This document shows positions 1-35,851 of a DNA stretch of 35,851 bases, piece after piece. The notes beneath the pieces are model-generated. The model did no database searches. It had not been told where the DNA came from and saw only the letters and a program-made list of their open reading frames with translations. Position numbers and translations under genes: made by a program. The stretch spans positions 1-35,851 of the forward strand of contig MNWR01000066.1 of NCBI GenBank assembly GCA_001872725.1, in the 5' to 3' direction. Every line of letters begins with the position of its first letter. Position 1 is the stretch's first letter. The DNA is from Proteobacteria bacterium CG1_02_64_396. Lineage in GTDB: Bacteria > Pseudomonadota > MNWR01 > CG1-02-64-396.

Positions 1-179
1 TGACGAAAAACCGGGGAAATTTGGACCGATTACCCGCCGGCGCACGACTGCATGGATGCAGGAGGTAGAGCAATGCAGGAGCAATTGCCGAGTAGGACGG
101 TCTCAAGTCCGACAGGCTCCTAGTTCTGGGGCGAGGGGACAAAAAGCCCAAATTCACGCGATATTCATAGGAATCCGCC
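1..179. other. Left-edge leader upstream of fdx
   Basis: No gene can be supported here. In isc operons the gene before fdx is usually hscA; a TGA at the first three bases could be its stop, but that cannot be shown. The stretch holds a direct repeat of ATGCAGGAG (54-62 and 73-81) and a weak inverted pair TAGGA/TCCTA around 93-122. An open frame crosses it but is only the out-of-frame shadow of fdx. An AGGA lies just before the fdx start. Confidence 0.4.
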
Positions 180-530
180 ATGCCGAAGATCCATTTCTTG
201 CCCATGGATGTAACCGTCGAGGTCGAGCCGGGCACCACCGTTTTGGAGGCCTGCGAGGAGCACGGCATCCACCTCGAACACGCCTGCGAGGGCTCCCTGG
301 CCTGCTCGACCTGCCACGTCATCGTCCGCAAAGGGTTCAACGACCTGGAACCGGCCAGCGACGAGGAGGAGGACATGCTCGATCAGGCCTGGGGACTCAC
401 CCCCACCTCCCGTCTCGGTTGCCAGGTGGTCGCCTACGACGACCTGGAGGTCGAGATTCCGAGTCAAACCCGCAACATCGACGCCGATGCGTTGCGGGCC
501 AAGCTGCGCGAAAAGGGGATCAAGCGATGA
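180..530 (+). CDS. fdx: Isc-type [2Fe-2S] ferredoxin
   Basis: Adrenodoxin-type 2Fe-2S ferredoxin of 116 residues that feeds electrons to cluster assembly on IscU. The four cluster cysteines are Cys36, Cys42, Cys45 and Cys81, in the pattern C-x5-C-x2-C followed by the distant GCQV cysteine, as in Isc Fdx. The N-terminus (MPKIHFLP) and length are normal. The ATG at 180 follows an AGGA about 8 bases upstream. Its stop overlaps the iscX start as ATGA, so the two are translationally coupled. The fdx-iscX pair marks the 3' end of an isc operon; iscRSUA-hscBA would lie left of the window. Confidence 0.95.
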   Translation: MPKIHFLPMDVTVEVEPGTTVLEACEEHGIHLEHACEGSLACSTCHVIVRKGFNDLEPASDEEEDMLDQAWGLTPTSRLGCQVVAYDDLEVEIPSQTRNIDADALRAKLREKGIKR

Positions 531-736
531 ACCGACCGCTGAAATGGGTCGATGTGCGCGACATCGCCATCGAACTGGCCGAAACCCACCCCGACATCAA
601 GCCGCTGAACATCCGCTTCACCGATCTGCACCGCTGGGTGACCGAGCTGCCCAACTTTCGAGACAACCCCGAGCATTCCAACGAGAAAATTCTGGAGGCG
701 ATCCAGATGGCTTGGTTGGATGAGGCGGAGGACTAA
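527..736 (+). CDS. iscX: IscX, Fe-S assembly regulator
   Basis: Small acidic protein of 69 residues, the usual IscX length. It binds IscS and iron and tunes the rate of cluster assembly. The family signature is clear: MKW/VDVRDIAIELAE near the start, HPD then a conserved RFTDLHRWV segment at about 31-39, and an acidic C-terminus (WLDEAED). The ATG at 527 overlaps the fdx TGA. It is the last gene of the isc operon; a 277-base gap with REP-like structure and a terminator follows. IscX is mostly found in gammaproteobacteria and a few related lineages, which helps place the organism. Confidence 0.93.
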   Translation: MNRPLKWVDVRDIAIELAETHPDIKPLNIRFTDLHRWVTELPNFRDNPEHSNEKILEAIQMAWLDEAED

Positions 737-753
737 GAGCAACGCTTTAATTC

Positions 754-805
754 CGCCTCGGCTGCCCTTTTGGACTTGTGGGAGGCGACTTTTGTCGCCG
801 AGGCG
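754..805. repeat. REP-like palindrome after iscX
   Basis: Nested palindrome. The outer arms CGCCTCGGC (754-762) and GCCGAGGCG (797-805) are perfect inverted repeats. Inside is a 6-bp hairpin, GGCGAC (784-789), TTTT, GTCGCC (794-799). The text around it (TGTGGGAGGCGAC) resembles bacterial REP elements, and the same core hairpin recurs at 27789-27804. It may stabilise or end the isc transcript. Confidence 0.6.
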
Positions 806-970
806 AAGCTGAGTTGTCGCAATGCAGGTGAGGATTGGGGTAGGGGTTCCGATTTGCCCCTTCATTCGCAGATATAAATCTGCTCTTACAAGGCTGACCA
901 GAAAGGTCATCCCCCTTTCTTGTTAGGTTGCAGATGATCGTGTCGTCCTTTCCCCATCGAATTGCCACCA

Positions 971-993
971 AGCCCGCCCCCCGGCGGGCTTTT
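971..993 (+). terminator. Intrinsic terminator before mnmA
   Basis: An 8-bp G+C stem AGCCCGCC (971-978), loop CCCC, GGCGGGCT (983-990), ending in a short run of T. It ends only 20 bases before the mnmA ATG. It would stop transcripts arriving from the isc side, or act as an attenuator in an mnmA leader. The rest of the 737-1013 gap holds small inverted repeats CAGAT/ATCTG (869-882) and TGACC/GGTCA (895-909) but no recognised RNA gene. Confidence 0.65.
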
Positions 994-1013
994 GCCGTTT
1001 CCCCCACATTCCG

Positions 1014-2123
1014 ATGAACGATCTGGACACCCTGACCCGCCGCCTTGCGGTCGAAGGCTGGCAACCCGACGCCACCGTGGTGGTGGGGATGAGCGGCGGG
1101 GTCGACTCGACCGTCACCGCCGCCCTGCTGCTTCGCGCCGGATTTAAGGTGGTGGGGGTGACACTGCGACTGTGGTCGGAAGGCAGCCGCTGCTGTTCTC
1201 TGGACGACATCGACGACGCCCGCTACGCCGCCAGCAAACTCGGGATCCCCTTCTACGTCATCGACCGCGAGCCTCTCTTCCGCGACGCGGTGGTACTCCC
1301 TTTTATCGCCGCCTACGGGGCCGGAATCACCCCCAACCCCTGCACCACCTGCAACGCGGTGGTGAAGTTCGCTCCCCTCATCGAACTGGCCGACCAGCTT
1401 GGAGCGGTCGGGGTCGCCAGCGGACACTATGCGCACCTGGACCAAGAGGGCAGGGCGCTGCGCCAAGGCGAAGATGCCGCCAAAGACCAAAGCTACTTCC
1501 TCTACGCCATCCCCTCAGAACAGCGCCCCCGGATCCGCTTTCCTCTGGCGGGGCTGAGCAAAAGTGAGGTGCGCCAGGCGGCGCGGCTGCTGCATCTGCC
1601 GGTGGCCGACAAGGCCGAATCCCAAGATCTGTGTTTTTTGCCCGATGGCGATCTCGACCACTTTCTTCGCGCTCAAGGGGCAGCGCCTCAGCCCGGCCCC
1701 ATCGTCGACGCGGCGGGGCGGGTGGTCGGGCAGCACACCGGGATCCACCGCTACACCGTAGGGCAGCGCAAAGGGCTTGATCTCAAGGCGACCACCGCCG
1801 ATGCCGAGCCGCAGTACGTGCTCGAACTCGACCCGACCCGCAACCGCTTGGTGGTCGGCCCCCGTGCCCACCTTGAAAAACAGGTGGTCACCCTGCGTGG
1901 AGTGATCGGCTGGGTCGCCTCCGAGGCGATTCCTGAAACGGTGTGGTTACGGGTGCGCCATCGCGGTCCTCTGCAAGAGGTGCAGATGTCAGCCTATGCG
2001 GGGGCGGCGGCGGTTCTCACCTTGAAAAAACCGTTTGGCCCCATCACCCCCGGTCAGGCGGGGGTGGTGTACGACGAGGCCGGTAGGGTGCTTTTTGGCG
2101 GGGTGATCGATGGCGCCGACTAA
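1014..2123 (+). CDS. mnmA: tRNA-specific 2-thiouridylase MnmA
   Basis: Installs the 2-thio group on U34 of Lys, Glu and Gln tRNAs, using ATP and persulfide sulfur ultimately from IscS. The 369-residue length is normal. The PP-loop SGGVDS is at residues 27-32. The catalytic pair is Cys113 (in NPCTTCN) and Cys207 (in SQDLCFLP), followed by the tRNA-binding and C-terminal beta-barrel domains. A CC pair at 60-61 (RCCSLDD) is typical of the non-enteric form. No Shine-Dalgarno sequence is visible before the ATG, and an intrinsic terminator ends 20 bases upstream, so initiation is unusual. It overlaps mtaB by 14 bases, and lies just after an isc operon. Confidence 0.95.
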   Translation: MNDLDTLTRRLAVEGWQPDATVVVGMSGGVDSTVTAALLLRAGFKVVGVTLRLWSEGSRCCSLDDIDDARYAASKLGIPFYVIDREPLFRDAVVLPFIAAYGAGITPNPCTTCNAVVKFAPLIELADQLGAVGVASGHYAHLDQEGRALRQGEDAAKDQSYFLYAIPSEQRPRIRFPLAGLSKSEVRQAARLLHLPVADKAESQDLCFLPDGDLDHFLRAQGAAPQPGPIVDAAGRVVGQHTGIHRYTVGQRKGLDLKATTADAEPQYVLELDPTRNRLVVGPRAHLEKQVVTLRGVIGWVASEAIPETVWLRVRHRGPLQEVQMSAYAGAAAVLTLKKPFGPITPGQAGVVYDEAGRVLFGGVIDGAD

Positions 2124-3438
2124 GCCTTCCACCACGGGTCGCGCCGCCGTGGTTCACATGGGGTGTCGGGTCAACCGTTTCGAGGCGGCCTGGATCGAAC
2201 AAACCCTGAGCGGCGCTGGGTGGGAGGTAATGGCCGAGCCCTCGGGCAGCGATCTGGTGGTGGTCAATACGTGCACCGTTACCACGGAGTCGGATCGCCA
2301 GGCCCGACAACTCATCCGCCGCCTGAGCGCCGCCAATCCCAGCGGTAAAATCGCCGTGACCGGTTGTTACGCTCAGGTCGATCCCCAGGCGGTGGCCGCC
2401 ATCCCTGGGGTCGACTTGGTCTTTGGCAACGGGGAAAAAGGGCGGCTGCTCGATCTGCTTGATGCCGACAGCGGCACCGTGGCGGTCGGCGCCCCCGAGG
2501 AGCGCGACGTTTTTGACGAGGTCGATCTGGAGGCCTTTGCCCACCAGACCCGGGCCTACATTCAGATTCAGAACGGCTGCGATCAGAAATGCACCTTCTG
2601 CATCATCCCCGCCGCCCGTGGCCCCAGCCGCTCGCTTTCGCATCAACGGGTGCTCGAACAAAGCGCTCGCCTGCTGGCGGCAGGTCACCGGGAGCTGGTT
2701 GTCACCGGGGTCGATCTGGGCGATTGGCATGATGGTGAGGTCGGGTTTTCGGCGCTGGTGGCCCAGTTGCTTGAGCTTGCGGGGCTGGAGCGGCTGCGGA
2801 TTTCATCCCTCGATCCGGCCCACATCGACTCAAGGCTGATGGATCTTTTCACCCACCCCAAACTCATGCCCCACCTGCATTTGTCGTTGCAGGCCGGGGC
2901 CGACCGTACCCTCACCCGGATGAAACGGCGCGCCCGGCGCGACGAAATTCTGGCGGTCGGTCTGGCGCTTCAACATGCCAACCCAACCATCACCTTCGGC
3001 GCCGATGTGATTGTCGGTTTCCCTGGCGAGGACTACGGCGACTTCTTGCAGACCTGGGATCTGGTCCGACGCCTCCAGATCACCCATTTGCACGTCTTTC
3101 GCTATTCCCCCCGCCCCGGCACCCCCGCCGCCCGCTTTCCCGATCCGGTCGACTACCTCGCCGCCCGTCGTCGCGCCAAACATCTGCGCCGGTTGGGTGA
3201 TCGACTGCTCGCCCGCCGCCTGGATGGTCTGGTGGGGCAGACGGTGGAGGTGTTGACCGAGGCGGGGTCCGAGGGGCAATGGCGGGGACGCACCGCTGCG
3301 GATTTTGAGGTGGTGGGGCAGGGGAGCATCCCCAAGGGTAGGCTGATTCGAGTCGAGATTGTCGAACGCGAAGGGGGGGTGCTGAAGGGAAAAACGCCTT
3401 CTGGATTGGCAAAAATCGGTATTCACACAACCGTCTAA
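2110..3438 (+). CDS. mtaB: MtaB-type tRNA methylthiotransferase
   Basis: Radical-SAM methylthiotransferase of 442 residues. MtaB converts t6A37 to ms2t6A37 in ANN-decoding tRNAs. The N-terminal UPF0004 domain has its three cluster cysteines at Cys19 (MGCRVN), Cys55 (NTCTVT) and Cys86 (GCYAQ). The radical-SAM motif NGCDQKCTFC gives Cys157, Cys161 and Cys164, and a TRAM-like domain ends the protein. It is assigned as MtaB rather than MiaB or RimO from the short MGCRVN N-terminus and overall length; this subfamily choice is the least certain part. The start at 2110 lies inside mnmA, so the two tRNA-sulfuration genes are coupled. Confidence 0.85.
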   Translation: MAPTKPSTTGRAAVVHMGCRVNRFEAAWIEQTLSGAGWEVMAEPSGSDLVVVNTCTVTTESDRQARQLIRRLSAANPSGKIAVTGCYAQVDPQAVAAIPGVDLVFGNGEKGRLLDLLDADSGTVAVGAPEERDVFDEVDLEAFAHQTRAYIQIQNGCDQKCTFCIIPAARGPSRSLSHQRVLEQSARLLAAGHRELVVTGVDLGDWHDGEVGFSALVAQLLELAGLERLRISSLDPAHIDSRLMDLFTHPKLMPHLHLSLQAGADRTLTRMKRRARRDEILAVGLALQHANPTITFGADVIVGFPGEDYGDFLQTWDLVRRLQITHLHVFRYSPRPGTPAARFPDPVDYLAARRRAKHLRRLGDRLLARRLDGLVGQTVEVLTEAGSEGQWRGRTAADFEVVGQGSIPKGRLIRVEIVEREGGVLKGKTPSGLAKIGIHTTV

Positions 3439-3543
3439 TGCCCGATGTTTGCAGGGGAAACCCTAGCCAATCCTTGCTCATTGCCCCGTCTGCGGCCACC
3501 CTTCCATTCCGTTTCCCTCCCTCCAGGAAGCCCTCTTCTAGCG

Positions 3544-5586
3544 ATGAATAGCTTCAGTACACGCCTGGCCATCCTGCTTTCGCTGCTGCTGATGGTGCTC
3601 ATGATCCCGGTGGGGCTGGTTCTGGAGCATCACCAGACCGAAACCATCGATCAGGAGGAACGTGCCCAGGTGGTGATGCTGGCCGAAACCCTCTACAGCT
3701 CCCTCGAAGTCTTGATGGAGACCGGCAATGGACCCCTGGTGCGGGGCTGGCTGGAGCAGCTGGCGGGGACTCAGGGGATCGAGTCGATTCAGATCGCCCG
3801 GCGCGACGGCCAGCTCGCCTTCCGCGATCTCGATACCCTGAATCGGGTGAACGCCCACCTGAAACACCAGCGTTTTGAACGGACCCCCACCCCCTCGCAG
3901 CCGTTACGCGACGTCGATGCCGCTGCCTTTCAAAGGGCGGTTCGTGGGGAGCGGACCGCCGCCATCTCCCCCGACGGCCACCTGTCGCTGGTTTTTCCCA
4001 TCATGACCAAACACGACTGTCTGAGCTGCCACGGCTACGAGGACAACCCGGTGCGTGGTGTGCTCAACCTGCACCTCTACCGCCCCGACATCCAGGCCCG
4101 CATCGAGGCGATGCGTTGGAACCTGTGGAGCATGATCCTGGGGGTTTCGCTGGTGTTGGGTTTTGCCGCCTGGGCGGTGGTGCGGGGGACCATCCTGTTG
4201 CCGTTGGAGCGGGTTCGCGACGCGATGGTGATGGCCGGACGGGGGGAGCGGACGATTGTGATGCCGACCGGACGGGGCGACGAAATCGGAGATTTATCGC
4301 GCTCGTTCAACAAGATGCAGCACGACCTTAAGGTCAAAGAGGAGGAGGCAAGGGTCTTGGCGGTCCATGCCCCCGAGGGAATTGTGACCTTCGATGGCGA
4401 GGGGCGAATTCGAGGGTTCAACCCGGCGGCCGAGAAGATGTTCGGCTACCGGGCCGAGGCGATGGCGGGTCATGCCATCGCCCTGCTTTTTGCCGACAGC
4501 TTGGACAACCGCCCCGCGCTCAACGTCTTGGCGCAGATCGCCACCGCCCGCCCCAACGAAGAACGCATCGGCATGGAAAGCCTGGGCAGGCGGGCCGACG
4601 GCAGCCGATTTGTGATGGAATGGAGCCTCGGCGAGGTCGGAATCGACCCCGAGGAGCGCTGGTACATCGCCATGGTGCGCGACGCCACCCCCCGCCTTGA
4701 GCGGGAGTCCAACCTGCGCAAGATCTCCCAGGCCATCGAGCAAACCACCGATTCGGTGATGATTACCGACCGGGACGGCGCCATCGAATACGTCAACCCC
4801 GCCTTCGAAAAACTGACTGGCTATACCGCCCGTGAGGTGCTGGGCAAAAACCCCAGGCTGCTCAAGTCGGGGGAACACGGCGACGACTACTACCGGCAGA
4901 TGTGGGAAACCATCCTGGCGGGCGAGCCCTTTGCCGACGTGGTGGTCAATCGGCGCAAGGACGGCTCGTTGTACTACGAACAAAAAACCATCACCCCGTT
5001 GAAGAACGACCGGGGCTGGGTCACCCATTTTGTGTCGACCGACCGGGACGTCACCGAGCAAAAGCGGCTCGAAGAAAAACTCCACTTCCTGGCCAGCCAC
5101 GACCGCCTCACCGGCCTACCCAACCGCACCCTGTTGCACGACCGCCTGCGTCAAGCGTTGGTCCATGCCCGGCGCCACAACGGCCATGTGGCGGTGATGT
5201 TCCTCGACTTGGACCGTTTCAAAGAGGTCAACGACACCCTGGGGCATCAGGCGGGCGATCTTTTGTTGGTCGAGGTAGCCAACCGTCTGCAATCGGGGCT
5301 GCGCGACGGCGACACCGTCACCCGCATCGGGGGGGATGAATTTGTTCTGGTGATCGAGGAGCTAAGCGGCACCGAGGTGGCGGAGCAGGTGGCCGAAAAA
5401 CTCTTAAAAAACCTGCACCACCCTATCGAATTCGAGGAATGGAGCATCCTCCCCTCGGGCAGCCTGGGCATCGCCTGCTTCCCCGAGGACGGCGACAGCG
5501 AAGAGGCGCTGATCGCCAAAGCCGACGAGGCGATGTACCTGGCCAAGAAGATGGGACGCAACCGGTATCAGCGCTACGGAAAATAA
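3544..5586 (+). CDS. Membrane c-heme/PAS diguanylate cyclase
   Basis: Predicted c-di-GMP synthase of 680 residues. Order of parts: transmembrane helix (about 6-27); periplasmic region of about 165 residues with a c-type heme motif CLSCH at 159-163; second helix (about 194-214); HAMP (about 215-267); PAS (about 272-380); second PAS (about 396-505); GGDEF domain with GGDEF at 596-600 and an I-site RDGD at 587-590, so product inhibition is expected. There is no EAL domain. The periplasmic part resembles the Tll0287/DUF3365-like heme sensors, which bind heme and respond to gas or redox. An in-frame ATG at 3445 exists, but 3544 directly precedes the first helix and has AGGAAG upstream. The true ligand is unknown. 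Confidence 0.88.
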   Translation: MNSFSTRLAILLSLLLMVLMIPVGLVLEHHQTETIDQEERAQVVMLAETLYSSLEVLMETGNGPLVRGWLEQLAGTQGIESIQIARRDGQLAFRDLDTLNRVNAHLKHQRFERTPTPSQPLRDVDAAAFQRAVRGERTAAISPDGHLSLVFPIMTKHDCLSCHGYEDNPVRGVLNLHLYRPDIQARIEAMRWNLWSMILGVSLVLGFAAWAVVRGTILLPLERVRDAMVMAGRGERTIVMPTGRGDEIGDLSRSFNKMQHDLKVKEEEARVLAVHAPEGIVTFDGEGRIRGFNPAAEKMFGYRAEAMAGHAIALLFADSLDNRPALNVLAQIATARPNEERIGMESLGRRADGSRFVMEWSLGEVGIDPEERWYIAMVRDATPRLERESNLRKISQAIEQTTDSVMITDRDGAIEYVNPAFEKLTGYTAREVLGKNPRLLKSGEHGDDYYRQMWETILAGEPFADVVVNRRKDGSLYYEQKTITPLKNDRGWVTHFVSTDRDVTEQKRLEEKLHFLASHDRLTGLPNRTLLHDRLRQALVHARRHNGHVAVMFLDLDRFKEVNDTLGHQAGDLLLVEVANRLQSGLRDGDTVTRIGGDEFVLVIEELSGTEVAEQVAEKLLKNLHHPIEFEEWSILPSGSLGIACFPEDGDSEEALIAKADEAMYLAKKMGRNRYQRYGK

Positions 5587-5700
5587 CCGGGTTGCCTGGA
5601 TACACGCCCCCGCGTCGATTGCGATTTCCCCCCGTATCCGTACCCTTTGCAACCTCAAATTTCCCCGTAGTTACCCCCTTTTTTGGAGACCGAAATACCC

Positions 5701-6129
5701 ATGGCCATTGAACGCACCCTGTCGATCCTCAAGCCCGACGCCGTCGCCAAAAACGTCATCGGCGACATCATCAACCGCTTCGAGAAGGCCGGTTTGTCGG
5801 TGATCGGCGCCAAGCTGGTTCAGCTGAGCCAGGAAGAGGCCGGCGGTTTCTACGCCGTGCACAAGGCTCGCCCCTTCTATGGCGACCTGTGCTCCTTCAT
5901 GGCCTCCGGACCCGTGCTCATCATGGTGCTCGAAGGCGAGAACGCCATCGCCACCAACCGCGACCTGATGGGCGCCACCAATCCTAAAGATGCCGCCCCC
6001 GGCACCATCCGCGCCGACCACGCCGACAGCATCGACGCCAACGCCGTGCACGGCTCCGACGCCCCCGAGACCGCCGCTTGGGAGATCAACTACTTCTTCG
6101 GCCAGGTGGAGCTCTGCCCCCGCCGATGA
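5701..6129 (+). CDS. ndk: Nucleoside diphosphate kinase
   Basis: Transfers the gamma phosphate from ATP to other nucleoside diphosphates through a phosphohistidine. At 142 residues it has the normal length. The catalytic His117 lies in the signature NAVHGSDA, and the start [13 protein letters not shown] is typical. ATG 5701 is chosen because GGAG sits 12 bases upstream; an in-frame TTG at 5683 overlaps that site. It heads a long co-directional run, and its TGA overlaps the rlmN ATG. ndk-rlmN is a classic proteobacterial pair. Confidence 0.97.
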
Positions 6130-7211
6130 GCGGCACGCGCCCCCACATCCTCGGCCTGGCCCCCGCCGTTTTGGCGGGGGTCATCGCCGGGCTTGGCAAA
6201 GAAAAATTCCGCACCAAGCAAATTCTGCATTGGGTTTACGCCCGCCATACCCTCGATTTCGACCAGATGACCGATCTGGCCAAAGATCTTCGGGTTTTTC
6301 TGCCGCAACACCTCGACAACACCCTGCTTGAACTGACCGCCCGGCAAGACAGCAGCGATGGCACCAGTAAATTCCTTTTTCGCCTGCACGACGGCCAGAT
6401 GGTCGAGACGGTCTACATCCCCGAAGAAGACCGTGGCACCGTCTGTGTCTCGACCCAGGTCGGATGCCCCATCGATTGCTCCTTCTGCATGACCGCAACC
6501 CAGGGATTTGCCCGCAACCTCGAAGCCTGGGAGATCAACGCCCAGGTCTGGCAAATCCGCGCCGCGCTAGCCAGCGAGGGGCGGGCGGTGACCAACATCG
6601 TGGTCATGGGGATGGGGGAGCCGCTGCTCAACCTCGACAACCTGCTGCCCGTGCTTGAGGTCTGGTCCGATTCGCAGGGGATGCAGATCGGCCAGCGCAA
6701 AATCACCGTTTCGACCGCCGGTCTCATCCCCGAGATGGCGCGGTTGGGGGCCGCCTCCCCGGTGAATCTAGCCATCAGCCTGCACGCGGTGACCGACGAA
6801 CTGCGCAACGAGCTGGTGCCGATCAACCAGAAGTACCCCTTGGCACCATTGCTCGACGCCTGCCGCGCCTACCCCCTCAAGGCGACCCGGCGCATTACGT
6901 TTGAGTACATCATGCTGGGCGGGGTGAACGATTCGGTCGGCGATGCCAAAAAGCTGGTGAAGCTGCTGCGGGGGATCCCGGCCAAGGTAAATTTGATCCC
7001 CTTCAACCCCTTCCCCGGCTCGAAATACCACCCCTCCAGCAAAGAGGCGGTGCTGGCGTTTCACGACGTTGTGCTCAAGGGGGGGATCACCGTCTTCACC
7101 CGTAAGGCGCGGGGGCAGGATGTGGACGCCGCCTGTGGGCAGCTCAAGGGGCGGGTCGTTTCTCGCCGTACCTCGGGGCAACTGCGGGATATTCCCGTCA
7201 TAACCTCTTAA
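6126..7211 (+). CDS. rlmN: Dual 23S rRNA/tRNA methyltransferase RlmN
   Basis: Radical-SAM enzyme that methylates C2 of A2503 in 23S rRNA and A37 of some tRNAs. The protein has 361 residues. The cluster motif GCPIDCSFC gives Cys114, Cys118 and Cys121. The two mechanistic cysteines are Cys107 (TVCVSTQ) and Cys337 (DAACGQL), matching E. coli Cys118 and Cys355. A longer frame reaches 6078, but ATG 6126 overlaps the ndk stop (ATGA) and gives the family N-terminus. It is followed 20 bases later by mtnP. Confidence 0.96.
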
Positions 7212-7231
7212 CCCAAAACCAGGGAGTCCTC

Positions 7232-8110
7232 ATGTCGCAGACACCCGCCGTCGCCGTCATCGGCGGCTCCGGCCTTTACCACATCGAAGGACTCGAAAAC
7301 ACCCGTTGGCACAAGGTGGAGACCCCCTTCGGCAGCCCCTCGGACGAGATCCTCGAAGGGACGCTGCAGGGGCAGCGAGTGCTGTTTCTGCCCCGCCATG
7401 CCCGGGGCCACCGTCTCAATCCGGGCGAGGTCCCCTACCGGGCCAACATCTACGCCTTGAAATCCCTGGGGGCCAAACGGATCGTCTCGGTGTCGGCGGT
7501 CGGCTCCCTGCAAGAGCATCTGCAGCCGGGACTGTTCGTCATCGTCGATCAATTCGTCGATTTTGCCTTCGCGCGCGACCGAGAGGGGCAGCCCAAAACC
7601 TTCTTTCGCGAGGGGGTGGCGGGGCATGTTTCGATGGCCTACCCGGTGTGCTCCTACCTGACCGGCGCGCTTGAAGAATCCTGCGGCGCCTGCGGCATTG
7701 ACCACCAAATGGGCGGGACCTACTTCAACATGGAGGGGCCCCAGTTCTCGACCAAGGCCGAAAGTAAGATGTACCGCGCCTGGGGGATGGACATCATCGG
7801 CATGACCAACGCCGCCGAGGCCAAACTGGCCCGTGAGGCGGGAATGTGTTACGCCACCGTCGCCCTGGTCACCGATTTCGATTGCTGGCACCCCGACCAC
7901 GACGCGGTCACCGTCGATCAGGTGGTGGCGATCATGCAGGCCAACGTGGCCAAATCTCGTCAGTTGCTGGCCCATGTGTTGCCGTTGCTCGACCTCGATT
8001 CCCCCTGCCATTGTCAGGATGCCAGCGCCTTTGCCGTCATTACCGATCCGACCCACATCGGCGACGAGATCAAAGGCAAACTTGCCTCCATCTGGAGCCC
8101 CCGCTCATGA
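7232..8110 (+). CDS. mtnP: S-methyl-5'-thioadenosine phosphorylase
   Basis: Cleaves methylthioadenosine with phosphate to adenine and methylthioribose-1-phosphate, the first step of methionine salvage. The 292 residues begin with the phosphate loop IGGSGLY. The substrate region FNMEGPQFSTKAES and the base-site segment VTDFDCW are of the MTAP rather than the guanosine/inosine type. GGGAG lies a few bases before the ATG. It sits between rlmN and the PilF-like gene, an insertion into the usual ndk-rlmN-pilF-rodZ-ispG order. No other methionine-salvage gene is in the window, so adenine recycling may be its main job. Confidence 0.93.
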   Translation: MSQTPAVAVIGGSGLYHIEGLENTRWHKVETPFGSPSDEILEGTLQGQRVLFLPRHARGHRLNPGEVPYRANIYALKSLGAKRIVSVSAVGSLQEHLQPGLFVIVDQFVDFAFARDREGQPKTFFREGVAGHVSMAYPVCSYLTGALEESCGACGIDHQMGGTYFNMEGPQFSTKAESKMYRAWGMDIIGMTNAAEAKLAREAGMCYATVALVTDFDCWHPDHDAVTVDQVVAIMQANVAKSRQLLAHVLPLLDLDSPCHCQDASAFAVITDPTHIGDEIKGKLASIWSPRS

Positions 8111-8913
8111 CCCTTCCTCCCCGCCTGCTGCTTTGGCCCCTTCTGGCACTGACCTGCTGGACCCTGGTGTTGAACGGCTGTGGGGATGGGGCGACCGAGG
8201 AATTCAAGAAAGAGAAACAGGGGCAGGCCTATCAGCGTCTGGGTAATGACTACCTGGGTAAGGGGCAATTCGCCCGCGCTCTGCAAGATTTACTGCGGGC
8301 CGAAAAACTCATGCGTACCGATGCGGCGTTGCACGATGCCATCGGGTTGTGTTACCTAGGGCTGGGCAAATACGAAGAGGCGACCGCCCGTTTCGAGATG
8401 GCGCTCAAGGTCGACCCCAATTATTCCAATGCCCAGAATAACTTAGGTACCATGTTGATGGGGCTTGGGCGGTACGACGAGGCGATTCCGCACTTCAAAA
8501 AGGCGTTGGAAAACCCCTTTTACCAAACCCCGGAGATGGCCTACGCCAACTACGCCTGGGCCGAATACAACCTGAAGCACTACCCCAGAGCATTGGAGCT
8601 GGCCGGCACGGCGGTGCAGTTGTCCCAAAAGGAGGACCCCATCGCCCGTTACCGCATGGCGATGGTCCTCGATGCCCTTAACCGTAGGGACGAGGCGAAG
8701 GCGGCGATGGAGATGATCCTTGAAAACGCCCCCAACTTCGCCCCCGCTCTGGTGTGGCTGGGACGCGACGCCTTCAACCATGGTGATGGGGCCGCCGCCC
8801 GCGAATACCTCGACAAGGTGGTGGCAATCGCGCCCGATAGCCTCGACGCATTAACCGCACGGGCGTTGTTATCCCGCTTGATTCGCACCGAACCCTTTGA
8901 GGGAGGACAGTAA
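8107..8913 (+). CDS. pilF: PilF/PilW-like TPR lipoprotein
   Basis: Lipoprotein of 268 residues. The signal peptide ends in the lipobox LNGC with lipidated Cys25. The rest is a series of tetratricopeptide repeats from about residue 35 to 255 (for example NAQNNLGTMLMGLGRYDEAI). In proteobacteria the gene between rlmN and rodZ is PilF/PilW, the outer-membrane pilotin needed to assemble the type IV pilus secretin. Position, length, lipobox and TPRs all agree. Its ATG overlaps the mtnP TGA, and rodZ follows 2 bases after its stop. No other pilus genes lie in the window, so the assignment rests on synteny and domain type. Confidence 0.8.
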   Translation: MTLPPRLLLWPLLALTCWTLVLNGCGDGATEEFKKEKQGQAYQRLGNDYLGKGQFARALQDLLRAEKLMRTDAALHDAIGLCYLGLGKYEEATARFEMALKVDPNYSNAQNNLGTMLMGLGRYDEAIPHFKKALENPFYQTPEMAYANYAWAEYNLKHYPRALELAGTAVQLSQKEDPIARYRMAMVLDALNRRDEAKAAMEMILENAPNFAPALVWLGRDAFNHGDGAAAREYLDKVVAIAPDSLDALTARALLSRLIRTEPFEGGQ

Positions 8914-8915
8914 CC

Positions 8916-9884
8916 GTGGACAGCACTGGGGAACATCTGCGCAGCGCCCGCGAGGCGGCCGGGATCTCCTTAGAGGAGGTCGCCGCTCGCCTCAAACGGC
9001 CCGTCCATCAGGTTCAGGCGGTGGAGAACAACCAGTTCGACGGTCTGGGGGGCGGGGTCTACGTTCGTGGATTCCTGCGCAATTACTGCAAATTGGTTCA
9101 CGTCGATCCCGAAGCGCTACTGGCGACCCTTCCGGCCGAGTTTCAGAGCCAACCCACCGTCTTTGCCGAACATCCTGCCAATTCCCTCAAGGTGGCAGCC
9201 TCGGCGCAGCGCCGCCGTTTTGGGGGCGGGGTGTTTGCGGCCATTGCGGTGGTTGTGGTCATTGCTTGGCTGTTCGGCAACAGTGATCCCGGCACGGAGG
9301 TTTCCCCCCCTAACCACCCCCTCAAGCAGGGGGAGGGGCCTGATGTCCACATGATCGACCTGGGTTCGCCAAATCCGACCGAGAATGAGGTCCAGCCCAT
9401 CCCATCCGACACTGCTGTCCCCACTCCGTCCGACGTTGCGATCCCCGCACCCGCCGACAAGGTAGTCCCACCCCCCTCAGCGCTCCAAGAGGTACAGGCG
9501 GGAGATCGACCGGCAGCAATCGAGGTAACCGTGACCCTTCGAGCCTCTGACCGCTGCTGGGTTTACATCGAACGCGAGGGGGAGACCTACCGCGACGTTA
9601 CCCTGTTTCCCGACGAAAACTGGGTGGTTTCGCTCCACCCCGGCGACCGCGTGACCTTGGGCAATGCCGGGGTGATTTGGATTCGCACCCCGAGCGGGGA
9701 TTGGGTTGGTCCGCTGGGGGCAGACAAAAAGGTGCTGCGTCATTGGAATCTGGTGAACAACGACGGCTCTCTCCATCTGCCGCCGATCCCTGACGCTCCT
9801 GTGGCGACGCCATCGACCGACGATCAGGCTCAGATCATTTCACCGTTGCTCGCCCCGTCCGCCCCCAATGACCCCCTTTTATAA
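8916..9884 (+). CDS. rodZ: Cytoskeleton protein RodZ
   Basis: Bitopic membrane protein that anchors MreB and sets rod shape. The 322 residues comprise an N-terminal Xre-type helix-turn-helix (about 5-75), a basic stretch, a transmembrane helix (about 103-120), a Pro-rich periplasmic linker (about 127-195) and a C-terminal DUF4115 beta domain (about 198-280) with a short tail. The start is GTG at 8916 with GGAGGA 8 bases upstream, 2 bases after the PilF-like stop. The linker has loose repeats of the type PxPSDxAxP. It also contains a G-rich palindrome translated in frame (9305-9340), listed separately. Confidence 0.92.
   Translation: MDSTGEHLRSAREAAGISLEEVAARLKRPVHQVQAVENNQFDGLGGGVYVRGFLRNYCKLVHVDPEALLATLPAEFQSQPTVFAEHPANSLKVAASAQRRRFGGGVFAAIAVVVVIAWLFGNSDPGTEVSPPNHPLKQGEGPDVHMIDLGSPNPTENEVQPIPSDTAVPTPSDVAIPAPADKVVPPPSALQEVQAGDRPAAIEVTVTLRASDRCWVYIEREGETYRDVTLFPDENWVVSLHPGDRVTLGNAGVIWIRTPSGDWVGPLGADKKVLRHWNLVNNDGSLHLPPIPDAPVATPSTDDQAQIISPLLAPSAPNDPLL
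9305..9340. repeat. In-frame G-rich palindromic repeat in rodZ
   Basis: CCCCCT (9317-9322), loop CAAGC, AGGGGG (9328-9333), flanked by a C run before and GAGGGG after. It is read through in frame in the RodZ linker. Its complement aligns with the repeat at 31616-31650 inside the ricT-like gene, and the general form resembles C/G-run palindromes dispersed in many proteobacterial genomes. Confidence 0.45.
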
Positions 9885-9906
9885 AGACCGCTAGGAAACG
9901 GCCCGT

Positions 9907-11403
9907 ATGTTCATCCCCTTAAGACTCAAACTGGCCTTTGTGCTTGCCGTCGGTGTGGCGGTAGCGGTGGCCCTGTTTGGCTTGATGGTCGAGAACAAAG
10001 GGCGGGAGATGGTCTATGCCCAAGCCTCGGTGCTGGGCAAAACCTTGGGTACGGTCGCCTCGACCAGCAGCAAAATCCCCATTCTGCGTGGCGACGCCAA
10101 CTCCTTAAAAAAACTGGCCACCGATCTGGTGGTCGAGGGGGGGAGCACCCTGGCTGCGGGGATTCGCACCGTGGGGGGCGAAAACTTAGGCTGGGCGGTC
10201 TCCAATCAATTGGTGCAACTGCGCGATGCGGCTCAGATTGCCGGAATTGCGCTACCCGACGAATGGGTCGGGATGAGCCAGGGTGGGTTCGAGGACAAGC
10301 TCAAGGCGGCCCGCCAGGAGGGGGGCGATCCTGAGTTTTTGGAGCAGGTCGAGCAGTTGAAACAGGCGGTGTTTGAGGCGCTGGTTCCCCAACAATGGCC
10401 CGAACGCACGGTGGAGGTCGCCCACGATGGGGCAATGACCATCATCCGCGCCCCGGTCACCTTCGGCGCCTCCGACAAGGTGATCGGCTGGGTCTGGATC
10501 GCCATGGGGCACCACACCTTGGAGGAGGGGCTCAGCAAGGTGCGCTGGCAGACCATCCTCATCGGCCTGGTTCTGGTCGGCATCATGGCGGCCATCGCCA
10601 TCGCCTTGGGGGGGCAAATCTCTAGCCGCGTCGAGGAGCTCAGCTACGCCACCCAGGCGATTGCTTCGGGCAAACTCGACACCCGCCTCGAACCCCGCAC
10701 CCGGCAGGACGAGGTCGAACACCTGGTGGTCCACTTCAATCAAATGGCCGAGGACATCCAATCGCGAGAACGACTGCGCGAGGCGTTTGGCCGTTTTGTT
10801 CACCCCCACATGGCCGACGAGGTTTCGAAAGGGACCTGGGAGCTGACCCGAAAAGGCAAACGGGTTGACGCCACCATCCTCTTCATCGATCTGGTCGGGT
10901 TCACCTCGATGTCGGAGTCGATCCGCGAAGAGGAGGTGGTCGAGATCCTCAACGCCTTCTTCGACAAGGTGGTCGAGGTGGTTTTCCGCCACGACGGCTC
11001 CATCGACAAATTCATCGGCGACGCCGCCATGGCGGTCTTCGGGGTGCCGGTCCCCGACGAGGATCACCTGCGCCACGGCTGCCACGCGGCACTGGAGCTG
11101 ATCGAGGCGGTTGAAACCCTGAATCTGGGGCGCCGGGTTCAGGTGCGCATCGGGGTCAACAGCGGATCGGTGGTCGAGGGGGCGATGGGGGCGGCCGACC
11201 GGCTCGACTACACCGTGGTTGGCGATGTGGTCAATGTCGCCTCGCGTCTGTGCGACGAGGCGCCGACCGGAGGCATCCTGCTGCCCGAGACCATTCGTCA
11301 GCCCTGGATGACCCAGGGGGCAACCCACGAGCTGGCGCTGCACGGCAAACGCGATCCCCTGCGGGCGATAGAGCTGATCGGGGTTCGCGGAGGGATGGCG
11401 TGA
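9907..11403 (+). CDS. Class III adenylate cyclase, membrane-bound
   Basis: Predicted cAMP-forming cyclase of 498 residues. A transmembrane helix (about 8-28) is followed by an extracytoplasmic sensor of about 185 residues, a second helix (about 216-236), HAMP (about 237-290) and a CHD catalytic domain (about 318-470). Metal-binding aspartates are Asp328 (LFIDLVGF) and Asp372 (KFIGDA). Lys368 and Asp434 (RLDYTVVGD) are the adenine-selecting pair expected for ATP, and Asn443 and Arg447 complete the transition-state site. All essential residues are present. The sensor family is not recognised. AGGA precedes the ATG. Its stop overlaps the GTG of the next lipoprotein gene, which suggests a joint role. 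It breaks the usual rodZ-ispG adjacency. Confidence 0.9.
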   Translation: MFIPLRLKLAFVLAVGVAVAVALFGLMVENKGREMVYAQASVLGKTLGTVASTSSKIPILRGDANSLKKLATDLVVEGGSTLAAGIRTVGGENLGWAVSNQLVQLRDAAQIAGIALPDEWVGMSQGGFEDKLKAARQEGGDPEFLEQVEQLKQAVFEALVPQQWPERTVEVAHDGAMTIIRAPVTFGASDKVIGWVWIAMGHHTLEEGLSKVRWQTILIGLVLVGIMAAIAIALGGQISSRVEELSYATQAIASGKLDTRLEPRTRQDEVEHLVVHFNQMAEDIQSRERLREAFGRFVHPHMADEVSKGTWELTRKGKRVDATILFIDLVGFTSMSESIREEEVVEILNAFFDKVVEVVFRHDGSIDKFIGDAAMAVFGVPVPDEDHLRHGCHAALELIEAVETLNLGRRVQVRIGVNSGSVVEGAMGAADRLDYTVVGDVVNVASRLCDEAPTGGILLPETIRQPWMTQGATHELALHGKRDPLRAIELIGVRGGMA

Positions 11404-12422
11404 CCGGGGGGCGCTGGTATGCCCTGATGTTATGCGGCCTGTTGGGTTTGGCCGGGTGTGCCACCGTTCCGCAGAAGATGGGCACCTTAATGGAGCAGGG
11501 GCAGTACGCCCAGGCGATTGCCCTGGGGGAGGGGGCTCCAAGCAGCCCCGAGATCGAAAACCTGCTCCAGCGCGCCCGTCTCGATCAGTCCCAAGCCTAC
11601 GCCAGGTGGTCGACCGAGGGGGCTACCCTGGAACAAAAAGGCGATCTGGAGGGGGCCTTGGCGGCATGGCAAAACGCCCTCGCCGCCCAATCCAGTCCAG
11701 TGGGGCAAGCTGCCTTGCAGCGGGTGCGGGGCAAGCTGCACGAGGACCGCGAAAACCGCCTGTTCGCCACCCAATCGGCCCTGCTCAAGGGGTATCGCCA
11801 AGCCCTGGCCGCCCACCCCCCCAAAGATGTAGCTTCCTCAATCCAAACCAATCTCGACCAATTGACCCATACGATCCTGACCCACGCCCAAGCGCTGCAA
11901 ACCAGTGGCGACGGGGAGGGGGCTCGCCGCTTTTGGGCGCTGATTTCCGAAACCCCCGAGGCTGCAGAGGGGCTGGCGCAGATGCAAAACAAAGAGCGGC
12001 GCGATCTACTCAGCCATCCCCTGGCGCCATCCACCCCTCTCAAAGTACGGGTGGGGCCGGGCGAGCCGCTGAAAAACCTGCCCAGACTACCCAGCGCCAA
12101 AGATGCCGCTTTGGAGGAGCTCAAAGGGCTGCAAGACAAGGAAGATCTCCCCGGGATTCGGCAGTGGCTCGACCGCCATGGCAACCAGGGCTGGTTAGAG
12201 AATGGGGCGCAGCGTGCTCTGGAGGGGCAGCTGACCGCCACCGCCGCCAAACTGATGGCCCGTGCCGACGCCGCCTTTCTGGCCGAGGATCTCAGCGGCG
12301 CCATCACCCTGGCCCGCCGCGCCGTGGCGCTCGATCCCTCGCCCCCCCAAAATCAAAAGCGGCTCAAGGAGTGGGAGGGGATGCTCGAAAACCTGCAACG
12401 CTTGCAGGGCGCCTCGCCGTAA
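11400..12422 (+). CDS. Uncharacterised repeat lipoprotein
   Basis: Lipoprotein of 340 residues starting at GTG 11400, which overlaps the cyclase stop (GTGA) and has AGGG 5 bases upstream. The signal peptide ends in LAGC with lipidated Cys20. The mature part is rich in Ala, Gln and Leu, with amphipathic helices that look like degenerate TPRs, clearest at 25-125 and in the last 80 residues (AFLAEDLSGAITLARRAVAL). No enzyme motif is visible. The acidic residue Asp does not follow the lipidated Cys (the next residues are AT), so outer-membrane sorting is likely if Lol rules apply. Coupling to the adenylate cyclase suggests an envelope partner or sensor subunit; this is inference only. Confidence 0.75.
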   Translation: MTGGRWYALMLCGLLGLAGCATVPQKMGTLMEQGQYAQAIALGEGAPSSPEIENLLQRARLDQSQAYARWSTEGATLEQKGDLEGALAAWQNALAAQSSPVGQAALQRVRGKLHEDRENRLFATQSALLKGYRQALAAHPPKDVASSIQTNLDQLTHTILTHAQALQTSGDGEGARRFWALISETPEAAEGLAQMQNKERRDLLSHPLAPSTPLKVRVGPGEPLKNLPRLPSAKDAALEELKGLQDKEDLPGIRQWLDRHGNQGWLENGAQRALEGQLTATAAKLMARADAAFLAEDLSGAITLARRAVALDPSPPQNQKRLKEWEGMLENLQRLQGASP

Positions 12423-12479
12423 AAACCATCCGTCGCTTGAATTCCATCGCTCAAAAGAATTTCGAAGGGATGTGACCCC

Positions 12480-13568
12480 ATGAGTCATATCGCCGTTACC
12501 CGCCGCGCCACGCGGCAACTTCGGGTGGGATCGGTCGCCGTCGGGGGCGACGCCCCCGTTTCGGTTCAATCGATGACCAACACCCCCACTGAGGATCCCG
12601 AGGCCACCCTGGCCCAGATCGGTCGCTTGGCCGAAGCCGGTTGCGACATCGTTCGGGTTTCGGTCCCCACCTTCGAGGCAGCCCAGGCGATGCACACCAT
12701 CGTTGCCGGATCGCCCATCCCGGTCATCGCCGACATCCATTTCGACCACCGTCTCGCCCTGGCGGCGCTGGAGGCTGGAATCCATGGCCTGCGCCTCAAT
12801 CCCGGCAACATCGGGAGCCGCGAGCGTATCGTCAAGGTGGTGGCCGCCGCCGCCGACCGGGGGGTGTCGATCCGCATCGGGGTAAACGCCGGCTCCCTTG
12901 AGAAAGACCTTCTGGATCAATACGGCGAGCCCTGCGTCGAGGCGATGGTCGCCTCGGCCCAGCGTCACATCGCCATCCTCGAAGAGCTCGGGTTTAAAGA
13001 TTACAAGGTCAGCCTGAAAGCCTCGGACGTGCTGCTGACCGTAGCGGCCTACCGCAAGCTGGCCGAGGTGACCGACTGCCCGCTGCATTTGGGGATTACC
13101 GAGGCGGGGGGGCGGTTTGCCGGCACCATCAAAAGCGCGGTGGGGCTCGGCGCCCTGCTGATCGACGGCATCGGCGACACCATTCGGGTGAGTCTGGCCG
13201 ACGATCCGGTCGAAGAGGTCAAGGTCGGCCACCAGATCCTCAAGTCGCTGGGGCTCTCCAACCGGGGGGTCAATATCATCGCTTGCCCCACCTGTTCACG
13301 GCAGGAATTCAAGGTCATCGAGACGGTGCAGCAACTCGAAGCGCGGCTGGCCCATCTCAAAGAGCCGGTGTCTCTGGCGGTAATCGGTTGTGTGGTCAAC
13401 GGCCCCGGCGAGGCCAAAGAGGTCGACATTGGTCTGACCGGCGGCAAGGGGGAAAACCTGCTCTACCGCTTTGGCGAGCCGGTGGGCAAGGTCTCCGACG
13501 AGGCACTGCTCGAACGGTTGATCGCCGAGGTCGAGGCGGTTGCCGCCTCCCGGCGCGGCCAACATTAA
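12480..13568 (+). CDS. ispG: HMBPP synthase IspG (GcpE)
   Basis: 4-hydroxy-3-methylbut-2-enyl diphosphate synthase, the [4Fe-4S] enzyme for the next-to-last step of the MEP isoprenoid pathway. The protein has 362 residues, the short bacterial form without the plant insert. Cluster ligands are Cys269 and Cys272 (ACPTCSR), Cys304 and Glu311 (GCVVNGPGE). The N-terminal TIM barrel begins with the typical [10 protein letters not shown]. It has an AAGGGA site and stands 57 bases after the lipoprotein gene. Its product feeds farnesyl diphosphate, used by hpnCDE 3 kb away. The usual neighbour hisS is absent. Confidence 0.97.
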
Positions 13569-13578
13569 TCCGGCCCCC

Positions 13579-14946
13579 ATGGCCATTGCCTTCGGCTCCA
13601 GCGGGGTGCGAGGTCGCCTGGGTGTGGAGATCACCCCGGCGGTGATTGCCGCCTTGGCGCAGGCGGTGGGGGAGCAGTCCCAGGGGGGGATGGTCATCGT
13701 TGGCGCCGATTGCCGCCGGGGGCGCGAGGCGCTGCTGGAAGCGGCCGTGGCGGGGCTGGCCCAGGGGGGCGCCCGCATCGAGAGGGTCGAGCGCCCCCTG
13801 GCTACCCCGGTGTTGGCCCATGCGGTGATTCGGCGCGGCGCCAGCTTTGGTATTAATTTAACGGCAAGTCATAACTCGTCTGAATATCAAGGTTTTAAAC
13901 TGACAGGCCACTGGGGCGGACCCGCCCTTCCCGATCTGACCGACCGCATTGCGGCGCGGGCGCAGGCGCTGTTGGATCACCCCGAATCCCCCCTTACCGT
14001 CGCAGCTCAGTCAACCCCCCTCGATCCCATCCCTCCCTATCTTGAGGCGCTACGTCGTTTGGCCCCGGCCCAGTTTCAAAATCGGGACCTGACCTTTGCC
14101 CCCTTGTACGGTGTCACCCAAGGGATTTGGGATGCCCTGGCCCGACCCCTGGTGCGGTTGCATACCCTGACCTCGGGGCGTCGCGAGGATTTCGGCGGCG
14201 CCCCCCCCGATCCGGTCGAAGGGCGACTGCGGGGGGTTGATCCTCGGGGCGTCCAAGAGCTATGGGGCTGCGACGGCGACGGCGACCGCTTCGGCATCCT
14301 CAGTCACGGGGTCTGGATCCCCCCCGACGAGATCGCTGCCCTGATCGTCGACGCCGCCATGCGCGGGTTGATCCCCCCCTTGAAGATCGAGGCGGGACAG
14401 GCGGTGGCCCGCTCGATCCCCTCTCGGGGGCTGCTCGACCGGGTTTGCCGCCACCACGGGTTATCCATCCTTGAAACCCCGGTCTCCTTTCGCCATTTGG
14501 CCCAGGCCATTGCCGAGGGGCGGGCGGTTTTGGCGGTGGAGGAGAGCGGCGGCATGGCATGGTCGGGTTTCATCCCCGAAAAGGACGGGATGTTCGTCTT
14601 GACCTTGTTGCTGCATTTGCTTGCTTTCGGGTCCCTGGCCCAGCAGGTGGAAGAACTCAAGGAACGGGTCGGCTCCGTTTGCCGCATCGGAGAAAAAATC
14701 CCAGGTTTCTGGGAACCGGAAGGGGCGTCGGCCCTTCTGCTCGAACTGGCCGCCTGGGGTGGCGAGGTGGTGGAGCGCGATGGGGTAGGGGTGATCCTCC
14801 CCGACGGCACCATGCTTCATGCCCGCCCCAGCGGCACCGAACCGGTGGTTCGTCTCTATGGCGTGTTTCCCGGTGCTGTGATCGACGCCCAACGCTGGTC
14901 CCTTTGGCGGTCTCTGATCGAAACCACGATTTCCCCCACAGTTTGA
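13579..14946 (+). CDS. Phosphohexomutase (PMM/PGM/GlmM family)
   Basis: Alpha-D-phosphohexomutase of 455 residues, which moves phosphate between C1 and C6 of a hexose or hexosamine. All four loops are present: catalytic Ser97 in TASHNS, metal loop CDGDGDRFG, sugar loop EESGGM and phosphate loop RPSGTEPVVRLY. TASHNS replaces the usual TASHNP. The substrate (glucose, mannose or glucosamine phosphate) cannot be read safely. The ATG at 13579 is 10 bases after ispG and has no clear Shine-Dalgarno sequence; an upstream in-frame TTG (13540) would overlap ispG. Codons 91-110, exactly over the catalytic loop, are strikingly AT-rich compared with the rest of the gene (see the separate entry). Confidence 0.85.
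   Translation: MAIAFGSSGVRGRLGVEITPAVIAALAQAVGEQSQGGMVIVGADCRRGREALLEAAVAGLAQGGARIERVERPLATPVLAHAVIRRGASFGINLTASHNSSEYQGFKLTGHWGGPALPDLTDRIAARAQALLDHPESPLTVAAQSTPLDPIPPYLEALRRLAPAQFQNRDLTFAPLYGVTQGIWDALARPLVRLHTLTSGRREDFGGAPPDPVEGRLRGVDPRGVQELWGCDGDGDRFGILSHGVWIPPDEIAALIVDAAMRGLIPPLKIEAGQAVARSIPSRGLLDRVCRHHGLSILETPVSFRHLAQAIAEGRAVLAVEESGGMAWSGFIPEKDGMFVLTLLLHLLAFGSLAQQVEELKERVGSVCRIGEKIPGFWEPEGASALLLELAAWGGEVVERDGVGVILPDGTMLHARPSGTEPVVRLYGVFPGAVIDAQRWSLWRSLIETTISPTV
13849..13908 (+). other. AT-rich codon island over catalytic loop
   Basis: Sixty bases with 22 G or C (37 percent), inside a gene and region that are about 65 percent by eye. The codons used (ATT, AAT, TTA, AGT, TCT, TAT, TTT, ACA) are rare in the neighbours. 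The patch encodes residues 91-110, which contain the active-site Ser97. Confidence 0.8.
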
Positions 14947-14954
14947 GAGGCTCC

Positions 14955-16133
14955 ATGCCACATTGCGTTGTTGTTTTGAAGAAAAACGAGGAGCGCCGCG
15001 CCCTGGCCGGCCACCCTTGGGTGTTTTCCAACGAGATCGAAACCTCTCTGAAGGAGCTCTCCCCCGGTGCGCTGGTGACGGTGCGGTCGAGTCAAGGCAA
15101 GGTGCTCGGCTCGGCCACCTGCAATCCCCACTCCCTGATCGCCCTGCGCTTTTTCGACCGCCGCCCCAACATCGAGCTCGATACCACCCAGTTTCAAACC
15201 CGGATTCGCCGCGCCTACGAGCTGCGCCACCGGCTGTTCCCCGACCCTTACTACCGTCTGGTGTTTGCCGAAGGGGACGAGCTGCCCGGCTTGGTGATCG
15301 ACCGTTACGGCGAAGTCTTCGTGATTCAATGCCACACCGCAGCCATGGATGCCCGCGAGGGGCAAATCATCGAGGCGCTTAAACTGTTGTTCCCCGTCGA
15401 GGGGATTCTGGTGAAAAACACCGCTCAGGTGCGGGAGTTGGAGCAGCTCCCCCGCGAGGAGCGGATCGCCTTCGGCCATGTGCCCGAGGTGGTCGACCTG
15501 ATCGAAAACGGGGTTGGACTGCGCACCCGGTTGATTGGTGGGCAAAAAACCGGCTATTTCTACGACCACCGCGAAAACCGAGCCCGTGCCGCATTGTTGG
15601 CCAGGGGGCGTAAAACCATCGATCTGTTTGCCTATGTCGGTTCGTTCGGAATTCAGGCGGCGGTACGGGGGGCTGCCCATGTCACCCTGGTCGACGCCAG
15701 CCGCGAGGCCTGCGACCTAATCGAAGACAACGCCCGCATCAACACGGTGAGCGACCGGGTCGAGGTGGTGGCTGAAGATGCCTTCGCCTATTTAGAACGG
15801 TGCCGCGACGAGGGAAGAAAATTCGGCACCGTGTTGGTCGATCCCCCCGCCTTCATCAAAAACCGCAAAAACATGAAGGAGGGGATCGAGGGATATCGCC
15901 GCTTGAACCGCTTGGCCATGCAAGTGGTTGAGGAGGACGGCTTTTTGGTGACCTCGTCGTGCTCGTACCACATGGATCCCCAGACGTTCCGGCGCACCGT
16001 GCAAGCGGCGGCCCGCGATGCCCATCGGCGTTTGCAAATCCTGGGGCAGGGGCACCAAGGGCCTGACCACCCCACACTGCCCGCCATGAGCGAAGGGGAT
16101 TATTTAAAAACCTTGTTTTGCCGCGTCTTGTAG
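14955..16133 (+). CDS. rlmI: RlmI-like 23S rRNA m5C methyltransferase
   Basis: Class I SAM-dependent methyltransferase of the RlmI/YccW family, 392 residues. It has an N-terminal PUA RNA-binding domain (about 1-75, with HPWVFSNEI), a linking EEHEA-like domain, then the Rossmann domain with the SAM loop DLFAYVGSFG, an acidic VDAS motif, and the catalytic motif DPPAF with the later SSCSYHM cysteine. RlmI makes m5C1962 in 23S rRNA in E. coli; the exact target here is inferred. The ATG follows AGAGG and is 8 bases after the mutase stop. It is the last gene of the run that starts at ndk; no good plus-strand terminator is seen after it. Confidence 0.85.
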   Translation: MPHCVVVLKKNEERRALAGHPWVFSNEIETSLKELSPGALVTVRSSQGKVLGSATCNPHSLIALRFFDRRPNIELDTTQFQTRIRRAYELRHRLFPDPYYRLVFAEGDELPGLVIDRYGEVFVIQCHTAAMDAREGQIIEALKLLFPVEGILVKNTAQVRELEQLPREERIAFGHVPEVVDLIENGVGLRTRLIGGQKTGYFYDHRENRARAALLARGRKTIDLFAYVGSFGIQAAVRGAAHVTLVDASREACDLIEDNARINTVSDRVEVVAEDAFAYLERCRDEGRKFGTVLVDPPAFIKNRKNMKEGIEGYRRLNRLAMQVVEEDGFLVTSSCSYHMDPQTFRRTVQAAARDAHRRLQILGQGHQGPDHPTLPAMSEGDYLKTLFCRVL

Positions 16134-16181
16134 GGGGGCGTTTTTAGGACTTGAATCACTAGGAAGCGATTTTGGGGAATG

Positions 16182-16209
16182 AAAAAAACAGTCGAATTGA
16201 CCTCGACTG
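16182..16209 (-). terminator. Minus-strand intrinsic terminator
   Basis: Perfect 7-bp stem CAGTCGA (16189-16195) and TCGACTG (16203-16209) with a 7-base loop. On the minus strand it is followed by seven U (A run at 16182-16188). No minus-strand gene ends here; the nearest is hpnE, whose stop is 585 bases away beyond the hemerythrin gene. Confidence 0.6.
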
Positions 16210-16224
16210 GGTTATCGCTATTCT
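16197..16224 (+). promoter_or_regulatory. Possible hemerythrin promoter and leader
   Basis: TTGACC (16197-16202), a 16-base spacer and TATTCT (16219-16224) form a fair sigma-70-type promoter. The leader to the ATG at 16370 is about 140 bases. It contains a perfect 14-base palindrome TGGGGCATGCCCCA (16309-16322) and a smaller inverted repeat ATGCA/TGCAT (16332-16344), either of which could be an operator or an RNA hairpin. Confidence 0.35.
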
Positions 16225-16369
16225 CCACAGTCAATTCATGGAAATGATAAGAAAAAGCGCGGGGCAAGCAGGCGGCGCAAAAGGTTGATGAAGCAAGCAA
16301 GCGATTTGTGGGGCATGCCCCAAACAGGCAAATGCAAGCTGCATACAAAAACGGGGAAGGAGTGCGGTA

Positions 16370-16783
16370 ATGAAGAAAATCGAGTGGACCCCCTCTCTTG
16401 CTGTGGGTATCGATTCCATCGATAAACAGCATCAGGAGCTCTTTCGGCGCATCGGCGATTTGCTCGATGCCTGCAACGAAGGGCATGGGCAGGAGGCGAT
16501 CTCCGAGGTGCTTCGATTCCTCGAAAACTATGTGGCCGACCATTTTGGCAACGAAGAAAAATTGATGGAGAAGTACCAATACCCCGACACGATGTTCCAC
16601 AAGGGGCAGCACGTCGCCTTCATCGACAAATTCACCGAGCTGAAAACCAAGCTCGAAGCCAACGGCCCATCGGTTCCCCTGGTCGTCGGCATCAACATCC
16701 ATGTGGTGAAGTGGCTCAACGACCACATTCTGCGGGTCGACCGCTTGCTGGGTCGGTTTTTGCAAGAAAAAGGGGTCAGTTAA
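16370..16783 (+). CDS. Bacteriohemerythrin
   Basis: Non-heme di-iron O2-binding protein of 137 residues, a single hemerythrin domain with no added signalling domain. All seven iron ligands are present: His21, His58, Glu62, His77, His81, His119 and Asp124. The motif order (DKQHQEL, HFGNEE, HKGQH, HILRVD) is standard. Proteins of this class store or deliver O2, often for methane oxidation, or sense it; cytosolic here, as no signal peptide is seen. AAGGAG lies 7 bases before the ATG. The gene stands alone and converges on hpnE with only 10 bases between the stops. Confidence 0.95.
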   Translation: MKKIEWTPSLAVGIDSIDKQHQELFRRIGDLLDACNEGHGQEAISEVLRFLENYVADHFGNEEKLMEKYQYPDTMFHKGQHVAFIDKFTELKTKLEANGPSVPLVVGINIHVVKWLNDHILRVDRLLGRFLQEKGVS

Positions 16784-16793
16784 TCAACCAAAG

Positions 16794-18059
16794 TCAGCCG
16801 GGCCTCTCTTCCGCCAAGAGGACCCGGCTGGCCGAAACCCCCGAACGAACAGCCGACTCGATGGTGGCCGGCAGTCCCGTGTTGCACCAATCCCCCGCCA
16901 ACACCAACCCCGGTTGTAGCAATCCCGGTTTGGGACGGGTCGTTACCCGCTCCGGCGTCAGGTCGACCGTCGCCTGTCGCACCGCCTCAATCCGCACGAT
17001 CTGCCCCAGAATACCTGGGTAGCGCCGCTTGAGATCCTCCCCCCAGCGCTGCGCCAACGCTTTGAGATCACCTCCTGCCCAAGCCGGATCACCCGAAACC
17101 ACCGCCTCTATTTCGTTTTTTCCCGAAAAACGGCGCTGATCGATCAACCACTCCAGCGGATGGCCCGGCATGAGGGCGATGGGGGCGGGACTGGGGGCCA
17201 GCGCTGCAAATACCACGGTGACGATGGGGCGGTGGCTGGGGGCGCGCCACGATTCGGGGATCGCCTCGGGAAACCAGCGGGCAACCCGGTGGGGGGGGAT
17301 GGCCAGCGCCACTTTGGCGAACTCGGTCCCATCAAGTCGCCACCCTCTCTCGGCGCGCTCGACCTCTTTGATGGGGGCTCCCAGTCGCAGCACTCCACCG
17401 CGGGTGTGAAACTCCTCCAGCAACGGCGCCACCAGAACCTGGGGCAAAACCCCCTTGGGGACACAGATCCTGGCGGCGACCCCACGCCCGAACGATTCCC
17501 GAAAGACGGTATGCACCAGCCCCGCGTCGACCTCGCCCGGTTGCAGATTGCAGGTCGCCCGTACCAGGGGGGCGAGCAGGCGGTCGACCAAGGCGTTGGG
17601 CAGTTTAAGGTGCTCAAACCAGCGCGCCGCCGTCCAACCCGATGGGGGAGCGGTCGGTCCGGTCAAATGGCGGGCTGCGGCCAGACGGCCTAACCCGGCA
17701 AAGCCGATCAGGCGCAGCAACGGGGGAAGAAAACCGGCCAACGACAGGGGAGGGGGCAACGGGGCTTCGCGCAGATGCAGGGGCGGGGCCTGGTCGAGCA
17801 GCGCCATGTGCAAGGGGCGACGGTCGAACCCTGCGTTCCAGGCCGCTTCGCCCAGTAATTCGCGGGTCGCCTCGTACCCCTCGATCAGCACATGTCGTCC
17901 ACAGTCGGCGTTTGGGTTTGGACTGCCAACCCGTCCCCCCGGCCAGCGGGCTGCCTCGAACAGGGTGACCTTCGTTCCGGCTCGCAGCAGGGTCAGGGCG
18001 GCGGCAAATCCCGCAACGCCACCGCCGACCACCGCCGCTTGATTTTGGGTAAGGATCAC
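16794..18059 (-). CDS. hpnE: HpnE, FAD hydroxysqualene dehydroxylase
   Basis: Flavin amine-oxidase-type protein of 421 residues that reduces hydroxysqualene to squalene, the last step of the HpnCDE route. The Rossmann dinucleotide motif VVGGGVAGFAAA is at about 10-21, followed by an acidic FEAARWPGGR segment. The C-terminal FAD motif GLVLAGDWCNTGLPATIESAV is typical of this desaturase family. The start is GTG at 18059, overlapping the hpnD stop as GTGA. It is the last gene of the minus-strand operon hpnC-hpnD-hpnE. Confidence 0.92.
   Translation of the reverse strand: MILTQNQAAVVGGGVAGFAAALTLLRAGTKVTLFEAARWPGGRVGSPNPNADCGRHVLIEGYEATRELLGEAAWNAGFDRRPLHMALLDQAPPLHLREAPLPPPLSLAGFLPPLLRLIGFAGLGRLAAARHLTGPTAPPSGWTAARWFEHLKLPNALVDRLLAPLVRATCNLQPGEVDAGLVHTVFRESFGRGVAARICVPKGVLPQVLVAPLLEEFHTRGGVLRLGAPIKEVERAERGWRLDGTEFAKVALAIPPHRVARWFPEAIPESWRAPSHRPIVTVVFAALAPSPAPIALMPGHPLEWLIDQRRFSGKNEIEAVVSGDPAWAGGDLKALAQRWGEDLKRRYPGILGQIVRIEAVRQATVDLTPERVTTRPKPGLLQPGLVLAGDWCNTGLPATIESAVRSGVSASRVLLAEERPG
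16796..16829. terminator. Hairpin at hemerythrin/hpnE junction
   Basis: AGCCGGG (16796-16802) pairs with CCCGGCT (16823-16829), extended by an inner stem CTCTT/AAGAG around a CCGCC loop. It lies in the last codons of hpnE and just after the hemerythrin stop. Neither strand has a proper T run beside it, so terminator function is uncertain. Confidence 0.4.
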
Positions 18060-18919
18060 CGGTTTCGGGCCTGCCGTTTTTTCTCACCTCGCACCACCCG
18101 CCAAGCGGCCCAAAGTTTGGCGATCCGCCCCATACGCAGTCGGTCGTTGCGGTTGTCGAACCCCCCCTTGAAGAGCTTGTCGAGCTGCCTGCTGTAGATC
18201 CCCGCCATGATGAGCCCCGGCAGCTGATGGGGGCGGTCCTCTTCGGGCAGCGCCTCTTCGGCCAAGCGGTAGTACCCCCGTGCCATCGTCCCCAGCTTGC
18301 GCCCCACCTCGCTCCACCCGGAGCTCCACCCGCCGTTTTTCAACGTTTCCCAGTCGGCGCCGTACTCAGCCATGAGGTCGCGGGGAACGTAGCACCGTCC
18401 CCGCTGGGCATCTTCGGCCAAATCCCGGGCGATGTTGGTCAACTGAAAGGCGTGGCCGAAGGCCTCGGCGTAGGCTCGGGTCTCGGGGTGGCGGTAACCG
18501 AAGATTTCGATGGAGAGCAGCCCCACCGTTGAGGCGACCCGGTAGGTGTAGACCTTGAGCGCCTCCCAGTCGGCGAAGGGGGGCAGGGTCAGATCCATCG
18601 CCATGCCGTCGATCAGCGCCTCGAAGTGCTCGCGGGGCAGAGGAAAGGTTCGAAGGATTTCGCGCAGCGCCTGGGTTACCGGGTGTTGCGGCGCCCCTTG
18701 GGGGGCGTAGGTCTGAGCCAGCTCCATGCGCCACCAGGCCAGGGTGCGGCGGGCGACCTCGACATCGGAGGTCTCGTCGACCACGTCGTCGACCTCGCGG
18801 CAGAAAGCGTAGAGCGCGTACATCGCCCGGCGCTGTTCATCGGGTAGGGCATGGAAGGCGTAGTAAAAGCTCGAACCGCTTTTTTGGGTGCGTTCTTGGC
18901 AGTACTGGAAGGGATCCAT
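18056..18919 (-). CDS. hpnD: HpnD, presqualene diphosphate synthase
   Basis: Trans-isoprenyl diphosphate synthase of 287 residues that joins two farnesyl diphosphates into presqualene diphosphate. The two metal-binding sites are DDVVDE (44-49, after REV) and the second motif NIARDLAEDAQRGRCY (162-177), with Asp166 and Asp170. It begins SGSSFYYAF near residue 14, as HpnD does. It begins 3 bases after the hpnC stop and ends overlapping hpnE. Confidence 0.93.
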   Translation of the reverse strand: MDPFQYCQERTQKSGSSFYYAFHALPDEQRRAMYALYAFCREVDDVVDETSDVEVARRTLAWWRMELAQTYAPQGAPQHPVTQALREILRTFPLPREHFEALIDGMAMDLTLPPFADWEALKVYTYRVASTVGLLSIEIFGYRHPETRAYAEAFGHAFQLTNIARDLAEDAQRGRCYVPRDLMAEYGADWETLKNGGWSSGWSEVGRKLGTMARGYYRLAEEALPEEDRPHQLPGLIMAGIYSRQLDKLFKGGFDNRNDRLRMGRIAKLWAAWRVVRGEKKRQARNR

Positions 18920-18922
18920 GGA

Positions 18923-19834
18923 TCAGTCGGCTCGACTTAGCAGCGGCGGATGCCGGGGAGGAAAAAGAATGGGGCGCCATCCCTTGAGCAGATCGGCTTT
19001 CGATAAGGATGGCCGCTGGACCCACGGTTGAAAACCGGTGTCGGCCAAACCCTGCAAAATCGAGGCGCCCCCCCACCAGGTGGCGGCGATCTCCAGCTTG
19101 AGCCGCCCCTTGAGCCGACCGACCAATGGCCAGGATTCCAAAAACAGCGGCGTGGTGCGCCGCACCAAACCGGCGACCAGGTTTTGAAGATTTTTTTGGC
19201 CGTTTTGCCCCCCAAGCAGGTGCTCAAGGTCGACGCCATGCTCGGCGGCGATGGCTGCAGGGATGTAAATCCGGTCGCGATCGCGCAGGTCGAGGGCGAT
19301 GTCTTGCCAGAAGTTGGCCAATTGCAGTCCGGTGCACAGTAGGTCGGAGGCGGCCAGGTTTTCCGGGGTGTCCTGACCGAATAGTCGTAGCACCAAACGG
19401 CCCACCGGATTGGCCGAGCGGCGCGAATAGTCGAGCAGATCTTCCCATTGGTCGTAGCGAGCCCGCACCACGTCCTGAGCGAAGGCGTCGAGCAGGTCGG
19501 TCAGCAAGGTTTCGTCGATGGCAAACCGGCGTGCGGTATCCATGAGGGGGGGAAGAAACCAGCGCGCCCCGGGGAGCAACTCGTCCCAGGGGGGGGGGAG
19601 GGGGGTTTGAAGCCGTACCGCCTCGGCCAGGGCGCCCAGAAGTGCGGTTTTCTGGGATGCGGGCAGGGGCGATTCGTCGGCCACATCGTCGGCGCACCGC
19701 GCAAAGGCGTAGACCGCCGCCACATGGGGGCGCAACCGGGCGGGAATCAAGGGGGAGGCGACCGGGAAATTCTCGTAGTGGCTGCGGGCCAAATCGAGGC
19801 ATTGCCGGTATTGCAGATCGAGTGTGGTTTCCAT
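18923..19834 (-). CDS. hpnC: HpnC, hydroxysqualene synthase
   Basis: Squalene/phytoene synthase-family protein of 303 residues that converts presqualene diphosphate to hydroxysqualene. First metal motif CADDVADE (47-54); second motif QLANFWQDIALDLRDRDRIYIP. The start HYENFPVAS is diagnostic for HpnC. No Shine-Dalgarno sequence is visible before the ATG at 19834, which is preceded on its own strand by a C run, so start or translation may be unusual. As first gene of hpnCDE it lies behind the AT-rich, Fur-like region. No squalene-hopene cyclase gene is in the window. Confidence 0.92.
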   Translation of the reverse strand: METTLDLQYRQCLDLARSHYENFPVASPLIPARLRPHVAAVYAFARCADDVADESPLPASQKTALLGALAEAVRLQTPLPPPWDELLPGARWFLPPLMDTARRFAIDETLLTDLLDAFAQDVVRARYDQWEDLLDYSRRSANPVGRLVLRLFGQDTPENLAASDLLCTGLQLANFWQDIALDLRDRDRIYIPAAIAAEHGVDLEHLLGGQNGQKNLQNLVAGLVRRTTPLFLESWPLVGRLKGRLKLEIAATWWGGASILQGLADTGFQPWVQRPSLSKADLLKGWRPILFPPRHPPLLSRAD

Positions 19835-19880
19835 GGGGGGATTGTGGCGGTCGGGCCAGATGAAGGGAAGGTGGACACAC

Positions 19881-19895
19881 TGAGAGATATTCTCA
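19881..19895 (-). promoter_or_regulatory. Fur-box-like palindrome 1, hpnC upstream
   Basis: TGAGAGATATTCTCA, with perfect TGAGA/TCTCA arms, in the 7-1-7 layout of Fur sites. It lies 47 bases upstream of the hpnC start. The fit to the Fur consensus is partial, so another dimeric regulator is possible. Confidence 0.4.
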
Positions 19896-19920
19896 TTGCG
19901 GCATTGCGATCGATTGCTGC

Positions 19921-19969
19921 ATGAGAATTGTTTTCAATAAACCAAGAAAACGCGGATCTTATTGAAAAC
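19921..19969. promoter_or_regulatory. Fur-like site 2 and 11-bp inverted repeat
   Basis: ATGAGAATTGTTTTCAATAA (19921-19940) holds TGAGAATTGTTTTCA, a 7-1-7 Fur-like site. Its right part GTTTTCAATAA (19930-19940) is repeated as a perfect inverted copy TTATTGAAAAC at 19959-19969, 18 bases away. The remaining gap to purL (19970-20260) holds a hairpin CCGACC/GGTCGG (19984-20004), CTGTTC/GAACAG (20053-20072) and CCCGC/GCGGG (20227-20239). No small gene or known riboswitch is recognised there. Confidence 0.45.
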
Positions 19970-20260
19970 ATAAGTTATTTATCCCGACCTCAAGGGCCGG
20001 TCGGTTATCCCGCCCTGCCCACCTCAGGGGCGTTCTGAATCCCGAACAACCACTGTTCATAATAAAGAACAGGTCGTGTGCGGGATTTCGAACGCTGTTT
20101 CGCCCCCCACCCCATCCCGTGGGTTTCTCTTCTCCGAGATCTGGCACGCCAAACTGCCGAAACCCGAGGGGCTTGATGTACACTTCGCGGCCCTGAAACT
20201 CGCTTTTTCTTCACCCGAAAAAATTTCCCGCTTCGCGGGATGCTCAACCCCGGAGGATCC

Positions 20261-23200
20261 ATGCTGCTGCTGCGCGGCGCCGTTGCCCTGTCCCCTTTTC
20301 GTATCGAAAAAATCGCCGGCCGCCTGACGGCGGGCTTGGGATTCCGGCCCCGGCTTCAGACCCAGTTCGTCTACTTTGGCGAGACCTCCGAAACCCTCTC
20401 CGACGCCCAAATTCACATCTTGGAGCGGTTGCTCGATCACGGTGCACCGTTGCCACCGCTGCCCGAAAAGAGCCAGCTGTTGCTGGTCACCCCTCGCCCC
20501 GGCACCGTCTCACCCTGGTCGACCAAAGCGACCGATATTGCCCGGCACTGCGGCTTGAACAGCCTGCTGCGTTTGGAGCGGGGGATCGCCTGGTGGGTCG
20601 CCGGTAACGACGGCGAGGACTTGAGCCCCGAACAACTCAAGATCATCGGAGAAGCGATCCACGACCGGATGATCGAAGCGGTGTTGGGCGACTTTGCGCA
20701 GCTCGAAACCCTCTTCGCCCACCACCCCCCCGGCGCGGTCGCCCACGCAGACATCCTCGGCCAGGGGTGCCCGGCGCTGGAGGCAATCAACACCCGGCTC
20801 GGTTTGGCCCTCTCCTCCGACGAGATCGACTACCTGTTCGAGGCCTTCACCCGAGCGGGCCGCAACCCCAGCGACGCCGAGCTGATGATGTTCGCCCAGG
20901 CCAACTCCGAGCATTGCCGTCACAAAATCTTCAACGCCGACTGGACCTTGGACGGTCAAGCTCAAGATCACTCCCTATTCGGCATGATCCGTCACACCCA
21001 CAACACCACCCCCCAGGGGACCCTGGTCGCCTACAAGGACAACGCCTCGGTGATTGAAGGGGCAGTGGGGCAGCGCTACTTCGCCGATCCGGCTACCGGG
21101 GAATACGGCGGTCATGAGGAGCCGATCCACATCCTGATGAAGGTGGAAACCCACAACCACCCCACCGCCATTGCCCCCTTCCCCGGCGCCGCCACCGGAT
21201 CGGGCGGGGAGATCCGCGACGAGGGGGCGACCGGGATCGGCTCCAAACCCAAGGGGGGGCTGTGCGGGTTTTCGGTTTCGAATCTGCGCATTCCGGGGGG
21301 CGAGCAGCCTTGGGAGGGAGCTGAATCCAAGCCGGGTCGGATCGTCTCTCCCCTGGAGATCATGATCGAGGGGCCCATCGGCGCGGCCGCCTTCAACAAC
21401 GAGTTCGGCCGCCCCAACCTTGCCGGTTACTTCCGCAGCTACGAGCAACCCGCCCCCAACGGCGAGGTTCGCGGCTACCACAAGCCGATCATGATCGCGG
21501 GCGGACTGGGCAACATTCGCGCAAACCACGTCGGCAAGGGCGCGGTCCCCCCCGGCGCCAAGGTGATCGTGCTGGGTGGCCCCGCCATGTTGATCGGTCT
21601 GGGGGGGGGCGCCGCCTCGTCGGTCGACGCGGGGGCGGGGAGCGAGCAGCTCGATTTCGCCTCGGTGCAGCGGGGCAACCCCGAGATGCAGCGCCGCGCC
21701 CAAGAGGTGATCGACCGTTGCTGGGCGATGGGCGACAAGAACCCGATCCTTTCGATCCACGATGTCGGGGCGGGGGGGCTTTCGAACGCGGTGCCAGAGA
21801 TCCTCAACGACGCCGGGCGCGGCGGGCGCATCGACCTGCGCGCCATCCCCAACGACGAGCCGGGCATGAGCCCCATGGAGATCTGGTGCAACGAGGCCCA
21901 GGAGCGTTATGTCCTGGCGGTCGCCCCCGAAAACCTGCCCCGCTTCGAGGCGTTGTGCGCCCGGGAGCGCTGCATCTACGGGGTGATCGGCGAGGCGACA
22001 CAGGAGCGACGGCTTGTGGTCGAGGACCGGCTGCTCGGCAACCGCCCCATCGACATCGAGATGGAGGTGCTGCTGGGTCGCACCCCCAAGATGCTGCGTC
22101 AGGCCCAGACGGTTGCCACCGAGCTGCCCTCGGTCACCACCGTTGGAATCGACTTGGCCGAGGCGCTCGACCGAGTTCTGCATCTGCCCACCGTGGCCGA
22201 TAAATCCTTCCTCATCACCATCGGCGACCGCACCGTCACCGGCATGGTCCACCGCGATCAGATGGTCGGCCCCTGGCAGGTGCCGGTCAGCGACGTAGCG
22301 GTGACGATCAGCGATTACGTCGGCGCCACCGGCGAAGCGATGGCGATGGGGGAGCGGACACCGCTGGCCATCGTCGACGCCGCTGCCGCAGCCCGCATGG
22401 CGGTCGCCGAGGCGCTGACCAACATCGTGGCGGCCCCGATCGCCCAATTGAGCGACGTCAAACTCTCGGCCAACTGGATGGCGGCGGCCGGCCACCCCGG
22501 CGAGGACGCCGCTCTGTATGCCGCCGTCGAGGCGGTCGGTTTGGGGCTTTGCCCCGAGCTCGGGATCTCGATTCCGGTCGGCAAGGATTCGCTGTCGATG
22601 AAGACGGTCTGGCAGGACGCGGGCGGGGATCACGCCGTGGTCGCCCCGGTGTCGCTGATCGTTTCGGCCTTCGGCCCGGTCACCGATGTGCGTAAAACCC
22701 TGACCCCGCAGATGCGCCTGGACCAGGGGGAAACCGCCCTGCTGCTGATCGATCTGGGCCGCGGTAAAAACCGGCTGGGGGGCTCTGCCCTGGCCCAGGT
22801 CTACAACCAGATCGGCAACCAAGTGCCCGACATTGATGCCGCTGCCGACCTCAAGGGGCTGTTCGAGACGGTGCAAAGCCTCAATCGCCAGGGGTTGATT
22901 CTGGCGGCCCACGACCGCTCCGACGGCGGTTTGATCGTCACCCTGCTCGAGATGGCCTTCACCGGACGCTGCGGTCTTGAGATCGCCATTGAAGATGAAG
23001 ACCTGCTGGCGGCCCTCTTCAACGAGGAGGCGGGGTTGGTCATCCAGGTGCGTGAGGATGATCTGGCTTCAGTTCTGGCTGCGTTTGAACGGTCCGGTTT
23101 GGCCGATGCTGCCACCCAGGTGGCCAGGCCTCAGACGGGGGAGGGGATTGCCATCTACCATGGCGGCGCGGTGGTGTTGCAGGCCAGGCGTACCGCCTTG

Positions 23201-24136
23201 CACCGGGCCTGGTCCGAGACCAGCTACCGCATGCAGGCGCTGCGCGACAATCCCGACTGTGCCCAAGAGGCCTACGACCGGCTGCTCAAAACCGACGATC
23301 CGGGATTGACCGCCACCCAGCTGACCTTCGATCCCACCGAAAACGTCGCCGCCCCCTTCATCAATCTCGGGGTTCGCCCCAGGGTGGCGGTGCTGCGCGA
23401 GCAGGGGGTCAACGGGCAGGTCGAGATGGCTGCAGCCTTCGACCGGGCCGGTTTTGCCGCCATCGACGTACATATGAGCGACTTGATCGAGGGGCGTCAC
23501 AACCTGGCTGCATTCCAAGGATTGGTCGCCTGTGGTGGCTTCTCGTTCGGCGACGTGTTGGGGGCCGGTCGCGGCTGGGCCAATTCGATCCTCTACAACA
23601 ACGCCCTGCGTGCGATGTTCCAGGGCTTCTTCACCGACCCGACCCGCTTCGCCCTCGGGGTTTGCAACGGCTGCCAGATGGTCTCTTCGCTCAGCGAGAT
23701 CGTCCCTGGCGGCGAGCTCTGGCCCCGCTTCGAGCGCAATTTGAGCGAGCAATTCGAGGCCCGTCTGTCGCTGGTTAAGGTCGGCGCCTCCCCCTCGATC
23801 TTTTTGCAGGGGATGGAGGGCTCCATTCTCCCCATCGCAGTAGCCCATGGGGAGGGCAGGGCGGTGTTTTCGACCTGCGGCTCAGATCAACAGGCGGCCA
23901 TTGCCCTACGCTATGCCGATCCCGCCGGGGGCATCGCCCGCACCTACCCGGCCAACCCCAATGGTTCCGAGAACGGGGTCGCCGGGGTCTCCACCAGCGA
24001 CGGCCGCATCACCATCATGATGCCCCATCCCGAACGGGTCTTCCGCTCGGTGCAGTACTCCTGGCACCCCGAAGGTTGGGGCGAAGAGGGGCCGTGGCTG
24101 CGCATGTTCCGCAATGCCCGGGCCTGGGTGGGTTGA
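20261..24136 (+). CDS. purL: Phosphoribosylformylglycinamidine synthase
   Basis: Fused PurL of 1291 residues (E. coli about 1295), step 4 of purine synthesis: FGAR plus glutamine plus ATP gives FGAM. The N-terminal domain is followed by two AIRS-like ATP-binding halves (for example [20 protein letters not shown] near 310) and a C-terminal class I glutaminase. The glutaminase triad is Cys1135 (GVCNGCQM), His1256 and Glu1258 (MPHPER). ATG 20261 is chosen because GGAGGA lies 4-9 bases upstream; an ATG at 20240 has none. It stands alone, with a REP pair after it. The fused form is typical of proteobacteria other than alphaproteobacteria. Confidence 0.97.
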
Positions 24137-24141
24137 TCTTA

Positions 24142-24245
24142 TTGGTAGGAGCTCCGCCCCCGGCTCGATGATTCACCCACCTTTTTTCAATCGAGCGATG
24201 CGCCCTCGGGGCTATTTAATTGCGCCGAGGCGGCGCTCCCACAAA
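24142..24245. repeat. Paired REP-like elements after purL
   Basis: Two REP-type units in inverted orientation: TAGGAGCTCCGCCCCCGGC at the left (about 24146-24164) and GCGCCGAGGCGGCGCTCCCA at the right (24222-24241). The right unit folds as GCGCCG (24222-24227), AGG, CGGCGC (24231-24236). A short TTTTTT lies between them (24182-24187). They fill most of the 133-base gap and may end the purL transcript. Confidence 0.6.
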
Positions 24246-24269
24246 CCTTGATTTTCCAGGTATCGCCGC

Positions 24270-24776
24270 ATGAACCCAGAGCCTCAAGTCCAGTTGATGG
24301 AAGCGTTTTCTAAAGACTACTGGGAGGGATTCGTCGCCCCCCTCGGGGTCGAGATCGGCTGGGTCGAACCGGGAGGGAGCCTGCCCGGAACCTTCTGGGG
24401 GGAGCCCGAGGCGGGGCTGGTCGGCAGCACCGTCTACGTGCGGGGCGATACCCCGGTTCATTCCTTTTTGCACGAGCTCTGTCACCTGATCTGCATGGAT
24501 CCCCAGCGCCGTGCCACCCTGCATCGTGAGGCGGGGGGAACACGCAAAGAGGAGGAGGGGGTTTGCTACCTGCAGGTGGTGCTGGCCCGCGACCATCTGC
24601 GCGGCGTCGGAATGGAGCGGTTACTGGCCGATATGGATGCCTGGGGGTACAACTTCGTGGTGGGCTCGGCCAAGGGGTGGTTTGAAACCGACGCCGCCGA
24701 TGCTCGACAGTGGCTGATCGACCACGGTTTGTTGACGGAGCAGGATCGCTATACCGGCCGACTGCAGGGGGAATAG
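24270..24776 (+). CDS. Conserved HExxH putative metalloprotein
   Basis: Uncharacterised protein of 168 residues. The centre has a zinc-metallopeptidase-type motif HELCH at 68-72, followed by LICMDPQRR, then an acidic segment EEEGVCYLQ (94-102) whose Glu residues could supply the third ligand. N-terminal GVEIGWVEPGGSLPGTFWGEPEAGL looks like a substrate or fold signature, and the C-terminus is helical (MDAWGYNF, WFETDAADARQWL). I recall similar unannotated proteins in other proteobacteria, but no function. No signal peptide, so it should be cytosolic. It stands 31 bases before the polyphosphate phosphotransferase gene and may be co-transcribed. Protease activity is possible but unproven. Confidence 0.8.
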   Translation: MNPEPQVQLMEAFSKDYWEGFVAPLGVEIGWVEPGGSLPGTFWGEPEAGLVGSTVYVRGDTPVHSFLHELCHLICMDPQRRATLHREAGGTRKEEEGVCYLQVVLARDHLRGVGMERLLADMDAWGYNFVVGSAKGWFETDAADARQWLIDHGLLTEQDRYTGRLQGE

Positions 24777-24807
24777 CAGCGGCATCGAGACAACAGCGGG
24801 GGAAAGC

Positions 24808-26295
24808 ATGTTCGAAGCGGCGGAATTGGGACGTAGTGTCTCCAAGCAGTCCTACAAAGAGCAGCTCCCCGATTTGCGGGCCCAACTGCTAGAGGCGCAA
24901 GACGAGCTTCGTGGCCGCAACATCCCGGTCGTTGTCATCATTGCCGGGGTCGACGGTGCCGGAAAGGGCGAGACGGTCAACCGGCTGCACGAGTGGCTCG
25001 ATCCCCGAGGGTTGGAGGCGGCCGCGTTTGGAACCCCCTCCGATGAAGAGCGGGAACGGCCCCGCTGGTGGCGTTTTTGGCGGGCTCTTCCCCCCCGGGG
25101 CAAGATCGGCTTGCTCTTTGGCTCGTGGTACACCATGCCGATCATTCGGCGGGTGTACGGCGAAACCAAAAACGCCCAGCTGGATGATGAGATGGCCCGG
25201 ATCGCCAACGTCGAGCAGATGCTGGTGCGCGATGGTGCCTTGATCCTCAAGTTTTGGTTTCATTTGTCCAAAAAAGCTCAGAAAAAACGGCTGACCAAGC
25301 TCGAGTCCCACCCCGACACCCGCTGGCGGGTTAGTGCCACCGATTGGAAACACTTCAACCTCTACGACAAGTTCGCCAAGGTTTCCGAGCGGGCGATCCG
25401 CCGTACCGATACCGGCGAGGCGCCATGGATTCTGGTCGAGGCTGAGGATCCAAGTTACCGCGAACTGTTTGTCGGTCGCACCCTACTCGAAGCGATCCGG
25501 GGCCGCCTGAACGGCGGTTTGGCCCATATTGCCCCCCCCGCATCGCCCCATCCGGTTCCCCCCACCGACCCCAAAGCCAGCTTGACCATCCTCGACCATG
25601 TCGATCTCAAACAAAAAATTGGCAACAAACGGACCTACGAGCGGGAGCTGATCCATTGGCAGGGTGAGCTCAACCGCCTAACCCGCAGAGCCAACGCAGC
25701 GGGCCGCTCCACCGTGGTGGTGTTCGAGGGGTGGGACGCGGCGGGGAAGGGGGGGAACATCCGGCGCATGATCGCTGCCATGGATGCCAGGGTGTACCGC
25801 ATCATCCAGATTGCCGCCCCCACCGACGAAGAGCGGGCCCAGCATTACCTGTGGCGTTTCTGGCGCCATCTCCCCCGTGCTGGACGGGTTACCGTTTACG
25901 ACCGTTCTTGGTATGGGCGGGTGCTGGTCGAGCGGGTCGAAGGGTTCGCCCAACCCGACGAGTGGATGCGGGCCTACAACGAAATTAACGACTTCGAGGA
26001 GCAACTCACCGAGCATGGGATCATCCTCAACAAGTTCTGGCTCCACATCGATCCCAACGAACAGCTGCGGCGCTTCAAGGAGCGCGAAGAGATTCCTTAC
26101 AAGCAGTACAAAATCACCGACGAGGACTGGCGCAACCGCGAGCGGTGGCCTCAGTACGCCGAGGCGGTCAACGAGATGGTCGCCCGCACCAGCACCGAGT
26201 TCGCTCCCTGGAGCTTAATCCCGGCCAACGACAAGAAATTTGCCAGGATCGAGGTGCTCAAAACGGTCTGTCGCCGCTTGGATGAAGCGCTGTAG
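24808..26295 (+). CDS. pap: Two-domain PPK2, polyP:AMP phosphotransferase
   Basis: PPK2-family protein of 495 residues made of two fused P-loop kinase domains. The Walker A motifs are GVDGAGKGE (47-55) and GWDAAGKGG (308-316). Each is followed by a lid-like Arg-rich segment (RPRWWRFWRALP; LWRFWRHLPRAG) and, in the second, DRSWYGR. The tandem (class II) form in characterised members uses polyphosphate to make ADP from AMP. The C-terminal domain is usually the catalytic one; the first has diverged (GSWYT where the second has DRSWY). ATG 24808 follows GGGGGAAAG. It sits downstream of the HExxH gene and upstream of the tRNA-Asn. Confidence 0.9.
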   Translation: MFEAAELGRSVSKQSYKEQLPDLRAQLLEAQDELRGRNIPVVVIIAGVDGAGKGETVNRLHEWLDPRGLEAAAFGTPSDEERERPRWWRFWRALPPRGKIGLLFGSWYTMPIIRRVYGETKNAQLDDEMARIANVEQMLVRDGALILKFWFHLSKKAQKKRLTKLESHPDTRWRVSATDWKHFNLYDKFAKVSERAIRRTDTGEAPWILVEAEDPSYRELFVGRTLLEAIRGRLNGGLAHIAPPASPHPVPPTDPKASLTILDHVDLKQKIGNKRTYERELIHWQGELNRLTRRANAAGRSTVVVFEGWDAAGKGGNIRRMIAAMDARVYRIIQIAAPTDEERAQHYLWRFWRHLPRAGRVTVYDRSWYGRVLVERVEGFAQPDEWMRAYNEINDFEEQLTEHGIILNKFWLHIDPNEQLRRFKEREEIPYKQYKITDEDWRNRERWPQYAEAVNEMVARTSTEFAPWSLIPANDKKFARIEVLKTVCRRLDEAL

Positions 26296-26327
26296 GTCCG
26301 ATATTCACGGGATTTTTGGCAAAAGGG

Positions 26328-26356
26328 TTGACAGCCCCATGTCACATTCCCATGAT
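26328..26356 (+). promoter_or_regulatory. Promoter of tRNA-Asn
   Basis: A perfect -35 TTGACA (26328-26333), a 17-base spacer and CATGAT (26351-26356, 4 of 6) place transcription start near 26363, ten bases before the tRNA. Confidence 0.65.
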
Positions 26357-26372
26357 TCGCGCCGCTTCACAT

Positions 26373-26448
<76 letters not shown>

Positions 26449-26451
26449 ATC

Positions 26452-26489
26452 AAAAAAGGGGCCTCGGACCAATCCGAGGCCCCTTTTTT
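26452..26489. terminator. Bidirectional terminator after tRNA-Asn
   Basis: Long stem GGGGCCTCGGA (26458-26468), loop CCAA, TCCGAGGCCCC (26473-26483), with six A before and six T after, so it can work on both strands. Confidence 0.93.
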
Positions 26490-26505
26490 GTGGCCCGAAG
26501 CTAAT

Positions 26506-26561
26506 ATCCGATAAAAAAACTCGGATTTCCCCTTGACCCCCTGGGACCCCCTCCTTATAAA
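26506..26561 (+). promoter_or_regulatory. Peroxiredoxin promoter with operator-like repeat
   Basis: TTGACC (26533-26538), exactly 17 bases, TATAAA (26556-26561): a strong sigma-70-type promoter. Just upstream ATCCGA (26506-26511) and TCGGAT (26521-26526) form a 21-base palindrome that could bind a regulator. The leader of about 60 bases ends with AGGAGG (26613-26618). Confidence 0.7.
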
Positions 26562-26626
26562 TCACGGGCATTGTTTAACCCTACTACCCGCCTGTTCAAT
26601 TCATCTTGGTTTAGGAGGTTTTTCCC

Positions 26627-27226
26627 ATGAGCGTTCTCGTCACCAAGCAGGCTCCCGAGTTCACCGCCAAAGCGGTCATGCCCGACAACAGCATCAACGA
26701 GTCCTTCAAGCTGGCCGACTACAAAGGCAAATATGTTGTCCTATTCTTCTATCCCCTGGATTTCACCTTCGTCTGTCCCTCTGAAATCATCGCCTTTGAC
26801 CACCGCCTGGCCGATTTCAAGAGCCGTGGCGTTGAGGTGATCGGGGTTTCGATCGATTCCCACTTCACCCACCTTGCCTGGAAAAACACCCCAGTGAATA
26901 ACGGTGGTATTGGCAACGTCCAGTACCCCTTGGTTGCCGATCTGACCAAGAACATCGCCCGCGACTACGACGTGCTGATCGGCGACTCTGTGGCGCTGCG
27001 CGGCTCGTTCCTGATCGACAAGGCCGGCGTCGTCCGTCACCAAGTGGTCAACGATCTGCCCCTGGGCCGCAACATCGACGAGATGCTGCGTATGATCGAC
27101 GCTCTGCAATTCACCGAAGAGCACGGCGAGGTTTGCCCTGCCGGTTGGCAGCAAGGCAAAGAGGGTATGAAGGGCAGCACCGAAGGGGTCGCCGAGTACC
27201 TGGCTAAACACGCCAGCGAGCTGTAA
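26627..27226 (+). CDS. Typical 2-Cys peroxiredoxin (AhpC/Prx1)
   Basis: Thiol peroxidase of 199 residues that reduces H2O2, organic peroxides and peroxynitrite. The peroxidatic Cys50 is in FVCPSE and the resolving Cys170 in EVCPAGW, as in the Prx1/AhpC class. GGIG (93-96) resembles the GGLG motif of over-oxidation-sensitive eukaryotic enzymes, but the C-terminal YF motif is missing, so a robust form is likely. AGGAGG lies 8 bases before the ATG. It is a single-gene unit with its own strong promoter and terminator. No AhpF or thioredoxin reductase gene is nearby, so thioredoxin is the likely reductant. Confidence 0.94.
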
Positions 27227-27262
27227 TAGGTCTTTGGTAAAAAAAGCGTTTTGAACCATCGA

Positions 27263-27294
27263 GGGCCGCCCATGTTGTTGGGCGGCCCTTTTTT
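27263..27294 (+). terminator. Terminator after peroxiredoxin gene
   Basis: A 9-bp stem GGGCCGCCC (27263-27271) and GGGCGGCCC (27280-27288) with an 8-base loop, then six T. It ends 24 bases before the next gene. Confidence 0.92.
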
Positions 27295-27318
27295 CTGATT
27301 GCTGCGAATGGGGAAACC

Positions 27319-27549
27319 ATGGCCATCGATGTTCGTGCTGTTGAAGGGGTGCTGAGCGAAATCCGTCCGCGCTTACAGATGGACGGCGGCGACATCGAAT
27401 TCATCGCGTTGGAAGGTGACGTGGTCAAGGTGCGGCTCAAAGGGGCTTGCGGCACCTGCCCAAGCGCGATGATGACCTTGAAGATGGGGGTTGAACGGGT
27501 GATGAAGCAGCGGATTCCCGAGGTCAGCGAGGTGCGCAACGTTTTTTGA
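27319..27549 (+). CDS. NifU C-terminal-like Fe-S carrier
   Basis: Small Nfu-type protein of 76 residues, a single NifU C-terminal domain. Cys44 and Cys47 (ACGTCPSA) would bind a 4Fe-4S cluster at the interface of a dimer, and RLQMDGGDIEF is the family signature. It lacks the A-type N-terminal domain of NfuA. It likely hands clusters to the many Fe-S enzymes of this organism. GGGGAAA precedes the ATG. Only 24 bases separate it from the peroxiredoxin terminator, so it may depend on read-through or on a promoter within that terminator. Confidence 0.92.
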   Translation: MAIDVRAVEGVLSEIRPRLQMDGGDIEFIALEGDVVKVRLKGACGTCPSAMMTLKMGVERVMKQRIPEVSEVRNVF

Positions 27550-27623
27550 GGCTGCGGATGCTGGAATCGAGTCACGGCTCCGTGATGCTTGGGGTCTAAA
27601 CCCGCGCGTTCCGATAATTTCTT

Positions 27624-27660
27624 TCTTCAAAGAGCCACCGTTTCGGTGGTTTTTTGAAGA
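27624..27660 (+). terminator. Terminator after nfu-like gene
   Basis: Stem CCACCG (27635-27640) with CGGTGG (27644-27649), then six T. Outer arms TCTTCAAA (27624-27631) and TTTGAAGA (27653-27660) extend the hairpin and allow action on both strands. Confidence 0.8.
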
Positions 27661-27662
27661 CA

Positions 27663-27702
27663 CATACACACTCAGAATGTATGTTATGTAATATTGTGTA
27701 TG
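27663..27702. repeat. AT-rich inverted repeat CATACACA
   Basis: CATACACA (27663-27670) and TGTGTATG (27695-27702) are perfect inverted copies around an AT-rich centre rich in ATGTTATGTAAT. It could be an operator or remnant of a promoter; no gene start fits it. Confidence 0.4.
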
Positions 27703-27716
27703 ACGCGGTTTTCTAA

Positions 27717-27918
27717 GGAAACGCTGATTTAATCGGCGCTTGCGAGCGGCCCACGGATGGACCGCCAAAATCAGGAACGTAAGTAGAAGGCGACCTAAGT
27801 CGCCGAAGCTCTGCTGGTTTTGCAAGCGAAGCAAAAACCATCGCCGCATCAGGGCGACTACGTTTGGTTTTTGCGAAACGTCGCTGAAAAAGGCAGGAGG
27901 TCTTTTTTCAGCGTTTCC
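27717..27918. mobile_element. MITE-like element, IS5-type ends
   Basis: A 202-base non-coding element. The ends are perfect 11-base inverted repeats GGAAACGCTGA (27717-27727) and TCAGCGTTTCC (27908-27918). The four-base flanks are CTAA (27713-27716) and CTAG (27919-27922), both of the YTAR type used as targets by IS5-group elements. The interior holds palindromes: GGCGAC-CTAA-GTCGCC (27789-27804, the same core as the REP at 784-799), a TGGTTTTGC/GCAAAAACCA hairpin (27815-27840) and a GCGAC..CGTTT/AAACGTCGC fold near the right end. No transposase frame is present, so it would move in trans. Confidence 0.6.
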
Positions 27919-27922
27919 CTAG

Positions 27923-28128
27923 CCAATCGAGAGAACGTCTCCTTCCCCCACCAGCTTCGCTTCGCGACCGAGATCGCCTACCACAGCCTCGATGGACGAA
28001 CGGTCCCCACGTAACGTTGCTGGAGCAACCTTCGGTCCGCGAATGAAGAGACAACCCTGCACGACAACAGCGCCTCTCGGCTACACCGAACCCCACCTTC
28101 AATCCACCACCCCAGCCCGATGAATCCC
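27923..28128. other. Non-coding spacer before TatD-rSAM stop
   Basis: No convincing gene. Short open frames on both strands lack ribosome-binding sites and protein-like composition. The only structure seen is a small palindrome GTTGCTGGAGCAAC (28016-28029). No terminator for the minus-strand operon ending at 28129 could be found here. Confidence 0.5.
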
Positions 28129-29508
28129 CTACTGGTCCCCAACCCGATCCATGGGCCTAGCCCTGAAATGGGCCCCCAACGATTCTGCCAAAACCCGACA
28201 CGCCTCGGCATCAACCCCCTCCAACCCATCAATGGCCGAGGCGATCACCTCCTGGAATCCCCCATGGGCCGCCGCCTCTGCGATGAACCGTTTCATCGCC
28301 TCATAGGAGCCCTGCAAACCGGGCCTGCAATGGCGGTTGTAGGTCGCCTCGTCCTGGGCATTGAGGCTGATGCTGATGCGGTCGATGGCCTGGGCCAGCT
28401 CGGGGATGGTGTTGCGCTTGTGCACCAGGTTGCTTAAACCGTCGGTATTTAGGCGGGTTTTCCCGCCATGTTCTTTAATCCAGTGAGCAACGCTGAGCAC
28501 CACCGGCAAACGCAGGGTCGGCTCGCCGTAGCCGCAAAAGACGATCTCATCAAAGCGAGTCGGATCGCCGATCGCCTCGATCAACTGACCTGGGCTCGGC
28601 TGCACTTTGGCCAGCTTGAGGTAATGCCCCTTCACCATGAAGTCGTCGAACTTGGGGCAAAAGGCGCATTGCAGGGTGCAGTGGTTGGTGACGTTGAGGT
28701 AGAGGCTGTTGCGGATCGTGTAGGCGATCTCCCCCTCTGGGGATTCCTGGTCGATGCGAAACAGCCGCCGCCCGTTCTCGCGGGTAATACGCACGACGTC
28801 TTCCAGGCTATCACCCCGTAATTCGGCAAGTTTTTCGAGGGTGGCGATCATCTGGGCCGGTTCGTTGCGTTTGCCCCGCCAGCGCTGCGGGCTCAGGTAG
28901 GGGGCGTCGGTTTCGACCAGCAGGTGGGTGTCGGGCACCCAGGTGGCCGCCTCTTGAATGTCCAACGCCTTCTTATAGGTGACGTTGCCCGAAAAGCAGA
29001 CCAGCAGCCCCAATTCGACCACCCGCTGTGCCTGCGCCCGATCACTTGAAAAGCAGTGCATCACCCCTCGCAACCGCCCCTGCCCCTCCTCTTTCAGGAT
29101 CGCGTAGGTGTCTTCATCAGCGTCGCGACTGTGCACAATGACGGGTAAATCTGCTTCAAGACATGCCCGTATATGATTGCGAAAGCTAGCCTTCTGAGCT
29201 TCGATGTGGGTGAGGTCGTGGTAGTAATCCAAACCGGTCTCCCCCAACGCCACCACCTTGGGATGGGAGGCCCAGCCCAGGATCTCTTCGACGCTGGGTG
29301 GAGTTTGGACGTCGCAAGGGTGCAGTCCCATGGCGACAAAAAACCGGTCGCTCAAGGCCGCTGCCTGGAACACCCGCTCAAAATAGGGGGGTTCGACGGC
29401 GGGGATCAGCACAAAATCGCAGGCGTCGAGGGTGCGCTCAAGAATCTGGGGCCAGTCTTCTTGCCCCATCAGGTAATCGAGGTGGGCATGGGTATCAAAG
29501 GGTTTCAC
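28129..29508 (-). CDS. TatD nuclease-radical SAM fusion protein
   Basis: A 459-residue fusion. Residues 1-255 are a TatD-type metal-dependent hydrolase: HAH (His7, His9), Glu90 (GETGLDYY), His126 (VIVHSRD), His151 (MHCFS) and Asp201 (ETDAPYL) form the complete two-metal site. Residues about 265-459 are a radical-SAM domain with CTLQCAFC (Cys277, Cys281, Cys284), a GYGEPTLR SAM-binding motif and SISLNAQD. The radical-SAM half resembles the family found linked to TatD in some other bacteria; its substrate is unknown. The start is set at GTG 29508, 10 bases after the PilZ stop, giving the TatD-like start KPFDTHAHLD; an ATG at 29565 would overlap PilZ by 47 bases. It is the last gene of the minus-strand operon. 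Confidence 0.85.
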   Translation of the reverse strand: MKPFDTHAHLDYLMGQEDWPQILERTLDACDFVLIPAVEPPYFERVFQAAALSDRFFVAMGLHPCDVQTPPSVEEILGWASHPKVVALGETGLDYYHDLTHIEAQKASFRNHIRACLEADLPVIVHSRDADEDTYAILKEEGQGRLRGVMHCFSSDRAQAQRVVELGLLVCFSGNVTYKKALDIQEAATWVPDTHLLVETDAPYLSPQRWRGKRNEPAQMIATLEKLAELRGDSLEDVVRITRENGRRLFRIDQESPEGEIAYTIRNSLYLNVTNHCTLQCAFCPKFDDFMVKGHYLKLAKVQPSPGQLIEAIGDPTRFDEIVFCGYGEPTLRLPVVLSVAHWIKEHGGKTRLNTDGLSNLVHKRNTIPELAQAIDRISISLNAQDEATYNRHCRPGLQGSYEAMKRFIAEAAAHGGFQEVIASAIDGLEGVDAEACRVLAESLGAHFRARPMDRVGDQ

Positions 29509-29518
29509 TGCGGGCAAC

Positions 29519-29884
29519 TCATAAGGGGCGGAAGGCCGGTCCTTCGGTGTGGAGCTTGGCCACATCGCGAACCCAACGGCGGATCTCGTCGCGCTGTTCG
29601 TCCGAGGTATGGCGGAATTGAATACCCATCCCCTGCATCAGGGGACGGGTATTTTCAAAGGGGTTGGCGTAAACCACCTTGCCATCGATCTCGATCACAT
29701 GCTCGTCGGGCAGGTGCAGTACCAGGGTCACCTCGGTCCCGACCGGGAGCGCCTCTTTGGTACGGACAAAGATCCCGCCACCACTGATGTTGTCGGTGTA
29801 CCCCTCGTAAACCGCATCAGCGGTGTGGTACTGCACGTTGACCCGGATGGGTGATCGGGATTCGGTGCGGCGCTCCTGGCTCAT
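29519..29884 (-). CDS. PilZ domain c-di-GMP-binding protein
   Basis: Single-domain PilZ protein of 121 residues. The c-di-GMP-binding motifs are both present: RRTESR (5-10, RxxxR) and DNISGGG (31-37, [D/N]xSxxG). The beta-barrel part follows (IDGKVVYANP, GMGIQFR). It lies between metG and the TatD-radical SAM gene with gaps of 22 and 10 bases, so all three are probably on one mRNA. It is a candidate receptor for signals such as that from the diguanylate cyclase at 3544-5586, but its target is unknown. Confidence 0.9.
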   Translation of the reverse strand: MSQERRTESRSPIRVNVQYHTADAVYEGYTDNISGGGIFVRTKEALPVGTEVTLVLHLPDEHVIEIDGKVVYANPFENTRPLMQGMGIQFRHTSDEQRDEIRRWVRDVAKLHTEGPAFRPL

Positions 29885-29906
29885 GGTGGTGGTCCTCTAA
29901 ATAGGA

Positions 29907-31460
29907 TCAGCCCAGGCGGGGAAACACCCCCACCGGTTTGTCCAACGTCTTGCCTTGGCTCAACCGGGGCTCGCCGACCAGCAGGTCGAGCCCGGCACAA
30001 GACCCACGCCGGGTATCGGGGATCTCCTCCCCCATCTGCTGCAAGATCTTCCCCGCCATGGTCGGCATGAAGGGGAGCAACAGTATCGCCACCCCGCGGA
30101 TGGTTTCCATCGCGCTGAGCAGCACCCCGGCCAGACGACCACGCTGATCGGCTTGTTTGGCCAGGGCCCAGGGGGCGGTGGCGTCGATGAAGCGGTTGGC
30201 CTCCCCCACCACCTGCCAAATGGCACCGAGCGCCTTGTGGAAGGCCTGAACCTCGATCTGTGCTCGGACCTCGTCGCGGCTGCGCAGCAGCGTGGCCAGC
30301 AGCGCCGCCTCGTCGTTTTCCATCGCCTGGCTGCGGCTTGGAATCCCCCCGAATTGCTTCACCGCCATGCTCAGAACCCGCTGCGCCAAATTGCCAAGAT
30401 CGTTGGCGAGCTCGGTGGTGTAGCGCATATCGAGCGAGGCTTGGGAGTAGTCGCCGTCGCCCCCGAAGGGGACATCGCGCAGCATGAAATACCGAATCAC
30501 GTCGGGGGGATACTTGGCCAGCAAATCGTCGGGGCGGACCACGTTCCCCTTGGATTTCGACATCTTTTCACCCTCGACCGTCCACCAGCCGTGGGCGTAG
30601 AGCCGTTTGGGCAAAGGCAGATCGGCCGCCATCAGCATGGCGGGCCAGTAGATGGCGTGAAAACGCAGGATGTCCTTACCGATCAGGTGCAGGCTGGGGG
30701 GCCAGAACCGGCCCATCGACCCCTCTTGATCGGGATAACCCAAGGCGCTCAAGTAGTTGGTCAGGGCGTCGATCCAAACGTAAATCAGATGTTTGTCGTC
30801 GCCGGGGACCGGAATCCCCCAGGTGAAACCGGTACGCGACACCGACAGATCGCGCAGCCCCTCTTCATTTTTAAGAAAGGCAAGCACCTCGTTGCGACGG
30901 CTTTCGGGGCCAATGAACTCGGGGTGGGACTCGATATGGTCGATCAAAGGTTGGGTGTAGCGCGACAGAGCAAAGAAGTAGGACTCCTCGGCCAGCCGCT
31001 CGACCGGACGGGCGCAATCGGGGCACAGACCGTTGCGAATCTGGGTTTCGGTCCAGAACGACTCGCAAGGGGTGCAGTACCAGTCCTCGTAGCTCCCCTT
31101 ATAGAGGGTCCCCGACGCGGTCAGCCGCTGAAATATCGCCTTGACCGCCTCTTTGTGCCCCGGCTCGGTGGTGCGGATGAAGCGGTCGAAACTGATCTCG
31201 AAGCGTTCCCATAAGCTGGCGTATTCGGCCACCACCTCGTCGGCCAGGGCAATGGGGGCAATGCCGCGCGCCTCGGCGGAGCGCTCCACCTTCTGACCGT
31301 GCTCGTCGCTCCCGGTCAAAAAGAAGACCTCTTTGCCGTCGAGACGGTTGAAACGGGCCATTACATCGGCGGCAACCGTGGTGTAGACGTGGCCGATGTG
31401 GGGGCGGTCGTTGACGTAGTAGATCGGGGTGGTGACGAAGAAGGTCTGGAGCTGGCTCAT
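29907..31460 (-). CDS. metG: Methionyl-tRNA synthetase
   Basis: Class I synthetase of 517 residues that charges initiator and elongator tRNA-Met. Signature HIGH is at 21-24 and KMSKS at 299-303. A zinc-binding connective peptide carries Cys129, Cys132, Cys146 and Cys149. The protein lacks the C-terminal EMAP/Arc1p-like dimerisation domain of E. coli MetG and has the short form found in many alphaproteobacteria and thermophiles. It lies 63 bases after the ricT-like gene and 22 bases before pilZ, inside the minus-strand operon. Confidence 0.95.
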   Translation of the reverse strand: MSQLQTFFVTTPIYYVNDRPHIGHVYTTVAADVMARFNRLDGKEVFFLTGSDEHGQKVERSAEARGIAPIALADEVVAEYASLWERFEISFDRFIRTTEPGHKEAVKAIFQRLTASGTLYKGSYEDWYCTPCESFWTETQIRNGLCPDCARPVERLAEESYFFALSRYTQPLIDHIESHPEFIGPESRRNEVLAFLKNEEGLRDLSVSRTGFTWGIPVPGDDKHLIYVWIDALTNYLSALGYPDQEGSMGRFWPPSLHLIGKDILRFHAIYWPAMLMAADLPLPKRLYAHGWWTVEGEKMSKSKGNVVRPDDLLAKYPPDVIRYFMLRDVPFGGDGDYSQASLDMRYTTELANDLGNLAQRVLSMAVKQFGGIPSRSQAMENDEAALLATLLRSRDEVRAQIEVQAFHKALGAIWQVVGEANRFIDATAPWALAKQADQRGRLAGVLLSAMETIRGVAILLLPFMPTMAGKILQQMGEEIPDTRRGSCAGLDLLVGEPRLSQGKTLDKPVGVFPRLG

Positions 31461-31523
31461 GACGTGGTTGGCCCTAAAGGCTTTAATGTTTTGTTTTAAG
31501 TGGTTTAGGCGATTGAGTTGAGG

Positions 31524-32690
31524 TTACGAAGCGGGGGCCGATCCACCCTCGCCCCCCCCGCTGCGCCCGCGCCGCCGGGAACGCCTGCGTCGGCCACCCC
31601 GATTGGACCGCTCCTCCCCCTCCCCTTGTTGGGGGGGGGGCTGGGGGGAAGTCTCTTGTTGGGACGGCACTGTGGCAGCAGCGCGTTGCCGTTGCTCCTG
31701 GGGGCGCCCCCGGCCCCTGGGGGGGCGGGATTGAACTGCCCGTTCCGTCCGCTCTTCGGGGCGTGGTTCGGCGACGGGGGTGGGAGGGGGACTCGGTTCT
31801 GGATCGACACATTCGGCCACCGGTGTGGCGACCGGTGTGCGTGCGGCAGGCGGATCCTGGCTGGGTGCCGCACGACGTTCCCCACCACTACCCTCCAATT
31901 CGTCCACCGAAACCTTGAGGTTTTCACCCGGCTTAATTTGTAGGGTAACCGCCCGGTCCAGGGGGTGTTGAAACACCACCCGACCGCATTGGCCGCTCTT
32001 GGTGCAGCAGTGGGTCCCCTGCCGAGGTAGGGAGCGGTTGAGCTCGCGGTAGGCCTCATCCTCGAACGACAGGCAACACATCAGCCGTCCACACACACCC
32101 GAGATTTGGTCGGGATTGAGGGACAAATGCTGGTTTTTCGCCATCTTGAGTGAAACGGGGTCCATGTTTCCGCCCAGCTTCGAGGCGCAGCACAGTTCTG
32201 CGCCACAGGGGCCGAGACCACCAATCTCTCCGGCCAGGTCGCGTACCCCGATCTGACGCAGGTTGATGCGCAGGTGAAGTTTCGCGGCCAGGGCCCGCAC
32301 CAGGGCGCGGAAGTCGACCCGATGGGGGGCGGCGAAGGTGATGTTCATGACCCGCCCCTCATCGTCGAGGAGCGCTTCGGAGAACTTCATCGGTAGGTTG
32401 AGCAGCCGTGCCTGTTCTCGTCCGATGGTCAGCGCTTGGCGCTCCTGCTCCTTGCGCTTTTCGAGTTTGTTAAGCTCGTCGTCGGCAATGGGGCGGATCA
32501 AGGTGTCGATCACCCCGAAGAAGGGTTCGTCGCGCTCGACATGGGTGGTGACAACCCGGGCCAGCTCTTCGCGCCCCAGGCGCAGACGCACCAAGACGGT
32601 GCTCCCGACCTCGGTGGCAAACTCAGGCGTGGGGACGAAAAAAACATTCGCGCTGGAGGGGAGCTTAAGTCCGATAAGCCTTTCGGCCAT
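31524..32690 (-). CDS. ricT: PSP1/RicT-like protein, disordered tail
   Basis: PSP1-domain protein of 388 residues. The conserved core (1-265) has the family cysteines GPCGAELCC (Cys162, Cys167, Cys168) and GVCGRLMCC (Cys200, Cys205, Cys206), plus CC at 228-229 and Cys235. In Bacillus, RicT (YaaT) joins RicA and RicF in an Fe-S complex that works with RNase Y. Residues about 266-388 form a Pro/Gln/Glu-rich, then Arg/Gly-rich tail (GGRRRRSRRRGRSGGG) that looks disordered and RNA-binding. The ATG at 32690 overlaps holB by 26 bases; a frame reaching 32816 is only an extension. The RNA-processing role is inferred from distant homologues. Confidence 0.82.
   Translation of the reverse strand: MAERLIGLKLPSSANVFFVPTPEFATEVGSTVLVRLRLGREELARVVTTHVERDEPFFGVIDTLIRPIADDELNKLEKRKEQERQALTIGREQARLLNLPMKFSEALLDDEGRVMNITFAAPHRVDFRALVRALAAKLHLRINLRQIGVRDLAGEIGGLGPCGAELCCASKLGGNMDPVSLKMAKNQHLSLNPDQISGVCGRLMCCLSFEDEAYRELNRSLPRQGTHCCTKSGQCGRVVFQHPLDRAVTLQIKPGENLKVSVDELEGSGGERRAAPSQDPPAARTPVATPVAECVDPEPSPPPTPVAEPRPEERTERAVQSRPPRGRGRPQEQRQRAAATVPSQQETSPQPPPQQGEGEERSNRGGRRRRSRRRGRSGGGEGGSAPAS
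31616..31650. repeat. In-frame G-rich palindromic repeat in ricT
   Basis: CCCC (31622-31625, after CCCCT), TTGTT, then a run of G, CT and GGGGGG. It encodes the PQPPPQQGEGEE part of the tail. The complement of the rodZ repeat (9305-9340) has the same order: C-run, T, C-run, TG-TTG, G-run, GG-T, G-run. Confidence 0.4.
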
Positions 32691-33672
32691 GAACCAGTAC
32701 CCTTTGCAGGTCAATAAGAAGCCCTTCGGTGGCGAGCAGTGGATTGACCATCCGCTCAAGATCCTCTTCCCAAAGGGTGATCCGCTCCTCGGCTTGCAGC
32801 AATCGCTGCGGTTCAACCGCCCCCGGTAGGGGGGTTAAACCAAAACCCGACCCCCCATCTTGCGGGATCATGGCGTCGAAGAATTGGCGCAGCCAGGCGC
32901 GGATCAAAATGCCGATCGCTTCGAAGTCGTCCATAGAGACCCACCGTTGGGCCATTTCGAGAAGCGAGGCGGGTTCGCAGCGGGCAAGGATAGCGGCATC
33001 CTCCCCAAACCGCTCCATGATTTTCAGCCGCTTTTCCTCCAACCACCCCCGAGCAACCCCCGGCGCTCCACCCCCGATGACGGCGGCGCGAGCCAGGCTC
33101 GTCTCGGGCAAATCGGGATACTTTTGGCTGAGCCAGACCAGCAGATCGGGTTGCGCCACCGGGTGTAGATGCATCTTGACGCAGCGCGACAGGATCGTGG
33201 GCAGGACCCGGGCGGTGGAGACTCCGAGCAAGATCAGATGGGCCCCCGGCGCAGGTTCCTCCAGCGTTTTGAGCAGTGCATTGGCCGAAAAGCGGTTGAG
33301 CCGGTCGGCGCCATCGAGAATCAGAAGTCGCCGTTTGGCGGCCAGCGGGGTTAAACCGAGCCAGGCGTTGGCCTGACGGACCGCATCAATGGGGATCTCC
33401 CGCTTTTTGCCCACCGGCTCAATCCCCATCAGATCGGGATGACCGACGGTGGGATCCTCAATCTGCCGACAGGCGGGACAGGCGCCGCAGGCCACCCCTC
33501 GCTTGGGGGTCGCGCAGAGCAGCGCCTGGGCAAGCCCCCGGGCCAGCAGCCCCTTGCCGACTCCGGGGGGGCCGAGCAGCAGCAGGGCGTGGGGGAATTT
33601 GCCGTCGTGCAGCCTGTGCTCCAGCCGCTGCCGTACCTCGTGGTGGCCAATCAGGGTATCGAGCAGCGTCAC
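32665..33672 (-). CDS. holB: DNA polymerase III subunit delta'
   Basis: Clamp-loader subunit of 335 residues. The AAA+ domain has Walker A GPPGVGKG (34-41), and a zinc-type cysteine set at Cys53, Cys62, Cys65 and Cys68. Sensor and Arg-finger region: KTLEEPAPGAHLILL and ILSRC. The C-terminal collar domain follows. The start is GTG 33672, which overlaps the tmk TGA as GTGA and has GGAGG a few bases upstream; a longer frame to 34029 only shadows tmk. The order tmk-holB is common in bacteria. Confidence 0.93.
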   Translation of the reverse strand: MTLLDTLIGHHEVRQRLEHRLHDGKFPHALLLLGPPGVGKGLLARGLAQALLCATPKRGVACGACPACRQIEDPTVGHPDLMGIEPVGKKREIPIDAVRQANAWLGLTPLAAKRRLLILDGADRLNRFSANALLKTLEEPAPGAHLILLGVSTARVLPTILSRCVKMHLHPVAQPDLLVWLSQKYPDLPETSLARAAVIGGGAPGVARGWLEEKRLKIMERFGEDAAILARCEPASLLEMAQRWVSMDDFEAIGILIRAWLRQFFDAMIPQDGGSGFGLTPLPGAVEPQRLLQAEERITLWEEDLERMVNPLLATEGLLIDLQRVLVHGRKAYRT

Positions 33673-34301
33673 CCTCCCCTCCCCGGCGTGGTTGTCAGGG
33701 CGGCGATCAACCCCCGCGCCTGGGTCTGAATCGCCTCGATGGATTGGCTGGCGTCGATGCGGCGAATACGCTGCGGCTCGCCCCACATCCGCTCTAAAAA
33801 CGCGGCGCGGATGCGACGATGAAAGCGGGTCGATTCGGCGTCGAAACGGTTGTTGTCGCTGCGTTTTCCGGCCCGTGCCAAACCAAGGGTGACCGGCAGA
33901 TCGAACCACAGGGTCAGATCGGGGGGACGGCGCGCGGTGCTCCAGCTGGCCACGGCGTCGACCTCGCGCAGATCGAGCCGTCGTCCCCAACCTTGGTAGG
34001 CATAGGTGGAATCGACGTAGCGGTCGCACAGCACCACGGCACCGCGCTCCAGCGCCGGAAGAATAATCTGGTCGAGGTGGTCCTGACGGCCGGCGGCAAC
34101 CAGAGCCAACTCGGTGCGCGGCTGCATGGAGTGGGCGAACAGCAGTCCCCGAATCGCCTCGCCCAGCGCCGAGCCACCGGGTTCCCGGGTGACGACGACC
34201 TCGCGACCCTGGGCGCGCAGGTGCTCGGCCAGCAGCCGGATTTGGGTCGACTTACCCGCCCCTTCGCCCCCTTCCAGGGTGATGAACCAACCGTGTTTCA
34301 A
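33669..34301 (-). CDS. tmk: Thymidylate kinase
   Basis: Phosphorylates dTMP to dTDP. The protein has 210 residues, the standard length. P-loop GGEGAGKST is at 11-19, followed by TREPGGSALGE and DRYVDSTYAYQG (the DRY base motif), and a lid with RSDNNRF. The start is a TTG at 34301: TTGA overlaps the mltG stop, and GGAG lies 8 bases upstream. No ATG or GTG gives a complete N-terminus. Translation therefore likely depends on coupling to mltG. Confidence 0.94.
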   Translation of the reverse strand: MKHGWFITLEGGEGAGKSTQIRLLAEHLRAQGREVVVTREPGGSALGEAIRGLLFAHSMQPRTELALVAAGRQDHLDQIILPALERGAVVLCDRYVDSTYAYQGWGRRLDLREVDAVASWSTARRPPDLTLWFDLPVTLGLARAGKRSDNNRFDAESTRFHRRIRAAFLERMWGEPQRIRRIDASQSIEAIQTQARGLIAALTTTPGRGG

Positions 34302-35305
34302 GGGTTTTGCTCCGTTTTCAGTTGCCGTTGCCAACGAATCCACATCTGCACGTTGCGGTTGTGTTCGGCCAAGGTGGCCGAAAATCGGTGCCCCCCATCC
34401 CCCCTGGCGACGAAGTACAGGTCGTCGCTCGCCAAGGGATTCAACGCCGCCTCGATGGCGCCAAAACCGGGGTTGCCGATGGGGCCGGGCGGCAGGCCAC
34501 CGCGTTTGTAGGTGTTGTAGGGATGGTCCATGGCCAGGTTGGCCCGGGTCAGATTGCCGTCGTAGGCCTCCCCCAGAGCGTAAATCACGGTGGGATCGCT
34601 TTGCAGCTTCATCTTTTTGGTCAGCCGATTCAAAAATACCGCTGCGATGTGGGGCTGTTCCTCGGGCAACTGCGCCTCGCGCTCGACCAGGGAGGCCAAC
34701 GTCAACATGTTGGCGGGGCTCAGTGGGCCACGATAACCCTGCATCGCTTGGCTTAGCCGTTGTTGGGTAACGGCGGTCATGCGGTCGCGTAGTGACGCCG
34801 GGTCGACCGGGCGGGTCAGGTCGTAGGTATCGGGATGCAGCCACCCCTCGTAGGTCGGCGTTCCCAAGCGCGCCGGGGGCTTGATGGCGCAGGCCGCCGC
34901 GAAGGCCCCCTCCTGAAGTAACCCCATGGCGCCAAGGCGCCGATCCATGTCGCGAACGCCCCACCCCTCGGGGAAGGTCACCCAGTGGATCAAGATGTCG
35001 CCCCGCGCCATTCGGTCGATCAGCTGCGCCACCATCTCGTGCCCAGCGGCATATTCCCCAAAACGCAACCCCTGGGGGGCGATCAGTCGGGCGGTCCAAC
35101 GAAACGCCGTGGGATGCGCGATGATTCCCCCCTTGTGCAACAGCCGTGCGCTGGCCTCGACCGAACTGCCGGGGGGGATCCAAACGATCCCGGGATGAAC
35201 CTCTCCCCTCATGCCCCAGGCCAGCAGCGCGACAAAGAGGATGAGTCCGGTGCCGAAGCCGATTCCGGCAGCCCGGCGTGCCAGCACCATCAAGGGGCGG
35301 GCCAT
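34298..35305 (-). CDS. mltG: Endolytic murein transglycosylase MltG
   Basis: YceG-family membrane enzyme of 335 residues that cuts nascent peptidoglycan glycan strands and sets their length. A single N-terminal transmembrane helix (about 14-32) leads to a LysM-like domain and the catalytic domain. The catalytic Glu208 is in ASLVEREAQ, and the conserved YNTY...GLPPGPIGNPG segment (263-280) follows. The ATG at 35305 has GGAG 8 bases upstream and overlaps pabC by 16 bases; an ATG at 35290 (TGATG with the pabC stop) is a second option. The order pabC-mltG-tmk-holB is the usual proteobacterial one. Confidence 0.94.
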   Translation of the reverse strand: MARPLMVLARRAAGIGFGTGLILFVALLAWGMRGEVHPGIVWIPPGSSVEASARLLHKGGIIAHPTAFRWTARLIAPQGLRFGEYAAGHEMVAQLIDRMARGDILIHWVTFPEGWGVRDMDRRLGAMGLLQEGAFAAACAIKPPARLGTPTYEGWLHPDTYDLTRPVDPASLRDRMTAVTQQRLSQAMQGYRGPLSPANMLTLASLVEREAQLPEEQPHIAAVFLNRLTKKMKLQSDPTVIYALGEAYDGNLTRANLAMDHPYNTYKRGGLPPGPIGNPGFGAIEAALNPLASDDLYFVARGDGGHRFSATLAEHNRNVQMWIRWQRQLKTEQNP

Positions 35306-35851
35306 GCCTGGATCTCCGCGATCAACCAGTCGGGAAGGTTGTCTTCCTGGACGGGTGGGGCCAGCCAAAAGGCGGGGCGGGGTGGCACGACAGCGTTGGT
35401 CAGAATCATCTTGGCGCCGGAGGGTAGTTCGTCGCGATGCAGGGGGCGCTCCTCGACCCGAATGCCCCGTTGTTGCAGTCGTTCGAGCAAACGGCGCCGC
35501 CCAATTCCCGGCAGAATCCCTTGATTTAGTGGTGGGGTGACGATCTGGTCGGCGCCGGTCATCCAAACAATATTGTGCCCCGCACCCTCGGTAAGAAACC
35601 CTTGTGCATCTGGGACGATGGCATCCAACCACCCCTGCCCCTGCGCCTCGCGCCGCACCTGGACCCAATGGGCGGCGCTGAGCGATTTGATCCCCGCCAG
35701 GGGGTGATTGGGGGGCAAAGCGGGGGTGGTGCTGGGACCAACCACCCCCGGCTGCGCAGCAGGGGGGGTCCAGGCGCTGAGCAGGGCGATGGCCCAATCG
35801 CGACGCATACTGTCGGCTTCAGGCAGGAATCCCCTCCCCCCTCCCCCTCGC
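35290..35851 (-). CDS. pabC: Aminodeoxychorismate lyase, partial (5' cut)
   Basis: PLP enzyme that makes 4-aminobenzoate for folate from aminodeoxychorismate. About 186 C-terminal residues are visible; the frame stays open to the right edge, so the first third, including the PLP lysine, lies outside. The first visible residues RGGGGRGF match the conserved RGxGGRGY strand. Later HPLAGIKSL, LTEGAGHNIVW, GILPGIGRRRLLE and TNAVVPP are class IV aminotransferase-fold signatures. An ATG at 35808 is internal, not the start. It is the first visible gene of the minus-strand run leading into mltG. Confidence 0.85.
   Translation of the reverse strand, partial: RGGGGRGFLPEADSMRRDWAIALLSAWTPPAAQPGVVGPSTTPALPPNHPLAGIKSLSAAHWVQVRREAQGQGWLDAIVPDAQGFLTEGAGHNIVWMTGADQIVTPPLNQGILPGIGRRRLLERLQQRGIRVEERPLHRDELPSGAKMILTNAVVPPRPAFWLAPPVQEDNLPDWLIAEIQAWPAP

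Follow-up and report, generated by a model that had tools for sequence, protein, structure and literature searches.

The window analysed here, a stretch of 35,851 nucleotides from contig MNWR01000066.1 of Proteobacteria bacterium CG1_02_64_396, encodes a protein in which a TatD hydrolase is fused to a minimal radical-SAM domain. The ancient tmk-holB-ricT-metG-tatD cluster has a TatD of the YcfH/YabD type; the fusion is this TatD with a TIGR04038 domain added at its C terminus, and by its profile match it is a member of a catalogued, biochemically uncharacterised family. We believe, with slightly better than an even chance of being right, that it is a two-site enzyme of nucleic-acid end processing or repair. 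The PilZ gene that precedes it is probably an incidental operon neighbour.

The fusion gene and its active sites

Domain matches, 81 fused homologues and an AlphaFold model place the fusion gene at 28129..29508 on the minus strand. The open reading frame as called (28129-29565, minus strand) is 478 aa long, and its numbering is used for all residues below. Its in-frame ATG at 29565 overlaps pilZ, and translation most likely begins with the GTG at 29508. With the stop codon of pilZ at 29519-29521, the two genes are separated by the 10 bases that the first-pass annotation had described.

The group II (HxH) TatD domain (PF01026/TIGR00010) spans 28756..29499 on the minus strand, as judged from profile matches, conservation and Foldseek. 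Pfam TatD_DNase PF01026 matched residues 23-270 with 230.8 bits, and the NCBIfam model TIGR00010 also passed its cut-off (229.8 bits; cut-off 206). The minimal radical-SAM domain TIGR04038 (28150..28731, minus strand) was delimited by its profile match, its conservation and its predicted fold. Pfam Radical_SAM matched residues 291-454, and TIGR04038 matched residues 279-472 (254.1 bits; cut-off 129.7), covering positions 1-191 of the 192 in the model. Neither an extra cysteine cluster nor a SPASM/twitch domain was found in this half of about 200 aa, in agreement with the earlier description of a short radical-SAM part lacking an auxiliary cluster. That description had also put the system forward as the best candidate here for an undescribed one, a claim that falls with the match to TIGR04038, a curated family named for its association with TatD.

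Both active sites are complete within the one chain, as had been proposed. The metal ligands of the TatD half are H26, H28, E109, H145, H170 and D220. The radical-SAM cysteines C296, C300 and C303 form a CX3CX2C motif, and a GE motif follows at 347-348. The three cysteines, the GE motif, E109, H145, H170 and D220 are invariant in 81/81 fusions, and both histidines of the HxH motif are present in 79 of them. Loss of either site in most homologues had been named beforehand as a refutation; what we found is a set of fusions that keep both. The HxH motif together with the E, H, H and D ligands fits the group II TatD DNases, and the HxH motif places the TatD half in that group with E. coli YcfH and YjjV, following the published definition (PMC10085689).

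An AlphaFold2 prediction with 61 homologues as input gave two confident barrels for the fusion (mean pLDDT 94.7, pTM 0.84) and similarly for the radical-SAM half (pLDDT 94.2, pTM 0.90). The best Foldseek matches of the TatD half were S. aureus TatD (6L25) and E. coli YcfH (1YIX), at 37-39% identity and TMt 0.90-0.93. The closest folds of the radical-SAM half were PFL-activating enzyme, NifB, TYW1, RlmN and viperin, with TMq 0.70-0.73 and 16% identity to PFL-activating enzyme and NifB. Searched by sequence against the PDB, the radical-SAM half alone gave nothing meaningful, and a profile built from 50 sequences retrieved only general radical-SAM relatives, RlmN and MoaA among them.

A fused gene in a single genome might be an assembly or frameshift artefact, the more so as a second TatD of the same genome is split across two frames. 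This second copy (contig C79:9684-10429) breaks at about 9911-9917 through a frameshift, a pseudogene or an assembly error. The fusion itself recurs as 81 fused homologues, each in a genome of its own, in which the order of the domains is kept and the sites are intact; this excludes chance or artefact for all practical purposes.

Distribution and operon context

The survey comprised 81 distinct fused genes and 14 sampled genomes in which a TIGR04038 radical-SAM gene stands alone, with no TatD gene directly adjacent. Fused relatives occur in Magnetococcia-like bacteria, Geobacteraceae and Myxococcota, among others. TIGR04038 scored above its cut-off in 44/299 sampled genomes of the window's own phylum, where most of the carriers seem to form one class, which we read as Magnetococcia; the window genome was the sole sampled member of its class. 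The family was likewise above cut-off in 36 of the 198 sampled genomes from the phylum of the Geobacter match and in 42 of 193 from the phylum that the tree tool labelled Myxococcota. A scan of named genomes with the single fusion protein returned two relatives only. In a TatD tree the window sequence sits on a long branch (1.62), and its exact sister group is unsure.

The standalone copies argue that a linked TatD is no prerequisite for the radical-SAM chemistry. Their neighbours form a regulatory context that indicates no substrate. Among the standalone loci of the Myxococcota-type phylum (L188-L203), a gene of about 480-510 aa often lies downstream, and in the three of these loci that were scanned (L189, L196 and L203) it encodes a sigma-54 response regulator; at L190 and L203 a gene for a DksA/TraR zinc finger comes before it. 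L192, the one locus scanned for a protoglobin histidine kinase, has one in the vicinity.

In the window, the fusion closes a housekeeping operon on the minus strand, whose genes were assigned from open reading frames and homologue labelling. These are tmk (thymidylate kinase, 33669..34298), holB (DNA polymerase III delta', 32665..33672), a ricT/PSP1-type gene (31524..32690), the starts of all three being approximate, and metG (methionyl-tRNA synthetase, 29907..31460). Across the survey the cluster reads tmk-holB-ricT-(metG)-tatD::rSAM, and the fusion follows holB, ricT or metG in 59/81 loci. The order is tmk-holB-ricT-metG-tatD::rSAM in the phylum of Geobacter, tmk-holB-ricT-tatD::rSAM in Magnetococcia-like genomes and tmk-holB-ricT-metG-pilZ-tatD::rSAM in the window. 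The window order combines features found separately in other genomes. TatD relatives that lack the radical-SAM half are found in the orders tmk-holB-metG-tatD (L085, L087 and L089), tmk-holB-tatD (L086 and L088) and, in other Pseudomonadota, tmk-holB-pilZ-tatD (L080, L081 and L082). The same order is known from B. subtilis, where the genes are holB, yaaT, metS and yabD, and Pseudomonas carries holB-pilZ-tatD.

Three Magnetococcia-like genomes (L054, L074 and L079) carry the fusion away from the holB cluster; there it follows genes for a PLP-dependent synthase (PALP) and for a putative nucleotidyltransferase. In the window, a small gene for a NifU-type (CxxC) iron-sulfur scaffold, recognised by eye only, lies convergent with the fusion at 27320-27550 on the plus strand, just after a peroxiredoxin gene at 26627-27226. 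Positions 27708-27925 hold an interspersed repeat, about 210 bp long, whose terminal inverted repeats (GGAAACGCTGA ... TCAGCGTTTCC) are imperfect. It has 46 matches in the window genome, most of them at 77-90% identity, which points to a MITE-like family.

The PilZ neighbour

The gene directly upstream of the fusion (29519..29884, minus strand) encodes a PilZ protein with RxxxR and NxSxxG motifs (PF07238, 75 bits). Both c-di-GMP motifs reported by the first-pass annotation were confirmed, as R6TESR10 and N32ISGGG37. That annotation had gone further and suggested a new link between PilZ, TatD-radical SAM and c-di-GMP. In such a system PilZ would bind and regulate the fusion enzyme, and this could be read from the pair of motifs and from the position of pilZ on the same strand, 10 bp upstream of the fusion. 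Furthermore, this is the only PF07238 match in a genome with 36 GGDEF matches. We nevertheless consider regulation by PilZ very improbable, since the pair occurs in 1/81 fusion loci, since elsewhere in this operon PilZ adjoins a TatD that has no radical-SAM half, and since the protein resembles the pilus PilZ in a genome where pilus ATPase genes are present.

The neighbourhood survey found the adjacency in the window genome and in no second lineage, the very outcome that had been named at the outset as refuting the link. None of the other 58 cluster loci has a PilZ gene, and 51 of them have no room for one, as the stretch from the upstream gene to the first histidine of TatD is 280 bp at most. 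Seven loci remain. From our reading of the sequences, the genes found in the gap there encode HEAT-repeat-like proteins (L035, L191, L202 and L205) or lipoprotein-like proteins (L152 and L155); the gap at L129 holds an open reading frame of 75 aa with no Pfam match. The 22 fusion loci outside the cluster gave no PilZ gene in a profile and motif scan, in which a very divergent PilZ could escape a profile built from four sequences.

The only matches of the window PilZ among PDB sequences were to the type IV pilus PilZ of Xanthomonas (3CNR, 7LKQ and 3DSG; E 3.5e-8), and PilB was found in the window genome above cut-off, with 765 bits. The window PilZ is 24-26% identical to the PilZ proteins that occupy the slot before tatD at L080-L082. 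Its sequence suggests a relative of the type IV pilus PilZ that probably binds c-di-GMP; this is the simplest reading, and orthology is not proven. Given the single adjacency in 81 loci, the pilus-like PilZ of tmk-holB-pilZ-tatD operons and the PDB matches of the window PilZ, the c-di-GMP link is best read as a matter of operon position together with a pilus-type PilZ. The PilZ neighbour was probably a misleading lead, a relic of operon history and not a new c-di-GMP output.

Proposed function and relation to known systems

Three TatD proteins of E. coli, namely TatD, YcfH and YjjV, act as 3'-exonucleases and AP endonucleases (PMC10085689), and loss of TatD leads to sensitivity to H2O2 (PMC4176340). 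Nuclease or AP-endonuclease activity of the TatD half would follow from homology. The TatD barrel, with two metals, would hydrolyse 3'-terminal nucleotides or the phosphodiesters of AP sites. The PFL-activase-like barrel would convert SAM to a 5'-deoxyadenosyl radical on a [4Fe-4S] cluster held by CX3CX2C, and the substrate from which this radical may abstract hydrogen would belong to the same pathway, with a damaged or modified nucleic-acid end or the released nucleotide as candidates. The two sites might be coupled in that one prepares or finishes what the other cuts. We infer both the radical-SAM substrate and the coupling. The nucleic-acid role suggested at first is therefore reasonable as far as the TatD half goes, which is closest to S. 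aureus TatD and YcfH; its coupling to c-di-GMP is not upheld.

Some observations speak against a role in nucleic-acid processing: the radical-SAM domain occurs by itself in the 14 genomes described above, the sigma-54 regulator, DksA-type zinc finger and protoglobin kinase beside such copies do not point to DNA repair, and no DNA- or nucleotide-binding feature came to light in the radical-SAM half. The same standalone copies favour another explanation, namely that the radical-SAM half works as a tailoring or activating enzyme in its own right, joined to TatD for co-expression or because TatD is a metallo-hydrolase of the same small molecule rather than of DNA. The substrate would then be a protein, a tRNA or a small molecule, as in the PFL-activase, RlmN and viperin folds. 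This would suit the profile matches to RlmN and MoaA as well as the presence in the operon of metG and ricT, which are concerned with translation and RNA. However, no glycyl-radical enzyme or similar partner lies beside the fusion in the loci read, and neither its sequence nor its fold sets the TatD half apart from an ordinary group II DNase. We regard this tailoring explanation as a serious contender that falls clearly short of probable.

The idea of a two-site end-processing or repair enzyme can be narrowed to repair of DNA (or RNA), in which the radical would attack an abasic sugar or a 3' end that is damaged, for the linked TatD to remove. We offer this as a speculation that is unlikely to be correct in full. 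In the window lineage the cell's only PilZ could give such a repair fusion a further level of control. If the repair reading is true, we know of no earlier case in which a radical-SAM enzyme works together with a nuclease in an operon linked to replication. A role in defence was also considered and rejected, as PADLOC gave weak QatD and viperin matches only.

In the literature that we searched, nothing of relevance turned up on a fusion of TatD with radical SAM or on TatD-PilZ-holB, and no paper names TIGR04038; we know of no experiment on any protein of this family. TIGR04038 is a named but apparently unstudied family. With its sites kept in 81 fusions and its place in a replication and translation operon, it is a good target in the search for a nucleic-acid role of radical-SAM chemistry.

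Compared with known systems, the fusion is closest to TIGR04038 itself, which its radical-SAM half matches over the full length at twice the cut-off and whose name implies the fusion to TatD. No tested feature of domain structure sets it apart from this family, and the one unusual point is its PilZ neighbour. E. coli YcfH and S. aureus TatD share with it the HxH group, the metal ligands and the position by holB, but they are proteins of about 255-265 aa that lack a radical-SAM half. PFL-activating enzyme and NifB (3C8F and 7BI7) resemble the radical-SAM half in their CX3CX2C motif and compact barrel of about 200 aa, whereas the window enzyme is fused to a hydrolase and has no visible glycyl-radical partner. 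The window PilZ has its sole PDB sequence matches in the type IV pilus PilZ (3CNR and 7LKQ), and its gene occupies the same slot before tatD as the pilZ of tmk-holB-pilZ-tatD operons. In contrast to those operons, the window has ricT and metG between holB and pilZ, and its PilZ has both the RxxxR and the [DN]xSxxG motif that the PilZ proteins of L080-L082 lack.
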